DNA from: Caldicellulosiruptor acetigenus
GTDB taxonomy: Bacteria; Bacillota; Thermoanaerobacteria; Caldicellulosiruptorales; Caldicellulosiruptoraceae
Assembly: GCF_026914305.1 (NCBI RefSeq)
Contig: NZ_CP113866.1
Span: 2,173,501-2,237,500, forward strand
Direction of reading: 5' to 3'
Length of the DNA: 64,000 nucleotides
Of this stretch, positions 1 to 64,000 are shown in pieces; position 1 is the first letter of the stretch; each line of letters starts with the position of its first letter. A model generated the notes under the pieces. It was given only the letters and a program-made list of their open reading frames with translations, made no database searches and was not told where the DNA came from. The position numbers were made by a program, and so were the translations under genes.

Positions 1-686
1 ATTTGAACTATCCTAACAATCCATGTGGTGCCGTTGCAACAAAAGAGTTTTTTGAAGAGGTCGTAAAATTCGCAATGGAAAACAACATCATAGTTGTGCA
101 CGATGCAGCATATGCAGCTTTGGTGTTTGACGGTTACAAGCCACTATCCTTCTTGTCAGTTGAAGGAGCAAAAGAGGTTGGTGTTGAGATTCATTCTCTC
201 TCTAAAGCGTACAACATGACCGGTTGGCGACTTGCATTTGTTGCAGGAAATGAGCTTGTTGTAAAGGCATTTGCAGCTGTCAAGGATAATAACGACTCTG
301 GTCAGTTCAAGGCTATACAAAAAGCAGGGATTTATGCACTGGAGCATCCTGAGATCACTGAGAAAATCAATGAAAAATATTCGCGCCGTCATGACCTTCT
401 TGTGAAAACATTAAGAGATCTCGGTTTTGATGCTCAAAAGCCAAAGGGTTCTTTCTACTTGTACGTTGAGATTCCAAAGGGAATTAAAAACGGTCGAAGG
501 TTTGAGACAGCTGAAGAGTTTTCAGAATACTTAATCACAGAAAAGTGCATCTCAACAGTTCCGTGGGACGACGCAGGGCATTTTGTGAGGTTCTCTGTCA
601 CATTTGAAGCAAAGACACCTGAGGACGAAATAAGAGTTATGGAAGAGCTCAAGAGAAGACTTTCTGATGTGGAATTTGAATTTTAG
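1..686 (+). CDS. dapL: LL-diaminopimelate aminotransferase, C-terminal part (cut by window edge)
   Basis: Fold-type I PLP aminotransferase; its start lies outside the window and about 227 C-terminal residues remain. The loop NYPNNPCG opens the visible part, [12 protein letters not shown] contains the PLP-binding lysine, and VRFSVTF carries the arginine that usually binds the substrate carboxylate. The stretch [17 protein letters not shown] fits the DapL branch better than general aspartate aminotransferases. DapL converts tetrahydrodipicolinate and glutamate to LL-diaminopimelate for lysine and peptidoglycan synthesis in the cytoplasm. The next gene starts 11 bp downstream behind a GGAGG ribosome site, so the genes are probably cotranscribed. 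Another class I aminotransferase specificity is possible. Confidence 0.85.
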
Positions 687-697
687 GAGGTTTTCTG

Positions 698-1018
698 ATG
701 ATTGTTACAACAACTCCCTCTATTGAGGGCAAAAAAATTGTGGAATACAAAGGAATTGTGAGCAGTGAAGTAATTGTTGGCGTTAACCTGGTAAAAGACT
801 TTTTTGCATCAATCACAGACATATTTGGTGGAAGGTCTGGAACATATGAAAATGAGCTTATAAGGGCAAGAGAAGAAGCTCTGCAAGAACTTCAAAATAG
901 GGCTGCAATGCTTGGTGCAAATGCAGTTGTTGGGATTGATATTGATTATGAGGTTTTGGGTGCAAATGGAAGTATGCTCATGGTTTCTGTTACAGGAACT
1001 GCTGTTGTAGTTGAATAA
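698..1018 (+). CDS. YbjQ/UPF0145 family protein
   Basis: A 106-residue cytoplasmic protein of the YbjQ (UPF0145) family. Diagnostic features are the N-terminal [15 protein letters not shown] strand, the middle segment [14 protein letters not shown], and [14 protein letters not shown] followed by a hydrophobic C-terminal strand ending in VTGTAVVVE. The full length matches the family. Members form small oligomeric rings and were once labelled heavy-metal binding, but the role is not established. The gene sits between dapL and coaX with short gaps (11 and 24 bp), suggesting one transcript, but nothing ties it to their pathways. Confidence 0.85.
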
Positions 1019-1042
1019 ACTCTTTAATAGGTGAGAGAAAAA

Positions 1043-1831
1043 ATGAAAGATAAACTTTTAGTGGTTGATATTGGCAATACTAATATTGTGTTCGGTGTTT
1101 ACAAAGGGAAAGATTTGATGGCAAGTTACAGGATGAAGACTGACAAAGAGAAGGCTGCAGATGAGTTTGGAATACTTATGACACAGATGCTCTCCTACAG
1201 TGGTATAAATCCAGCTGAAATAATGGATGTTATCATCTCATCTGTGGTACCACCAATAATGTATTCGTTCGAAAGGGCAATACAAAAGTATTTTGGTATA
1301 AACCCTATGGTGGTGGGTCCAGGCATCAAGACGGGACTGAACATCAAAACTGAAAACCCGAAAGAAGTTGGCTCAGATAGAATTGTCAATGCTGTTGCAG
1401 TAAACGAACTTTATGGAGGCCCTGCAGTAATAATTGATTTCGGAACGGCAACAACCTTCTGTGCACTTTCAAGAAAATCAGAATATTTAGGTGGTGCAAT
1501 CGCACCAGGTATTAAAATCTCAGCAGAGGCACTTTTCTCGAATGCAAGCAGGCTTCACAGAATAGAACTTCAAAAACCGCCAAGTGTAATTGGCAAAAAC
1601 ACAGTACATGCTATGCAGTCAGGTATCCTCTATGGTTATGTTGGTCTTGTTGACTACATGGTAAACAGGATAAAAGAAGAGATGGATGAAGCAAACGCAA
1701 AGGTTATTGCAACAGGTGGTCTTGCAAGGCTTATTGCTGAAGAGTCAAAAACAATTCAGATTGTAAATCCTACCTTGACATTAGAAGGCCTCAGGATAAT
1801 ATACTATAAAAACAAACAGATGTCAGTTTAA
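1043..1831 (+). CDS. coaX: Type III pantothenate kinase
   Basis: CoaX phosphorylates pantothenate with ATP, the first step of coenzyme A synthesis, and belongs to the ASKHA fold. The N-terminal phosphate loop [15 protein letters not shown], the segment [13 protein letters not shown], the phosphate-2 motif [11 protein letters not shown] and the adenosine segment [11 protein letters not shown] are all present. I chose the ATG at 1043 (262 aa) rather than an upstream GTG at 1031, because AGGTGAG just upstream is the ribosome site and the family begins near the DIGNTN motif. The gene ends before a strong terminator shared with the convergent gene. Confidence 0.95.
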
Positions 1832-1850
1832 GAAATGCTAAAATAAACAC

Positions 1851-1899
1851 GGGGCAATAAAACCTTAAAAAACAGCAGGTTTTGTTGCCCCTTCTTTTT
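1851..1899. terminator. Bidirectional intrinsic terminator after coaX
   Basis: Inverted repeat GGGGCAATAAAACCT / AGGTTTTGTTGCCCC with a short A-rich loop, followed by a T-rich run on the plus strand. It separates coaX from the convergent CotS-like gene. Confidence 0.85.
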
Positions 1900-2890
1900 A
1901 TATCTGTTTTTCAAGCCACCTGACAAAATCATAGTGAAATTCTTTTTCTGCAATAACTTCATGAAGCTTGTTTGTAAATGCTTTTTCTGACCAGCTCTTT
2001 TTACCATTATAATATCTGTTGCATGTTTTCCAATATCTGTAGGGAAAAAGCAGGATTATATAGACAAGTTCTAGCTCGTCTTTGTTCAGTGGCGATACAT
2101 TTGAATACCAGTTCAAGATACTCTCACCTGTTTTTATATCCCAGTGAATCCTTTTTAACACCTTTTGCATAAAGCTTGTGAGGTCAACTATTCGAAGGTC
2201 ATAGGTAAGATAATCAAAGTCTATTATATACACATCACCATCGTGAGTGTAGAGAATGTTGTGGTAAGAGTAATCTCTGTGAATGAAACCTCTTTTTTCT
2301 TTTGCTTCCTCGCAAAGTTTTAAGTAATTTGAATTTTTAAGTTTTTCAAGCGCTTCCTTTGCAAGGTCAAAATAATATGAGTATGTAAATAGATACTCGT
2401 AATCAAACATGCTCTTTTTTTTCTCTGCCATCTTTCTCATACGCAAAAATTCGTTGCAGCGCTTTTCAAACCTTGTAAGAAGCTTTCCCAAATCATCTCT
2501 GACCCTTGCACCTTCGGGAACATTTGTATATCCTATTGAGGCTTCGTGCATCATAGCAAGTTTTTCTGTTGCAGCTTTCAGTTCTATCGGATTTTCAAGT
2601 TCACATTCTCTTGCGTCAATCCAATCTGTCAGCACATAGATTTCATCACCCAACACAACATAAGGCAGGCCTTCCTTGCTTAAGTTAAACCTGTCAATGT
2701 CTATAAATCCTCTTGAAACAAGGTGTTCTTTGCCCCCGTGAATAAACAAAAGCGTTTCCACCGAATAGTCTACTCTTTTAAAACATTTAAGCCCACTGTC
2801 GGTGGAGAGAACTAAAATGTCACGGATAGGCATAAAATAAAAAACCTCTATATCAAAAAATTGAGTTATCTCCTCTCTCAGAGCAATCAT
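1898..2890 (-). CDS. CotS-family spore-coat kinase-like protein, paralogue 1
   Basis: About 330 residues with the aminoglycoside-phosphotransferase/choline-kinase fold used by the CotS/YutH family of spore proteins. The catalytic loop FIHRDYSYHNIL (HxDxxxxN) and metal-binding IIDFDYLTYD are intact, so it may bind ATP. The C-terminal part is helical and charged, as in other CotS proteins. I start at the ATG at 2890 behind GGGAGGTG; the GTG twelve bases upstream overlaps that site. It is the last of three tandem paralogues reading leftward. The substrate is unknown, and the sporulation role is inferred from the family. Confidence 0.8.
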   Translation of the reverse strand: MIALREEITQFFDIEVFYFMPIRDILVLSTDSGLKCFKRVDYSVETLLFIHGGKEHLVSRGFIDIDRFNLSKEGLPYVVLGDEIYVLTDWIDARECELENPIELKAATEKLAMMHEASIGYTNVPEGARVRDDLGKLLTRFEKRCNEFLRMRKMAEKKKSMFDYEYLFTYSYYFDLAKEALEKLKNSNYLKLCEEAKEKRGFIHRDYSYHNILYTHDGDVYIIDFDYLTYDLRIVDLTSFMQKVLKRIHWDIKTGESILNWYSNVSPLNKDELELVYIILLFPYRYWKTCNRYYNGKKSWSEKAFTNKLHEVIAEKEFHYDFVRWLEKQI

Positions 2891-2936
2891 AACAAAAAAC
2901 ACCTCCCATTAAAAACTATATGAGCAAACACCTTTT

Positions 2937-3905
2937 TTAATGCAGGGAGGCTAATATTTTGTCTTTGTACTGGTCTTTTTCACATATCCTTTTAATTTTC
3001 TCTTCAAATCCTTCAGATGCCCAGTCCAAATCTCTAAACCTAATAATTTTCTTGAGAAGAGAGAAATACTCATACGGCAGAAGTATCATAGCTAAGACTA
3101 ACCATTTTTTGTAATTGTCATATGAGGTAACATAAAATTTGCTTATGCAATCTTCAAAATCAAAATTTTTATCTATTTTGAGCAGGCTTTTCACAAACGT
3201 GGCTATGTCCTTTTCACGGACATTTAGTTCTAAGTCAAACATATTGGCAAGTCTTAATTTACCGTAACATTTGTGGATGTTGTAAATAGCAAGTTTGCCA
3301 TGTATGAATCTATTTTCCTGCATGCTGCGCGATATCACCTCAAGATACCTATCATCTTCTAAAATTTCTAATGCTTTTTTTACGTATTCGATATTTGTAT
3401 CAATTGTACTCAAAATAATATTCCTAAGCCTTTCACTTTTTATTAGCTGAGGATTTTCTTTTAGCTTGGTGAACATCGAATACATATTTCGTGCAGCAAT
3501 TCTATCTTTTCCATATTGAACCTTGTATCGTGCTCCTACAGCAGATTTTAAGTTGCTAGAAGCTGAATGAAAAGCATTTATAAACTCTACTAAACTTGCC
3601 AGTTGTTTTTCAGAAAACTCAATAGGCTCTTTTTTAAAATGTTCTATGAGCACATATGTGTTTCTGTTAAATATCAGGTAAGGACAACCATCTTTTGTGG
3701 GAACAATCTTCTCAAAATTAACAAATTTGTTGTCTTTCAGATGCTGATGACAGTGAAATATAAAGACAATTTCTGCAGGCGACATTTTGGTCTTTTTCAA
3801 AAGGTATTCTGCTTTGCTTGTCTTGACCAGAAAGCCATCTTTGAACTTCTTGAGCTCTTTTATGTCAAAGCCATAGTGAAGCTTAAATTTTTGTTTCAAT
3901 GCCAT
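2937..3905 (-). CDS. CotS-family paralogue 2, degenerate kinase motifs
   Basis: A 322-residue paralogue of its two neighbours by length, order of segments and composition. The catalytic loop reads FIHGKLAIYNIH, so the Asp of HxDxxxxN is lost, and the metal-binding IDFD is replaced by MFDLEL. It is therefore probably a non-catalytic pseudokinase, perhaps structural. The reading frame is intact, so it is not an ordinary pseudogene. The start codon overlaps the end of the upstream paralogue by 10 bp, with the GGGGGG ribosome site inside that gene's last codons, indicating translational coupling. Confidence 0.75.
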   Translation of the reverse strand: MALKQKFKLHYGFDIKELKKFKDGFLVKTSKAEYLLKKTKMSPAEIVFIFHCHQHLKDNKFVNFEKIVPTKDGCPYLIFNRNTYVLIEHFKKEPIEFSEKQLASLVEFINAFHSASSNLKSAVGARYKVQYGKDRIAARNMYSMFTKLKENPQLIKSERLRNIILSTIDTNIEYVKKALEILEDDRYLEVISRSMQENRFIHGKLAIYNIHKCYGKLRLANMFDLELNVREKDIATFVKSLLKIDKNFDFEDCISKFYVTSYDNYKKWLVLAMILLPYEYFSLLKKIIRFRDLDWASEGFEEKIKRICEKDQYKDKILASLH

Positions 3906-4897
3906 TTAAAAATCCCCCCTGCAATCTTATTTATTATCATCTCCTTTCCTGCTTGTATTCTTTCTGCTCCTTTTAGTCTTTTGAGAAAGTACTCTTCTGT
4001 CCACGGCTGTTTTTCGAAATAGTACTGAAGTCCTACCTGCCAAATCTCCTGGGGGAAATACATCAAAATCCAAAATGTCTGAAGCCAGAACTTCTTTATA
4101 ATATTTTTATCGTCCAGACATTTTAAATAAATCCGAAATACATTGATATCCCAATCATTTGTTTTTAAAACCCTCACACCGAGGTTCACAAAGTCATGTA
4201 CGCTATAATCTACCATCGCATAATCGAAGTCGATAAGATATATCCCTTTTTCAGAAAATATAAAATTGTGATGAGCAGGGTCATGATGAATTAATACTCT
4301 CTGGTTTTCTTCTTTGAAGTAGTCTTCTATTTTTTTCATCATATGTATGCTTTCCACAAACCTGTCTTCAAATCTGCTCACAACATTCAAGAATATCTCA
4401 TCAAAATAGCCAATATTATCTTTTTGATGTATAATATTCTTTATTTGGATAACTTGTGAATACTTTCTCCGAAACACTTCCTGATAAGATGGATAAAAAC
4501 TGCCTTCCATTTCCTCAGCAAAAGAAAGTGAGGCTAAATGAAGGTGATGCAAGATTGAAACTGCTCTTCTCAAGTCAAAAACATTTCTAAAATCTGCACT
4601 TCTGCCATCTATCCACTTACATAGAAGATAAACTTTTTTGTGCTCATCTAAAAAATAAAAGCCACCATCAATGGTCTTCTGAAAATCAATCAGGTGGCTT
4701 TTGAAACTTGTATTTTTCAGGTGTGAAAAAATCTTGAGAATAAAATCAACATGTTCTTTGTCAACTCTACTGACCTTCAAAAAATATTCTTTACCATCTT
4801 TTGTCTTTACAAAATAGGCGTTGGATTTTATTTGCTTTATTCTTTCTATCCTTATAGAATAATTCTCTTCAACCAACTTTAGTTCAAGTGTTCCCAT
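3896..4897 (-). CDS. CotS-family spore-coat kinase-like protein, paralogue 3
   Basis: A 333-residue CotS/YutH-type protein. The catalytic loop LIHHDPAHHNFIF keeps the Asp and Asn, and YLIDFDYAMVDYS keeps the metal-binding Asp. The N-terminal lobe shows the ATP-binding strand pattern YFVKTKDGKEYFLKVS with a probable Lys. It is the first gene of the three-paralogue run and is coupled to paralogue 2 by a 10-bp overlap. The ribosome site before the ATG is weak. The substrate is unknown. Confidence 0.8.
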   Translation of the reverse strand: MGTLELKLVEENYSIRIERIKQIKSNAYFVKTKDGKEYFLKVSRVDKEHVDFILKIFSHLKNTSFKSHLIDFQKTIDGGFYFLDEHKKVYLLCKWIDGRSADFRNVFDLRRAVSILHHLHLASLSFAEEMEGSFYPSYQEVFRRKYSQVIQIKNIIHQKDNIGYFDEIFLNVVSRFEDRFVESIHMMKKIEDYFKEENQRVLIHHDPAHHNFIFSEKGIYLIDFDYAMVDYSVHDFVNLGVRVLKTNDWDINVFRIYLKCLDDKNIIKKFWLQTFWILMYFPQEIWQVGLQYYFEKQPWTEEYFLKRLKGAERIQAGKEMIINKIAGGIFKWH

Positions 4898-4953
4898 GAA
4901 AATCTATCTTTTTTAAAGCTCAATTTCATTATATGGTAAACCTGTATTGAGTG

Positions 4954-5850
4954 TTAATCAAAAAGAATAGTAAACTTTTCGGCAAACTTAAAGGGATGGT
5001 AAGACATCTTTGCCTTCCTTATCCCCTCCTTACCTAAATCTTCTTCACGGTTTACAAACTCAAAATTCTGCCAAAACTCTGCTAAAAATTTTTGGTTAAT
5101 AAAAGCATAAAGCCCTTCAACATCCGGGTCTGCCTTTTCTATATGTATGACCACTGTATTTTTATTTAAAGGCTCTCCAAACGTGAAGGCTTTTATTTTC
5201 CCATCAATAAAAATTACCATACCTTCATATGAGAGCTTATCAAAATTCCTTATTGCTCTTTCAATTGCCATTTTCTCAAACGTAAGCCCTATATCTTCTT
5301 TCCCGTTTCTCTTTTCATACCATTCACATTCAAAGTCCCAGCAAAGTCTTACAATTTCTTCATCTACTTTTTTCCATTCGTACCTTCCTGAATATAGCCT
5401 TAAAAACTTGTTAATGTGATTCTTCTTTGCATGATATTTTTTACCTTTTAAATTTACTAAATCCTCTACTTTGTAAACATAGTCAGAAAGGTCTCTCTCA
5501 AAAATGCTTTTGAACTCCATTTTACACGCAGAAAGCATATCTACCGTCTTTTTAGAAGCTCTCTTTATCATGAAATTATATCCTTCAGATTCAAAATATC
5601 TCCTGGCTTTTTCAATAACAATGGGAAGTTTGTCTAAATCATTGCCCACAGGTCCATGTAAAAAAGGTGGCTGGTTGTACGGCTTTGCCATGATGAGCAA
5701 AAATCCATCTTCTTCGGTAAAATGAATATCATAAAAGGGGTCCCACATAAAAAGGTTTGTAAATGTCAGGTCAGCAATCTCAGGCTCAAATTCGGCAAAA
5801 TATTGGTCAAATATGCTTTTGTGTGTAATGTCTATTTTGTAAAATTTCAT
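4954..5850 (-). CDS. DUF2156 (LPG-synthetase C-terminal-like) protein
   Basis: About 298 residues of the DUF2156 family, related in fold to GNAT acyltransferases and to the catalytic domain of phosphatidylglycerol lysyltransferases. Typical features are the N-terminal LTFTNLFMWDPFYDI segment, GKKYHAKKNHINKFLR in the middle, and GEPLNKNTVVIHIEKAD followed by INQKFLAEF. No membrane segments are visible, so it is soluble and not a complete lysyl-PG synthase. I use the ATG at 5850 behind GGGGGTAG rather than a start 45 bases upstream that adds a poorly conserved tail. The substrate is unknown. Confidence 0.8.
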   Translation of the reverse strand: MKFYKIDITHKSIFDQYFAEFEPEIADLTFTNLFMWDPFYDIHFTEEDGFLLIMAKPYNQPPFLHGPVGNDLDKLPIVIEKARRYFESEGYNFMIKRASKKTVDMLSACKMEFKSIFERDLSDYVYKVEDLVNLKGKKYHAKKNHINKFLRLYSGRYEWKKVDEEIVRLCWDFECEWYEKRNGKEDIGLTFEKMAIERAIRNFDKLSYEGMVIFIDGKIKAFTFGEPLNKNTVVIHIEKADPDVEGLYAFINQKFLAEFWQNFEFVNREEDLGKEGIRKAKMSYHPFKFAEKFTILFD

Positions 5851-5957
5851 ACTTTCTACCCCCATATCGATACAAAAGTTTTGAATAAAACACAAATAAA
5901 ATATATAATATCATATAGAAGGTTTCTGCAATCCATAAAAATAAAGGATGGTAGACA

Positions 5958-6464
5958 ATGGCTACATATGTAGTGTTGTACTGTTTGTACTTCTTCAAAG
6001 TATTTTTTCTTGTAAGCCTGATTTTAAGTTTGTTTGGCATATGTTACAGCATAAAAAAAGTTGTGGTTGTGAGTTTTATTCAAGCTTTCTGGGATACCAT
6101 TGTATTTGGCAACCATATAAATCTTATGCTGGGACTTATACTTATGACATTGTGCTTGATACTTTTGTATATCTTATACCTCAGACTTCTACCCTTATAT
6201 GGTATCATTTTGGGGCTTATTTCGCAATCCTTGTGTCTGACATTGAAATTTGGAGGTTATTCAATAATAAGTACAATTGCCAACAATCTTTCGCTCACAC
6301 CATCGGTGTTTGCATGTGATATCACGACACTTGTAATTGAGATAGCCATCATGAGTGTGCTTCTTGCCGTTATAAAGAGTAGAAACTATCTGGTATTTGA
6401 GATTTGCAAAATACTGCCATCGCATCTTGATAAAGGGAATGAGGTCAAGTATGAAGAAAAATGA
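5958..6464 (+). CDS. Small polytopic membrane protein preceding a SpoOB-type kinase
   Basis: A 168-residue, strongly hydrophobic protein with about four to five predicted membrane helices and no catalytic motif I recognise. An AGGATGG ribosome site precedes the ATG. Its last 14 bases overlap the start of the sensor kinase, so the two are translationally coupled and probably act together, perhaps with this protein as input or partner subunit of the kinase. The partnership is inferred from overlap only. Confidence 0.65.
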   Translation: MATYVVLYCLYFFKVFFLVSLILSLFGICYSIKKVVVVSFIQAFWDTIVFGNHINLMLGLILMTLCLILLYILYLRLLPLYGIILGLISQSLCLTLKFGGYSIISTIANNLSLTPSVFACDITTLVIEIAIMSVLLAVIKSRNYLVFEICKILPSHLDKGNEVKYEEK

Positions 6465-7323
6465 GCATATAAAGCTTTTGATATCAATGCTTTTTTTGCT
6501 TGCCCTTATTATGTTTTTGCTCATCTATTCGATATACTTTATAAATACAGAATTCATAAAACATCAAAAGATACCTCAATGGCAAAGAACACTTGTTATA
6601 TATTCTTTTACTCTGCTTGCAATCTTAAATTTGTACACTGTCAAAAACCTTTTTTCAGCCCTAAGCATTCTAAAGACAACACAAGTTTATAAAGACAATA
6701 TAAAATCGCTGGACAACTTCATAAACATCTTAAGAGCCCAGAGACATGAGTTTAACAATCACCTTCAAATTATATGGGGGCTTATTTGTGTTGGAAAATA
6801 CAATGACGCTGTACGTTATATTGAGCAAATCAGCGAAAACCTCAAAAATACATCAAAATTTTACGGGCTTGGATGTGCAGAGCTTTCTGCCTTGATATTT
6901 GCAAAAAGTGCCTTGGCTGAAAAATATGATATAAATTTTGAATTCCATTACAGCGTAGACTTTAGCAATCTCAAGTTTGATTCAATGGACCTTATAAACA
7001 TCTGCGGGAACTTAATTGACAACGCATTTTACTATGCAAAATCTTCATTGTCAAAATACGTCGGACTTAATATAGAAGACGAAGGTAATCAAATTAAAAT
7101 TACAGTAACAAATTCAGGGTCATACATAGACAAATGTAAAAAGGATAAAATATTTGAACTCGGATACTCCACAAAAAATTCAAGCGGTCTGGGTCTTTTT
7201 ATTGTAAAATCAACAGTGGAGAAATATAAAGGCAAAATTGATGTTTTTTCAGAGTACAGAGCTCTTGACAAAATGGAAGAAGGATACACAACCTTTACAG
7301 TCACACTGCCAAAAAAAATATAA
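6451..7323 (+). CDS. Membrane sensor histidine kinase, SpoOB-type dimerisation domain
   Basis: About 290 residues: two N-terminal membrane helices (roughly residues 8-30 and 45-65), a SpoOB-like phosphoacceptor helix with RHEFNNHLQIIWG (phospho-His) and a GHKL ATPase with N box ICGNLIDNAFYYA and G box SSGLGLFIVKS. This architecture matches the DcuS/CitA/AgrC side of the histidine kinases. The ATG at 6451 follows GAGGTC; a longer frame starting upstream lacks a ribosome site. There is almost no extracellular domain, so sensing may go through the coupled membrane protein. No response regulator is adjacent. Confidence 0.85.
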   Translation: MKKNEHIKLLISMLFLLALIMFLLIYSIYFINTEFIKHQKIPQWQRTLVIYSFTLLAILNLYTVKNLFSALSILKTTQVYKDNIKSLDNFINILRAQRHEFNNHLQIIWGLICVGKYNDAVRYIEQISENLKNTSKFYGLGCAELSALIFAKSALAEKYDINFEFHYSVDFSNLKFDSMDLINICGNLIDNAFYYAKSSLSKYVGLNIEDEGNQIKITVTNSGSYIDKCKKDKIFELGYSTKNSSGLGLFIVKSTVEKYKGKIDVFSEYRALDKMEEGYTTFTVTLPKKI

Positions 7324-7358
7324 CCTCTTCAGTTTGCACTTGAAGAGGTTATATTTTT
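7322..7358 (+). terminator. Intrinsic terminator after the sensor kinase
   Basis: Ten-bp perfect stem AACCTCTTCA / TGAAGAGGTT with a 9-nt loop, followed by ATATTTTTATTTT. It overlaps the kinase stop codon. Confidence 0.85.
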
Positions 7359-7387
7359 ATTTTAACTTAAGCTTTACTTTCATTTCC

Positions 7388-7479
7388 TGGCGGAGAAGGA
7401 GGGACTCGAACCCTCGCGCCGGTTTTACCCGACCTACGCCCTTAGCAGGGGCGCCTCTTCACCACTTGAGTACTTCTCC
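7388..7479 (-). tRNA. tRNA-Ser (anticodon GCU), CCA encoded
   Basis: Minus-strand sequence folds as a type II tRNA: acceptor GGAGAAG/CTTCTCC with discriminator G and encoded CCA, anticodon loop CTGCTAA giving GCU (reads AGC/AGU), a long variable arm (GGTCGGGTAAAACCGGC) and T arm GAGGGTTCGAGTCCCTC. The 92-nt length including CCA fits tRNA-Ser. Confidence 0.95.
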
Positions 7480-7529
7480 GCACCCTCTAAATGGCACATT
7501 ATTTATTATACCCAAAGCTTTTGAGCTTG

Positions 7530-8507
7530 TCAAGGTTGGACAATCACTTTTAGTTGATTCTCAAACTTTTTTGAAAGTGCCTCAAGTAGCTCATCAAGTG
7601 AAATTTTGTGTGTGATAACATGTTTTAAGTTTATCTTCCCTTGTTGCAAAAGTTCAATTGCAAGCTTTTGTGTAAATGGGTTCACAAACGACCAAAAAAT
7701 CTGTGCTTCCTTTCTGAACATCTCAAATGGACAAATTTCAGTAGCTACGGTCGGTGATGGTACAGAAAAAACCAAAACTCTGCCACCTTTTCCCAGCTTT
7801 TTAAACGCCATTTCGATACTCTCTTTTGTCCCTGCACACTCTATTACCACATCAAAGCTTTCTTCACTGCAATCTTCATCAACAATAGCTTTAACTCCAT
7901 AATCTTTAGCAACATTTTTTCTAAACTCATCTACTTCATAGCCAAAGATATTGTCAGCCCCATACATTTTTACAAGCTCAAGCATTATAAGACCAATCGG
8001 ACCAAAGCCTATTATTAAAACTTTGTCGGTAGGAAAAATCTTTATCTTCTCAAGACCATGAAGACAGCAAGCAAGAGGTTCTGCCAGTGCCGCCTCAGCA
8101 AAATCTATGTTATCAAATTTTATCGCCTGTTTCTCGGGCACAACGGCATACTCCGCAAACCCGCCGTTTATGTTCACCCCAAGTGCAGTTAAGTTTTCGC
8201 AAAGCTGAGGCCTTCCACTTCTACAAAACCTGCACACTCCACAGTAGATGTTAGGGTCAATGCTCACCTTGTCTCCTACATTGAAAAGCTTAGATTTTGT
8301 ATCAATAACAGTGCCACAAAACTCATGACCCAACACTATTGGCGGTGTAACCTTTGCAGACCCTTCTTCGCCGTTAAATATATGGATATCAGTGCCGCAT
8401 ATACCGCACGCCTCAACCTTGACTAAAATTTCTCCTTCTTTTAGTACAGGCAAGCTAACATCTTCTACTTTTAAGTTTCTCTTACCATAAAATATGGCTG
8501 CCTTCAT
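7530..8507 (-). CDS. Zinc-dependent medium-chain alcohol/polyol dehydrogenase
   Basis: A 325-residue MDR-family dehydrogenase. Catalytic zinc ligands are seen in ACGICGTDIHIF and GHEFCG; the structural zinc lobe has four Cys in CGVCRFCRSGRPQLC; the Rossmann segment is VLIIGFGPIGL. The Asp/Glu pattern after the Rossmann strand (GYEVDEFR) suggests NAD over NADP. The family includes sorbitol, threonine and butanediol dehydrogenases, and I cannot pick the substrate. It lies directly downstream of a GH130 phosphorylase on the same strand, so a role in sugar or polyol metabolism is plausible. Confidence 0.85.
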   Translation of the reverse strand: MKAAIFYGKRNLKVEDVSLPVLKEGEILVKVEACGICGTDIHIFNGEEGSAKVTPPIVLGHEFCGTVIDTKSKLFNVGDKVSIDPNIYCGVCRFCRSGRPQLCENLTALGVNINGGFAEYAVVPEKQAIKFDNIDFAEAALAEPLACCLHGLEKIKIFPTDKVLIIGFGPIGLIMLELVKMYGADNIFGYEVDEFRKNVAKDYGVKAIVDEDCSEESFDVVIECAGTKESIEMAFKKLGKGGRVLVFSVPSPTVATEICPFEMFRKEAQIFWSFVNPFTQKLAIELLQQGKINLKHVITHKISLDELLEALSKKFENQLKVIVQP

Positions 8508-8581
8508 TTTTTCTTTTAAACCCTCTTTGATGAAGTTTTTAGTTTTCTACTATAAAGTTTATCACTAATTTGCAGGTCACT

Positions 8582-9475
8582 TCAATCAAATTTTATCTTC
8601 TCCTTGTTAAATTTTGCAACTCCAATTACAGTGTCAGCACCACCATAGTATACCCAGACCTCATCGCCAACCTCTGCATGACCACAGCTGAAAACAACAT
8701 TAGGTATGTAACCATCAACTTCCCATGAAAGCTCGGGTTCTAAAATTGGCTCTGAAAAGCGTGATAGAATCTTTGTTGGGTCTTTTGCGTCCAAAAGTAC
8801 TGCTCCAAGTCTGTACACGTTTTTATGGTCTGCTGCGTGGTATATCACCAGCCAGCCAAACTTGACCTTTATCGGTGGTCCTGCAATACCTATTCGGCTA
8901 CTCTCCCATGAATTTTCTCTTACAGTCATTATCTCAACATGGTCTGTCCAGTTTATCATGTCATCAGAAAACGCAAGCCACATGTTCGGATATCTTCTGT
9001 GAAACATAACATACCTGCCGTTTATCTTTTCTGGAAAAAGAGCTGCATCTTTGTTGGGCTCGTCAAGTGCAACCCCCATTCTCTCCCATTTTATGAGGTT
9101 CTTTGACTTTGCAAGCATAATTCTAAAATCGCCATCATACCTGCCACCAAAACCTGTGTATGTCATGTAAAACGTCCCATCAATCTCAACTATGCGCGGG
9201 TCTTCAATCCCTCTTCTTTCCTGGTCGTTTTCTGCAACCATTACAGGCTTGTCAAGTCTGTAAAAGTTAATACCGTCTGTCGACACAGCATATCCTATGG
9301 TAGATACATACTCACCATAATCCTTGTGAGGTGGGATGTTTGTTGCTCTGTAAATCAAATGAAAAAGTCCTCTGTGATATATTGCTGCTGCGTTGAAAAC
9401 TGCTGCTCTCTCCCATTCATTTTCCTGTTTTGGCTTTAAAACTGGCTTGTCTGTCACCCTTTGAAGTTTAAACAT
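8582..9475 (-). CDS. GH130 family glycoside phosphorylase
   Basis: A 297-residue five-bladed beta-propeller enzyme of family GH130, which phosphorolyses beta-mannosides (mannosyl-glucose or manno-oligosaccharides) and releases mannose 1-phosphate. The likely general-acid region RRGIEDPRIVEIDG, phosphate-binding residues around DAALFPEKINGRYVMFHRR and the repeated blade strands (WLAFSDDMINW) are clear. There is no signal peptide, so it is cytoplasmic, as expected for intracellular beta-mannan breakdown. Exact linkage specificity cannot be read from sequence. The downstream dehydrogenase follows after 74 bp. Confidence 0.85.
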   Translation of the reverse strand: MFKLQRVTDKPVLKPKQENEWERAAVFNAAAIYHRGLFHLIYRATNIPPHKDYGEYVSTIGYAVSTDGINFYRLDKPVMVAENDQERRGIEDPRIVEIDGTFYMTYTGFGGRYDGDFRIMLAKSKNLIKWERMGVALDEPNKDAALFPEKINGRYVMFHRRYPNMWLAFSDDMINWTDHVEIMTVRENSWESSRIGIAGPPIKVKFGWLVIYHAADHKNVYRLGAVLLDAKDPTKILSRFSEPILEPELSWEVDGYIPNVVFSCGHAEVGDEVWVYYGGADTVIGVAKFNKEKIKFD

Positions 9476-9641
9476 AAAAGTATCTTGCGCCCCCTTTTGT
9501 TTTTTTGCTCACATAATTTTCTTTCGAAACTTCAACACATAATTTTAATTCAACCGATGAAAATTTCAATTGAAAAAATAACCTGTAATTTTCTTTCCTT
9601 AAATTTTGGAAAATGATATGTTACATTTTTACAACAAAAGA

Positions 9642-9675
9642 GCCTCCTTTTTGTCAAGGAGGCCTTATTTTTTCT
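9642..9675. terminator. Bidirectional intrinsic terminator
   Basis: Seven-bp GC-rich stem GCCTCCT / AGGAGGC with an 8-nt loop; T run on the plus side (TTATTTTTT) and TCTTTTG on the minus side. It ends the G5/3D-domain gene. The rest of the 9476-9685 gap is AT-rich and I see nothing else in it. Confidence 0.8.
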
Positions 9676-9685
9676 CTCCAATTTT

Positions 9686-10714
9686 TTAGTTCGCAAGCAC
9701 ATAAACTTTTACACGCCGCACACCAAATTTATACGCATCCTTTTCGACAAACACATCTATTCTGTTTCCCTTGATAGCAGAGCCTGTGTCAAGGGCTGTT
9801 GCAAAACCATACCCTTCCACATAAAGCCTTGTCCCAAGCGGAATCACCCGCGGGTCAACCGCAACAACACCGCGCCGAACTCTGTGACCTGTTGCAGTCC
9901 TGCCATAGTCAGGGTGAGATGGACTTTTGCCTGTATCACTCGGGGTCAAAGAATATGCAGTTGCTATCATTGTATAGACTTTTCTGTATCTGACCACCTC
10001 TCCTCTTGACGTCTTGAACCACCTTATTGCTCCAACTTCAACAATCCTAGGCTTTGGAGCTTTGACAACTCTTTCCTCAAGCAATTTTCTCTCAACTTCT
10101 CTACCATCTTCCAAAATAACTTTATATCTTCTTTCTTTGACACCATCCTGCCCTTGCTGGACAACCTTTTGCTTCCCGTAGTCCATATTGTAGTTCATCT
10201 TTGTAACTGTACTGAAAGGTATCTTTTGTTTTTCCACAACCACCTTCTCTGTTACCTTAGTAATTTTAATGACAGTAGGCTTGTCAAGAAGCTGAGAAAG
10301 AGGAAGATTTACCTTGTCCAACTTTCCAAGGACAATCCCTGCTTTTTTTATTGCATCCTCAACAGTACCGCTTGGAATATACACAACCTTTTCCACGTCG
10401 CCAACAAGTATTTTCACTTCAAAAGCTCTTTTTATTATTATCTGGATATTCTCATTTATTTTTGAGTCCAAAGAAGGCGAGACATAGTCATCTTTTGTCA
10501 AGTAAATTTGATTTTCTTCTAAAACCTCTCTTACTGTGGACTTGATGGTTTTATAATAAAATGTCTTGCCGTCGATTGTTATGCTAACTTCTTTCACCAG
10601 TGCCTGTGCAGTCATGGCGCCAAGCAGGACTGACAAAACAAATACAATGACAAAAGCCAGGATAAGCTTCTTCATATCCCTTGGCCTTGCCACAAGGCAC
10701 TTGAATTTATTCAT
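9686..10714 (-). CDS. Secreted/anchored DUF348-G5-3D domain protein (RpfB/YabE-like)
   Basis: About 342 residues: N-terminal membrane anchor or signal (KKLILAFVIVFVLSVLLGA), two DUF348 ubiquitin-like repeats (about residues 40-90 and 100-150), a G5 domain (EKVVVEKQKIPFSTVTK ... DGREVERKLLEERVV) and a C-terminal 3D domain with the three aspartates in GVVAVDPRVIPLGTRLYVEG, ATALDTGSAIKG and NRIDVF. Such proteins are lytic transglycosylase-like wall-remodelling enzymes (YabE, Rpf group). The ATG at 10714 follows AGGAGG at six bases; a TTG two codons upstream is less likely. Confidence 0.9.
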   Translation of the reverse strand: MNKFKCLVARPRDMKKLILAFVIVFVLSVLLGAMTAQALVKEVSITIDGKTFYYKTIKSTVREVLEENQIYLTKDDYVSPSLDSKINENIQIIIKRAFEVKILVGDVEKVVYIPSGTVEDAIKKAGIVLGKLDKVNLPLSQLLDKPTVIKITKVTEKVVVEKQKIPFSTVTKMNYNMDYGKQKVVQQGQDGVKERRYKVILEDGREVERKLLEERVVKAPKPRIVEVGAIRWFKTSRGEVVRYRKVYTMIATAYSLTPSDTGKSPSHPDYGRTATGHRVRRGVVAVDPRVIPLGTRLYVEGYGFATALDTGSAIKGNRIDVFVEKDAYKFGVRRVKVYVLAN

Positions 10715-10761
10715 AATCAACCTCCTACAAAATGGATTTGTTTAGCAAAAACTTCTTTGTT

Positions 10762-10823
10762 ATTTTAATTTAAAAAAAATTTTTTGTCAAATCACCTTAA
10801 AAGTCAAGAAATTTTCTTGACTT
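10762..10823 (-). promoter_or_regulatory. Sigma-A promoter and upstream inverted repeat of the G5/3D gene
   Basis: Minus strand TTGACA (10785-10790), 17-bp spacer, TAAAAT (10762-10767). Just upstream is a perfect inverted repeat AAGTCAAGAA / TTCTTGACTT with a 3-bp centre (10801-10823), a possible operator. The remainder of the 10715-11026 gap is AT-rich with no other feature I can support. Confidence 0.65.
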
Positions 10824-11026
10824 GCAACACCTTTCATATATGAATTTTATACCTTTTGCCCATATTCTATACAAAAATTTTATCAACTTTAAACTAATTT
10901 TTATGCCATTTGTGTGTCTTAAGAGTATTTTATTGGTTTGAATGCTCTTTTTTGTTTTCTGTTTATTCTATGAAAAAAAGAGTAAAATAGATAGTGTAAA
11001 AACTTGTTTTAAGAGATGATGGAAAT

Positions 11027-11632
11027 ATGATTGAACTTTTGAAATACATGGTTGATAGGTTTGGACTTTGGGGAATATTTTTGATACTGGCTGTAGAGGG
11101 ACTTGGGATTCCATTCCCAACCCAGATTGCTTACCTTGGCGCAGTTGCACTTTTAAACTCTCGCAAATTCACTCCTTTTACATTGATAATGGTGATATCT
11201 CTGGGAAATCTTTGTGGAAATGTTGCTGTGAACATTCTTCTCAGAAGTGGCAGAAAGAAAATAATAAAATTTTTTGAGAGGCTTTTGAGAATAAAAAAAG
11301 AGACGCTTGAGAGCGTCAATAGCTTTTTTGTAAAGTATGGAATATTTGCTGTGCCAGTAGCAAGAATAATAGGAGTTCCGCGCACCCCCGTTATTTTCTT
11401 GGCAGGAATTAGTAAAATGAATTTCTATGAATATGTCATATCTTCATTTATTGGAAATACTATCTGGGCAACGTTCTATGTGTATTTTTATTGGTATGGG
11501 TTTAGCTTTTTCAAATTCCTTTACAAAAAAGACACACATCTTTTCTGGCTTGCTATTTTAGGGTTAGTTTGTATTGTGATAATAGCGTGGACCATATTTT
11601 TAAAGCTATGGAGAAGAAGGAGACGAATTTGA
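11027..11632 (+). CDS. DedA family membrane protein
   Basis: A 201-residue polytopic membrane protein of the DedA (VTT/SNARE-associated) family, linked in other bacteria to undecaprenyl-phosphate or phospholipid recycling. Diagnostic segments are ILAVEGLGIPFPTQ near the N terminus, LGNLCGNVAVNILLRSGR, and VARIIGVPRTPVIFLAG in the re-entrant half, followed by NTIWATFYVYFYW. The tail LWRRRRR is positive-inside. Its last 27 bases overlap the 3' end of the convergent oxidoreductase gene, and no terminator separates them. Confidence 0.88.
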   Translation: MIELLKYMVDRFGLWGIFLILAVEGLGIPFPTQIAYLGAVALLNSRKFTPFTLIMVISLGNLCGNVAVNILLRSGRKKIIKFFERLLRIKKETLESVNSFFVKYGIFAVPVARIIGVPRTPVIFLAGISKMNFYEYVISSFIGNTIWATFYVYFYWYGFSFFKFLYKKDTHLFWLAILGLVCIVIIAWTIFLKLWRRRRRI

Positions 11633-13294
11633 GGTACTTCTCTCAAGCAGCTGTTCTAAAGTCACGTTCGAAATACCACCTGAAAGGTTATAAACCTTTC
11701 TAAACCCATTTTGCTGAAGGATATTTTGGGCAATATTTGAACTTACCCCGCTGTTACAATACACAATTATCTGCTTGTCTTTTGGAAGCAGATTCATTTT
11801 ATTTTGCAGCATCTCAAGAGGAATATTTACAGCACCCTTTATGTGCTTGACTTTATACTGATCAGGTGTTCTAACATCCAGAACAACAAAATCTTCTCCT
11901 TTTTGCATCTTTTCCAAAAGCTTTTCTTGAGTACAGTTAAACTTTCTCTTGTCAAGAAAGTTTGACATAACCATGCCTACATAGTGAACAGGGTCTTTTG
12001 CAGACGAAAATGGCGGTGCATAAGCTAAATCAAGCTGGAAAAGGTCATCTGTTGTGAGCCCTGCAAAGATTGCTGTCGCCAAAACGTCAATTCTCTTGTC
12101 AACTCCTTTTGTGCCAACAATTTGAGCACCTATAATTTTTCGTGAACTGAGTTCTGCAATTGCTTTTATAGTCATATTCTCAGCACCGGGATACGCTGTT
12201 GTTATATGTGGTTTTGTAATGTGCCCTACCTCATACTCAATTCCATCCTGTTGTGCCATCTTCTCTGTGTAACCTGTTTGTGCAACTGTAAGGTCAAATA
12301 CTTTAAAAATCGATGTTGCTAAAATGCCACTGAACTTCATGCTACCACCTGTTGCATTTTCACCTGCTATTCTTCCCATCTTGTTTGCAGTAGATCCTAG
12401 TGGCACGTACATGGTTTTGCCATTTAGCTTGAAATACACAGCAGCACAGTCACCTGCTGCAAAGATTCCTTCAATGTTTGTCCTCATATACTCATCAACC
12501 TTGATAGCTCCATTTGGCAAAAGCTGTATACCACTTCCTTCCAAAAACTGGGTAGAAGGTCTTACTCCCACTGCAAGCAAAACAAAGTCTATGTCCATCT
12601 TGCTTCCATCGCTCAAAATGGCTCTTTTTACTCTCTTGTCTCCTTCAAACCTCAAAACCGAGGTGCTCTTTTTTATCATAACACCTTTTTGTTCAAGATA
12701 GCTCTCAACAAGCCTTGCCATGTCACTATCCAAGTTTGGAAGAATATTTTCCTGTTTTTCCACAATGCACACATCCATCCCCAAAACCTTCAAAGCCTCT
12801 GCCATTTCAAGTCCAATGTACCCACCACCAACTATCAAGGCTTTCTTGGGAAAATAGGTGTTTATAAACTCTTTTATTCTATCTGCATCCTTGACATTTC
12901 GAAGGACAAATATGCCCTCAAGATGCGTGCCATCAATCTGGGGTATCACAGGATGTGCTCCTGTTGCAATAATTAACTTGTCGAAACTATCTTCAAAGAT
13001 ATTTCCAGTACCCAAATCCCTGACAATCACTTTCTTATTTTGCACATCCACTTTTAAAACCTCATGAGCTGTCTTCACATCAACATTGAATTTTTTGAAA
13101 TATTGACTATCTCTTGGAACAATGCTTTTCCTGTTATCTATCACACCCGAAATATAGTATGCAAGAGAACAACCAGAATATGATATGTCAGTGTCTTTGT
13201 CATATACAATAATTTCAGCTTTGTCATCATTTCGTCTTATCTTCATTGCAGCTGTCATCCCACCTGCAACAGCACCAATCACTATATACTTCAT
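11606..13294 (-). CDS. CoA-disulfide reductase/NADH oxidase-type flavoprotein with C-terminal rhodanese
   Basis: A 562-residue fusion. Residues 1-445 are a class III pyridine-nucleotide-disulfide oxidoreductase: FAD motif IGAVAGGMTAAMKIRR, redox cysteine in SYSGCSLAYYI (about residue 43), NAD-binding ALIVGGGYIGLEMAE and the second FAD motif GIFAAGDCAAVY. Residues about 460-550 are a rhodanese domain with VVLDVRTPDQYKVKHI and active-site cysteine in IVYCNSGVSS. The single redox Cys and the fusion match CoA-disulfide/persulfide reductases, which use NAD(P)H to reduce CoA disulfide or polysulfide; a peroxide or oxygen-reducing role is also possible. The 3' end overlaps dedA by 27 bp. Confidence 0.88.
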   Translation of the reverse strand: MKYIVIGAVAGGMTAAMKIRRNDDKAEIIVYDKDTDISYSGCSLAYYISGVIDNRKSIVPRDSQYFKKFNVDVKTAHEVLKVDVQNKKVIVRDLGTGNIFEDSFDKLIIATGAHPVIPQIDGTHLEGIFVLRNVKDADRIKEFINTYFPKKALIVGGGYIGLEMAEALKVLGMDVCIVEKQENILPNLDSDMARLVESYLEQKGVMIKKSTSVLRFEGDKRVKRAILSDGSKMDIDFVLLAVGVRPSTQFLEGSGIQLLPNGAIKVDEYMRTNIEGIFAAGDCAAVYFKLNGKTMYVPLGSTANKMGRIAGENATGGSMKFSGILATSIFKVFDLTVAQTGYTEKMAQQDGIEYEVGHITKPHITTAYPGAENMTIKAIAELSSRKIIGAQIVGTKGVDKRIDVLATAIFAGLTTDDLFQLDLAYAPPFSSAKDPVHYVGMVMSNFLDKRKFNCTQEKLLEKMQKGEDFVVLDVRTPDQYKVKHIKGAVNIPLEMLQNKMNLLPKDKQIIVYCNSGVSSNIAQNILQQNGFRKVYNLSGGISNVTLEQLLERSTSNSSPSSP

Positions 13295-13485
13295 CTTTTA
13301 TTTTCACCATCCTTTTTAAAACTCTTTTTTCGATTCTTATATACCCTTTTGCTATCCATTTAAAAACACATCTTTGTGTAAAAATTTTCCTTAAAAATAT
13401 TTTTACAATTGCGAAACACAAAATCCAATTTTATGTGGGATAATATAATTGAAAGAAAATTCAAAATGAAAAGAGGTGATATTTT

Positions 13486-14364
13486 GTGAAAAGGATAAAG
13501 ACAATAATTGGTATAGGACTTATTACAATCCTGATTTTAAGTGTAAGCCTTGCATTTGCAGGGTCTTCAAAAGCAAATCTCCCAACAGTTTTCAAGGGTA
13601 ATCTCACAAAACTATGTTTTGGAAAAAATTATTCGGGTTTAAACCTTGACATTGCTGGCACAATTGAGAACATCCTTGGCATGAAAAAAGAGGATATTCA
13701 AAAACAGATTCAGAGCGGAAAGTCTTTCACAGACATCTTAAAGGACAAAGGTCTGACACTTGACCAGTTCAAATCAAAGCTTTTAGAAAGCCTTTATGCA
13801 AAGATTGATGAAGCTGTTAAAAACAATAAAATAACAAGCGACAAAGCATCACAGCTAAAGCAAAGTTTAAAACAGAAGATAGACAGCTGGGACGGAAAGC
13901 TAACTTTCTTTGGTTTTAAAGTCAAAGCATTTTCAAAAGATATTTATAACCTCGATATGTTCAGTGACATTGCTACAATCCTCGGCATGACAAAGGATAG
14001 TCTTTTAAATGAGCTGAAAAATGGAAAAACCATTGCAGACCTAATCAAGTCCAAGAATATCTCTGAATCAGACTTCAAAAACAAATTAATCTCAATGCAA
14101 ACAGCAAAGATTGAAAAGCTCCTGCAGGAAGGTAAAATAACAAAAGATCAGGCAGACAAAATGAAAGAAGCTGTTAAAACAAAAATCTCAAACTGGGACC
14201 TTTCAAAGGGATTTGCTCCACGAGGATTTGGCAGAAAATTTAAAGGCGCTGCAGGAATGGATGGTAGCAAGATGGGTGGATTTGGATTTAAGATGAGAGG
14301 ATTTTGGCCAAATCAGGGAATAAACCAGAACACAAATAGCTCTTCAACAAATGCGACATTCTAA
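13486..14364 (+). CDS. Secreted protein with two tandem ~90-residue repeats
   Basis: A 292-residue protein of unknown function. Residues 1-25 are a signal peptide (IIGIGLITILILSVSLAFAG). Two helical repeats follow: DIAGTIENILGMKKEDIQKQ ... KITSDKASQLKQSLKQKI and DMFSDIATILGMTKDSLLNE ... KITKDQADKMKEAVKTKI. Each has a first helix with ILGM, an LK/LI-type KG or SKN turn and a second lysine-rich helix, resembling DUF2680-like and other short Firmicute secreted repeats. The tail is Gly/Phe/Asn-rich. The start is a GTG behind GAGGTGAT. No neighbour suggests a role. Confidence 0.75.
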   Translation: MKRIKTIIGIGLITILILSVSLAFAGSSKANLPTVFKGNLTKLCFGKNYSGLNLDIAGTIENILGMKKEDIQKQIQSGKSFTDILKDKGLTLDQFKSKLLESLYAKIDEAVKNNKITSDKASQLKQSLKQKIDSWDGKLTFFGFKVKAFSKDIYNLDMFSDIATILGMTKDSLLNELKNGKTIADLIKSKNISESDFKNKLISMQTAKIEKLLQEGKITKDQADKMKEAVKTKISNWDLSKGFAPRGFGRKFKGAAGMDGSKMGGFGFKMRGFWPNQGINQNTNSSSTNATF

Positions 14365-14370
14365 AAACAT

Positions 14371-14415
14371 AAGGGGCTTGAGGGAAAATATCCCAAAAAG
14401 CCCCTTTTCTTTTTT
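14371..14415. terminator. Bidirectional intrinsic terminator
   Basis: Stem AAGGGGCTT / AAGCCCCTT with an inner GGGA/TCCC hairpin, then TTCTTTTTTC on the plus strand. It lies between the convergent repeat-protein and nucleoside-kinase genes. Confidence 0.85.
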
Positions 14416-16080
14416 CTAAAAGTCATAAAAGCAAGATCCTCCAATGAACTCTCTTATGATAGATTGTGGTGGAATTTCCCTTTCATCCTCAATTGGAAGA
14501 ATGAAGCTCAAAAAATGCAAAAGTCTTTGTGCTTCGCTATATTCCTCATCTTCTCTTGTGATTGTCCTGAGCAGCGGCACAGCATATTTTTTCAAAACCG
14601 CAAGCTCATAAATTAGCGCCGAATTGAACATGGCATCTGCCATCTCCTGGTATGGAAAAATGTTTTTCTCCTCGCCGTTTCTAACAGACGGCCACATAGA
14701 AATTGTTCTTTTAGCAGACGCGCCTCTTGTCCTTGCATCTCTTACAATTCGTCTTAATATCCTGTAGTCTGTAGTTTGGATTCTGTTGTGCTTGTCAAGG
14801 TTCAGGTGTGTCAGGGCACTCACATATATTTTGAACTTGTTTTCGTCAGGTATCATTGGAGTTAGTCTGCTGTTTAGACCATGTATTCCTTCAATTATTA
14901 TTATGTCGTTCTTTTCAAGCTTGACAGGTCTTTCAAACGTCCTTTTTCGCTCTACGAAATTAAACCGTGGCAGCACAACCTCCTTGCCCTCTAACAAGTC
15001 CTTTAGCTGTTTATTGAAAAGCTCAACATCAATAGCTTCAATCGATTCATAGTCAGGCTTGCCATTTTCGTCAAGTGGAACTTTATCTTCAAAGAAATAG
15101 TCATCAAGACCTATATAAACAGGGTTTTTGCCATTAACTTTTAGCTGAATAGAAAGCCTTTGTGCAAAGGTTGTCTTTCCGGATGATGAAGGTCCGGATA
15201 TCAAAACAACTTTTATCAGCGGATTTTGCGAAATCTGGTCAGCCAAATATGCAATCTTTTTTTCGTGAAGAGCCTCTGAGACTCTTATAAACTCTCTTAT
15301 CTTCCCACTTGCTATCACTTCATTGAGCTCACCAACGCTACTTACCCCAAGTATCCTGCCCCAGTTTTTGTACTCATGGTATACTGCAAACAGTTTCTTG
15401 TTCTCAATAAACTCTTGAAGCTTAAACGGGTCTGACTTATCAGGGTACAAAAGCACCATACCGTCGTGGTACTGAATCAGGTCAAAAATTTTAAGATATC
15501 CTGTGGAGGGTACCAGGTGACCATAAAAGTAATCAACATAATCTCCACAGTAGTAAATATACACATGCTCGTTTTCCGAAAACTTTATTGTTCTTGCTTT
15601 ATCATAAAACCCTTTTTCTTCAAAAAGTCTCACAGCTTCATCTTTTGACACCTTTTCTCTCCTGAATTGAAAATCCTGCTCAACTATCCATTTCATCTTT
15701 TGTTTTATAAGCTCTATGTCATGGCTACTTAGCTTTCTGTTTTCAACCTCACAGTAAAGCCCTTTTGAAAGAGAATGCTGAACATTCACAGCTTCTTTAA
15801 AAAGCATCCTAGTTGCAACAATCAAAACAAAAATGAGGCTCCTTCTGTAAATCCTCATACCATCTTCCTGTGTCATGTCAATAAACTTTACTTTGCAATC
15901 TCTTGAGATTACATATTTTAACTCTTTTATCTCATTGTCAACCTTTGCAGCAACTATAGGAGATTTAAAATAACTTTCAAACCTTGGAACAAAGCTCAAA
16001 AGATTTGCCCCAACCTCTACATCTTCATATACATTTGCATCTTCAAAAAATATCCTGACAGTGTTACTGCCTTTCTGCAT
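14416..16080 (-). CDS. Uridine kinase-like P-loop kinase with N-terminal TGS/threonyl-tRNA-synthetase-like region
   Basis: About 554 residues. The N-terminal ~200 residues resemble the TGS plus second additional domain of threonyl-tRNA synthetase (RKLSSHDIELIKQKMKWIVEQ, with conserved DFQFRREKVSKDEA). The C-terminal half is a uridine/phosphoribulokinase-type kinase with Walker A ISGPSSSGKTTFAQ, the lid-side DDYFFEDKVPLDE and IIIIEGIHGLN. This fusion is common in Firmicutes and Thermotogae; the nucleoside substrate is usually assumed to be uridine. The ATG at 16080 overlaps the end of the upstream GGDEF gene by 17 bp, implying coupling. Confidence 0.85.
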   Translation of the reverse strand: MQKGSNTVRIFFEDANVYEDVEVGANLLSFVPRFESYFKSPIVAAKVDNEIKELKYVISRDCKVKFIDMTQEDGMRIYRRSLIFVLIVATRMLFKEAVNVQHSLSKGLYCEVENRKLSSHDIELIKQKMKWIVEQDFQFRREKVSKDEAVRLFEEKGFYDKARTIKFSENEHVYIYYCGDYVDYFYGHLVPSTGYLKIFDLIQYHDGMVLLYPDKSDPFKLQEFIENKKLFAVYHEYKNWGRILGVSSVGELNEVIASGKIREFIRVSEALHEKKIAYLADQISQNPLIKVVLISGPSSSGKTTFAQRLSIQLKVNGKNPVYIGLDDYFFEDKVPLDENGKPDYESIEAIDVELFNKQLKDLLEGKEVVLPRFNFVERKRTFERPVKLEKNDIIIIEGIHGLNSRLTPMIPDENKFKIYVSALTHLNLDKHNRIQTTDYRILRRIVRDARTRGASAKRTISMWPSVRNGEEKNIFPYQEMADAMFNSALIYELAVLKKYAVPLLRTITREDEEYSEAQRLLHFLSFILPIEDEREIPPQSIIREFIGGSCFYDF

Positions 16081-17740
16081 CAAAGTCGCCCCCTTTGCTT
16101 TTTAGTTTCTCGTCGTACATTCTCATATCAGCAATCTTAAGAAGCTCATCAAGGCTGGTTGTATCGTCTGGATACACAGCAACTCCACAGCTTACTCTTA
16201 TCTTTTTGGGAAGCTGTAGCTCTGATTCTTTTTCAATCAATTCTTTTATATTTTTAATTCTATCTTCTATAGCATCTTTGCTGCAATTTTTGAATATAAC
16301 AGCAAATTCATCTCCTCCAAGCCTTGCTGGAATGTCTGTCTTTCTTGTGTTGTCCCTTATAATTCTTCCAATCATCCTTATAGCTTTGTCTCCCACGCTA
16401 TGTCCGTAAAAATCGTTCAAAAGTTTTAGATTATCCATATCGAAGAAAGCTACACAAAACTTGTTTTTGTACCTATCTGCAGCTATTGACTCTAAAATCA
16501 ACTCCTTTATAAAGTACCTTCTGTTGTAAAGACCTGTAAGCTCATCCTCTGTGGATAAATTCCTTATCTTCTCAATTCTCTCAATCTGAGAAAGAAGAGC
16601 CTGAGAAAAATTCATAAAGATTGTAAGACCATCTTTGAGTTCATCAGTCATTTTAAAGTCTTTTATTTTTGTATAGCAAATCAAAAAACCTACAAGCCTG
16701 TTATATCTGTGAACAGGAACATATACTACACTCTGATAGACTTGAGATATCTTATTCTTCAAAGCCTTACATTCAAGCATACTCTCGAATTCATTTATAG
16801 TAAATACACTGATTTGTGTTATCTGTGTAACCTTTTGGTCAATTTTTATTTCTATATCAATATCTTCAAAGTCATCCTGTGTACTCTCATCTCTGGATAC
16901 AATAAGCTTATAATCCCCATCTTCCTCCTGGTAATAAAAACAAATTCTTGGAAATGTCTTTGAATACGCTTCATAGATGAATTCAACAAGAAGTTCAAAG
17001 CTCTTTTGTATATCAAGCCTCTCTTTCAAGACTTCTGTGCTGAATTTTGCCAAGCTGTGTAAAAACCTAACTCTCTGCATTGCTATCACAAGAAAGATAG
17101 CAACAAAGAGGTAAAGCATAGCTCCATTTTGGATTGCTTCTGAAAAAAGAACCCCTTTCCTCTTAAAGAGTGCTAGAACTATTTCTCCAACTGCAAAAGC
17201 TAAGACAAAGACTTTAAAGCTTTTTGTTTGCTTGAAATAAAAGTTAGTAAAGCTCATATATATCAGCACCAAAATACCAACTGCTATAAGAACTTCGCTG
17301 AAAATGTACAAACTACTTGCAGAGGTTTGAGAATGTAAAAAAACAGGAATCTTCTGACCCTTTATTTTTTCAAATATCAACAAAACAATAAATATCAGTG
17401 CTGCATTTATCCACAGTGAGGTTTTTGACAGGAAATCTTTTAATTTTTCTTTGCATAAAACAGAAAACACAAGCGCATATATTACAAGAAGCTTTGAAAA
17501 GATGTTCAAAAAGACAAGCGCTTGAATACCTTCCAAGCTACTTATTGTTTCTTTCTCCAAATTTAGGACATATAAGAATTTGAAAACCACAAGTGACAAA
17601 AAAACCTTTCTAAAGCTATAAATTAGCGTATTTTTTATTTCTTTACCAAGAAATGCTGACACAATAAATATTCCACTTACTGCAACAACTCCAACTATTT
17701 CAAACAGTTTGTAAAGGCAAAATTCTAATTGAGCACTCAC
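16064..17740 (-). CDS. Membrane-bound GGDEF diguanylate cyclase
   Basis: A 558-residue protein. About eight membrane helices fill residues 1-220, a GAF-like region follows (about 230-370, with VVYVPVHRYNRLVGFLICY), and the C-terminal GGDEF domain has ARLGGDEFAVIF with intact catalytic residues and DELTGLYNRRYF at its start. It should make cyclic di-GMP from two GTP at the membrane. No RxxD inhibitory site stands out. The start is GTG behind AAGGAATGAG. It is followed, with overlap, by the nucleoside kinase gene; a functional link is not obvious. Confidence 0.9.
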   Translation of the reverse strand: MSAQLEFCLYKLFEIVGVVAVSGIFIVSAFLGKEIKNTLIYSFRKVFLSLVVFKFLYVLNLEKETISSLEGIQALVFLNIFSKLLVIYALVFSVLCKEKLKDFLSKTSLWINAALIFIVLLIFEKIKGQKIPVFLHSQTSASSLYIFSEVLIAVGILVLIYMSFTNFYFKQTKSFKVFVLAFAVGEIVLALFKRKGVLFSEAIQNGAMLYLFVAIFLVIAMQRVRFLHSLAKFSTEVLKERLDIQKSFELLVEFIYEAYSKTFPRICFYYQEEDGDYKLIVSRDESTQDDFEDIDIEIKIDQKVTQITQISVFTINEFESMLECKALKNKISQVYQSVVYVPVHRYNRLVGFLICYTKIKDFKMTDELKDGLTIFMNFSQALLSQIERIEKIRNLSTEDELTGLYNRRYFIKELILESIAADRYKNKFCVAFFDMDNLKLLNDFYGHSVGDKAIRMIGRIIRDNTRKTDIPARLGGDEFAVIFKNCSKDAIEDRIKNIKELIEKESELQLPKKIRVSCGVAVYPDDTTSLDELLKIADMRMYDEKLKSKGGDFDAERQ

Positions 17741-17847
17741 AATATCTCATTCCTTTATTTTGTTCTGTACATTCAATCACTATATTAAATATATTCCCGA
17801 AAAAGAAGGGATTGATTTTATTATACTCTACTTCATAAAAAATTTAA

Positions 17848-17880
17848 AAGGGAGACTTTTGAAAATCTCCCTTGGTTTTC
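17848..17880. terminator. Intrinsic terminator
   Basis: Perfect 8-bp stem AAGGGAGA / TCTCCCTT with a 10-nt A/T loop, with T runs on both sides. It terminates the 137-aa gene on the minus strand. Confidence 0.8.
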
Positions 17881-17890
17881 GACCAATTCT

Positions 17891-18304
17891 TTATTCTTCT
17901 ACTCTGAATATCTCATCAGCAATTAGGATAAAGTTGCTCAGGTCAAAGAGGGAACTTCCTTCCGCGAAAAGTTCATAGAGCAAGATTTTTTTACTTGCAT
18001 GCAAAGCCTCAACCCAAGCTTTGAAATGCTTTAAATCTATAAAGTGTTCTTTTATAGCAGTAACATCGATAAACACAATGTCAAGAGATTCCTGCCAGAA
18101 CTCTATGCAAACGTTTGGAAAAAGAAGCCTTTTGAGCCACTGGTAAGACTTTTCACTTCCAAAAAAAGAAAACTTCTCAAGCTCAAGAAGACGCGTAAGA
18201 ACAAGAATACTTGAGATAAGATGAGCTTCGCCTACATAGGGTTTTAGAACTGTCAGTGCTTGGGAGGTCACAAGTTCATGTCCTTCAAGAACTATCATTT
18301 GCAT
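17891..18304 (-). CDS. Hypothetical protein, 137 aa
   Basis: I do not recognise this family. A GGGAGGATACG site precedes the ATG, and a terminator follows, so it is a convincing monocistronic gene. The protein is soluble, with alternating hydrophobic strands and helices (SLDIVFIDVTAIKE, ASKKILLYELFAEG) that suggest an alpha/beta fold such as a receiver-like or NAD-binding domain, but no catalytic motif is evident. It lies beside the SRP RNA gene, with no clear functional partner. Confidence 0.6.
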   Translation of the reverse strand: MQMIVLEGHELVTSQALTVLKPYVGEAHLISSILVLTRLLELEKFSFFGSEKSYQWLKRLLFPNVCIEFWQESLDIVFIDVTAIKEHFIDLKHFKAWVEALHASKKILLYELFAEGSSLFDLSNFILIADEIFRVEE

Positions 18305-18426
18305 CGTATCCTCCCTTTGTAATCCTTTGTTATATTTTTGTATATTATATTCTATAATTAAGTACCTGTCAATAAAATTATTAACTTTTAGATTTATCTT
18401 CCTGGAAAAAATATAAAAAATAAAAT

Positions 18427-18701
18427 GGCTGTGCGACCAGCTTCGATATAACCCTCCTGGTGAAATAGCAGACCCGACAGGCTCCTGTCATGCACCCCTG
18501 CGGCACACGCGAAAAACTGCTTACCGTTGCTTCCTTCCGGACCTGGCGGGGTTCACAGCCCTCGCGTTGCGCAGGACACAACCATCCTCACCCCGGCCTG
18601 CCCTCAATGCCAAAAGGGTTATACCTCAGTCTGGCTATTCGACCCCGCTATAGCGGATTGCGGGTTACAGGGCACCGCTACCTCCCCGTCATAGCACAGC
18701 C
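18427..18701 (-). ncRNA. ffs: Signal recognition particle RNA, large bacterial type
   Basis: The minus strand holds the apical SRP domain GGTCCGGAAGGAAGCAACGG with its GGAA tetraloop and the asymmetric internal loop that binds Ffh. The ends pair (GGCTGTGC / GCACAGCC), giving about 275 nt with Alu-like 5' hairpins, as in Gram-positive bacteria. A T-rich stretch (ATTTTATTTTTTATATTTTTT) follows the 3' end as terminator. The open reading frames across it on both strands are chance. Confidence 0.95.
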
Positions 18702-18746
18702 AATTCTATTATACTCTTAAAACCTTCTAAAATCAACTGCCAAAAT

Positions 18747-19034
18747 TTACTTGCCGTTTGCCTGAACAAGCCACACATGAGCAAGTTCAAGTGCTTTGTA
18801 AAGATTGTCGGCTTCAGCCTTTTTTACAACTCTTTCTTTCACAGTGAGCTTTGGATTGTTTATCTGAAGTTCAACCGAAATAGGTGATGCTATTTTGTGT
18901 CCTTTATATTCCTCAGTTCCCAGCACTACAAACACTGCAACAAATTTGTCGTCTGGATTTCCATAGTGGATGAGGTTATTTCTAATTTTGTATACTTCTC
19001 TTCCTCTATATTTGAAAACCTGTGGTAGGCTCAT
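18747..19034 (-). CDS. Conserved hypothetical small protein, 95 aa
   Basis: A 95-residue basic, strand-rich protein (VFKYRGREVYKIRNNLIHYGNP ... KFVAVFVVLGTEEYKG). I do not recognise a named family. It has no signal peptide or membrane helix. The C-terminal helix EADNLYKALELAHVWLVQANG is amphipathic. It lies alone between SRP RNA and the cyanophycin-synthetase-like gene on the same strand. Confidence 0.6.
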   Translation of the reverse strand: MSLPQVFKYRGREVYKIRNNLIHYGNPDDKFVAVFVVLGTEEYKGHKIASPISVELQINNPKLTVKERVVKKAEADNLYKALELAHVWLVQANGK

Positions 19035-19111
19035 AGCAAAATCAACTCCTAATCACCATAAATTTTTAAAACTTCTCATAGTGGATATGATACTAAACTT
19101 TATTGTCTTTT

Positions 19112-21337
19112 TCAAGCATTGTTCACAAAATTCTTTTTCCTTTTTGCCAGCCCCTCTCTTATTTCAAATGTAACATCTCTATTTAAAGGTTCTGGCAGTA
19201 CAATAAACACACCATCTCCCTTTTTGGCTCTCCTTATACCTTCAGACACCATCTCAACCACATCTGAAAACCTTTCTATTTGCCGGCTTATAATTTTACC
19301 TCTGTCCTCTATAAAGTCCAGATTTTGTTCTTGTCTCTTTTCACATACAAAATAAAGATTTTTTATTCCTATTGAGCTGAGGCTCAAAGCAAGAATTTTC
19401 ATGTGTTCCTTCTTATTAAGGCTGTCAATAATTACTTTGACACCATTTATATCAAATATATTAAATTTTCCTGGATTTTGATGTGAATCGTTCTTGTACT
19501 CAGTCAAAAATCTATATATAATCTCACTGTCAACACCGTAAAAATGCAGTGCTGCTATTGTCTGAAGAATATTGTCAACTGCAAACATAAGCTTGCCATC
19601 GTATGAATATGGAATCTCCCTGATGTTGCAAAACGAAAAAACCTGCTGACCATCGAAAATCTTCACAACATCATTCTCAAGATACACACAGGGTCTTTTC
19701 ATCTCTATATGAGCCTTTAAATCTGGATGATGATTTGAAATAGATGTAAATACAATCTTACATCTCGCTTTTGCACTGTACAGGTATTTATAAGCATCGT
19801 TGACGTTCAAAATTAGATATCCATTTTCTTTAATGCTTCTGGAAAACAAAAGGTTTTTTTCTATCTGATTTTGAGAAAATGTATTGGTAATAATGCCTAT
19901 CTCGGGTTCTATTTCTATCTCATCAATACATTTTTCTGGATTGAATTCAACAAGTTTTATGTCCGACAAGTCCCCAAAATTTCTTAGATAGAAATTCTCT
20001 ATTTCACTATCAATGGATGTTTCCAGACCGCATCTTTGAAAAATGTACCTCATTATTTGCAAAATTGTACTCTTACCGTACGTCCCTGACACAGCAATTA
20101 TCGGCACAGATGGATTTGGCATCTTTTCAAAATACACATCCAGAATAGTATTGAAAATATCGCAGCCACATATCTGCGAAAATATACGAAGGTCACAACT
20201 TGTTTCAACATCAACAACATATCCACCTACAACCGAATATGGCAGGGAAATATCTTCTGTAACAAAGTCTAAGATGGTCATTACATATCCAAATCTTTCT
20301 GCAATCTTAACAAAAAGTTGTTGGTTTTCGTATGCTACCTTTTCTGTAACATCTGTGGTTATACACCCTGTTTTAAAACTGGTCGGTTCCTTTAAAAAGA
20401 CATTCATTCCCTTGGGCAAAATATCGTCCAAGGTAAATCCCTGTTTTAAAATATTCTTTTGAATATATTTATTATTTTTCTCACCTTGGTCTAAAAGTTC
20501 TGAAATTTTTCTCTTACCATCACCTACAATGTATGGAGAGGTTCTTTCAACAGCTGCCACGACTTTTCCATTTACAACCAGGACTTTATAGCTTTTACCC
20601 GGTACGTATCTTTCAACAATCACTCTGCTATCCATGCTTTTTACCATATCAAATGCTTCCAATGCCTGCTGATTTGTTCTGATATTTACTATGTTTGGAG
20701 AGTCTTTTTTGCAGCCTTTTATCGAAATTGGGAATCCCAGCTTTTTTATGCTGTCCATCAGTTGGTCAGAAGTAAAGACTACTTCAAATGGTACAACTGG
20801 AAAAGAGTTTAGTTTTAAAAATCTTCGTTGGAGTTCTCTGTCGCTTGACAAACTAACCCTGCTAAAGTCATGCTCACTTATAATGGAAGCAAAAAGCTTT
20901 GCATACTTCCCCTCACCCAGCATGAATGTATCTGTATATCCAATTCTCGTAAATCTGATACCTCTCTTTGTGCAGGCATTTTTCAAAAGTCTTGTATTTG
21001 GCGAAAGTTCTGTTTCAATTGTGAGCTTTTTTAACTTTGAAATCTTGTCAGGAAAATGTTCAGGGATGGTTCCTTTTTCTATGCACTCTAAGGCAAACTC
21101 TATGACCCTGTGTACAAGCATTTGATTGTCATGTTCAATCAAAACCTCTATATGGTCATCAAAATTCAGGCATTCCCAGTACTCAACCAAGTTGTATCCT
21201 ATAAGGTTTTGAATATGGATGCAAAGCTTAGCAAAGTTTCTTGCCTCTTCGAGTTTTCCTTTTACCTTTAATACCACAACCTTTTTGTCTGAATAGATAT
21301 TTCTGTTATTGTAAACCTTGATATTTTCAATCTTCAT
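19112..21337 (-). CDS. Divergent cyanophycin synthetase-like ATP-grasp/Mur-ligase protein
   Basis: A 741-residue protein aligned in order with CphA: N-terminal domain IENIKVYNNRNIY, ATP-grasp region (about residues 165-390) with IVERYVPGKSYKVLVVNGKVVAAVER and YIVGDGKRKISELL, then a Mur-ligase domain with P-loop VSGTYGKSTILQI. CphA polymerises aspartate and arginine. Departures here are large: the glycine-rich ATP loop reads KGCKKDSPNI, the usual NAAPG metal loop reads VETSCDL, GTNGKTT is GTYGKST, and total length is about 130 residues short. No cyanophycinase or isoaspartyl dipeptidase is nearby. It may have another substrate or have lost one active site. Confidence 0.7.
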   Translation of the reverse strand: MKIENIKVYNNRNIYSDKKVVVLKVKGKLEEARNFAKLCIHIQNLIGYNLVEYWECLNFDDHIEVLIEHDNQMLVHRVIEFALECIEKGTIPEHFPDKISKLKKLTIETELSPNTRLLKNACTKRGIRFTRIGYTDTFMLGEGKYAKLFASIISEHDFSRVSLSSDRELQRRFLKLNSFPVVPFEVVFTSDQLMDSIKKLGFPISIKGCKKDSPNIVNIRTNQQALEAFDMVKSMDSRVIVERYVPGKSYKVLVVNGKVVAAVERTSPYIVGDGKRKISELLDQGEKNNKYIQKNILKQGFTLDDILPKGMNVFLKEPTSFKTGCITTDVTEKVAYENQQLFVKIAERFGYVMTILDFVTEDISLPYSVVGGYVVDVETSCDLRIFSQICGCDIFNTILDVYFEKMPNPSVPIIAVSGTYGKSTILQIMRYIFQRCGLETSIDSEIENFYLRNFGDLSDIKLVEFNPEKCIDEIEIEPEIGIITNTFSQNQIEKNLLFSRSIKENGYLILNVNDAYKYLYSAKARCKIVFTSISNHHPDLKAHIEMKRPCVYLENDVVKIFDGQQVFSFCNIREIPYSYDGKLMFAVDNILQTIAALHFYGVDSEIIYRFLTEYKNDSHQNPGKFNIFDINGVKVIIDSLNKKEHMKILALSLSSIGIKNLYFVCEKRQEQNLDFIEDRGKIISRQIERFSDVVEMVSEGIRRAKKGDGVFIVLPEPLNRDVTFEIREGLAKRKKNFVNNA

Positions 21338-21412
21338 CCCAAGAAAAGTTTCTCTCCTTCTTTACTTTTTATTCTGTATTCTTCCCCCTTCAAAAAAGAC
21401 TAATACCTGCAA

Positions 21413-21446
21413 AAAAAATAAGCAGGGAAAATGTTACTTCCCTGCC
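21413..21446 (-). terminator. Intrinsic terminator overlapping the gntR stop codon
   Basis: Minus-strand stem GCAGGGAA / TTCCCTGC with the TAA stop of the GntR gene in its loop, followed by TTATTTTTTTT. Confidence 0.8.
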
Positions 21447-22129
21447 GCTGTTCTCTCTTCACTCTTCTTCTGTTCAATTAGATTTTTTGCTGCGTTTTTG
21501 ACATGAAGTTTCATGTACTCTTCCGCCTTGTCAGGGTCTCTGCTGACTATTGCTTCGTATATGAGTTTGTGTTCTTCCATAGCCTCCTCAAGCCTGCCAG
21601 GTGTCTCAAAAGAGGTTGCTCTTGCCCTTATTATATAGCTGTGGAAGGTGGATAAAACATGTTCAAGCGGCTTGCTTTTTGAAGCTTTGTAAATGAGCTG
21701 GTGAAACTGCGAATCAGTTTTCATAACCTTTGGAATATCTTTTTTCTTTGTGTAAAGCTCCATAAGAGTTATGATTTCAGTGAGCTCATCCTCTTCGTCT
21801 TTCGTAATCTTCTGAGCAGCCCAGCGCGCAGCAAGACCATCCAAAAGCATCCTGATTGTGTATATATCCTCTATGTCCTGAGCAGTAACACCTGCAACAA
21901 ACGCACCCTTGTGAGGAATAGAATACACAAGCCCTTCAAGTTCAAGCTGGCGCAGCGCCTCTCTTATCGGTGTTCGTGAAACACCAAGCTCTTCAGCAAG
22001 TTTTACCTCAACAAGAGGGTCTCCTGGCTTTAAAATTCCCATTAAAATCTTTTCTTTTATCACTTCAAAAATCTTCTCATACAAAGGGGAGTATCTTGCA
22101 TCTTTATCATCTGAATAACTATATACCAT
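21434..22129 (-). CDS. GntR-family transcriptional regulator, FCD type
   Basis: About 231 residues. The N-terminal winged helix has LGVSRTPIREALRQLELEGLV, and the C-terminal FCD all-helical effector domain (about residues 80-220) has metal/ligand-binding positions in the HQLIYKAS and EEHKLIYEAI segments. It is the last gene after aconitase and isocitrate dehydrogenase, 28 bp behind idh, so it probably regulates its own operon through citrate or a related organic acid. A TTGTATAC-type operator, typical of FCD regulators, overlaps the operon promoter. I use the ATG after TTG; the longer start adds one residue. Confidence 0.88.
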   Translation of the reverse strand: MVYSYSDDKDARYSPLYEKIFEVIKEKILMGILKPGDPLVEVKLAEELGVSRTPIREALRQLELEGLVYSIPHKGAFVAGVTAQDIEDIYTIRMLLDGLAARWAAQKITKDEEDELTEIITLMELYTKKKDIPKVMKTDSQFHQLIYKASKSKPLEHVLSTFHSYIIRARATSFETPGRLEEAMEEHKLIYEAIVSRDPDKAEEYMKLHVKNAAKNLIEQKKSEERTAAGK

Positions 22130-22157
22130 CAAAAACCACCTTCAAACTCTTTATTTT

Positions 22158-23165
22158 TTATATCCTTTCCATCTCACGGATGACTGCATCTGCAAACTCT
22201 TTTGTACCTGTTGAGCCTCCAAGGTCGTATGTAACCTCTTTACCTTCTTTTATAACTTTAGCCACCGCCTTTTCAACTCTATCAGCTGCTTCAAGTTCGC
22301 CCAAGTACCTCAGCATCATGACACCAGAAAGTATAGTTGCGGTTGGGTTTGCCAAGTTCTGTCCTGCTCTTTTTGGTGCAGAACCATGGATTGGCTCAAA
22401 TACTGCCCCATCTTCGCCAATGTTAGCACCTGGCGCTATTCCCAAACCTCCCACAAGCCCTGCTGCCAAGTCAGACAGGATATCTCCGTACATGTTTGGC
22501 ATAACCAAAACGTCGTAGTTTTCTGGGCTTTGGACAAGCTTCATGCTCATTGCATCAACAATCATATCTTCAAACTCTATATCTGGATAGTCCTGCGCTA
22601 CCTTTCTTGCACATTCTAAAAATAGTCCGTCTGTAAGTTTTTGGATGTTTGCCTTGTGAACAGCTGTAACCTTTCTTCTCTTTTCTCTTCTTGCAAGCTC
22701 AAATGCATACCTGACAATCCTCTCGCTTGCCTTTCTTGTTATTATTTTAACACCAACTGCTGCATCATCTCCAGCCATGTATTCAATCCCTGCATAAAGG
22801 TCTTCTGTGTTTTCTCTTACAATGATCAAATCCACATTTGTGTATCTTGAAGGAACACCTTCGTACGACTTGACAGGTCTTACATTTGCATAGAGGTTAA
22901 GAGCTTGTCTGAGCGCAACATTCACACTTCTAAACCCTGTCCCGACCGGTGTTGTAATAGGACCTTTGAGTGCAACTTTGTTTCTCTTAACACTTTCCAA
23001 CACATGGTCAGGAAGTGGTGTCCCATACTGCCCCATAACCTTTTCGCCAGCTTCTACAACTTCCCACTCTATTTTTACACCCGATGAATCCAAAACTCTT
23101 CTTGCCGCCTCTGTGACCTCTGGTCCAATACCATCGCCAGGAATAAGTGTAATTCTGTATGCCAT
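22158..23165 (-). CDS. NAD-dependent isocitrate dehydrogenase (decarboxylating)
   Basis: A 335-residue beta-decarboxylating dehydrogenase of the IDH/IPMDH family. Substrate-binding segments [16 protein letters not shown] and [14 protein letters not shown], and metal-binding [31 protein letters not shown], are intact. The serine and NTED motif in the substrate loop favour isocitrate over isopropylmalate, and the downstream [13 protein letters not shown] is usual for the NAD-type short enzyme. It would make 2-oxoglutarate for glutamate synthesis. The location directly after aconitase supports this. A hairpin of limited T run lies in the 71-bp gap between the genes. Confidence 0.9.
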
Positions 23166-23202
23166 TCTTTGTCCTCCTCACATCAAGATTTGTGACAACC
23201 TC

Positions 23203-23228
23203 AATAAAGAGGGGATTTAATTCCCCTC
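23203..23228. terminator. Intra-operon hairpin between aconitase and idh
   Basis: Near-perfect stem AAGAGGGGA / TCCCCTCTT with a short AT loop and only a weak T run on the minus side (TTTATTG). It may attenuate or stabilise the mRNA ends rather than end transcription. Confidence 0.5.
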
Positions 23229-23236
23229 TTCATTAT

Positions 23237-25168
23237 TTATTTCATACCCATAGCTTTTGTAAGGTTCAAAAGTCCACCATGCAAAATCATCTGACGCTGT
23301 CTGTCTGTCAGGTTTAAAATCATTCTGTATTTTAATCCTTTTGTGACATTTTCAATTATTAAAACATCGCTTTTTTCTATCTGCTCTCTTGCATTTTCAA
23401 TTTTGAGCTCATCCATCTCTTCAATTGTATCATAATCGCTCGGATTTTCAAACACCATTGGAATGATTCCGTTGTTTATTAAATTTGCCATGTGAATTCG
23501 TGCAAAACTCTTCGCCAAAACCCCTTTTATACCCAAATAAAGCGGCACAAGTGCTGCATGTTCTCTTGAAGAACCCTGTCCATAGTTTACTCCACCTACT
23601 ATAAACCCACCGTCATTTTCGCGTGCTTTTTTAGGAAAATCAGGATCGCATGGTGTCAAGCAGTAGTCAGACAAATACGGGATGTTTGACCTGTATGGCA
23701 AAAGCTTTGCATTTGAAGGCATAATGTGGTCTGTTGTGATATTGTCTCCAAGCTTTATCAAAACTTTTCCTACAACAACATCCGGCAAAGGCTTTCCTTG
23801 TGGGAACGGTTTTATATTCGGTCCTCTTATAACCTCAACCTCGTCTGGATTTTCAGCAGGTGGCACTATTAAATTGTCATTTATCAAAAAACTCTTTGGC
23901 ATCTCAACCTGTGGCTCATCACCAAGGGTTCTTGGGTCTGTGATATACCCTGTGATGGCAGAAGCTGCAGCAGTCTCAGGTGAGACAAGGTAAACTTTTG
24001 CAGAAGGTGTGCCGCTTCTACCTTCAAAGTTTCTGTTAAATGTTCTGAGCGAAATACCATTTGTTCTTGGTGCTTGACCCATTCCTATACAAGGACCACA
24101 TGCACACTCTAAAATCCTTGCACCAGCTGCAACCATTGATGCCAGCGCACCGTTTTGAGCAAGCATGTTCAGAACCTGTTTTGAACCTGGAGATATGACA
24201 AGCGATACATGCTCTGCAATAGTTTTTCCTTCCAAAATCTTTGCAACCTTCATGAGGTCCTTGTAAGATGAGTTTGTACAGCTTCCAATTGCAACCTGGT
24301 CAACCTTTATACCTTTTAGCTCGCTCACAGGCACAACATTGTCAGGGCTGTGCGGGCATGCTGCAAGCGGCACCAAGCTCGATAAATCTATCTCAATTTC
24401 CTCATCATACTGTGCATCGGGGTCTGGCAAAATCTCAACAAAGTCAACCTCTCTCCCCTGTGCTTTCAAAAATTCGTATGTCACCTCATCAGATGGGAAT
24501 ATAGAAGTTGTTGCACCAAGTTCTGCTCCCATATTGGTAATTGTAGCTCTCTCTGGTATAGATAAAGTTTTTACACCTTCACCTGTGTATTCAAAAATCT
24601 TGCCCACGCCGCCTTTGACTGTGAGCCTTCTCAAAAGCTCCAAAATAATATCCTTTGCAGAAACCCAAGGTTGGAGCTTGCCTTTGAGGTTTACTTTTAC
24701 AATCTTTGGCATAATTAAGTAATATTCGCCACCACCCATTGCAACTGCAACATCCAAACCACCTGCACCAATTGCAAGCATGCCTATTCCACCAGCTGTT
24801 GGTGTGTGGCTGTCCGAACCCAAAAGTGTCTGTCCTGGAACTGCAAACCTTTCCAAATGAACCTGGTGGCAGATTCCATTTCCGGGCTTGGAAAAATATA
24901 TTCCATGTTTTTTTGCAACTGTCTGTATGTATAGATGATCATCTGCATTCTCCGGTCCTGTCTGAAGAGTGTTGTGGTCAATGTATGCAACAGACCTTTT
25001 AGTCTTTACCCTGTCAATACCCATTGCTTCAAACTGAAGATATGCCATTGTACCTGTTGAGTCTTGAGTAAGTGTCTGATCAATCCTGATTGCAATCTCT
25101 TTTCCGGGTATCATTTCACCTTTTACAAGGTGCTGCTTTATAATTTTTTGCGCAACCGTCAAACCCAT
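23237..25168 (-). CDS. Aconitate hydratase
   Basis: A 643-residue [4Fe-4S] aconitase of the short form common in Clostridia and archaea. Cluster-ligating cysteines lie in QVAIGSCTNSSYKDL and ECACGPCIGMGQAP; substrate arginines are seen in RTFNRNFEGRSG and NYGQGSSREHAAL. The swivel domain is the C-terminal ~170 residues. It interconverts citrate and isocitrate in the cytoplasm. It is the first gene of an operon with isocitrate dehydrogenase and a GntR regulator. No Si-type citrate synthase gene is in the window. Confidence 0.95.
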   Translation of the reverse strand: MGLTVAQKIIKQHLVKGEMIPGKEIAIRIDQTLTQDSTGTMAYLQFEAMGIDRVKTKRSVAYIDHNTLQTGPENADDHLYIQTVAKKHGIYFSKPGNGICHQVHLERFAVPGQTLLGSDSHTPTAGGIGMLAIGAGGLDVAVAMGGGEYYLIMPKIVKVNLKGKLQPWVSAKDIILELLRRLTVKGGVGKIFEYTGEGVKTLSIPERATITNMGAELGATTSIFPSDEVTYEFLKAQGREVDFVEILPDPDAQYDEEIEIDLSSLVPLAACPHSPDNVVPVSELKGIKVDQVAIGSCTNSSYKDLMKVAKILEGKTIAEHVSLVISPGSKQVLNMLAQNGALASMVAAGARILECACGPCIGMGQAPRTNGISLRTFNRNFEGRSGTPSAKVYLVSPETAAASAITGYITDPRTLGDEPQVEMPKSFLINDNLIVPPAENPDEVEVIRGPNIKPFPQGKPLPDVVVGKVLIKLGDNITTDHIMPSNAKLLPYRSNIPYLSDYCLTPCDPDFPKKARENDGGFIVGGVNYGQGSSREHAALVPLYLGIKGVLAKSFARIHMANLINNGIIPMVFENPSDYDTIEEMDELKIENAREQIEKSDVLIIENVTKGLKYRMILNLTDRQRQMILHGGLLNLTKAMGMK

Positions 25169-25223
25169 CTGCCTTAAAACCTCCCAAAAAACTTTGATTG
25201 TGATTGTTAAAAATACCTTTTAT

Positions 25224-25254
25224 ATTATAGCATTAAAGTATACCTGTATACAAG
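25224..25254 (-). promoter_or_regulatory. Promoter of the aconitase operon with overlapping GntR-type operator
   Basis: Minus strand TTGTAT (25248-25253), 18-bp spacer, TATAAT (25224-25229). The -35 box and spacer carry CTTGTATACAGGTATACTTT, in which GTATAC occurs twice in a pseudo-palindrome (25236-25254). TTGTATAC halves are typical of FCD-type GntR sites; binding here would block the polymerase. Confidence 0.65.
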
Positions 25255-25271
25255 AGCGTGAATTTAAAAAT

Positions 25272-25300
25272 CCCCTTCCTGGCTTTATGCCAGAAAGGGG
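25272..25300. terminator. Intrinsic terminator after the binding-protein gene
   Basis: Stem CCCCTTCCTGGC / GCCAGAAAGGGG with a 5-nt loop; minus side followed by ATTTTTAAATT. Confidence 0.8.
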
Positions 25301-25309
25301 ACAAAATTT

Positions 25310-26482
25310 TTAAGGATTTAGTTTTTGTTTGAATGTCTGAACACCATTTTTAATCTCGATTATAACCGCAGACTTCTTTGCATTATGTTTTGCATCTATT
25401 GAGATAATTCCAGTAACTCCCACAAAGTTCTTTGTGTTTTCAAGTGCCCTGCGCAGTTTTTCTCTGTCTGTTGTAGAGTTGGCTCTTTTTATTGCATCTG
25501 CTATGAAGTAGCCCAAATCATAACCCAGTGCTGAAAGTGCGTTTGGTTCAATCTTATACTTTGCTTGATATTTTTTCTTGAATTCTTGCACTCGCTTATC
25601 TGTGTCCTGGGAGGAATAATGTGTTGAGAAAAAGACATTTGTTGCATATTTGCTTCCTGCTTTCTCAACAACCTTCGGGTCGTCAAACCCGTCAGAACCC
25701 AAAATTGGTATCCACATTCCAAGCTCTCTTGCCTGCTTGATGATAAGTCCAGCCTCATCATAGTATACAGGGGCAAATAAAGCTTGAGGTTTTTTGTCTC
25801 TTATCTTTGTTAAGATTCCGTTGAAGTCTTGTTCGCCTTTTACGAAAGCCTCTTCAGCAACTACTTTCCCGCCACCTTTGGTAAATGTTTCTTTGAAGTT
25901 CTTGTAAAGTCCTTTGCTGTAGTCTGATGATGCATCATAGATAATTGCTGCTGTTTTTAGCTTTAATGTTTTTAGTGCAAAGTTTGCCATAACGCTTCCT
26001 TGGAATGAGTCATTAAAGCAGATTCTAAAAACGTATGCCTTTGTCTTACCTGTTCTTTCATCAATTGTAACCGAATCATCAGTAGCAGTTGCTGATACAA
26101 GTGGAACTTTGTATCTTGTAGCGGCAATTGAAGCAGATTTTGTTGCCCCTGATGTCACAGGGCTTAACATTGCTAAAACATTCTCTTTTGTCGCAAGCCT
26201 TGTTGCAATATTTAACGCTTCTGTCTTGTCAGACTTGTTATCATATACAACAAGCTCAATTTTTTTACCCAAAACTCCACCTTTGCTATTGATTTCATCA
26301 ATTGCCATTCTAAGCCCTTCCAAATTTCTTTGCCCGAACTGAGCAACAGCACCTGACAGCTCAAGATTCACACCAAGTCGTATAGTTTTCGAGCTGGATG
26401 ATTGAGCATATGAAAAAACTGAAATGATAAGCACCAGGACTACCATAATACCAATAATTTTTTGAAAGTTTAATCTTTTCAC
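25310..26482 (-). CDS. ABC-transporter substrate-binding protein, branched-chain amino acid type
   Basis: A 390-residue periplasmic-binding-protein fold of the LivJ type. Signal peptide IIGIMVVLVLIISVFSYAQ, then IRLGVNLELSGAVAQFGQ, the usual start of this family, and SPVTSGATKSASIAATRYKVPLVSATATDDSVT in the ligand cleft. No lipobox cysteine is visible, unusual for a Gram-positive solute-binding protein. No permease or ATPase genes are adjacent, so it is either an orphan receptor or works with a remote LivHMGF. Terminators flank it, so it is monocistronic. Confidence 0.88.
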   Translation of the reverse strand: MKRLNFQKIIGIMVVLVLIISVFSYAQSSSSKTIRLGVNLELSGAVAQFGQRNLEGLRMAIDEINSKGGVLGKKIELVVYDNKSDKTEALNIATRLATKENVLAMLSPVTSGATKSASIAATRYKVPLVSATATDDSVTIDERTGKTKAYVFRICFNDSFQGSVMANFALKTLKLKTAAIIYDASSDYSKGLYKNFKETFTKGGGKVVAEEAFVKGEQDFNGILTKIRDKKPQALFAPVYYDEAGLIIKQARELGMWIPILGSDGFDDPKVVEKAGSKYATNVFFSTHYSSQDTDKRVQEFKKKYQAKYKIEPNALSALGYDLGYFIADAIKRANSTTDREKLRRALENTKNFVGVTGIISIDAKHNAKKSAVIIEIKNGVQTFKQKLNP

Positions 26483-26525
26483 GTCCTACCATCCTCCCTT
26501 TAATAATTTTGTGACAATAATCAAA

Positions 26526-26572
26526 AAAGGCAAAGGACTGCTCTTTCAAAAGGCCCCTTTGCCTTTTCGCCT
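26526..26572 (-). terminator. Terminator at the end of the nif operon
   Basis: Eleven-bp stem AAAGGCAAAGG / CCTTTGCCTTT followed by TTTTTT on the minus strand. It closes the nif transcript after nifV and is closely similar to the hairpin at 38399-38437 on the other flank. Confidence 0.85.
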
Positions 26573-26628
26573 ATTACTATGTTGGAAATATTTTAGCATA
26601 AAACTTATCATTTTTCAATACCTTAATT

Positions 26629-27618
26629 TCACAATTCCAATCTTTTCACATATTCTTCAAGCTCCCAGTAAGCTTCAAAATTCAGTTTTTTTCCAAGCTC
26701 CTCTTTTATTTGAATAAGATCAAGAATCAAAACTTCAAATGAAGCTATGCCTGTTCTCTCACCCACGCCCCTGATACAGCAATTTGCAGTTGATGCTCCA
26801 AACAGCCATGCACATACTGCGTTTGCCTGTGCCTTATAAAAATCATTGTGACCGTGCCACTCAAGTCTTTGATGGGAAAGACCGCAATGTAGCCGCAGGA
26901 CGTTTATAAGCCTTGGAACACTTCGGGGCAAGCTTGCATACTCGTATGGAACACCCAATCCCAATGTATCACAAAGTTTATAACGAATCTCTATGCCCAC
27001 GTTTTTTGTTTTACTTTCAATTAACATAATAAAAGGTATCACAAAGTTTTGGATATCAGCCCTTGTAATATCCTCAAGGTGAACCCTTGGTTTTAAGTTC
27101 AAAGCCAGAGCTTCTTCAATTATATCTATATACTCTTTTGCAACCTCAAGCCTTGTCTTGCCAAACTTTTTGTAAATATGATAGTCTGATGCTGGCATCA
27201 AAATTCCAACCTCATCAAGCCCCAACTCTTTTGCAATCTTTAGTTCTTCCTTTTTAGATCTCACCCACCCCACCACCCGTGGAAATTTGAACCCTTTCTT
27301 CAAACACTTTTCAACGCATCGTCTGTGATAGTTTGTATAAAGGAAAAATTCTGAGTATTCTATTGTTCCGGTTTCGTTATCTATATAATGGAAATATTCA
27401 AAAATCCTTTCCACGTTATCTTCTCCTATATACGAAATTGCTTGCTGACCTTCTCTGAATGTGCTATCTGAGATGCAAAGATTTTCTGGAATATCTAAAG
27501 AAACGGGTGTATCTTCAAAAGGTATCTTTGGTATTGAGGTGTACGGAAATATATCTTTAAAATAATTTGGCGCGTTCCTTGATAGAATCTCATATTCCTC
27601 ATTTTCAATTTTGATCAT
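26629..27618 (-). CDS. nifV: Homocitrate synthase-like protein of the nif operon
   Basis: About 329 residues with the DRE-TIM fold: ISDSTFREGQQAISY at the metal/acetyl-CoA end, YSEFFLYTN, HLEDITRAD and WHGHNDFYKAQANAVCAW with metal-binding HGHND. It is the last gene of the nif operon, so it most likely condenses 2-oxoglutarate and acetyl-CoA to homocitrate for the nitrogenase cofactor. It is related to the 465-aa enzyme at 39.8 kb but lacks that protein's C-terminal ~130 residues. The ATG at 27618 follows GAGGAG at nine bases; a TTG start at 27651 overlaps modB. Confidence 0.78.
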   Translation of the reverse strand: MIKIENEEYEILSRNAPNYFKDIFPYTSIPKIPFEDTPVSLDIPENLCISDSTFREGQQAISYIGEDNVERIFEYFHYIDNETGTIEYSEFFLYTNYHRRCVEKCLKKGFKFPRVVGWVRSKKEELKIAKELGLDEVGILMPASDYHIYKKFGKTRLEVAKEYIDIIEEALALNLKPRVHLEDITRADIQNFVIPFIMLIESKTKNVGIEIRYKLCDTLGLGVPYEYASLPRSVPRLINVLRLHCGLSHQRLEWHGHNDFYKAQANAVCAWLFGASTANCCIRGVGERTGIASFEVLILDLIQIKEELGKKLNFEAYWELEEYVKRLEL

Positions 27619-27647
27619 AGTCCCCATCTCCTCTAACTTTCTAAACT

Positions 27648-28418
27648 TCAATAATCAACATTGTTCAAAAGCTTTTTGGTAATATAAAGTAGAAGGTATG
27701 AGATGGCTATCATAATAAAGCTTACACAGTAAACTTCATCCTGATTTTGAGCATAAAGTTTATAAATATAAAGAGAAACTGTCTGTGTTCTGCCGTAGAC
27801 ATTCCCCGCAAAAACAACTGTTGCCCCAAACTCACCAAGCGCTCGTGAGAAGGTCCCAAGTATCCCTATCACAATCCCTTTTTTGCAAACAGGCAAATAC
27901 ACTTTAAACAAAAGCCCCAGTTCATCCAATCCTAAGATGTACCCTTCTTCTTTGAGCTGTCTATCCACTGCTAAAAATGAAGTATATGAGACTTTTAAAT
28001 AATATCCCATCGAAACAAATAGCTGGGCAAGGACAACCGCAGATGTAGTAAATGGAATCTCAAAACCAATTTTGCTCAAATACCTGCCTAAAAAACCCAT
28101 CCTTCCATAAAGTAAAAGAAGCAAAACTCCTGTTATGATTGGCGGTAGAACATTTGGCAAATCAATTAAAATCTCGAGAAACTCATTTTTCTTTTTCAAA
28201 GATGAAAGCAAATAGGCAAACGGTGTGCACAGCAAAAATGCCAAAACAGAGCAAATCGCAGCAGTAAAAAATGAAAGACCAAATGCAGTCATGGTCTCTT
28301 CTTTTGTTAAAGCATTTATTAATGTGCTATATGGCACAACAAAGATAAGGTTTATAAAAGGCAAGAGCAAAAACAGCAAAAACGGAATTGATAAAAAGAA
28401 TATCTTTTTCATCTTCAT
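27648..28418 (-). CDS. modB: Molybdate ABC transporter permease
   Basis: A 256-residue membrane protein with about five to six helices and the permease EAA loop GLDELGLLFKVYLPVCKKGIV, which contacts the ATPase. The segment DLPNVLPPIITGVLLLL and the ending FSRALGEFGATVVFAGN are characteristic of ModB/CysTW-type permeases. It imports molybdate with ModA, supplying the FeMo-cofactor. It lies inside the nif operon directly after modA. No modC ATPase is in the operon or elsewhere in the window, so the ATPase must be encoded elsewhere or shared. Confidence 0.88.
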   Translation of the reverse strand: MKMKKIFFLSIPFLLFLLLPFINLIFVVPYSTLINALTKEETMTAFGLSFFTAAICSVLAFLLCTPFAYLLSSLKKKNEFLEILIDLPNVLPPIITGVLLLLLYGRMGFLGRYLSKIGFEIPFTTSAVVLAQLFVSMGYYLKVSYTSFLAVDRQLKEEGYILGLDELGLLFKVYLPVCKKGIVIGILGTFSRALGEFGATVVFAGNVYGRTQTVSLYIYKLYAQNQDEVYCVSFIMIAISYLLLYITKKLLNNVDY

Positions 28419-28452
28419 TCACACACTTTTGGGATTATTTAAAAAAGCCCAA

Positions 28453-29238
28453 TCATTCATATCCCTTTTCTTTCAATAGCTTTGCAATGGTTTTGGTCTT
28501 AATAAAAGCTATAAAATCTTTTGCAAGCTTTGGATTTTTAGTTTTCTTTACAGCTGCAACATAGTGGCTTGCAACTACATTATATTTTTCTGGAATGGTT
28601 ATTATCTTGAGCTTTGTAAGTTTTGCATCAGTAAAATAAACAATCCCCGCGTCAGCTTCACCAACCTTTACCTTTTGAATTACATTAGTGAGCTCAAACT
28701 CCTGCGAAATAATGTTGCCTATTATATCGCTGTAAAGACTCTTGTTATCATTTTTTATCTTGTCAATTACCATCTTTGTGTACATACCAATTGGAGATAC
28801 AGGGTCGGCTATACAAAGCCTTATCCCCTTTTTTGAAATATCTTCAAACTTTTTTACGTCTGGAGAACTTGATATTACACAGAGTTTTGATTTAGCAAAA
28901 ATTTCATATTTATCTATATATTTGGCCTTTTTGAGACTATCGATATACCTTTTGTCTGCTGAAAAAAATACATCACATTCTGCTCCATTTTTTAGCTGTG
29001 TGACAAGCACATGGGTTCCCGCAACATTGAGAATAACTTTGCATGATTTTTGTTTTTCGAACTGTTTAGAAATGTCTTTTACAATACTTTCCAACGTGTT
29101 AGGAACAAAAACAATCAAACTTTCATTTTTGGTTTTATCTTTGCCAAAAGATACATTAGAAACTGTTGATAATAAAATAGAGGCTATTATAAAAAAATAG
29201 ACACATCGCATCTTAAAAATAAAAAGTTTTTTTATCAT
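28453..29238 (-). CDS. modA: Molybdate-binding protein
   Basis: About 261 residues of the ModA family. An N-terminal hydrophobic segment (CVYFFIIASILLSTVSNVSFG) serves as signal or anchor. LIVFVPNTLESIVKDISKQFE, NVAGTHVLVTQLKNGAECDVFFSAD and IADPVSPIGMYTKM form the oxyanion site; the usual GSSG pattern is AGTHVL here, so an alternative ligand such as tungstate cannot be excluded. The ATG at 29238 follows AAAGGA. It is followed by modB and preceded by nifX, placing metal uptake in the nitrogenase transcript. Confidence 0.85.
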   Translation of the reverse strand: MIKKLFIFKMRCVYFFIIASILLSTVSNVSFGKDKTKNESLIVFVPNTLESIVKDISKQFEKQKSCKVILNVAGTHVLVTQLKNGAECDVFFSADKRYIDSLKKAKYIDKYEIFAKSKLCVISSSPDVKKFEDISKKGIRLCIADPVSPIGMYTKMVIDKIKNDNKSLYSDIIGNIISQEFELTNVIQKVKVGEADAGIVYFTDAKLTKLKIITIPEKYNVVASHYVAAVKKTKNPKLAKDFIAFIKTKTIAKLLKEKGYE

Positions 29239-29284
29239 TTCTTGCATCTTCCTTTCATTTTGCAAAATGCAAGACCAGCTTACT

Positions 29285-29611
29285 TTACATAAAAAGCTCC
29301 ATAATCTCTCTCAAAGCATCTTTTATAAACCCTTGTCTTTCCAAGACAATTTTGTCAGATAGTTTTTCCAAGGCACAAAGCCCAATCCTGTTTGCTACAA
29401 TTACATCACAGTCTTTTAGCATATCTATTCTTTTTTCTATCCTCTGCTCATTAGAACAATCTTCTTCTTTGTCTTTAAATTCTCTAACACATATAAGTTC
29501 ACAGCTTCCATCGCTGAAAAGATCAACTATTAGAAAATTTTCGCTATTCCCAAAATGTCTATTTACAAGTCTTCCATCACTTGTTGCAATTGCTACTCTC
29601 TTTTTCTTCAT
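29285..29611 (-). CDS. nifX: NifX/NafY-type FeMo-cofactor domain protein
   Basis: A 108-residue dinitrogenase iron-molybdenum cofactor domain: VAIATSDGRLVNRHFGNSENFLIVD at the start and DMLKDCDVIVANRIGLCALEKL in the C-terminal half. Such proteins bind NifB-co or FeMo-co and carry it between assembly proteins. In many NifB proteins this domain is fused to the C terminus; here it is a separate gene immediately after the short nifB, so the two probably replace the fused form. Confidence 0.85.
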   Translation of the reverse strand: MKKKRVAIATSDGRLVNRHFGNSENFLIVDLFSDGSCELICVREFKDKEEDCSNEQRIEKRIDMLKDCDVIVANRIGLCALEKLSDKIVLERQGFIKDALREIMELFM

Positions 29612-29632
29612 CTTTTTATCACCACCATTTTT

Positions 29633-30433
29633 TCACACAAGCAATCCAGCTTCATCCGACCTGCACTGTCTGCAATGGGTTATAAGCTGGATTATTTTAC
29701 TGCACTTTTCTCTCGCTTGAGCAAGAACACTGCAAGATGGTCTTTCAATATCAGAAAATTTTGCATATGGTATGAGCGGCATTATATTCATCACTTTAGC
29801 ACCAAGAGCTTTGACTCTTGCAGCGACCTCCTCAATGTGATGGTTATTTATTCCAGGTATTAAAACTGTATTTACCTTTACCATAAGCCCAAGCTCAGAA
29901 GCTCTGTAGATACCATATTGTTGTTTATGGACAATGAGCTCTGCCGCCTCTTTGCCAAAATATAGAAGTTCATTGTACATGGCAAATTCATAAATGTTTT
30001 GAGCAATATTGCTATCTACTGCGTTGACCGTGACTGTCACATATTTGACATTGTAATTTAAAAGCACTTCCGCCAAATCTTCTAATAAAAGCCCATTTGT
30101 GCTTATACAAAACTCTGCCTGTGCATCATAATTTCTTATAAGCTCAAAAGTTTCAAATGTTTCTTGATTGAAGAGAGGATCGCCCGGTCCAGAAATTCCT
30201 ACTATTTTTATAGTTCTGTCTCTACTTGTAATATCCTTGTACCTTCTAAGCGCTTCTTGTGGACTTAACACTTTTGAGCATGCGCCAGGATGGTGATCGT
30301 TTATGCATGAGATGTTCCTGTCACAGTAATTACATTTGATATTGCAAGACTTTGCAACAGGAAGATGTATTCTGCCAATTTTATATATGACATCTTTATT
30401 GAAACATGGGTGACCAAGAAGTTTACTTTCCAT
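29633..30433 (-). CDS. nifB: NifB, radical SAM FeMo-cofactor precursor synthase (SAM domain only)
   Basis: A 266-residue radical SAM protein. GRIHLPVAKSCNIKCNYCDR has the CxxxCxxC that binds the SAM-cleaving [4Fe-4S] cluster, followed by the NifB-specific SCINDHHPGACSKVLSPQEA and GISGPGDPLFN. Further cysteines near the C terminus (PSCSVL, HCRQCRSDEAG) match the ligands of the K clusters. NifB fuses two clusters with a carbide to make NifB-co, the committed step for all nitrogenase cofactors. The NifX-like C-terminal extension is absent. One base separates it from the NifE-like gene. Confidence 0.93.
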   Translation of the reverse strand: MESKLLGHPCFNKDVIYKIGRIHLPVAKSCNIKCNYCDRNISCINDHHPGACSKVLSPQEALRRYKDITSRDRTIKIVGISGPGDPLFNQETFETFELIRNYDAQAEFCISTNGLLLEDLAEVLLNYNVKYVTVTVNAVDSNIAQNIYEFAMYNELLYFGKEAAELIVHKQQYGIYRASELGLMVKVNTVLIPGINNHHIEEVAARVKALGAKVMNIMPLIPYAKFSDIERPSCSVLAQAREKCSKIIQLITHCRQCRSDEAGLLV

Positions 30434-30434
30434 C

Positions 30435-31724
30435 TCAAATCAACCTCCATACAGGTGCATGTATTTCTTTGAACAAATCTTCACACATGTTTAAAAAGCC
30501 TTCAAAACATGCATATGGTTTTGTCTCCTGAGGAAATACCAAAAAAGGTACTCCAAACTTGTGTGCAAGATACCATTCTCTTGTTCCGCCAATAAATACA
30601 TCAGGTTCTATTCTCAAGAGAATTTCCTCTATTTCTGCACAATTAAAATCATCGATAAAAAGTGCAGAAGGAAGCTCAAAGCGTGCTGCCTCATAATCGA
30701 TATTGCATCCAAACTGACTGCCACATACACAGATTTCAAGTCCTGCTTCTTTAAACGCACCAGCCATAAAACCTATCCTTGAACCTCCAAGAAGAATAAT
30801 CGCTTTTTTGCCAAAAATTTTCTTTTTATATTTCTCAAGCTTATCTCTTATTTTTTCATACTCTTCTGAAATGACCATTTCTACTTTATGTTCAATACCA
30901 AAAAACTTCGAAATCTTTTTAAGAGAATTTACAGTATTGCTAAGTCCATAGAATGAAACATCTACAAAAGGAATAGAGTATCTTTCTCTCATAAACTGAG
31001 TAAGCAAAAGCCCAGAGCTTTTACAAACAAGCAAGTTCAATGCAGCAGATGTGCTTTTTTGCATAAGATCTGCATCACAATCACCTGTATAGCTGCATAT
31101 AACTTCTATTCCTATCTTTTCTAACAGTTTTTTTATAACCCTCGTCTCTCCTGCCACATTGTATTCACCAATTATGTTTACAGAAAATGGCTGTGTACTT
31201 TCTTTTTTGCAATACTCTGAAAGATAACTTATAATAGCCTTCTGAGCTATGTGGTGCCCGTCTGACTGCGAAAACCCTCCAAACCCAGGAACCTCAACAG
31301 GAATGATAGGTTTTTGTACTTTTTCTTTTACTTTCTCTACAACCCATTTTATTTCTTCACCAATCTGTGAAGATGTGCATGTTGAATATACGAATATCAT
31401 ACTGTGTTCAGGAAAGATTTTTGCTGCTTCTTCAATACACCTTTCAAGCTTTTCATGCGCACCAAAGATAACATCCTTTTCATTCATATCAGTTGAAAGT
31501 ATTAAATAATTCTTCTTTCTTACATTCTGACCATAATATGCACAGTCAGCAGGTGCGTGCACAATGTGAGTTGAATTTCTTACAGGGGCAAGAACCCAGC
31601 GCGCCCCATAATAGGTGCAAGCGCGCTGGGACATCACACCTGGAATTGTTGGTCTTGAACACTGAGGTATTCCGCTCTGTACAATGTGCCCCTGTCTTTG
31701 CTCTAAAAAAGCTTTTATAGCCAT
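30435..31724 (-). CDS. nifE: NifE-like cofactor scaffold protein
   Basis: A 429-residue member of the nitrogenase component 1 superfamily. SQRACTYYGARWVLAPV, HAPADCAYYGQNV and YSTCTSSQIGEE give the three P-cluster-type cysteines seen in NifE, and NLLVCKSSGLLL holds a fourth Cys. GHHIAQKAI and FGGFSQSD keep the cofactor pocket region. Together with NifN it normally matures NifB-co to FeMo-co. Here it directly follows nifK, and no second NifN-like gene exists in the operon, so it may act as a homodimer or with NifK. Confidence 0.85.
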   Translation of the reverse strand: MAIKAFLEQRQGHIVQSGIPQCSRPTIPGVMSQRACTYYGARWVLAPVRNSTHIVHAPADCAYYGQNVRKKNYLILSTDMNEKDVIFGAHEKLERCIEEAAKIFPEHSMIFVYSTCTSSQIGEEIKWVVEKVKEKVQKPIIPVEVPGFGGFSQSDGHHIAQKAIISYLSEYCKKESTQPFSVNIIGEYNVAGETRVIKKLLEKIGIEVICSYTGDCDADLMQKSTSAALNLLVCKSSGLLLTQFMRERYSIPFVDVSFYGLSNTVNSLKKISKFFGIEHKVEMVISEEYEKIRDKLEKYKKKIFGKKAIILLGGSRIGFMAGAFKEAGLEICVCGSQFGCNIDYEAARFELPSALFIDDFNCAEIEEILLRIEPDVFIGGTREWYLAHKFGVPFLVFPQETKPYACFEGFLNMCEDLFKEIHAPVWRLI

Positions 31725-31749
31725 CTTAATTCACCACTTTTCTTCTTGT

Positions 31750-33129
31750 TTACTGGTGAAGTTTGTCATGTGGATAAGAATAATCTAAGATTGTATTTAC
31801 AATCAAATCCAAAAGCCAGATGCTTCCTTTGTACCCTGTTATTCCATATCTGAAATATCCAACCCTGTCGTATACAGGGAAGCCTATTCTCACAACAGGG
31901 CATTTTACTGATTTTGCAACTTCAACTGCTTTTGAGTTGCCAAGTATGACTTCAACCCCTGCCTCTTTTGCTAAGTATTCAAATTCATAAAGGTCGCTGT
32001 CTACAAGAATTTCACCTTCAATGTTATATTCATCAAAGATTTTCTTTATCTCATCGGCAAAGGTAGGAGAAGTCGTTGCTGTCTCCACCACCTTTACATC
32101 CATCCCAAGTTCACACAAAAACCTTGTAACAGCTATTACAATGTCAGGGTCACCAAACACAGCTGCCCTTCTCATCATTGTATACTGGCAAGTATCTGCC
32201 ATAGCATCTAAAAGAAGACCTCTTTCAACTTTGACTTCTTCTGGAATTTCGATTTCGTAGATAGAAGCAACATTCTCAATAAATTTATCTGTATTTTCTA
32301 CTCCAACCGGGAACGGACCAAGGATACTTTTTACACCAAACTCGCTTTCCAAATAACTTGCACCAGTGCCACCTGCATGAGGACAAAGAGCTAAGATGGC
32401 TTTCCCGTTTGCACAGTCTTCAAGCTCCTGCCATGGCGTGCCACCTTCTGGATAGAGCGGTTTTGGAGGCATCAGTGGTGAGTTTAAGGTTTTTGAAATA
32501 TCAAATAAAACTGAGTATTCTACACCCATTAAACTCAGAAGGTGTTTTACCTCTTCGATGTCGCCGGGATTAATCATTCCTGGAATAATATACAGTTTTT
32601 GATTTGGCTCTTTTGACTTTGCAAAGTATTTGATATACGAAACTGTTGCTGTATCATAGCCTTTGACATGTGTTCCTGCATAGCTTGGTGTATGAATTGG
32701 CACAACAAATACGCTTTGTGCAACCTCATCACCCAGTTCTTCTCTCACCTTTTTATATGCTTCTTTTATAAAAGCTTCTATATCGTCTCCTATGGTTTCG
32801 CTTGAACATGTTGTGACAACACCTATCACCTTTGGCGCATATCTAAAAACAAGATTTCTTATTCCTTCTATAAGATTTCTTCTTCCACCAAACACAGCCG
32901 CATCTTCGTGGAAAGATGTCACTGCAATGTTCACAGGTTCTTTGAAGTGCCTGTTGAACTGGTATCGAACATAAGTGCAGCATCCTTGAGAACCTTGAAC
33001 AAGGGGCACTGCCTTGTCAATACCAAGCGTTGCATACATTGCACCAATTGGTTGACACATCTTTGGAGGATTTATGGTAACATGTCTGTTTGCTTTCGAA
33101 ATTAGCGGACTATCAAGTTTTGTTGCCAT
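31750..33129 (-). CDS. nifK: Nitrogenase component 1 beta subunit
   Basis: About 459 residues. P-cluster cysteines appear in NPPKMCQPIGA, GSQGCCTYVRY and VTTCSSETIGDD. SPLMPPKPLYPEGGTPW and TYTMM-region QYTMMRRAAVFGDPD are typical NifK segments. It forms the heterotetramer with NifD and carries the P cluster that feeds electrons to the active-site cofactor. The N-terminal extension of Mo-nitrogenase NifK from Proteobacteria is missing, as in the Vnf/Anf branch and many clostridial NifK. The ATG at 33129 lies behind AGGAGG and overlaps the nifD end by 28 bp, indicating coupling. Confidence 0.95.
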   Translation of the reverse strand: MATKLDSPLISKANRHVTINPPKMCQPIGAMYATLGIDKAVPLVQGSQGCCTYVRYQFNRHFKEPVNIAVTSFHEDAAVFGGRRNLIEGIRNLVFRYAPKVIGVVTTCSSETIGDDIEAFIKEAYKKVREELGDEVAQSVFVVPIHTPSYAGTHVKGYDTATVSYIKYFAKSKEPNQKLYIIPGMINPGDIEEVKHLLSLMGVEYSVLFDISKTLNSPLMPPKPLYPEGGTPWQELEDCANGKAILALCPHAGGTGASYLESEFGVKSILGPFPVGVENTDKFIENVASIYEIEIPEEVKVERGLLLDAMADTCQYTMMRRAAVFGDPDIVIAVTRFLCELGMDVKVVETATTSPTFADEIKKIFDEYNIEGEILVDSDLYEFEYLAKEAGVEVILGNSKAVEVAKSVKCPVVRIGFPVYDRVGYFRYGITGYKGSIWLLDLIVNTILDYSYPHDKLHQ

Positions 33130-34496
33130 TGTGATGCCCACCTCCTGTCAACGAATTTCCAAACTGGAGCATAGAGTGACTTGTAAAGGTCTCTTGCAAA
33201 ATTGACCAGACCTTCAAAAGCTACATATGGCCCATTTTCGTAAGAATGTGAGTTCAAAGATGGAACACCAATCTTGTGTGCAAGGTATTTCTCTTTCAAT
33301 CCTGTGAGGAATATATCGGGTTTATACTTTTCTATAACCTCTTCAAGCTCAAGCTCGTTAGGATTATCGATCACCAAAACTCCATCGTCTGCTCTTGCGT
33401 TTATCTTTTCATAGTCATCCTCATGCCCAAATGTTGTAGCACATGCAACAACTTCTATCCCAAGGTCACGCATAAGCGGTATCCAGTGCCAGACTCTTGG
33501 TGCTCCAACGTAAATCATTGCACGCTTGCCGCGAAGCTTTTCTCTGAAAAACTCAAGCCTTAGCATAATACTTTCTAGCTCTTCTTCAATCACTTCTTCC
33601 ACCTTTTTTTCAATTCCAAAAAACTTTCCTATCTCCCTGAGAGAATTAATTGTTTCGGTAATTCCAAAAAGTGTTACCCTGATAAATGGCGTGCCGTACT
33701 TTTCTTTCATAAGCCTTGCAATGTATGTTGCTGACCTCTGACAGTGGACAATGTTGAGCTTTGCATAGTGCATCTTACACAGATTATCATAGGAAGCGTT
33801 TCCAGTAAATGCTGTTATAATCCTCAAGCCAATCTTTGTGAATAGCTTCTCAAGCACCCAATAATCTCCATCAATGTTGTACTCGCCTATGATATTAACG
33901 TCATACGGTGTTGGGTCTTCAAGTTCTTTTGTCCCAACAATTTTTTCAAAGATTGTGTGATTTGCGATATGATGACCTTTAGACTGAGAAACACCGCAAA
34001 AACCCGGTGAATTAAATGCAATGACTGGCTTTCCTATTGCTTTTGAAGCTTTTTTGGCAACAGCTTCTAAATCATCACCAATTAGGGCAGTTGGACATGT
34101 TGCATATATAAATACCGCTTTGGCTTCAGGAAACTGCTGGTTTGCTTCAATTATTGCATTGTAAAGCTTCTTTTCCCCACCGAAAACTATGTCTTTTTCT
34201 TGCATGTCAGTTGAAAAGCAATACTTTCTATGAAATTCACTATCGGATAGGTGTCTTCGTGATGACCACGTATAATATGCACAGCCAATTGGCCCATGGA
34301 CTATCTGAATTACATCTTTAACAGGTCCTCCAACAACACCTCTTGCTCCTGCAAATGCACAACCACGCTCTGTCATGTCACCCGGGATGGTTCTTACATT
34401 GCACACAGGTACAACAGGATTGTTCCTGTCAGTTATATATGTGTGTTTTCCTCTTTCTTCAATGCACCTGTCACAGTCCAAAGTCACAAATGGCAT
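33102..34496 (-). CDS. nifD: Nitrogenase component 1 alpha subunit
   Basis: About 464 residues. P-cluster ligands lie in MTERGCAFAGA, GPIGCAYYTW and YATCPTALIG. The cofactor cysteine is in NIVHCQRSATYIAR and the cofactor histidine in LNSHSYENGPY; the pocket segment GVSQSKGHHIAN keeps the Gln and His of Mo-nitrogenase. The usual GGLRPRH region reads GAPRVWHW, and the C-terminal NSHSYENGPYVAFEGLVNFARD is closer to Vnf/Anf alpha subunits. No delta subunit (vnfG/anfG) is present. It reduces N2 to ammonia with NifK. The ATG at 34496 follows AGGAGG at nine bases. Confidence 0.93.
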   Translation of the reverse strand: MPFVTLDCDRCIEERGKHTYITDRNNPVVPVCNVRTIPGDMTERGCAFAGARGVVGGPVKDVIQIVHGPIGCAYYTWSSRRHLSDSEFHRKYCFSTDMQEKDIVFGGEKKLYNAIIEANQQFPEAKAVFIYATCPTALIGDDLEAVAKKASKAIGKPVIAFNSPGFCGVSQSKGHHIANHTIFEKIVGTKELEDPTPYDVNIIGEYNIDGDYWVLEKLFTKIGLRIITAFTGNASYDNLCKMHYAKLNIVHCQRSATYIARLMKEKYGTPFIRVTLFGITETINSLREIGKFFGIEKKVEEVIEEELESIMLRLEFFREKLRGKRAMIYVGAPRVWHWIPLMRDLGIEVVACATTFGHEDDYEKINARADDGVLVIDNPNELELEEVIEKYKPDIFLTGLKEKYLAHKIGVPSLNSHSYENGPYVAFEGLVNFARDLYKSLYAPVWKFVDRRWASQWQQNLIVR

Positions 34497-34532
34497 GACT
34501 GTCAACCTCCTTTTATTTAAAGATAGGCTTTT

Positions 34533-34907
34533 TTATATCAGGGCTTCATAGCCCTTTTCTCTTGTCCTGATTCTTATGCTATCTTCAACAGGAAGAACAA
34601 ATATCTTTCCATCGCCAATTTGACCTGTGCGATTTACAGCCATAATGATATTGACAACCCTCTCAACGTCTCTATCATCTACAATGATTGTAACCATTCT
34701 TTTGGGAATAAACTCCATAGCGGTGGATGAAAGAACCATCTCTGTAGCTTTGTCAACCTCCACTGCTTTTACCTCACCAACCAGCCCTCGCTGTTTGCCA
34801 CGCCCCATGACTTTTTGGAATGTGGCAGCGGGATACCCCGCTGCAGCCAGCACATCTTTTGTCACACCCACTTTGTTCATTCGGATAATAGCTACAATCT
34901 CTTTCAT
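34533..34907 (-). CDS. nifI2: NifI2, PII-like nitrogenase regulator
   Basis: A PII-family protein of about 124 residues with KEIVAIIRMNKVGVTKDVLAAAG and the C-terminal TGQIGDGKIFVLPVEDSIRIRT. The T loop region is longer and unlike that of GlnB, as is usual for NifI2. With NifI1 it binds dinitrogenase NifDK and blocks electron transfer when 2-oxoglutarate is low or ADP high, giving post-translational ammonia switch-off. Placement between nifH and nifD is the hallmark. The ATG at 34907 is chosen; a TTG two codons upstream has better ribosome-site spacing. Confidence 0.93.
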   Translation of the reverse strand: MKEIVAIIRMNKVGVTKDVLAAAGYPAATFQKVMGRGKQRGLVGEVKAVEVDKATEMVLSSTAMEFIPKRMVTIIVDDRDVERVVNIIMAVNRTGQIGDGKIFVLPVEDSIRIRTREKGYEALI

Positions 34908-34930
34908 TTTCAAAAAATACCTCCTTCTTA

Positions 34931-35248
34931 CTACAGACCCTTTTCTCCCGTTCTGATGGTATAAGCTTCTTCAACAGGGCTTATAAATATCTTGCCGTCA
35001 CCGAAATTGCCGGTATACGCATTTTGCAAGATTATATCAACCACTTTTTGGCAGTCATTATCTTCTACTACCATCATGATCATTGTCTTTGGAAGTTCGT
35101 CATAGACGATGTTCCCTGTTTTGATACCTTTTTGTTTTCCACGTCCAAATACATCAATCTTTGTCATTGAAACAAAACCGTTTGAGTCAAGTGCTCTCAC
35201 AACCTTTTCTTGCATCTCTGGCCTAATTATTGCTCGTATCATCTTCAT
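34931..35248 (-). CDS. nifI1: NifI1, PII-like nitrogenase regulator
   Basis: A 105-residue PII-family protein: MIRAIIRPEMQEKVVRALD at the start, VFGRGKQKGI before the T loop and NFGDGKIFISPVEEAYTIRTGE at the end. The partner of NifI2 in the NifI1-NifI2 hexamer complex that reversibly inhibits NifDK in methanogens and clostridia. It sits between nifH and nifI2, with 24- and 23-bp gaps, in the conserved order. Confidence 0.93.
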   Translation of the reverse strand: MKMIRAIIRPEMQEKVVRALDSNGFVSMTKIDVFGRGKQKGIKTGNIVYDELPKTMIMMVVEDNDCQKVVDIILQNAYTGNFGDGKIFISPVEEAYTIRTGEKGL

Positions 35249-35272
35249 AACTATTCAAAACCTCCTTTTTTT

Positions 35273-36097
<825 letters not shown>

Positions 36098-36193
36098 CTA
36101 ATTGCCTCCTTTCAGCAAGATTAAAATTGTTGAATTATGTGTTTTGATATGGTAAACTTAAAAATGGGATAATAAATCAATTTTTTTGCGAGC

Positions 36194-36268
36194 CAGGGGG
36201 AGATGATTTGTGCAAATCTACTAAGTAGCTGCAAGGTAGAGGAAGCACTTTTTATTCTTCTCCCCCTG
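36194..36268. other. Stem-loop element proximal to nifH
   Basis: Perfect 10-bp GC-rich stem CAGGGGGAGA (36194-36203) / TCTCCCCCTG (36259-36268) enclosing 55 nt, with inner GTGC/GCAC pairing and a CTAC-TAA-GTAG hairpin. There is no T run on either side, so it does not look like a terminator. It lies 100-175 nt upstream of nifH, probably within its leader or promoter region. Strand of action is unknown. Confidence 0.5.
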
Positions 36269-36299
36269 TATTTTCAACAAGAATGAGCTAAAATCTATG

Positions 36300-36461
36300 A
36301 AAAAGGGCAACAGCAGACATCTAAGCCTTGTCATGACGATAACACATGGCAATGGCAGGCACAAAACACGCTATTCACTTTTTTTTAAAAAAGAGGGGCG
36401 CAAGAGACAAGGCAGAAGCTTTTTATTCAATTTGGGGGTGTTTTGGATGCCTGCTGTTGCC
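36300..36461 (-). ncRNA. Candidate structured RNA between glnB and nifH
   Basis: Read on the minus strand, segment A (36438-36461) can pair with segment C (36306-36321) over 16 bp including one G-U, followed directly by CTTTTTC. A second helix, GCCTTGTC/GACAAGGC (36406-36413 with 36325-36332), nests inside. Segment B (36348-36369) matches A over about 22 nt with two mismatches and a 2-nt bulge, so A could pair with B instead of C; alternatively the free CAAAACAC of A pairs with GTGTTTTG of B as a pseudoknot. It may be a terminator with a switch, or a stand-alone small RNA. I know no family it matches. Confidence 0.5.
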
Positions 36462-36491
36462 AAATTATAAACTCAAGGGGTAAGGGAAAGT

Positions 36492-36836
<345 letters not shown>

Positions 36837-36874
36837 TCACCCTTTTCAAATAAAATTTGTCTTAAACCCAAAAC

Positions 36875-38221
36875 TTACTTTACTGTCTGAGACTTCATTA
36901 CAAAGTCACTATACGCTGTTGCACCATGTTCTGCAACGTCAAGACCTTCTATCTCTTCTTCTTCAGAAACTCTGAGTCCAACTGTTATTTTGATGATTGC
37001 AAAGAGGATAAAAGCTGTCACAGTGGTCCATACAAATGTTGATGCAACACCAGCAAGCTGAACCAAAAACTGTTTTATTCCTCCACCATAGAAAAGTCCG
37101 CCATCTAGAGCAAAAAGTCCGACCATCAGTGTTCCAAAAGCTCCACATACGCCGTGCACAGAAATTGCACCAACTGGATCGTCTATCTTGAGTTTCTTGT
37201 CGATAAACTCAACAGCCACTACAACCAATATACCTGCAAGCCCGCCTATTATTGCTGCACCCCATGGGTTGACAGATGCACAGCCTGCTGTGATTGCAAC
37301 AAGGCCAGCCAAAGCACCGTTTAGTGTCATACTAACGTCTGGTTTTTTGTACTTTAGCCATGTGTATATCATTGCTAAGTTTGCACCCATCGCAGCTGCC
37401 AGGTTGGTGTTGACAGCAATATCGCCAATCTTTTCATTCATACCAGATAAGGTTGAACCTGGGTTGAATCCAAACCAACCAAACCACAATATAAACGTTC
37501 CAAGTGCTGCCAAGGTTATACTATGACCAGGTATAGCATTTACTTTACCATCTTTTGTGTATTTACCTATTCTTGGTCCAAGCAATGCAGCACCAATCAG
37601 AGCACTCCAACCACCAACAGAATGTACAACAGTAGAACCTGCAAAGTCGATAAATCCAAGTTTGCTCAGCCAACCGCCGCCCCATGCCCAGTGACCTACA
37701 ACAGGATAGATGATAAATGAAATTACAGCACTGTAAATGCAATACGCAATAAACTTTGTTCTTTCAGCCATAGCACCTGAGACAATTGTTGCAGCTGTTG
37801 CAGCAAACACTGTTTGGAAGATCAAAAATGATGTAAGCGGGATAGACAGGCCCAAGTGTTTAAATGAATCACTCAGGAAAAATCCAGACGTACCGATAAA
37901 CCCACCTGCGTCTTTCCCAAACATGAATGCAAATCCAAAGAGCCAGAATATCACAGAACCTATTGCAAAGTCCATTAAGTTTTTCATAACAATATTGCTC
38001 GCATTTTTTGCTCTGGTAAAGCCTGCTTCGACCATTGCAAATCCTGCTTGCATAAAGAACACCAAAAATGCCGTAACAAGAACCCAGACATTATCAACGG
38101 CAATTGCCACTTTATCGGGTGTAACCTGGTCTGCTTTTGCTATTGATGTAACAAGCAGCAAAGTTGCAATTGTCCCTACCGGGATTAAAAAGGCCTTGTA
38201 GTTTTTAATGAGTCTATTCAT
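36875..38221 (-). CDS. amtB: Ammonium transporter
   Basis: A 448-residue membrane protein with an N-terminal signal-like segment and eleven helices. Pore residues are seen in FMQAGFAMVEAGFTRAKN, the twin-His region in VVHSVGGWSALIGA and ISVHGVCGAFGTL, and the Phe gate near IFQTVFAATAATIVSGAMAER. It conducts ammonium into the cell. Co-location with glnK and the nif operon gives ammonium uptake and sensing upstream of nitrogen fixation. A GGAGGG ribosome site precedes the ATG. I could not assign a promoter in the upstream region. Confidence 0.95.
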   Translation of the reverse strand: MNRLIKNYKAFLIPVGTIATLLLVTSIAKADQVTPDKVAIAVDNVWVLVTAFLVFFMQAGFAMVEAGFTRAKNASNIVMKNLMDFAIGSVIFWLFGFAFMFGKDAGGFIGTSGFFLSDSFKHLGLSIPLTSFLIFQTVFAATAATIVSGAMAERTKFIAYCIYSAVISFIIYPVVGHWAWGGGWLSKLGFIDFAGSTVVHSVGGWSALIGAALLGPRIGKYTKDGKVNAIPGHSITLAALGTFILWFGWFGFNPGSTLSGMNEKIGDIAVNTNLAAAMGANLAMIYTWLKYKKPDVSMTLNGALAGLVAITAGCASVNPWGAAIIGGLAGILVVVAVEFIDKKLKIDDPVGAISVHGVCGAFGTLMVGLFALDGGLFYGGGIKQFLVQLAGVASTFVWTTVTAFILFAIIKITVGLRVSEEEEIEGLDVAEHGATAYSDFVMKSQTVK

Positions 38222-38398
38222 CTTTAAAAACCCTCCTTAAACCTAACTTTTTACTGATATACAACCTTGTTTCACTTGCCCTGCGCCCCCCTTTTCAAAG
38301 TAAAGATTCTCTGGTATAATGAAAAAGCACGCAATTTTTAAAAAGAGAAGATTGAAAAACTAAAGGTATATGGAGTCTGATAAAATTGGGTAATTAAA

Positions 38399-38437
38399 AA
38401 AGGCAAAGGCAACCTTTTGAAAGGCGCCTTTGCCTTT
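38399..38437. terminator. Orphan terminator-like hairpin upstream of amtB
   Basis: Perfect 12-bp stem AAAGGCAAAGGC / GCCTTTGCCTTT with a 15-nt loop, T6 on the minus side and CTTTCTTT on the plus side. No gene in the window reads into it from the minus side. It closely resembles the nif operon terminator at 26526-26566. The rest of 38222-38751 is AT-rich, and I see no gene in it. Confidence 0.6.
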
Positions 38438-38751
38438 CTTTCTTTATTCTCTTTGTTTATTCTCATTATATTCTTCATTTTGCAATTTGTCAATACCAAA
38501 ATTGCATTTTATTTTATATAAAGTTTCTAAGGTAATTTGTAATTGTTTTAGATATAGTATATAAAAAGTATGACATATTTGTATAATTTGTATTTAGTTA
38601 ATTAAGCCTTACAATACCTTATTAGTCGATTATTGCAGGATAATAAATTTGCAAGATATAATCCATCATAGTTAAATTTGAGTTAATTAATTTATTTTAA
38701 GGTTATGTTATAATGGTTAATAGAAGGAAAATAAAAAAGGAGTCAGCTGAG

Positions 38752-39462
38752 ATGGATATAGAAGTATTAGACCCAGTAGGGTATGAAATATGTAGAAATA
38801 TCGCTAAAAGCAATTTGTCAAAAAAATTCTACCTTGCAGGTGGTACTGCACTAGCATTACAGCTTCAGCATAGAAAGTCATATGACTTGGATTTTTTTCA
38901 AAAAGAAGTTAGCGAAAAGATAGAATTTGAATATATTTACAATATCTTAACCAAGTTATTTTCTAAAAAGGATGTAAATATTATTATAAAGCAACTTGAC
39001 CAAGTGACTTCTACAATATGTGGAGTAAAGGTAAGTTTCATTGCATATCCTTTCCCTTTGATTGAGCCATTAGTCCAAGGTGATAAAATAGACATTCGTT
39101 TAAAAGGAATCAATTTAGCATCTCCTAAGGAAATAGCTTTGATGAAAGCGTATACCATCGGTAGACGACCAACATATAGAGATTATATTGACTTGTATTT
39201 TTTACTCAAAAGAGGTATTGTAAATTTAGAATATATTTTAGAGAAAGCACCCCAGAAATTTGTAATAGAAGGTGAATCAGTTTTTTCAAAGAAATTGTTC
39301 TTAGAACAACTTATGTATACAGAAGATATAATTGATAAAGAAACGGCATTAATCTCTGTAATAGGTAAAACACCAAAAGTAGATGAAATAGAAAAGTTTT
39401 TAACTCAGCAAGCTAAAATAGTAATTGAAAAGTATATAAAGAAAAGAGGTATGCTACTGTGA
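38752..39462 (+). CDS. AbiEii/DUF1814-type nucleotidyltransferase, probable toxin
   Basis: About 236 residues. FYLAGGTALALQLQHRKSYDLDFF is the nucleotidyltransferase signature of the AbiEii/AbiGii family, which includes type IV toxin-antitoxin toxins (MenT/AbiEii) that modify tRNA or other targets. ASPKEIALMKAYTIGRRPTYRDYIDLYFLL is the second conserved motif. The ATG at 38752 follows AAAAAGGAG; an upstream ATG at 38713 lacks a site. The stop overlaps the next start by GTGA, the classical toxin-antitoxin coupling, although toxicity is inferred. Confidence 0.8.
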   Translation: MDIEVLDPVGYEICRNIAKSNLSKKFYLAGGTALALQLQHRKSYDLDFFQKEVSEKIEFEYIYNILTKLFSKKDVNIIIKQLDQVTSTICGVKVSFIAYPFPLIEPLVQGDKIDIRLKGINLASPKEIALMKAYTIGRRPTYRDYIDLYFLLKRGIVNLEYILEKAPQKFVIEGESVFSKKLFLEQLMYTEDIIDKETALISVIGKTPKVDEIEKFLTQQAKIVIEKYIKKRGMLL

Positions 39463-39788
39463 AACTTCCAGAGGATTTTAAAATCTTATTCAAAAATTAC
39501 AACTTTGAAATGTTAGATACAGAAAAACACAAAGAATTAATAATAAAGACAGTATTGGCAAAAGGCAATTGGGAACATATTGAAAAGCTTTTTACTTTTT
39601 ATAGTTTCAACGAAATAAAAGAAGTATTCTTGAAAGACTTTTATGGAGTTCAAGAACTCCCTATACCTACAATTTATCTTTGGGGAAGTCTATTTCTCGA
39701 TGAAAAAGAGTATTGGGAATACAGAAATATGAGAAGTAAGATGAACTTAGTAGAAAAGTGGAAACAGACAAGAAAGGTTTATAAGTAA
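39459..39788 (+). CDS. Small partner of the AbiEii-like protein, probable antitoxin
   Basis: A 109-residue soluble protein overlapping the nucleotidyltransferase gene by 4 bp (GTGA). It shows the pattern of small helical partner proteins found with DUF1814 genes (LAKGNWEHIEKLFTFYSFNEIKEVFLKDFYG, then PTIYLWGSLFL). I infer an antitoxin or adaptor role from position and length; no DNA-binding motif is obvious. A terminator follows. Confidence 0.65.
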   Translation: MKLPEDFKILFKNYNFEMLDTEKHKELIIKTVLAKGNWEHIEKLFTFYSFNEIKEVFLKDFYGVQELPIPTIYLWGSLFLDEKEYWEYRNMRSKMNLVEKWKQTRKVYK

Positions 39789-39790
39789 AA

Positions 39791-39823
39791 AGCCAGCCCA
39801 ACTTTTTAGGACTGGCTCTTTTT
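39791..39823. terminator. Bidirectional terminator between converging genes
   Basis: Stem AGCCAGCCC / GGACTGGCT with loop AACTTTTTA and T5 on the plus side; the minus side has TTTTTAC. Confidence 0.85.
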
Positions 39824-39838
39824 ATATGTTGAAAAAAA

Positions 39839-41236
39839 CTATTTTACCCTGCTTTCATGCATCTTGAAAAGCTCTGGCATGACTTCGCGAACAACCATTT
39901 CAAGCTCATCGTCGCCAATAACAGTTGTTCTTCCATTTTCGTACTCCTTGTCAACCCACTCTTTGATTTTAGCAACTCTAGGGTCGCGCTTGTCAATTCT
40001 CTTGTCACCTTCAAGCCTGAAATATGTGTTAATCCATGCAGCGATACCTGCAAGCCCAGAGTGCGCATCAACTGCAATGACAATTGGACGGTTTAAAATC
40101 TTCTTTGTATCAAAGATGTTGTAGATTTCCTCATCCTTTAAAATACCGTCAGCATGAATTCCTGCTCTTGTTGCATTAAATGCCCTTCCTACAAACGGCG
40201 TTCTTGGTGGAATCTCATAGTCAAGCTCTTTTTCAAAGTAATCTGCAATCTCAGTGATTACCTCAAGCCTCATATTCTTTGTTGTCCCACGAAGCTGGGC
40301 ATATTCAATTACCATAGCCTCAAGCGGAGTATTGCCCGTCCTCTCGCCAATACCCAGAAGCGAACAGTTGACTGCAGATGCACCGTAAAGCCATGCAGTG
40401 CCAGAGTTGACAACAGCTTTGTAAAAATCGTTGTGACCGTGCCACTCAAGCCACTCAGACGGCACCTCTGCATAGTGTCTAAGTCCATAAATTATTCCCT
40501 GCACGCTTCTTGGCAGAGCAACTCCCGGGTAAGACACACCAAGCCCGAGGGTATCGCATGCTCTAATCTTTACAGGCATATTTGCTTGGCGCGCAAGTTT
40601 CATAAGCTCGTTTGCAAACGGAACAACAAAGCCGTAAAAGTCTGCTCTTGTGATGTCCTCAAAATGGCAGCGCGGAATAATTCCATGTTCAAGTGCTGCT
40701 TCAACAATAGAAAGATACATTTCCATTGCCTGTTTTCTTGTCATATTGAGTTTTTTAAATATATGATAGTCAGAGCAGGACACCAAAATTCCCGTTTCTT
40801 TGATGCCCATTTCTTTCACAAGTTGAAAATCCTCTTTTCTTGCTCTTATCCATGAGGTAACCTCTGGATACCTATAACCTCTTTCCATGCATTTAATAAC
40901 AGCTTCTCTATCTTTTTTTGAATATAGGAAAAACTCTGTCTGACGGATAACACCAGAGTCGTTGTCAAGCTCGTGGAGATAATCATAAAGCCTTACAATC
41001 TGTTCAACTGTATAAGGAGACCTTGCTTGCTGACCATCTCTGAATGTTGTATCTGTTATCCATATCTCATCAGGCACAAACATAGGGACATGCCTGTGGT
41101 TGAATGCTATCTTGGGTATCTCTGTGTATGGGAAAATCTCTCTATAGAGGTTCGGCTCTGGAACATCCTGGAGTGTATATTTATACGCTGCCTGCTCAAT
41201 TAGGTTTGTCCTGGGATTAAATTCTACTCTTGCCAC
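39839..41236 (-). CDS. Homocitrate/isopropylmalate-synthase relative; candidate Re-citrate synthase
   Basis: A 465-residue DRE-TIM enzyme: ITDTTFRDGQQARSPYT, EFFLYSKKDRE, RCHFEDITRADFYGF, HGHNDFYKAVVNSG (metal ligands) and a C-terminal regulatory or linker domain (FVGRAFNATRAGIHADGI). It differs from LeuA, CimA and typical NifV and fits the family that includes Clostridium kluyveri Re-citrate synthase. A citrate synthase assignment would complete the path to 2-oxoglutarate with the aconitase operon at 22-25 kb; no Si-type citrate synthase is in the window. A TTGTATAC-type palindrome lies beside its promoter, as at the aconitase operon. Start is GTG behind GGAGGG. Homocitrate synthase remains possible. 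Confidence 0.7.
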   Translation of the reverse strand: MARVEFNPRTNLIEQAAYKYTLQDVPEPNLYREIFPYTEIPKIAFNHRHVPMFVPDEIWITDTTFRDGQQARSPYTVEQIVRLYDYLHELDNDSGVIRQTEFFLYSKKDREAVIKCMERGYRYPEVTSWIRARKEDFQLVKEMGIKETGILVSCSDYHIFKKLNMTRKQAMEMYLSIVEAALEHGIIPRCHFEDITRADFYGFVVPFANELMKLARQANMPVKIRACDTLGLGVSYPGVALPRSVQGIIYGLRHYAEVPSEWLEWHGHNDFYKAVVNSGTAWLYGASAVNCSLLGIGERTGNTPLEAMVIEYAQLRGTTKNMRLEVITEIADYFEKELDYEIPPRTPFVGRAFNATRAGIHADGILKDEEIYNIFDTKKILNRPIVIAVDAHSGLAGIAAWINTYFRLEGDKRIDKRDPRVAKIKEWVDKEYENGRTTVIGDDELEMVVREVMPELFKMHESRVK

Positions 41237-41252
41237 TTAAGCTTCCCTCCAC

Positions 41253-41318
41253 ATTGTATATATGTATACAATCAAGTGTTATGAGATATATTATATTCTA
41301 CTTTTGCATTTTTGACAA
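41253..41318 (-). promoter_or_regulatory. Promoter and palindromic operator of the citrate-synthase candidate
   Basis: Minus strand TTGTCA (41313-41318), 17-bp spacer, TATAAT (41290-41295), a strong sigma-A promoter. Downstream of the expected start lies a perfect 8+8 palindrome ATTGTATA-CATA-TATACAAT (41253-41272), matching the TTGTATAC-type site of the aconitase operon. Confidence 0.7.
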
Positions 41319-41422
41319 TAGGACATTGCAAATTATTCTTTTGCGCAAGACTATATTTTAAGATATGAGTTGAAATTTTGCAAGATGGCAATTTAAAATC
41401 TTCATATGTGAGATTATTTCCC

Positions 41423-42649
41423 TTAACCTTCTTCAATAGCTTCCTCGTCATAAAGAATCTTTTCAGGGTCTTTTTCGGAAGAGAGGACCTCAACACTTTT
41501 GAGTTTTCTTTCTATGGTTCTTGTCTTTCTTGTTGCAGTGTCAATTGTATCCTGTGCCTCAGAAAGCTTCTTTTTAACCTTTTCAAGAATCTCAGCAAAC
41601 CTTGAAAATTCAGTTTTGACCGCTGACAAAAGCTCCCAAACCTCGCTTGTTCTCTTTTCAATTGCAAGGGTTTTAAAGCCAAGTGAAATGGTGTTGAGCA
41701 TTGCAACAACTGTTGTGGGTCCCGCAATAATCACCTTGTATTCCCTTTGCACAGACTCAAACAGCCCGGGTATTCTCAAAACCTCTGCATAAAGCCCTTC
41801 AGAGGGCAAAAACATGATAGCAAAGTCTGTTGTTTTAGGCGGGTCTATATACTTTTCCTTTATAGCCTTTGCATTTTGCCTTATACTATTTTCAAGCTCC
41901 TTTGAAAATCTTGCAACTTCTTCTGCCTCCGCTTTCTCCTGCGCCTCAATAAGCCGCTGATAACTTTCTATGGGGAATTTAGAGTCTATTGGAAGGTATA
42001 TAAATTCATTATCCTTTGAATTTTTAGAAGGAATCTTAATAGCAAACTCAACTTGCTCTTGAGTGTGTGGTTTTATCCTTACATTTCTTTCGTACTGTGA
42101 AGAATCCAAAATCTGGCCTATGATATTGCCAAGCTGAATCTCACCAAGCGTGCCTCTAACCTTTACATTGCTCAAAATCTTTTTAAGGTCTCCAACACTT
42201 CCTGCCAGGGCCTGCATCTCACCAAGCCCTCTGTGGACAAGCTCAAGACGCTCTGATACAAGCTTGAAAGACTGCGAAAGTTTTGTCTCTAATGTGCTTT
42301 GTAGCTGGCTGTCAACAGTCTCTCGTATTTTCTCAAGCTTGCTATCTATCTCTTTTCGGATACTGTCAAGCCTCTCCTGATTTGATGATGTAAAATTTAT
42401 TATCTGATTGGATATGTCTGAAAACCTTGTCATCAAAATGCCGCCAAATGAACTTATCATACTTTGCGTTTCATTTTTATTCTGAGAAAATTGTTGCGAT
42501 ATGGAATTTTGAATTTGTTCAAGTTCCTTTTCAATCTCCAAAAGTTTATTTTGTGTCTCAGAAGAACTCATATTGTTTTTAAGTCTTATGAGCAGTAACA
42601 AGTTTGATACGATAAGAACGATAATAACAATTAGCAAAACTACTTCCAA
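41423..42649 (-). CDS. rmuC: RmuC-family protein
   Basis: A 408-residue protein: N-terminal membrane helix (VVLLIVIIVLIVSNLLLLI), long coiled coil to about residue 140, then the RmuC domain with GTLGEIQLGNIIGQIL, VEFAIKIPSK, YLPIDSKFPIESYQRL and DFAIMFLPSEGLYAEVLR. RmuC proteins are linked to limiting DNA inversion and recombination; the catalytic basis is unclear. The gene is monocistronic, downstream of ricT but separated from it by a terminator. Confidence 0.9.
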   Translation of the reverse strand: MEVVLLIVIIVLIVSNLLLLIRLKNNMSSSETQNKLLEIEKELEQIQNSISQQFSQNKNETQSMISSFGGILMTRFSDISNQIINFTSSNQERLDSIRKEIDSKLEKIRETVDSQLQSTLETKLSQSFKLVSERLELVHRGLGEMQALAGSVGDLKKILSNVKVRGTLGEIQLGNIIGQILDSSQYERNVRIKPHTQEQVEFAIKIPSKNSKDNEFIYLPIDSKFPIESYQRLIEAQEKAEAEEVARFSKELENSIRQNAKAIKEKYIDPPKTTDFAIMFLPSEGLYAEVLRIPGLFESVQREYKVIIAGPTTVVAMLNTISLGFKTLAIEKRTSEVWELLSAVKTEFSRFAEILEKVKKKLSEAQDTIDTATRKTRTIERKLKSVEVLSSEKDPEKILYDEEAIEEG

Positions 42650-42695
42650 TCTTTATCACCTCTGTTTTAGAAAAGAATCTTAAAATTTAAAAAAC

Positions 42696-42732
42696 GGGCT
42701 GCTTTCACAGTAACTTTTTAGCAGCCCTTTTT
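42696..42732. terminator. Bidirectional intrinsic terminator
   Basis: Eight-bp stem GGGCTGCT / AGCAGCCC, T5 on the plus side and GTTTTTT on the minus side. It ends the ricT-side operon on the minus strand. Confidence 0.85.
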
Positions 42733-42757
42733 GCCTCTTTCAAGTTTAAATTCAATT

Positions 42758-43645
42758 TTATTCTTCCAAATCCAAAAGCTCTTTTAGCTCGTCGTCATCA
42801 AGTGCAACAACCGGCTGTTGAATCTTTTTGGTGTCTTTTAGAATCTCAAACTCACCAACAGAGTATTCTTTTAGCTCTACATTTTGCATCTCATCTTCAA
42901 ATCTAACCTTTATCTTTTCTTTTAAGACATTCACCTCAACAACTTCACCTATGCCATCGGCTGTTTTTACAATCGCACCTATTCCTGGAAGTTTGAGCAT
43001 TGCCTCTTCATAGAATTTTTGCTCGTATGTCAAGCAGCACATGAGCCTTCCGCAAAGGCCGGATATCTTTGCAGGGTTTAAAACAAGCCCCTGCTGTTTT
43101 GCCATCTTTATTGAGATTGGCACAAACTCACAAAGATGCACCGCACAGCAAACCTCTCGTCCACACGGCCCTAAACCGCCACGGAACTTTGTGTCGTCTC
43201 TGACACCTATTTGTCTCAGCTCAATCCTTGTTCTGAAAACTGCTGCAAGGTCTTTTACAAGTTCTCTGAAATCAACCCTTCCTTCTGCCGTGAAATAGAA
43301 AAGAAGCTTGTTGTTGTCAAATGTGTACTCGGCATGCAAAAGCTTCATAGGAAGCCCATGCTTTTGTACTTTTTCCTTGCAAATCTCAAGTGCTCTTGCT
43401 GCCTTTTCCATGTTCTCTTGAGCTTTTTTGTAATCCTCTTCTGTTGCCTTTCTTACAACCTTTTTGAGAGGCTGGACTATCTCCTCGTCCGGCACCTCTC
43501 TTTTTTCTATCATAACTTTTCCCATCTCAATCCCGCGGACTGTCTCAACAATGACGTCATCTCCAGCTTTCAAATCTATGTTATTCGGGTCAAACCAGTA
43601 TATCTTTCCAGCTTTTTTGAATCTAACTCCAACAACTTCTGCCAT
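42758..43645 (-). CDS. ricT: PSP1 domain protein (RicT/YaaT)
   Basis: A 295-residue protein with the PSP1 domain (VRDDTKFRGGLGPCGREVCCAVHL ... SGLCGRLMCCLTYEQ) and the multiple cysteines that bind iron-sulfur clusters in the RicA-RicF-RicT complex. In Bacillus this Y-complex controls RNase Y-dependent mRNA processing, competence, sporulation and biofilm formation. The gene follows holB in the conserved tmk-yaaQ-yaaR-holB-yaaT order. A terminator follows. Confidence 0.92.
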   Translation of the reverse strand: MAEVVGVRFKKAGKIYWFDPNNIDLKAGDDVIVETVRGIEMGKVMIEKREVPDEEIVQPLKKVVRKATEEDYKKAQENMEKAARALEICKEKVQKHGLPMKLLHAEYTFDNNKLLFYFTAEGRVDFRELVKDLAAVFRTRIELRQIGVRDDTKFRGGLGPCGREVCCAVHLCEFVPISIKMAKQQGLVLNPAKISGLCGRLMCCLTYEQKFYEEAMLKLPGIGAIVKTADGIGEVVEVNVLKEKIKVRFEDEMQNVELKEYSVGEFEILKDTKKIQQPVVALDDDELKELLDLEE

Positions 43646-43652
43646 CTTTCTT

Positions 43653-44621
43653 TTAGCCCCCTGATAGTTTTAAAAAAATCATGTCAAGCACATTGTCTGA
43701 GATTACATTTGCATCTGGGTACTTTTCTAACATTATGAAATCCTGCAGTAGCCTGTATATATGTGAGATTGTATGCTTGTTTGCAAACTCAACTATCTTT
43801 TCTAACTTGTCTGTGTTTGTAATAAGCTCAACAAGGTTTGTTTTTTTGAACATAAGCGCATCTCTTAGAAAGTATATTACCGTTTCAAATAAAAATGCAA
43901 AGTCGTCTTTAAACTTTTCAAAATCACTTTCAAATTCTTTTATCAAACTAAAACTTGCCCCGTCGTACGAAAGAAGTTTATCAAAAATATAGTCTCTTTT
44001 ATTTTGAACCTCTTTATCATAAAAATCAAGAGCAATTTTAGGATTCCCTCTGCAAAGTTTTAAAACATAGTCTTTGGGCTCATATCCATGACTTTTCAAA
44101 ATCTCAGAGATTTCGCTTGAGCTGTATCTTTTGAATGAAAGTACTAAAGACCTTGAAACCACTGTCGGCAAAAGCCTTTCTAAATTGTTGCATGTGAGAA
44201 TAAAAAGAGCATACTCTGGAGGTTCTTCTAAGGTCTTTAAAAGTGCATTTTGAGCACTTGTCGACATCTCCTCTGCCTCTTGTATTATATATACCTTTTT
44301 ACTTGCAAAAATAGGTCCTCGTGAAATGTCTTTTATAATCTCTCTAATAGCGTCAACGGATATCTCTTTTTTATCTTCATCTCTCTTTATTATTTTAAAA
44401 TCCGGGTGTGTGAGTGCATCAAAGAGCCTGCAGCTTTTGCAAACGCCGCACGCAATCTTTTTTTCACACAAAACTTGCTTTGAAAAGGTCATTGCCAAAA
44501 GTTTTTTACCAAGTCCTTTTTCACCTTCAAAAATGTATGCGTGAAAAGGCCGAATAAGTGCCTTCTTGAGAGTAGCAACAAGTCCTTTTTGACCTATGAA
44601 AGCGTCTAAATTCATATTCAT
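43653..44621 (-). CDS. holB: DNA polymerase III delta-prime subunit
   Basis: A 322-residue clamp-loader AAA+ protein. Walker A EGEKGLGKKLLA deviates from GKT, as usual for delta-prime; zinc-binding cysteines lie in CEKKIACGVCKSCRLF; sensor-type EEPPEYALFILTCNN and SRSLVLSFKRY follow. It is part of the clamp loader on the chromosome. It sits between yaaR and ricT with short gaps (8 and 20 bp). Confidence 0.9.
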   Translation of the reverse strand: MNMNLDAFIGQKGLVATLKKALIRPFHAYIFEGEKGLGKKLLAMTFSKQVLCEKKIACGVCKSCRLFDALTHPDFKIIKRDEDKKEISVDAIREIIKDISRGPIFASKKVYIIQEAEEMSTSAQNALLKTLEEPPEYALFILTCNNLERLLPTVVSRSLVLSFKRYSSSEISEILKSHGYEPKDYVLKLCRGNPKIALDFYDKEVQNKRDYIFDKLLSYDGASFSLIKEFESDFEKFKDDFAFLFETVIYFLRDALMFKKTNLVELITNTDKLEKIVEFANKHTISHIYRLLQDFIMLEKYPDANVISDNVLDMIFLKLSGG

Positions 44622-44641
44622 CTCTCACCCTGTGCAAATTT

Positions 44642-45088
44642 CTAAATAAACAGGTCAACAAGCAGTCCTTTTATCTCTCCTACATATGATAAAACCTTGA
44701 GATTGTCTGCCTCTTTTTTCAAAATCTCCTGGGTCAGCATGTCCATCTTTTCATCAATCTTCTTGACGATACCAAACACCTTGTGCCTGCCTTTTCTGCC
44801 AAAAAGGCTTTCATTAAAATACTCATGGGAAGAATACACTGTGTATCCCAAAAGCTCTTTTATGGTCTTTTTATACTCTTTGAGTGTTGAAAGGTCTAAC
44901 CTCTCTGCAAGGCTCTTGCCAAGAGAGTCTATTTTGTTAATAAGCTCTTTTATTCTATTGATAATTTCATCTTTCTCAAGCTGCTTTACATAGTTTGAAA
45001 AAGAGTCTTTTGGTCTTTCAACCCTTCGCTGGTCTTGAAAAAATGTTATATTGTTTATATTGTTTCTTTTAACATCTTCTACTCTCAT
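44642..45088 (-). CDS. yaaR: YaaR family (DUF327) protein
   Basis: A 148-residue helical protein with SFSNYVKQLEKDEIINRIKELINKID and LGYTVYSSHEYFNESLF GRKGRHKVFGIVKKID, the DUF327 signature. The function is unknown. Conserved position between yaaQ and holB. Confidence 0.88.
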   Translation of the reverse strand: MRVEDVKRNNINNITFFQDQRRVERPKDSFSNYVKQLEKDEIINRIKELINKIDSLGKSLAERLDLSTLKEYKKTIKELLGYTVYSSHEYFNESLFGRKGRHKVFGIVKKIDEKMDMLTQEILKKEADNLKVLSYVGEIKGLLVDLFI

Positions 45089-45114
45089 CTTACTTTCCCA
45101 CTTCTTAAATTTTT

Positions 45115-45444
45115 TTAAACCTTCTCAAACCTCTCAACATTGAGGACAAATATTGTAGCACCACCAATTGTTATTTCAACAGGATATGGCAGGTATACAC
45201 CTGCTGAGGGATTGTTTGTCACAGGCGATGAGACAATTTGTTTGCGTGTCTTGCACTTTTGAGATATAATGTCAATCACCTCAGCAACTCTGTCATCATC
45301 AATGCCTATGAGCAAAGTGGTATTGCCAGAGCGCAAAAATCCACCCGACGTTGAAAGCTTTGTCGCCATTATGCCTTCTTTTTGAAGAGCGTCCAAGAGC
45401 CTGCCAATGTCTTCATTTTGTACAACTGCTACAATGAGCTTCAT
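45115..45444 (-). CDS. darA: PII-like cyclic di-AMP-binding protein (DarA/YaaQ)
   Basis: A 109-residue PII-like fold: KLIVAVVQNEDIGRLLDAL, LSTSGGFLRSGNTTLLIG with Gly-rich nucleotide contact, and VEITIGGATIFVLNVERF. In Bacillus and Listeria it binds cyclic di-AMP; the target is not settled. It follows tmk in the conserved order. Confidence 0.88.
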   Translation of the reverse strand: MKLIVAVVQNEDIGRLLDALQKEGIMATKLSTSGGFLRSGNTTLLIGIDDDRVAEVIDIISQKCKTRKQIVSSPVTNNPSAGVYLPYPVEITIGGATIFVLNVERFEKV

Positions 45445-45517
45445 CTTTCCTCTTCTCTCCTCTCTTTGAAAAGCTTCTTCTTTAAAGCTCGCACTTCTTT
45501 TTCTACTCTTTCTACTT

Positions 45518-46141
45518 CTATTTGTTTACTAATAGCCTTTCTATCTCATACAACACCTTTTCAAAGACTTCTTTTTCTGAACCCTGCGCCTCAATGTTTA
45601 CACATCTTTCAAACCATTTTGATACCTCTTTAAAGCCGCTGTAGACACGCCTGTGAAACTCCAAATCTTCTAAGTCAAGCCTGTCAGTTTTGCCAGCTAT
45701 TTTAATCCTTTGCAGGGCTATTTCAGGCTCTAAGGTAAGAACAATGTAAAGGTCGGGTTTTATTCTATCTTCAAAGATTGAATTTAATCTCAGAATATTT
45801 TCAACACCAACCCCTCTTACAATGCCCTGGTAAACTACACTGCTTAGGATGTATCTGTCGCAAAGCACAATGTACCCTTCATCAAGGGCAGGAATGAGTA
45901 CATTTTTAACATGTTCGTTCCTGTCTGCAGCTAAAAGCAGAGCTTCAGTCAGCCCATCCATCTTATATTGAGGGTCTAAAAGAAGCTTTCTGATTCTGTA
46001 TCCTACTTCTGTTCCACCTGGCTCTCTTGTTGTGAGAACCTTGTATCCTTTCTCTTTGAGATATTTTTCGACTTTTACAAGCTGTGTAGTTTTACCTGAA
46101 CCATCGTTTCCTTCAAATACTATGAGTTTACCCTTCCTCAA
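45518..46141 (-). CDS. tmk: Thymidylate kinase
   Basis: A 207-residue P-loop kinase with Walker A FEGNDGSGKTTQLV, the DRY motif in VLCDRYILSSVVYQG and the TREPGGTEVG motif near the dTMP site. It phosphorylates dTMP to dTDP. The TTG start overlaps the end of the upstream decarboxylase by 14 bp. Confidence 0.93.
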   Translation of the reverse strand: MRKGKLIVFEGNDGSGKTTQLVKVEKYLKEKGYKVLTTREPGGTEVGYRIRKLLLDPQYKMDGLTEALLLAADRNEHVKNVLIPALDEGYIVLCDRYILSSVVYQGIVRGVGVENILRLNSIFEDRIKPDLYIVLTLEPEIALQRIKIAGKTDRLDLEDLEFHRRVYSGFKEVSKWFERCVNIEAQGSEKEVFEKVLYEIERLLVNK

Positions 46142-47522
46142 TCACATCAACCTCATTTTTTTTGATAAATTCAATACCCAAAAGTTCTTGTAAATATTCT
46201 ATAGTATCCTTTTCTATAACCTCACCCTCAACAACAACCGGAAATCCCGGCGGGTAAGGAATGATTGCCTGCGCACATATAAAGCCTTCTGCCTCACAAA
46301 TCTTTACTCTTCTTTTTTTCATGTTGTCAACTTCATACACTTTCAAAGCCTTTTTTGGTCTTGGCGGTGATAAAAACTTTTTTTTCAGCACTTCTTTTCC
46401 TTTTTCTTTTATTATATCATAAAAAAAGCTTTCCAAGATTTCAAAATTAAAAAGAGCATCTACCAGAGAAAAATAAAACAGAATCCTATTTTGGTCAAGA
46501 AGCTCTGGAACAATGGAATACTTCTCCAAAAGACTTTTTGCAAAACTTTGCTTTACCCCTGCTTTGCTAAAGTTTAGAAGAAGTTTTAAAATATCCAAAT
46601 CGCTGTAGACATAGTTTGTATAATCCAAGACCGGCTTGCATAGCTTTTCAAGTTTTTCTTCGAGCTCATCAAAAAGCTGTCTGCCAAACATTTTTGAAAA
46701 CTCTATCCCATACTCACTCCAAGCAAGCAGCACATACGACGGACTTGTTGTATGAAGATAACTTAAATTAGCAGAAAGTTTTTTGGTATCCTTCTCCGCC
46801 AAATTTGACAAAAGCAGTGCAGACTGGTTTGGGCATGGCAATGTTTTGTGAAGACTTAAAATGCATATGTCAGCTCCGCTATCCAAGGCTGTTTTTTTCC
46901 CTACAAATTTAAAATAACCGCCATGAGCTTGGTCAACTATGAGTTTCTTCTGATATTTTTTTGCAATCTTTGAGAGCACCTTTACATTCTGCTCAATGCC
47001 ATAATATGATGGTGAGGTTATTACAACAATTTGAGATTTTGAAGTTTGAAGGACACTTTCAAAGTGCTTTTCGTCGATATATGTAAATATTCCTAAAGAA
47101 TCATCGTACTGTGGATATATATATTCAATGTCAAGTTTTAAAATCTTTGCAACATTATATATGCTTTTATGAGCATCTCTATTTATAAGTATACCGTCAT
47201 ACGGATTTGAAAATGCAGCAATTGAGGCTTGCAGAAGGTGTGTTGAACCCTGAAGAGACAAAAAACTATAATTTGAACCAAAAAACTCATTAATTCCATC
47301 TAAAAATTCCTTTATATAACCTTTTGGATCCAATAAGTTGTCTGTATACAAGGTTTCTGTGACATCAAAGTTGGGAAATATATTTTTAATAGCATCTGGG
47401 AAAATCTCATCTTTGCCTTTGTGACCTGGCATGTGAAGACGCAAAAAATTGTAACTCTTAAGAGCATTGAAAATCTTAAGATTATCTAAAATTCTGCGCA
47501 TACTTTCTTGGTCCAACTTCAT
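46128..47522 (-). CDS. Orn/Lys/Arg decarboxylase family PLP enzyme (YaaO-like)
   Basis: A 464-residue fold-type I PLP protein. LRLHMPGHKGKDEIF is the family signature; the PLP lysine lies in ICILSLHKTLPCPNQSAL; the Asp that contacts the pyridine nitrogen is in LIVDQAHGGYFKF. The C-terminal domain ends with IPYPPGFPVVVEGEVI. Catalyses decarboxylation of lysine, arginine or ornithine to the polyamine precursor; specificity cannot be assigned. As in Bacillus (yaaO) it precedes tmk. The start overlaps the fumarase beta gene by 41 bp. Confidence 0.85.
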   Translation of the reverse strand: MKLDQESMRRILDNLKIFNALKSYNFLRLHMPGHKGKDEIFPDAIKNIFPNFDVTETLYTDNLLDPKGYIKEFLDGINEFFGSNYSFLSLQGSTHLLQASIAAFSNPYDGILINRDAHKSIYNVAKILKLDIEYIYPQYDDSLGIFTYIDEKHFESVLQTSKSQIVVITSPSYYGIEQNVKVLSKIAKKYQKKLIVDQAHGGYFKFVGKKTALDSGADICILSLHKTLPCPNQSALLLSNLAEKDTKKLSANLSYLHTTSPSYVLLAWSEYGIEFSKMFGRQLFDELEEKLEKLCKPVLDYTNYVYSDLDILKLLLNFSKAGVKQSFAKSLLEKYSIVPELLDQNRILFYFSLVDALFNFEILESFFYDIIKEKGKEVLKKKFLSPPRPKKALKVYEVDNMKKRRVKICEAEGFICAQAIIPYPPGFPVVVEGEVIEKDTIEYLQELLGIEFIKKNEVDVIEEG

Positions 47523-48039
47523 ATATATCTTCCCCTTGAGAATCTATTGCAACAATGCACGGTAAATCTTCCACCTCAATCTCACGAACTGCCTCTGCAC
47601 CAAGGTCCTCAAACATAACAATCTTTTGAGATTTGACACAGCTTTGAATCAAAACTGCAGCACCACCAAATGTGGCAAGATAAATGCTACCGTGCTTTTT
47701 TATTGCCTCTTTTACAGCCTCATTTCTTTTCCCCTTTCCAATTAAAACCTTTATTCCAAGCTCAAGCATCGTGGGGGTAAATGCATCCATCCTGCCTGCT
47801 GTTGTTGGACCACATGGTCCTATTACTTCACATGGCTTTTCAGGACAGGGACCCATGTAATATATCGCACCGTTTTTAAAATCTATTGGAATTTTATTAC
47901 CTTTTTGAATCATCTCAAAAAGCTTTTTGTGAGCAGCATCCCTCGCAACAAAAAGTTTGCCACACACTAAAACTTCTTGCCCACACTTTAGTTTCTGTAT
48001 CTCCTCAGGATTTTGAACTGGAACATAAATCCTGTTCAA
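47482..48039 (-). CDS. Class I fumarase beta-like subunit
   Basis: About 185 residues: VPVQNPEEIQKLKCGQEVLVCGKLFVARDAAHKKLFE, IYYMGPCPEKP and VIGPCGPTTAGRMDAFTP are diagnostic of the C-terminal/beta half of Fe-S fumarase and tartrate dehydratase. It supplies the substrate-binding part; the alpha subunit carries the [4Fe-4S] cluster. No alpha gene is next to it. The TTG at 48039 starts where family members start; an alternative TTG at 48063 adds eight basic residues. Confidence 0.85.
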   Translation of the reverse strand: MNRIYVPVQNPEEIQKLKCGQEVLVCGKLFVARDAAHKKLFEMIQKGNKIPIDFKNGAIYYMGPCPEKPCEVIGPCGPTTAGRMDAFTPTMLELGIKVLIGKGKRNEAVKEAIKKHGSIYLATFGGAAVLIQSCVKSQKIVMFEDLGAEAVREIEVEDLPCIVAIDSQGEDIYEVGPRKYAQNFR

Positions 48040-48105
48040 TTTCTTTTTCGCCCTTCCTTTCAACTATGCACATTTTTCAAATTTTGTTTCAATTTATAAT
48101 TTAAA

Positions 48106-48133
48106 GACCGGGCGTTTGATTTTTTACCCGGTC
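48106..48133 (-). terminator. Intrinsic terminator after ferredoxin
   Basis: Stem GACCGGG / CCCGGTC around a 14-nt AT loop, with TTTAAATT on the minus side. It ends the ferredoxin transcript. Confidence 0.7.
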
Positions 48134-48159
48134 CTAAGCTATTTTGCAACTTTCAAGAA

Positions 48160-48333
48160 CTACTCTCTTGGCTTTGGAGCATCAACTGGACATACATTTG
48201 CGCATGCACCGCATGAGATGCATTCTTCTTCGTTGATTACATACTTTCCATCGCCAGCGGATATGCATTGAACAGGGCATTCACTCTCGCATGCGCCGCA
48301 TGAAATACAATCATCTGTGATGTAATATGCCAT
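48160..48333 (-). CDS. 2[4Fe-4S] ferredoxin
   Basis: A 57-residue protein too short for common ORF cut-offs. Reading from the ATG at 48333: first cluster motif CISCGACESECP, then VQCISAGDGKYVINEEE, then second motif CISCGACANVCP and a PKPRE tail. Eight ligand cysteines plus one extra Cys are present. It would be the electron carrier for pyruvate:ferredoxin oxidoreductase, hydrogenase or nitrogenase. A GGGAGGC ribosome site precedes it, and a terminator follows. Confidence 0.95.
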   Translation of the reverse strand: MAYYITDDCISCGACESECPVQCISAGDGKYVINEEECISCGACANVCPVDAPKPRE

Positions 48334-48427
48334 TTTATCTTTGCCTCCCTTTTTGAAATTAGATTTACTTCTATAATAATACCACGATTTTGAGGTTTTT
48401 AAAATAGATTTTTAATTAGGTGTGTAA

Positions 48428-48568
48428 GTGGTTGTTCGTTCATGGATGAACTCCCCAGGTCACAGAGCAAATATCCTAAGCCCCTCTTTTACTGAAATTG
48501 GTGTTGGGGTTGCAAAAAACAGCAAGGGAGTTTTGTACTGGACCCAGATGTTCATAAGACCATACTGA
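48428..48568 (+). pseudogene. Remnant of a CAP/SCP-domain (YkwD-like) protein
   Basis: The frame from 48431 to the TGA at 48566 reads VVRSWMNSPGHRANILS, PSFTEIGVGVAKNSKG and VLYWTQMFIRPY, the conserved C-terminal end of a bacterial CAP domain. An in-frame TAA lies just before it, and no start or upstream domain is visible, so the first ~100 residues or more are gone. Its own terminator survives 40 bp downstream. Confidence 0.8.
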
Positions 48569-48607
48569 AAGTTAATTTTTGTAAAGATAAAATGCTTGAA
48601 AAGTAAT

Positions 48608-48665
48608 AACTGGGGACCAAAAAGAGTGTATTTTTTAAAAATGGTCCTCAGTTTTTATTTTTTTT
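48608..48665 (+). terminator. Terminator of the CAP remnant
   Basis: Twelve-bp stem AACTGGGGACCA / TGGTCCTCAGTT (one G-U) with a 22-nt loop and T-rich tail (TTTTATTTTTTTT). The rest of 48334-48762 holds no other gene I can support. Confidence 0.8.
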
Positions 48666-48762
48666 GTTAAAAAATTTGAAAACTTTTTACATTTATAATT
48701 CATGTTATGATAAAATAAAACTATCTATATAATTTTCAGAAAGGTGGGTATAAAATAGCAAA

Positions 48763-49446
48763 ATGTTAAAGAAAATATTAATCTCCGTATTACTACTGCT
48801 TGGCTTACTAACATATGGAATCTACTGGGCTTTTTTTGATATAGACAGACTACCTAAGGGTAAATTTTTGGCAAGCTCTACTTCACCAGATGGTACTTAC
48901 TTTAGATTTTCTTACACTAAAGCCGCCACTAATACAAGTCAAAATCTAAAAGCTAATAACCTGGAGAGAACCTATTTAATGAAAAACAAAAAGAAATTCA
49001 TAGCAGATATCATCTCAGTTTTACCAGTTGTAGAAGAAAAGAATATAAACAACTCAAATATAGACAGCAACATAAGTAAAGTAAAAGCAGAAAGGCAAGC
49101 ACATTATAAAATTATTAAAGCCGTGTTAAATGAAGCCAACCGCAAAAGCATCCTTGGCCTTGCTTCAAACAAAGATGCATATTCATTTGTATCTGAGAAA
49201 GTGCAAAAAATACTCTTTCCTAAACCTACACAAGATATTTACACCTGTTATTATAAGGTAGAACCTGCTGACCCCAAGCAAACCGTTATTTGGAACAAAA
49301 AAGGATATTTCTATTTTGTGTACTGCTTCACAGACTCTTACACACCAAATCCAGCTGACCCTTATGGTGATATTAAAAAGATGGTTCTGTTGCTTGAAAA
49401 AATTAAAAACAAATGGATAATAAGTAATTTTTCAAGCAATAATTAA
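48763..49446 (+). CDS. Membrane-anchored hypothetical protein
   Basis: A 227-residue protein with one N-terminal hydrophobic helix (ILISVLLLLGLLTYGIYWAFF) and an extracellular part. LPKGKFLASSTSPDGTYFRF is a short conserved-looking segment like DUF5412-type membrane proteins; the following ~150 residues are Asn/Lys-rich and unlike it, so the protein may be a fusion or a diverged form. An AGAAAGGTGGG site precedes the ATG. Its function is unknown; the upstream CAP remnant suggests a secreted-protein locus that has been rearranged. Confidence 0.6.
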   Translation: MLKKILISVLLLLGLLTYGIYWAFFDIDRLPKGKFLASSTSPDGTYFRFSYTKAATNTSQNLKANNLERTYLMKNKKKFIADIISVLPVVEEKNINNSNIDSNISKVKAERQAHYKIIKAVLNEANRKSILGLASNKDAYSFVSEKVQKILFPKPTQDIYTCYYKVEPADPKQTVIWNKKGYFYFVYCFTDSYTPNPADPYGDIKKMVLLLEKIKNKWIISNFSSNN

Positions 49447-49474
49447 AAAATTTAGACACATAAAAAGCAAGCAA

Positions 49475-49506
49475 GGGCTGTCAAAATTATTTGAGATGGA
49501 CAGCCC
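49475..49506. terminator. Bidirectional intrinsic terminator
   Basis: Eight-bp stem GGGCTGTC / GACAGCCC with an AT-rich 16-nt loop, between the membrane protein and the convergent cimA gene. Confidence 0.7.
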
Positions 49507-49515
49507 CCACTTTAT

Positions 49516-51096
49516 TTATTTCCCCACTTTTTCTTTGCAAAGCTTATACTCCAGTGAGTCAACAAGTGCAATCCAGCTTGCATTTACAATGTCGGTTGAA
49601 ACACCTACAGTTGTCCAGGTGTCTTTGCCGTCTGTTGACTCAATCAGAACTCTTACCTTTGCAGCAGTTGCAGTCTCTGCATTCAGTACCCGCACTTTAT
49701 AGTCAACAAGATGCACCTCTTTTAGCTCTGGGTAGAATTTTTCCAAAGCCTTTCTCAAAGCATTATCTAAAGCATGAACAGGGCCATCACCTTCAGCAGC
49801 AGTGATTGCTGTAACTCCATCTACCGCAATCTTTACAATTGCAGATGAGCTGTACTCTACTGCCGGCTCGTTAATGAGCACTTTAAACTCTTTGAGAGTA
49901 AAGAACGGCTGGTAAAGCCCCAGCTTTTTTCTAATTAACATCTCAAATGAAGCCTCTGCAGACTCAAACTGATACCCTTCATTTTCAAGGCGCTTTAGCT
50001 CATCAATAATCTCTTTTGTCACAGGTGAGTCTTTTGTAACTGTCGGGTCAATCTCGCGAATCTTGTCAAGAATTGTAGCCCTTCCTGCAACCTCAGACAG
50101 TACTATCCTTCTTGCATTTCCAACAACCTCAGGATTGATATGCTCAAAAGAGGCTGGATTTTTCTTGACAGCATCAATGTGCATTCCGGCCTTGTGAGTA
50201 AATGCATAAGCTCCAACATATGGTGCTCTTTCGTTTGGAATCATGTTGGCAATCTCTGCAACATACCTTGAAAGTGATGTCAGGTGTTTTATGTTCTCAT
50301 CTGGTACACATTTAAAGCCAAGCTTTAGCTGAAGATTTGGTATGAGCGTGATAAGGTCTGCATTTCCACACCTCTCACCATATCCGTTGATAGTTCCCTG
50401 AACCTGACGTGCTCCTGCCAAAACTGCCATGATTGAGTTTGCAACAGCCATACCTGTGTCGTTGTGACAGTGAATTCCAATTAATGTCCCAGGAAACATC
50501 TCAACAACTTCTTTTGTGATGTTATAAATATCCATTGGGAAGGTGCCACCGTTTGTATCGCACAGGTCTAAAGAATCTGCGCCTGCCTCTTTTGCAACCT
50601 TTAAAGTCTCCAAAGCGTATTTTTTGTTATTCTTGTAGCCATCAAAAAAGTGCTCTGCGTCAAATACAACATACTTGCCCAAAGACTTTAAATATTTTAT
50701 AGTGTCATAAATCATCTGAAGATTTTCGTCCTCTGTTGTTTTCAAGACCTCTTTGACATGAAAATCCCACGACTTGCCAAAGATTGCAACAGCTTCGGTG
50801 TCAGCAGCAATTAGCGACTGGATGTTAGGGTCATCTTTAACGTCAATTCCCACTCGCCTTGTTGAACCAAAGGCGATAAGCTTTGCGTTTTTCAATCTCA
50901 TCTTTTTAACTCTTGCGAAAAACTCCTGGTCTTTGATGTTAGAACCGGGATTGCCTGCCTCGATAAATTTCACACCAAATTTGTCAAGCCTCTCTACAAT
51001 CTTGAGCTTATCTTCCAGAGTATATGAAATTCCACCAGCCTGAGCACCGTCTCTTAAGGTTGAGTCATAGATGATAATGGTCTTATTATTTTCCAC
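49516..51096 (-). CDS. cimA: (R)-citramalate synthase
   Basis: About 526 residues of the CimA/LeuA family, distinguished from LeuA by IYDSTLRDGAQAGGISYTLEDKL, IHCHNDTGMAVANS and TINGYGERCGNADL, with the C-terminal LeuA dimer domain (TLKEFKVLINEPAVEYSSSAIVKI). It condenses pyruvate and acetyl-CoA to citramalate, the first step of the threonine-independent isoleucine route. I use the GTG at 51096 behind AAGGAGG. It is the last gene of the ilv-leu operon, with an isoleucine-rich leader peptide and a terminator directly upstream. Confidence 0.92.
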   Translation of the reverse strand: MENNKTIIIYDSTLRDGAQAGGISYTLEDKLKIVERLDKFGVKFIEAGNPGSNIKDQEFFARVKKMRLKNAKLIAFGSTRRVGIDVKDDPNIQSLIAADTEAVAIFGKSWDFHVKEVLKTTEDENLQMIYDTIKYLKSLGKYVVFDAEHFFDGYKNNKKYALETLKVAKEAGADSLDLCDTNGGTFPMDIYNITKEVVEMFPGTLIGIHCHNDTGMAVANSIMAVLAGARQVQGTINGYGERCGNADLITLIPNLQLKLGFKCVPDENIKHLTSLSRYVAEIANMIPNERAPYVGAYAFTHKAGMHIDAVKKNPASFEHINPEVVGNARRIVLSEVAGRATILDKIREIDPTVTKDSPVTKEIIDELKRLENEGYQFESAEASFEMLIRKKLGLYQPFFTLKEFKVLINEPAVEYSSSAIVKIAVDGVTAITAAEGDGPVHALDNALRKALEKFYPELKEVHLVDYKVRVLNAETATAAKVRVLIESTDGKDTWTTVGVSTDIVNASWIALVDSLEYKLCKEKVGK

Positions 51097-51121
51097 TTCA
51101 TTTTCCCTCCTTTTTGATATC

Positions 51122-51157
51122 AAAAAAGCCCAGCCTGTGATTTTTTAGGCTGGGCTT
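51122..51157 (-). terminator. Attenuator terminator upstream of cimA
   Basis: Perfect 10-bp stem AAGCCCAGCC / GGCTGGGCTT (51148-51157 with 51126-51135) followed by TTTTTT on the minus strand, 15 nt before the cimA ribosome site. Segment 51130-51139 can instead pair with 51235-51244 in the leader, which would disrupt it. Confidence 0.85.
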
Positions 51158-51189
51158 TTAAAATTCAATCTCAAATTTGATTGCAAATT

Positions 51190-51354
51190 CTAAAGATGCC
51201 CCAAGGGTCTCTTCAAGAACCCTCTTTGCTCATACACAGGCCAAAATGGGTGCAATGCGGCATATGAAATTTTATAAATCCATTTAATTATTCTCTTTCT
51301 AATTATTGAAATAATGCTAATTATTGTGATTGCGCCGCATATTCGTATTATCAT
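51190..51354 (-). CDS. Isoleucine-rich leader peptide upstream of cimA
   Basis: A 54-codon frame behind AGGGGTG. Fourteen of the first 29 residues are isoleucine (MIIRICGAITIISIISIIRK...), six of them encoded by the rare-type ATA. Downstream are an antiterminator candidate (51235-51244) and a terminator (51122-51157). The leader stop at 51190 is 33 nt before the terminator. This is the expected geometry for ribosome stalling under isoleucine shortage. The longer in-frame start at 51378 has no ribosome site. Confidence 0.75.
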   Translation of the reverse strand: MIIRICGAITIISIISIIRKRIIKWIYKISYAALHPFWPVYEQRGFLKRPLGHL

Positions 51355-51432
51355 TTTTTGCACCCCTTTGACCCTCAAGTTTTATTTGCTAATTATTTTA
51401 AACCCAATTTAAAAAATTGTAAAGAGGCAATT

Positions 51433-52956
51433 TTACTCCTCTGAAATTTTATACAGCATCTTATTTATAGCATTTACATACGCTTTGGCACTTGCTTCTA
51501 AAATATCGGTGGAAAGTCCTCTGCCCAAAAACGCTTTACCGTCTTTCTTTATTCTGACTGTAACCTCTCCAAGAGCATCCTTGCCCTGGGTGACAGCCTT
51601 TATACTGTAATCATCAAGTTCAACCTGAAGACCTGTAATTCTGTCAATTGCCTTGAAGATTGCATCAACAGGACCATCGCCAGTTGCCGCCTCTTCAAAC
51701 TCCTCATCACCCGATTTTATTTTCACAGATGCGGTTGATATAAGACCATTTCCGCTTATTATCTGGAACCTCACAAGCTCATATGTCTCGGGGATATTGA
51801 GTGACTTTTGTTCTAAAAGTGCTTCAATGTCTTTGTCAAGCACAACCTTCTTTTTGTCTGCCAAAACTTTAAATTTTTCAAATGCAGCGTCAATCTCTTC
51901 TCTTGTGAGGTCTGTGTATCCAAGTTCTTTGAGCCTTTCTTCAAATGCATGTCGACCTGAGTGCTTGCCCAAAACCATCCTGTTCTTTGGAAGACCAATT
52001 GACACAGGGTCAATAATCTCGTATGTTGTTCTCTCTGAGAGCACTCCATGCTGATGAATTCCAGACTCGTGTGCAAATGCATTTGCACCAACAATTGCCT
52101 TGTTTGGCTGAACAAATACGCCTGTGAGTGAAGACACAAGCTTGCTTGTTCGGTAAATCTGAGTTGTGTCAATCAAAACATCAACATCGTAAAAGTCTTT
52201 TCTTGTCTTGAGAGCCATAACAATTTCTTCTAAAGCAGCATTCCCAGCTCTCTCACCAAGACCATTTATTGTGCATTCAACCTGGTGAACCCCTTCTTCC
52301 ACAGCAGCCAATGAGTTTGCAACAGCAAGACCTAAGTCGTTGTGGCAGTGAACTGAAATCTGGACCTTGTCAATGTCAGGAATGTTTTCTTTTATTGCTC
52401 GAATAATCCTTTTCATCTCTTCTGGTGTTGTGTAGCCAACTGTGTCAGGAATGTTTATTACTGTTGCACCGGCTTTTATTACAGCGTCAAAAACCTTTAT
52501 CAAAAACTCAATCCTTGAACGTGTTGCATCCTCACACGAAAACTCTACATCAGACACATATTTTTTTGCATATTTTACCATTGCAACTGCTCTTTCCAAA
52601 ACCTCATCTTCTGTCATCTTGAGCTTGTATTTCATATGAATATCACTTGTTGCAATGAACGTATGAATTCTTGGGGATGAAGCCTTTTTGAGCGCTTCAT
52701 AAGCTCTGTCTATATCCTTTTCTACTGCTCGTGCCAAAGATACTATAACAGCATCTTTTATGTTTTCTGAGATGACCTTTATTGCCTCAAAATCGCCAGG
52801 AGAGGCTATTGCAAACCCTGCTTCTATCACATCAACTTTGAGCTTTTCAAGCTGTTTTGCAATCTCAAGCTTTTCATTGACGTTGAGCGACACACCTGGT
52901 GTTTGCTCACCGTCTCTGAGCGTGGTATCAAATATCTTTATAACTCTTTTTCCCAT
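51433..52956 (-). CDS. leuA: 2-isopropylmalate synthase
   Basis: A 507-residue Leu[24 protein letters not shown], the metal-binding [53 protein letters not shown], and the C-terminal leucine-feedback domain from about residue 385. It condenses 2-ketoisovalerate with acetyl-CoA in leucine synthesis. It follows ilvC by 16 bp and precedes the isoleucine leader and cimA. Confidence 0.95.
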
Positions 52957-52972
52957 TAAAAACCCCTCACCC

Positions 52973-54489
<1,517 letters not shown>

Positions 54490-54539
54490 CTTCTTACATC
54501 CCCCTATCACCAAAAGTTTTAGTAAGCTCAATTAAACCC

Positions 54540-56147
54540 TTAAGATATAGTGGGCTCATCAGGGCTTGTCACAACCTCAAGTAAAAATGGACCCTTGTGG
54601 CTTTTCATAATCTCAATTGCCTCTTTTAACTTTTCCTTGCTCTCAAGCCTCATACTCTCAATTCCATATGCTTTTGCTAATATCATAAAATCGGGGTTGC
54701 CATCTAAGCATGTTGCAATAAACCTGCCTGTGCATCTTTTCTTCTGAAGCTCATATACCATTCCAAGCCTTGTGTTGTTGAAAAGGACAATTTTAATGGG
54801 CACCTGTTCTCTTTTAATGGTAGCAAGCTCCTGCAAAAGCATCTGAAAACTTCCATCGCCGGTGATGCTAATTACCTCTTTATCGGGTCTTCCAAACTTC
54901 GCACCAATTGCTGCAGGAACTCCATATCCCATTGTGCCAAGTCCACCTGAAGTTATAAATGTCCCTGGTTCTTTGATATACAGATTATGAGCCGCCCAAA
55001 TCTGATGCTGACCAACATCTGTGGTGATTATATAATCTCCATTGTATGCTCTTGAAATTTCTCTTAGCACATCATAAGGATGAAGCTTGTCATCATCTAT
55101 AAGAACTTTCTTGTGCGCTTTAATATCGTGAGCCCAAAAATCTTTTCTTTCTGAAATTCTTTTATTAATCTCTGAAAGCACCTGTTTTGCATCGCCAACA
55201 ATTGGCACATTTGTATCAACATTTTTTCCTATCTCAGCAGGGTCAATGTCTATATGAATAATCTTCATATTGTCAGTAATTTTTGTATCACCCAGCGCCC
55301 TGTCTGCAAGCCGCGCACCTATCACAATTAAAAGGTCTGCTTGCCTGAGCGCCAAATTGGCCTCTTTCTGACCATGTGAACCTATCATGCCAAGATAATA
55401 AGGATGGTCTGTAGGAATAGAACCAATTCCCATTAGGGTTGAAATCACAGGGATTTTTTGTTTTTCTATTAAAATTTGCAACTCCTGTGATGCGCCTGAT
55501 GCAATAACTCCACCACCGCTGCATACAACAGGTCTTTGTGAGTTTTCTATCGCTTCTACTGCCCTTTTTATCTGCAGAGGATGACCTTTTTCTTTTGGCT
55601 TGTAGCCAGGAATATCAATTTCCTTTGGGATTTCAAATTCAATCTCCTGCAGCTGGACATCTATGGGAACATCTATCAAAACAGGTCCACGTCTTCCTGT
55701 TGAGGCTATATAGAATGCTTCTTTTAAAATCCTTACAATTTTTTTAGGGTCTTTCACAAGATAGTTATGCTTGGTAAACGGAGCCGTTGCCCCTGTTATA
55801 TCCACTTCCTGAAACACATCTTTTCCAATTAAACTTGAATTTACCTGACCGGTGATGGCCACAATAGGAACTGAATCCATATATGCAGTCGCAATGCCAG
55901 TTATAAGATTTGTAGCACCAGGCCCAGAGGTTGCAACGCACACACCCACTTTGCCTGTTGTGCGCGCATATCCACTTGCCTCATGAACTGCTGCCTGTTC
56001 TGTTCTAACTAGGACATGTTTTATATCAGAGTCATAAAGAGCATCATAAAACGGATAGATTGCCGCACCCGGAATGCCAAAGATAATCTCTACACCCTCG
56101 CTTTTCAAAACCTCTACCATTGCCCGTGCTACCGTCATCTTTGCCAT
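54540..56147 (-). CDS. ilvB: Acetolactate synthase large subunit
   Basis: About 535 residues of the TPP enzyme family: VEIIFGIPGAAIYPFYDAL, GLGTMGYGVPAAIGAKFG and the TPP motif SITGDGSFQMLLQELATI. The glutamate needed for TPP activation is in RTEQAAVHEASGYAR. It makes acetolactate or acetohydroxybutyrate. It is the first gene of the ilv operon, 107 nt downstream of the predicted transcription start. Confidence 0.96.
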   Translation of the reverse strand: MAKMTVARAMVEVLKSEGVEIIFGIPGAAIYPFYDALYDSDIKHVLVRTEQAAVHEASGYARTTGKVGVCVATSGPGATNLITGIATAYMDSVPIVAITGQVNSSLIGKDVFQEVDITGATAPFTKHNYLVKDPKKIVRILKEAFYIASTGRRGPVLIDVPIDVQLQEIEFEIPKEIDIPGYKPKEKGHPLQIKRAVEAIENSQRPVVCSGGGVIASGASQELQILIEKQKIPVISTLMGIGSIPTDHPYYLGMIGSHGQKEANLALRQADLLIVIGARLADRALGDTKITDNMKIIHIDIDPAEIGKNVDTNVPIVGDAKQVLSEINKRISERKDFWAHDIKAHKKVLIDDDKLHPYDVLREISRAYNGDYIITTDVGQHQIWAAHNLYIKEPGTFITSGGLGTMGYGVPAAIGAKFGRPDKEVISITGDGSFQMLLQELATIKREQVPIKIVLFNNTRLGMVYELQKKRCTGRFIATCLDGNPDFMILAKAYGIESMRLESKEKLKEAIEIMKSHKGPFLLEVVTSPDEPTIS

Positions 56148-56177
56148 CAATCAAATCCCACCCTTTATATATGAAAA

Positions 56178-56289
56178 GTCCGACCGTGCTACTTTAATTT
56201 GTCGGACAATTTCTTTTTTACTAATGGCTTTTTTGCTATTTTCAAATTAAATTTTGAAATATTTTAGCACGTATTTTTATTCGTGTCAA
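56178..56289 (-). promoter_or_regulatory. Promoter and leader hairpin of the ilv operon
   Basis: Minus strand TTGACA (56284-56289), 17-bp spacer, TAAAAT (56261-56266), a near-consensus sigma-A promoter. The leader contains GTCCGAC / GTCGGAC (56201-56207 and 56178-56184) followed by TTTT, a weak terminator-like hairpin just before the ilvB ribosome site. No T-box (GGTGG...) is visible. Confidence 0.65.
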
Positions 56290-56310
56290 GGAATTTAGGT
56301 GCAAAGACTT

Positions 56311-57117
56311 TTACAATCTTTTTAACTTCTTTTCAAACGCTTTCTCTACTATAAAATCTGAAACGTGTGGAAAAAGACGGGTAAAAAGTACAAATAGATA
56401 GTCTTTTTTAGATGTATATATCTCTTTTCTGTTCTTCTCAATACCTCTGATAATTCTTCTTGCAGCAACATCCGGCGAAAGCCTTGAAAGCCGAACCTCA
56501 TCTTCTGGATATGGCTTTCCTAAAGCATTCTTTCTAAAGCTTGTTGAAATAGAACCTGGATATGCATTTAAAATGGTTATGTTGTATTTTTTTAACTCAA
56601 TTCTTGCAACATCAGCTAAGCTTGATAGCGCTGCTTTTGAAGCTGTATAGCCCGAAGTAAATGGCACAGGTCTTTTCACACCAAGCGAACAAATATTTAC
56701 AATTGTGCCTCCTCCTTGTTCTTTAAAAAAGGCTATGGCATGCTTCATCATATAAAAAGCACCAAAAAAGTTTGTATCAAACACCTTCTTAAGGTCAATC
56801 TCATCGATTTCTTCAACCTCACATCTCAAGCCAACTCCTGCGTTGTTAATTAAGAAATCTGCCGTTTTTAGCTCATCTTTTATGGTTTTAAAAGCATCTT
56901 CACAATCTTTTTTAAAGCTCACATCAGCCTTTATTAAAAAAAGATTTTTCGAAAACTTTATTAGCTCATTCTGAAGCCCTTTTAAAGACTCTTCTGACCT
57001 TGAAATGGCAACAACCTTTGCATCTTTTTCAAGTAAAATCTTTGTCATTTCCTTTCCAAGACCAGATGTTGCCCCTGTAATGATAACGGTCTTATTTTTC
57101 CAGAAATCTTTTTTCAT
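56311..57117 (-). CDS. Short-chain dehydrogenase/reductase
   Basis: About 268 residues, classical SDR. VIITGATSGLGKEM binds NAD(P), LINNAGVG is the central motif, and the active site has SLGVKRPVPFTSGYTASK. A C-terminal hydrophobic stretch (YLFVLFTRLFPHVSDFIVEKAF) is consistent with a membrane-associated subgroup. The ATG at 57117 follows AAGGTGG; an upstream start would overlap the metallo-beta-lactamase gene. The substrate is unknown. Confidence 0.85.
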   Translation of the reverse strand: MKKDFWKNKTVIITGATSGLGKEMTKILLEKDAKVVAISRSEESLKGLQNELIKFSKNLFLIKADVSFKKDCEDAFKTIKDELKTADFLINNAGVGLRCEVEEIDEIDLKKVFDTNFFGAFYMMKHAIAFFKEQGGGTIVNICSLGVKRPVPFTSGYTASKAALSSLADVARIELKKYNITILNAYPGSISTSFRKNALGKPYPEDEVRLSRLSPDVAARRIIRGIEKNRKEIYTSKKDYLFVLFTRLFPHVSDFIVEKAFEKKLKRL

Positions 57118-57142
57118 GTTGCACGCCACCTTTGCAATATAA

Positions 57143-57931
57143 TTAAATCTCAATCTCATCTCCCACACCACAAACCTTTAGCTTATTTGGAAGATTGTTG
57201 CCAAAATAAATTAATGTCTCTATCCCTGAGCAGTGTAGAGGTACAAGCTTATAGATTCTCTTTTCCTTGAAAAACTGACAAAGCTTTTGCAAATCATCCT
57301 GTTGAAAGTCCTTTGAATGAAAACCACCAATAACTGCAAAGATGCTCTGAGAAAAGCATTTCTCCACTTTTTCTACAATATTCTCAATTCCATTGTGACT
57401 GCAGCCAACAATCACAGCAATTTTCCCATCTTCCTTTACCACCAGCGACTGCTCTTCTAAAAACAAATCGCTTTGAAATTTGCCATCTTTGAGAATATAA
57501 AACTCATTAGATTCCTTACCTGAAGTAGCATTTACCACAAAAATACCATCAAATATCTCATAGACATCTTCATTGACAATCTTAAACCTTGCCATATTAA
57601 GCCCTTCAAAATTTTCACCTATAAATTTATACTCCCCTTCTCTTTTTGCAAACTTTTTCTCAAAGAATCCATTATGCACCCAAATACTACAATCTGTTCT
57701 TTCAACAAGAAATTTAAGTCCACCTGTGTGGTCATAATGGGCATGGCTTAAAACAATCGCATCAAAATCAAAGCTCACACCCATCTTCTCAATGTTTTTC
57801 ACAATAGCATTTGTTTGCCCACAGTCAAACAAAATCCTTTTTCCATCTTTTATAATCAAAATCGAAATACCGTGTTCTGCCAAATACCCACCTTTGAACG
57901 TCCAGTTGTTGACAAGTATCTTGACTTTCAT
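57143..57931 (-). CDS. Metallo-beta-lactamase fold hydrolase
   Basis: A 262-residue MBL protein with metal motif VLSHAHYDHTGGLKFL, further His in VGCSHNGIENIV and GGFHSKDF. It fits the MJ0888/MptE-like subgroup often annotated as a dihydropterin-related synthase, but the substrate is not readable. It precedes the SDR by a 25-bp gap and follows the amidohydrolase. Confidence 0.82.
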   Translation of the reverse strand: MKVKILVNNWTFKGGYLAEHGISILIIKDGKRILFDCGQTNAIVKNIEKMGVSFDFDAIVLSHAHYDHTGGLKFLVERTDCSIWVHNGFFEKKFAKREGEYKFIGENFEGLNMARFKIVNEDVYEIFDGIFVVNATSGKESNEFYILKDGKFQSDLFLEEQSLVVKEDGKIAVIVGCSHNGIENIVEKVEKCFSQSIFAVIGGFHSKDFQQDDLQKLCQFFKEKRIYKLVPLHCSGIETLIYFGNNLPNKLKVCGVGDEIEI

Positions 57932-57985
57932 TCTAAAAAAGCCTCCCTTTCTAATTTGCCATTAGTATTCCTTAAATAAAACATC

Positions 57986-58801
57986 TTAGTTTGCCCTATG
58001 GACAATTTTAAGTCCAAGTAACCGCTGCGCATTCTTCCAAAAAATCTTTTCTTTCTCTTCTTCAGAAAGTCTTAAACTATCTACATACTCAACTTCTCTT
58101 TTCTGGTCTTTCCAGGGAGAGTCTGTTGCAAACAAAATCTTATCTATGCCATGTTTTCTGAAAATTTCTTCCGGGCTTTCTATATCAACTTCACCAAAGA
58201 AAAAGGATGTATCAAGATACATATCTTCACCTATCAAGCACTCAAGCGTCTCCTCAAAAAACCTATATCCACCCATATGCGCTGCAATTATCTTTGCACC
58301 CGAAAAATCTTTTAAAACTCTTTGAAGCCTTTTTGGTGTACAGTGGTAAGGGGGCATAAAAGCCGGGTCAACTCCGCTGTGAAAAAGTATAATCATATCG
58401 TTTTTTGCAATAGAATCATAAAAGGGGTACATCTTTTTATCATCAACAAAAAAGTCCTGATAATCTGGATGAAATTTTATTCCTAAAAACCCGTTTTCTT
58501 TAAGCCATTTAATTTCTTCTTTGAACTCAGCAAACTCAGGATGAACTGTGCCAAAACAGATTATGTCCTTGTTTTTTTCCATCACAGACAAGGCCCATCT
58601 GTTAATTGTCCTTGTTTGCTGAGGTTTTGTCGCAATGGGCAGAACCACGCACATGTCAATTCCAGCTTTTTTAGCAGATTCTTTCAAACCTGACAAAGTA
58701 CCGTCATGATAATATGGCATACCAGAATTTTGTGAAAGCTTTGACATTGCTCTTGGCGCTAAGTCATCTGGGAAGCAGTGGGTGTGAAAATCTATAATCA
58801 T
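57986..58801 (-). CDS. Amidohydrolase family metal hydrolase (PF04909-like)
   Basis: A 271-residue TIM-barrel protein: IDFHTHCFP (metal His pair), GIKFHPDYQDF, ILFHSGVDP, IIAAHMGGYRFF and LFATDSPWKDQ (catalytic Asp). Close to 2-amino-3-carboxymuconate-semialdehyde decarboxylase and TatD-like groups. The reaction is unknown. With the MBL protein and SDR it may form a three-gene transcript. Confidence 0.82.
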   Translation of the reverse strand: MIIDFHTHCFPDDLAPRAMSKLSQNSGMPYYHDGTLSGLKESAKKAGIDMCVVLPIATKPQQTRTINRWALSVMEKNKDIICFGTVHPEFAEFKEEIKWLKENGFLGIKFHPDYQDFFVDDKKMYPFYDSIAKNDMIILFHSGVDPAFMPPYHCTPKRLQRVLKDFSGAKIIAAHMGGYRFFEETLECLIGEDMYLDTSFFFGEVDIESPEEIFRKHGIDKILFATDSPWKDQKREVEYVDSLRLSEEEKEKIFWKNAQRLLGLKIVHRAN

Positions 58802-59159
58802 GTTCTCTTACTCTCCTTTTTTCTTTCCTAAATTTTTCATTTGATTATTTCAATCATTTTTCATTTTCAGGGGGCTGGAGCGAAAAATTTTCTAAAACTC
58901 ATCTTTAGTTTTAATATTTTATCATAGTTTTTTTATTAATTCTTCACAAAATTTCTCTTTGTCTTCATCTAAAACTTTATTTAAAATGCTAATTGCTTTT
59001 TTTTGCTAATTTGCTAATATGAAAGCAAATGATTAACTTGAGAGGTGACAACAGTTTGTGCAGTATTTAAACTGTAACATGATCTTTTAATCTCATTTTT
59101 ATAATTTTATTCAATTGTTTAATTTTTTTATATAGTTTTTTAGTTTCTTATCACTTTTC

Positions 59160-59630
59160 GTTTAAAATCACTATTGTTTTTACCTGTATTTTTCGATATA
59201 CTGCTGTATTATAATTCCATGATAAATAAAAAACGAATGAAAATAGGGGGTTATGAGGAAAATGAAAAGTATTGTATTAACTTCTAACAATCTTAATTTG
59301 ACTCTTAAAAATAACTCTTGCCTTCAAAACCTGTCAGCCCAAAAAAGTACAGCAGAGAAAGCTTCAAAGACTTATTCTGGGTCTTTAAACTCAAATCCAG
59401 CCCAAAATAACTCTAAAATTTCACCTGCCTATGTTTATGAAAAAGGTTCTTCTGCTAATGAGTTCTATGGTAAAATAGTCTATGCTAAACCAAGTTCAAA
59501 TTACACTATGCCGTCTTCAAAAAAGTGTTAGTTCCATTCAAAATCCGAATAATAGCAGTAAAATTCTAAATTCGAGTAGCCCAGTTGGAAAAACTAAAAC
59601 CAGTGAAACAAAAAAATCTGATCCAAGCAA
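59160..59630 (+). repeat. Repeat copy 1: shared upstream and N-terminal segment
   Basis: About 470 bp nearly identical to 61709-62178: upstream block with TATTATAATTCC, the AGGGGGTT ribosome-site region, then the first ~125 codons. Identity stops sharply after the codons for KKSDPSN/K, where the two downstream domains differ. The 58802-59159 stretch before it is AT-rich and has no gene I can see. Confidence 0.85.
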
Positions 59631-60471
59631 TGTAGTATATGCTGTTAAACCCACTTCGACCCCACCAAATCAGGGTGTTACAATAGCAGATATCGAGGCC
59701 GGTAAAAAGACCTTGAAATTTGATACACAAACTACTAATAGCTCCGCAGTTAAAAGCGTGCAAGACAGATTAAAAGCATTAGGGTATAGTATAGGCAATG
59801 ACGCATATGGTACTTTTGGTTCTGGAACCGATAGTGCTGTTAGAAGATTTCAAGAGGATAATAAGAGAACTACTGGCTGTGAAAATGGGATTGACGGGAT
59901 TGTAGGTAAAAAAACATGGCTTGCTTTACGTGACACCAATGCAGACGATTACAAAACCTATGGTAAAAAAGTGAGCGGAGTCAGTGGCTTAAAAGGGTTA
60001 TCATCAGATATTGATGTAATTGCTAGGCTTATTTATGGTGAGTGTAATGACGCAAGAGATAATGGAGGTCAAGAGGCAGTAGCATGGACATTGATCAGCA
60101 GGAGGAAGGCTGGCGGATTTTCTGGCGGAGAACCAAATACTTACAGGAATATTGCGTTTGCTCCAGGACAGTTTGCAGCTTTGACAAATGAAAATGAAAA
60201 TGGTTTAGCTGAAGCTCCGGAAAGAGCTTCAGCAGCGTGGAGGAAAGCATTAGACATTGCCAAAAAGCTAATTGGCGGTAAGGAGAATCAGATTGCTAAA
60301 CCTAAAGGCTTTACTGATCAAAAATACTTCTGGCAAGCTGGTTATTTTGATGAAAATAAGCGCATATTAGCTAACGGTCAAGTACAGATAAAAATGGACG
60401 GAAACTGGGTAAATGTTAAAGACGTTGAGACTTTTGGCGGTAATACATTTTTTAATCTTGGTAGGAAATAA
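59253..60471 (+). pseudogene. Peptidoglycan hydrolase (PG-binding plus SleB-type) with frameshift
   Basis: One gene split by one extra base. Codons from 59253 read MRKMKSIVLTSNN and end at 59531; the remainder continues in another frame to 60471. The A6 run at 59519-59524 is A5 in the second copy at 62068-62072; removing one A gives a 405-aa protein. Order: ~125-residue N-terminal region without signal peptide, PG_binding_1 domain (VKSVQDRLKALGYSIG ... DGIVGKKTWLALRD), and a SleB/CwlJ-type hydrolase domain with its likely catalytic Glu in RLIYGECND and GQEAVAWTLISRR. A real loss, phase-variable slippage or a homopolymer sequencing error would look the same. Confidence 0.75.
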
Positions 60472-60497
60472 CACAAATTAGAAAGGACGTATAGGTT

Positions 60498-61367
60498 ATG
60501 AAAATGGTCTACAGATTATTTAAAATATCTATGCTTATAACATGCTTAATGATAAGTTCATTTATTTTATTCGGATGCGAGAAAGACATAAGCAATAATT
60601 CAGCAAATCCCGCTCAACAAAACGTGGCAACTAGTAAAAACACTCCTAAGAAGACGCCGCCGATAGAGCAGCAAAAGGTTGATCTGGATGAACTGAAAAA
60701 AGCTATTAAAACAGTCATAAATGATGATATATGGTATAAAGGTAAATATTCCACTTTTCGTGGATTTGAGAATAAGAAAATTAAAATTGAGGTGTATACA
60801 GAAGATGTTTTTCCCAATGTTGTAAGCGTATTTTTTGATAAAAAAGTGAAAGAAAGTGCCTTTGTTGAAGGAACAGAGTCCTTTTTCTTTATTTCATTCG
60901 GACGGGATAAAAAAGGTCATTATTATAGTGAACCTACCGGATATTTTTCGAGACCTACAGCTGCCGAAATGAGAAGTGAAATAAAAAAATTTGGTTACCA
61001 TTTTTATGCAGCAGATGAAATAGAATTTGGGAAAGTTGTGCAGCCGGATTTTGGTCCTATGACGGAATATAAACGCGATATAATTAAGACCATAAGAGGA
61101 CTTTTAACTTATGAGTTGGAATTCTGGAAATTAAAAAAAGGGAAATATAAAGCATATATACGTAATTTTAGGGAAAATGCTGATATAACTTACGTCCTTT
61201 ATGAAGATGAAAAAGGAAACATGTGGATTATAGATGTACCTATAAATGAGGATGGCATAATAGGACCTGGTAAGATGCGTCGACTTGAACCTGAACATGA
61301 TTCTGACAAATATTTTGCAAACCAGTTTAAAAAAGTTTCATTTGTCGTGAATGTAGAGTTAAAGTAA
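60498..61367 (+). CDS. Lipoprotein, probable partner/immunity of the SleB-type module
   Basis: A 289-residue lipoprotein: signal peptide ISMLITCLMISSFILFG with lipobox LFGC, a low-complexity linker (NTPKKTPPIEQQ) and an all-beta extracellular domain rich in aromatic residues (YVLYEDEKGNMWIIDVPINE). No known family recognised. It starts 26 bp after the hydrolase module and is followed by a small ORF. Surface location and pairing with a wall hydrolase suggest an inhibitor or immunity function; this is inferred. Confidence 0.6.
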   Translation: MKMVYRLFKISMLITCLMISSFILFGCEKDISNNSANPAQQNVATSKNTPKKTPPIEQQKVDLDELKKAIKTVINDDIWYKGKYSTFRGFENKKIKIEVYTEDVFPNVVSVFFDKKVKESAFVEGTESFFFISFGRDKKGHYYSEPTGYFSRPTAAEMRSEIKKFGYHFYAADEIEFGKVVQPDFGPMTEYKRDIIKTIRGLLTYELEFWKLKKGKYKAYIRNFRENADITYVLYEDEKGNMWIIDVPINEDGIIGPGKMRRLEPEHDSDKYFANQFKKVSFVVNVELK

Positions 61368-61373
61368 GAGGTA

Positions 61374-61553
61374 GTGTTAGAGGATCTAAGAGATATAACA
61401 GGTAATGACCAAAGATACTCAATAAATATTTTCGAGCATGCTTTGCAGGACAAGCCGCTTAAAATAACAATTTCAAAAGAGTTTATCAATAATTTTGACA
61501 AGATTTTTAATGTCATAAAGTACTACTTGTTGATTCATACTATTAATAATTGA
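61374..61553 (+). CDS. Small hypothetical ORF after the lipoprotein
   Basis: A 59-codon frame from GTG at 61374, six bases after the lipoprotein stop, with weak ribosome site AAGAGG. The sequence LEDLRDITGNDQRYSINIFEHALQDK and KEFINNFDKIFNVIKYYLLI is not from any family I recognise. It may be a genuine small protein or the tail of a lost gene. A terminator follows. Confidence 0.4.
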   Translation: MLEDLRDITGNDQRYSINIFEHALQDKPLKITISKEFINNFDKIFNVIKYYLLIHTINN

Positions 61554-61569
61554 TTACATTTTGAATCGG

Positions 61570-61628
61570 AAAGAGCTACATCGATTTTTATTAATTGAAC
61601 CCCTTGAGATGTAGCTCTTTTTATTTTT
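61570..61628 (+). terminator. Terminator of module 1
   Basis: Thirteen-bp stem AAAGAGCTACATC / GATGTAGCTCTTT with a 25-nt AT-rich loop and TTTATTTTT. It separates module 1 from the second repeat copy. Confidence 0.85.
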
Positions 61629-61708
61629 AATCAATTTTTAGTACTCATTGTTTTGCTCTTAATTGTCTATTTTTTATATATACATTTTTAGCCTATTGTT
61701 ATTTTTTT

Positions 61709-62178
61709 GTTTAAAATCACCATTGTTTTTACCTGTATTTTTTGATATGTTACTGTATTATAATTCCATGATAAACAAAAAACAAATGAAAATAGGGGGT
61801 TATGAGGAAAATGAAAAGTTCTGTATTAACTTCTAACAATCTTAATTTAACTCTTAAAAATAACTCTTATCTTCAAAACCTGTCAGCCCAAAAAAGTGCA
61901 GCAGAGCAAGTTTCAAAAAGTTATTTTTCACCTTCAAAACAAAACACAGCCCAAAACAACTCTAAAATTTCGCCTGCCTATGTCTATGAAAAAGGTTCAT
62001 CTGCCAATGAGTTTTATGGTAAAATAGTCTATGCTAAACCAAGCTCAAATTACACCTTGCAATCTTCAAAAAGTGGCAGTTCCATTCAAAATCAAAATAA
62101 TAGCAGTAAAATTCTAAATTCAAGTAGCCCAGTTGGAAAAACTAAAACCAGTGAAACAAAAAAATCTGATCCAAGCAA
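61709..62178 (+). repeat. Repeat copy 2: shared upstream and N-terminal segment
   Basis: Direct copy of 59160-59630, with scattered substitutions and no frameshift. It includes the upstream block and the N-terminal region of the M23 protein. Confidence 0.85.
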
Positions 62179-62752
62179 AGAATTCTGGGAACAACGGATT
62201 GAAAAGTGGATATTTCCTTTAGAATCTAAAAAATTAATTATAGCCAATCCTGCAACAGATAAAAGGCAATTTGGTGCAGAAAGAAAAGACTCAAATGGCA
62301 AACCAAGAGCTCACGCTGGAGTTGATCTTTTAACCGGCTACTATGATGATAATAAGAAAAAATATGTGGGTGTAAAAGATGCAAAAGTGTTAGCAATGAC
62401 TGATGGAACAGTAACTGCTGTTTATGATTTCTATGCGGGTACACAAGCAATAGAAATAAAAAACAGTGATGGTTCTGTCATCAGATATGGTGAAGTTGAA
62501 TCGAAAGTCAAAGTTGGGGATAAAGTAAAGCAAGGACAAGTTATAGCTACAATTATACCTAATACGAAAACTCACGAGGCAATGCTTCACTTAGAAGTTT
62601 ATAAAGGTGATAGCAGTGGTCCTCTTACTCAAAGAAATAACAAAACTTACAAATATGTTCCAGAGGCGAATTATGAGCGCAGAAGCGATTTAATAAATCC
62701 AATGGATGTGCTAAGATTAAATACAAAGAGCGGAAAGGATGTTAAAAAGTGA
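61802..62752 (+). CDS. M23-type peptidoglycan endopeptidase fused to the shared N-terminal region
   Basis: A 316-residue protein. Residues 1-125 match module 1 and have no signal peptide: MRKMKSSVLTSNNLNLT ... SSPVGKTKTSETKKSDPS. Residues about 130-300 are an M23 domain: RAHAGVDLL gives the first zinc ligands (HxxxD), AMTDGTVTAVYDFY is the core, and MLHLEVY replaces the usual HxH (one His kept). Cleaves stem-peptide cross-links if active. The stop overlaps the next start by GTGA, so the pair is coupled. Confidence 0.8.
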   Translation: MRKMKSSVLTSNNLNLTLKNNSYLQNLSAQKSAAEQVSKSYFSPSKQNTAQNNSKISPAYVYEKGSSANEFYGKIVYAKPSSNYTLQSSKSGSSIQNQNNSSKILNSSSPVGKTKTSETKKSDPSKEFWEQRIEKWIFPLESKKLIIANPATDKRQFGAERKDSNGKPRAHAGVDLLTGYYDDNKKKYVGVKDAKVLAMTDGTVTAVYDFYAGTQAIEIKNSDGSVIRYGEVESKVKVGDKVKQGQVIATIIPNTKTHEAMLHLEVYKGDSSGPLTQRNNKTYKYVPEANYERRSDLINPMDVLRLNTKSGKDVKK

Positions 62753-63357
62753 GAAAAAAGATATTACTGGTTCTATTAACTGTTATAGGAATCAATATTA
62801 TTGCTGCTGGAGTATTTGTAACTTTTAAAGATGATTTCTTAGTTTTAAAGAACAATAAACCTGTTTTTACAAATGATGAACCGGTTTTAATAGGATTAAA
62901 ATTTGGGAGTACAAAGGGAGAATTGATAAAAAAATTGGGAAACCCAAAAAAAATAAAGAGAGAGTGGTGGGGAGCTTATGGTGACTATGTAGAATACTGT
63001 TACTATGATTGGGGTTATGTGTTATTAGTACCGGGCGAAGGTGATAGGTATATAATAAACGTGGAAATTAGTAAAAAAGGAATTGAAGGACCAAGAGGAA
63101 TTGAGGTCGGAGATTGCTATAAAAGGGTGCTGAATAGATTTAGGTATAGTCCTATAAAAATTGATGACAGAGAATTTTTGTACTACCTTGAACAAAAAAC
63201 TGAAGACGGTGTGGTTGATAGATTTGGAAGTGTAGTTTATAACGAAAAAGGAGAAATTGAGAGTATTTATTATAGAGATAGTTCTTACTATTGGATTGAC
63301 TTTGAAATATCAAAAGGCAGAGTGAAGAAAATAGTAGCATATCATCATAATAATTAA
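62749..63357 (+). CDS. Membrane-anchored partner/immunity-like protein of the M23 module
   Basis: A 202-residue protein with a single N-terminal membrane helix (ILLVLLTVIGINIIAAGVFV) and an extracellular part with LKFGSTKGELIKKLGNPKK and aromatic strands (DYVEYCYYDWGYVLLV). The SmpA/OmlA-like pattern of small binding folds fits an inhibitor of a secreted enzyme, but it has no recognised family. It is translationally coupled to the M23 gene. Immunity or chaperone function is inferred from coupling and topology only. Confidence 0.6.
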   Translation: MRKKILLVLLTVIGINIIAAGVFVTFKDDFLVLKNNKPVFTNDEPVLIGLKFGSTKGELIKKLGNPKKIKREWWGAYGDYVEYCYYDWGYVLLVPGEGDRYIINVEISKKGIEGPRGIEVGDCYKRVLNRFRYSPIKIDDREFLYYLEQKTEDGVVDRFGSVVYNEKGEIESIYYRDSSYYWIDFEISKGRVKKIVAYHHNN

Positions 63358-63458
63358 CGGTATACTTTAAGTTAAATTTAAAAGTTGTTAATTAATTGTT
63401 TATTGTTTAACTTAGCTAATATTAGGAAAAATATATTACAAAAATACAGAAAATTTAA

Positions 63459-63768
63459 AATAGAAAACCACGCGAAAGCTTCATTAGTGGATTTGATACC
63501 AACTACCTGGAAGAACTTAAGGAATACGTAAAGAAGGTAGTCAAAAACCCATTTGTTAGGAATAGACAGCTCAAAGAGATAAATTGGACAATAAAGATTT
63601 TACAAGGCCCTAGGAGTAAGCCAAGGAGGTAAATATCAATATGCAACTGACATTGCGTGGGCTGCAAATTGAGTTTACTCTATTAAAAATATATTTGAAA
63701 GCTTCCCAAACGCTAAGCTAAGGTTTGATATCCCTGTTTATAAGGAGAAGAAAAAAGATGAAAAGTAA
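63459..63768 (+). pseudogene. Decayed third module, possible muramidase/glucosaminidase remnant
   Basis: No single frame is open, but three pieces in different frames follow one another: FDTNYLEELKEYVKKVVKN (from 63459, stop at 63630), YKALGVSQGGKYQYATDIAWAAN (ending in a TGA), and VYSIKNIFESFPNAKLRFD to the TAA at 63766. The middle piece resembles the GYATDPxYA end of GH73 glucosaminidases, but this is tentative. The remainder of 63358-63458 is empty. Confidence 0.45.
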
Positions 63769-63983
63769 AAAATTGCTTATATGCATAATAAGCGCATTGT
63801 GTTTGGTTGGAATAATTATTGTAGTTATTTTAGCAAAAAAAAGAAACTTTCCTTGTAAAACCCTTAAACGATAGGGACTTCGCTGTAACTGATGGAATTG
63901 GCTATGTTTATCTTGACTGCCCTGCTGATAAGTTTCTAAAACAATTTAAGGAAAAAGAAATCAATTTTTTTTCGTGCAAGTGA
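63758..63983 (+). pseudogene. Frameshifted membrane-anchored partner of the third module
   Basis: ATG at 63758 begins MKSKKLLICIISALCLVG with a membrane helix; the frame stops at 63874. Removing one A from the A8 run near 63835-63842 opens it to 63983: KKETFLVKPLNDRDFAVTDG, then IGYVYLDCPADKFLKQ. It overlaps the remnant before it, as in module 2. The 3' end may be complete at the TGA at 63981. Confidence 0.5.
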
Positions 63984-64000
63984 TATATTTATTCAGGATA

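Follow-up and report, generated by a model that had tools for sequence, protein, structure and literature searches.

The 3′ untranslated region (3′-UTR) of the icaR mRNA of Staphylococcus aureus contains a UCCCCUG motif that pairs with the ribosome site of the same mRNA (PMC3868564). In Vibrio cholerae, OppZ and CarZ are autoregulatory small RNAs derived from 3′-UTRs (PMC7398697). Nitrogen genes, nitrogenase included, are subject to ANTAR antitermination (PMC3369931), and small RNAs are tied to nif expression in Methanosarcina mazei (sRNA154) and Pseudomonas stutzeri (NfiS and NfiR) (PMC11549558, PMC6606865). In Caldicellulosiruptor, NifA has been reported to be absent, and nitrogenase activity is lowered by ammonium, not abolished (PMC8209448).

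We analysed a window of 64,000 nucleotides from Caldicellulosiruptor acetigenus and focused on the region between glnK1 and nifH, which is a real conserved structured RNA, most likely with two jobs at once. By analogy, its attenuator part and its 3′-UTR/5′-UTR pairing part resemble known kinds of element. No Rfam riboswitch or RNA family scored at or above its gathering score in the region, and we found no description of the combination, or of this sequence family, in Rfam or in the literature searched. As in icaR, a Gram-positive mRNA has a C-rich 3′ motif that complements a ribosome-site-like sequence of its own leader. In contrast to icaR, the operon here is amtB-glnK, the site precedes a short leader open reading frame (ORF) instead of the main gene, the 3′ region doubles as the nif leader, and the pairing is a prediction from sequence. 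The likeness to OppZ and CarZ is that the 3′ part of an operon yields RNA able to pair with the operon's own beginning. Those RNAs are proven and are processed by RNase E, whereas a stable small RNA from our region would be hypothetical, and its candidate targets include another operon that is not linked to the first. The RNAs sRNA154, NfiS and NfiR, which we set apart by their descriptions and not by sequence, act in trans in other lineages, and nothing suggests a common origin.

The minus-strand order is amtB1, glnK1, a 397-nt gap, nifH, and then two more PII-type genes. The features of this setting are as follows.

38465..38493, minus strand: consensus sigma-A promoter of amtB1-glnK1, TTGACA-17-TATAAT (12/12 match)
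38395..38441, minus strand: terminator-like hairpin at the start of the amtB1 leader, just after the promoter (z −6.1)
36875..38221, minus strand: amtB1, ammonium transporter (TIGR00836, 477 bits)
36492..36830, minus strand: glnK1, PII protein (NF008111, 141 bits, under the curated cut-off of 202)
35273..36094, minus strand: nifH (TIGR01287, 471 bits)

Nif is present in 9 of 12 congeners, which fits the pattern described for Caldicellulosiruptor (PMC8209448). A NifH search of the genome contigs yielded only distant nif loci, and these were left out of the comparisons. We looked for a sigma-A-like promoter on the nif strand within the glnK1-nifH gap and found none. Sigma-54 was detected in 0 of 12 genomes of the genus, while the positive controls were detected; NifA-type control of nif from a sigma-54 promoter is therefore ruled out. 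Because the genus has no sigma-54 and no sigma-A-like promoter was found in the gap, read-through from amtB-glnK into nif is plausible.

ANTAR systems are alike in that a terminator/antiterminator choice is made in ammonium-transporter and nitrogenase leaders, and the genus has one ANTAR protein (L162 1474-2103). However, the pair of hairpins that defines an ANTAR target, with A1 and G4 in their hexaloops, was found in neither leader. The nif leader has no A1/G4 hexaloop hairpin, which rules out an ANTAR motif there, and the amtB1 leader has a single one, overlapping the terminator. This terminator-like hairpin (38395-38441) is strongly conserved, also in other genomes, including the second family described below, and holds an alternative GAAAGGC-AAAGGC-GCCUUUC whose hexaloop, with A1 and G4, is ANTAR-target-like, with no second hairpin.

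Competing helices in the nif leader

Folding of the 171-nt region gave −50.4 kcal/mol, against −32.5 ± 3.5 kcal/mol for shuffles (z −5.1). The segments discussed below are as follows.

36446..36461, minus strand: segment 1, GGCAACAGCAGGCATC, the shared 5′ arm, which pairs with b or c
36348..36369, minus strand: segment b, GTGTTTTGTGCCTGCCATTGCC, an imperfect competitor and antiterminator-like partner of segment 1
36300..36321, minus strand: segment c, GATGTCTGCTGTTGCC-C-TTTTT, the 3′ arm of a terminator-like helix plus U tract
36194..36268, minus strand: second hairpin, CAGGGGGAGA...TCTCCCCCTG, between c and nifH

Both alternative pairings proposed in the preliminary description are present: 36446-36461 pairs with 36306-36321 over 16 bp, including one G-U, with CTTTTTC directly after, and the helix of 36438-36461 with 36348-36369 contains two neighbouring mismatches and a bulge of 2 nt. 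Two accessory elements fared less well. An 8-bp helix (36325-36332/36406-36413) exists in this genome, but in the alignment it is lost or broken in most congeners and is confined to close relatives. The proposed pseudoknot between CAAAACAC (36445-36438) and GTGTTTTG (36369-36362) is a pairing that does exist and is invariant across nine congeners, but it is nested in both forms and thus forms no pseudoknot.

None of 150 dinucleotide shuffles equalled the combination of a 14-nt helix, a T-rich tail and a second partner for the same arm; the three-way arrangement scores 35 and 26, against shuffle maxima of 29 and 22. Conservation is stronger evidence for structure in the nif leader than these fold and shuffle statistics. 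Segments 1, b and c are letter-for-letter alike in 9 of 12 congeners, with the second base of c as the sole exception. From its third base on, c is invariant in all nine genomes, U tract included, and the nine genomes keep the identical two mismatches and 2-nt bulge of b. Four-fold site identity between the two clades is 0.57 for amtB, 0.62 for glnK and 0.65 for nifH.

When c is absent, the minimum free energy partner of segment 1 is b at both 37 and 70 °C (G000 and G005). When c is present, the probability of 1:c is 0.90-1.00 at both temperatures in all nine genomes. The two helices are mutually exclusive, as in an attenuator, with 1:b predicted before c is present and 1:c afterwards. The 16-bp 1:c helix, one base and five U constitute the stem and U tract of an intrinsic terminator. 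A simple terminator scan (loops of 3-8 nt) found none in the region because the arms of 1:c are at least 118 nt apart. Such spacing is unusual for intrinsic terminators and counts against the reading proposed below.

Compensatory changes in relatives, which the preliminary description had named as the check on its model, were found in two places, the second hairpin and the L:a pairing described below. In the hairpin at 36268-36194, 98.8% of cells are paired, compared with 28-58% in sliding controls, and three pairs are changed on both sides, all separating two clades. Covariation is absent from 1:c and 1:b because both helices hardly vary (23 of 24 pairs are invariant), which makes them uninformative in this respect; this may be because b and c share segment 1, so that single changes are costly. 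The suggestion of a switching RNA between glnK and nifH is borne out as far as conservation goes and in that one arm has two exclusive partners, of which one gives a terminator-like helix. Given the exclusive pairings and the lack of both a sigma-A-like promoter and sigma-54, control of read-through into nif is the simplest reading of the terminator/competitor part.

We also considered a small protein gene on the plus strand, overlapping the region and with an open frame ending ...MPAVAKL stop. In several genomes, 57-69 open codons lie ahead of MPAVAKL. However, indels interrupt this frame in G002, G004 and G007, and the conserved segments show no variation at third codon positions. Since the frame is not kept across genomes, we rejected this gene as largely refuted and barely credible.

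The block beside glnK

Comparison of the genomes takes the region beyond the preliminary description, in that its first 80 nt are separable and complementary to both ammonium-transporter operons.

36392..36469, minus strand: conserved block, TACAATTTGGCAACAGC...GCGCCCCTCT, 78-80 nt, directly 3′ of glnK

We identified 14 copies of the block: nine upstream of nifH, two extra copies (in G009 and G011) and three in a second family. The extra copies are flanked by glnK and urtA and lie over 8 kb away from the copy linked to nif. In the three genomes of the second family, the block follows glnK with no adjacent nifH and with unrelated sequence beyond. Where urt-ure genes part nifH from glnK (G009 and G011), b, c and the U tract stay with nifH. 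From the copies with urtA and those without adjacent nifH, the block appears to travel with amtB-glnK, and b, c and the second hairpin with nifH. Between the two families, the amtB1 proteins share 93-94% of their C-terminal 380 residues, and four-fold site identity is 0.53-0.54. Among 398 genomes from the phylum but not the genus, we found no wider relatives; three clear ones occur elsewhere in the class. We attribute the weak model matches at other genes (L107 and L115), and a short match to the beginning of a gene (L014), to chance or coding sequence. A pairing of segment 1 with segment a inside the block seemed possible, but it is weakened in the second family and was not retained.

The 16-bp inverted ends, together with a second block copy in two genomes, are features that a mobile repeat or miniature transposon with inverted ends would have. 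Against this, the C. acetigenus genome has a single locus, and the copies adjoin glnK or nifH only. With no copies at unrelated places, we rejected a mobile element, whose likelihood we regard as negligible.

Two further observations concern the block copies. The paired copies at about 1501-1580 in G009 (L012 and L007) and G011 (L013 and L006) share genome-specific bases in the variable stretch, as if by gene conversion, despite the urt-ure genes between them. Beyond the block in L010 and L106, the second family has a decayed reading frame that is transposase-like, apparently of the IS256 type.

Complementarity to ammonium-transporter mRNAs

Two C-rich segments of the block are complementary to the starts of ammonium-transporter mRNAs. 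The segments and the associated sites are as follows.

36392..36404, minus strand: segment a, CTTGCGCCCCTCT, complementary to amtB1 leader site L
38280..38292, minus strand: site L in the amtB1 5′ leader, AGGGGGGCGCAGG here and AGAGGGGYGCARG in most others
38243..38275, minus strand: possible leader peptide, GTG...TAG, 10 codons, between L and the amtB1 ribosome site
36429..36449, minus strand: segment s, CATCCAAAACACCCCCAAATT, able to pair with the amtB2 start codon and ribosome site

The sequence AGAGGGGYGCARG or a close variant is present in the amtB1 leader of all 12 block-bearing genomes and is complementary to CTTGCRCCCCTCT of the block. Duplex energy failed to single out L, as many G-rich sites in the window equal or beat it against the block; because energy ranking along the window did not discriminate, we compared uninterrupted helices. 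By this measure, L is the best partner of the block within ~3.2 kb upstream in 12 of 12 genomes, with helix scores of 29-36 compared with 21-27 for the runner-up sites. In the five genomes tried, shuffled blocks equalled the L match in 2-3 of 200 cases. The motif AAAAGRGGGGYGCARG occurs without mismatch at just two places in the genome, the block and the amtB1 leader. Most of segment a, like 1, b and c, is unchanged among the nine nif-linked genomes. In the L:a alignment, 97.8% of cells are paired. One pair is compensatory, C-G to U-A between families (U for C in the leader, A for G in the block), a change we regard as suggestive; the remaining differences are mostly G-U compatible. The covariation score of L:a, from seven distinct rows, was reached by 23 of 500 shuffles. 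The complementarity to the 5′ region of its own mRNA that marks a 3′-UTR antisense element of its own operon is thus conserved between L and a in 12/12 genomes. In each of the 12 genomes, putative short ORFs of 6-10 codons lie between L and the amtB ribosome site.

Segment a is also complementary to ribosome sites of sequence GGGGGCGCAAG, at 9484-9499 of the window (minus strand) and likewise at about 1501 in L194-L196. The genes with these sites are glycosidase-like and amino-acid-permease-like, and they are possibly further targets or chance matches.

These data bear on two other explanations. Copies of the motif at both ends of amtB-glnK, in inverted orientation, might be expected if the repeats AGAGGGGCGCAAG and GGCAACAGCAGGCA and their relatives were DNA operators of a nitrogen regulator for which orientation is irrelevant. 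We consider this highly improbable, as the nif strand has no nearby promoter, the amtB promoter is ~170 nt upstream of L, c is followed by an invariant U tract, and the differences between L and a are nearly all G-U compatible. The second explanation is an attenuator alone, in which 1, b and c act as a terminator/antiterminator or plain partial terminator and so fix the proportion of amtB-glnK to nif transcripts, and the matches to the amtB leader are chance or a coincidence of G-rich and C-rich sequence. The invariance of 1, b, c and the U tract in 9/9 genomes, the unexceptional block:L energies within the window, and the ease with which C-rich stretches can fit ribosome sites by chance all suit this explanation. 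However, it leaves aside the conservation of the block beside glnK without b, c or adjacent nifH, the rank of L as top partner in every genome, with a compensatory change, and the rarity of equally good matches among shuffled blocks. We therefore consider an attenuator alone somewhat unlikely.

The match of segment s to the amtB2 start is a 21-nt exact reverse complement (E = 3.6e-4 in its own genome). Besides itself, amtB2 is the only match of s in that genome below E = 1, and the next other match has E = 1.3. The ribosome site of glnK2, the next gene after amtB2, matches s over 15-16 nt; a 15-letter pattern fits it with a single mismatch. Of the 33 ribosome sites that we read in the window, none resembles the amtB2/glnK2 type. 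These start sites are equally conserved in genomes that lack the block, namely G003 and G008 (both sites) and G010 (amtB2), which are close relatives of G000. As they persist without the block, something other than the block must account, at least in part, for the conservation of these start sites.

We found no amtB2-type gene in the three genomes of the second family, and in two of these three s has drifted, while a and L still match. Outside the clade of the window, most genomes offer s a G-rich partner immediately 3′ of glnK. In G036, one of the two genomes with drifted s, a change from CCCCC to CCTCC in the s region is matched by a change from GGGGG to GGAGG just after glnK, which suggests that the s part of the block probably also forms a local hairpin there.

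Separately, ~37 nt of the amtB2 leader (L142, ~1500-1540), GGATATAGACTTTCAAAATAAAATTTGGGGG, recur at a second place in 12 of 12 genomes. The second place (L114, ~1484-1521) is upstream of rpsB and also lies directly behind a terminator hairpin.

That the block occurs between glnK and urtA, and in another family in the absence of nif, would also be consistent with an antisense or 3′-UTR RNA alone. In that case the block would be trans-acting or self-pairing for the ammonium-transporter operons, b and c would fold, protect or end the block RNA, and nif would be controlled elsewhere. The match of C-rich segments to ribosome sites and the close parallel of icaR (PMC3868564) point the same way. Yet b, c and the U tract are conserved like the block itself and remain with nifH in G009 and G011, where urt-ure genes separate it from glnK, and we judge an antisense RNA alone to be unlikely.

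Proposed mechanism

We tentatively read the region as a regulatory RNA of the amtB-glnK transcript in which a 3′-UTR antisense module is fused to a nif attenuator, a reading to which we assign somewhat less than an even chance. We infer that amtB1, glnK1 and the nif leader are transcribed as one unit. As polymerase passes, segment 1 would pair first with its imperfect partner b. The 2-nt bulge (UC) of 1:b would be the entry point at which the first bases of c (GAU) begin to displace b; that bases of c could pair with the bulge of the b helix, so that displacement could begin there, is our reading of the anatomy. The longer 1:c helix and five U would then end the transcript before nifH, and whatever holds 1:b or slows the exchange would let polymerase continue into nif.

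The C-rich segments s and a, predicted to be mostly unpaired in the terminated form, could pair with the starts of ammonium-transporter mRNAs. Segment a would pair with L upstream of the short leader ORF, either within a single mRNA, whose two ends would be joined in cis, or in trans. The partners of segment s would be the ribosome sites of amtB2-glnK2, an unlinked operon, and translation might be blocked there. Strong transcription of amtB-glnK would then damp the ammonium uptake genes.

An extension that we regard as quite unlikely is a single RNA circuit of amtB leader, block and nif attenuator, in which pairing of the amtB1 leader or the amtB2-glnK2 mRNA with a and s alters the choice of segment 1 between b and c. 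If this were true, the amount or translation state of transporter mRNA would set read-through into nitrogenase genes without NifA or sigma-54.

A conserved, apparently untranslated RNA may link ammonium uptake to nitrogen fixation in these organisms. A nif terminator joined to an antisense module against both ammonium-transporter operons would make the question of how the genus controls its nitrogenase directly testable, and the region would be a natural strand-exchange switch operating at about 70 °C.
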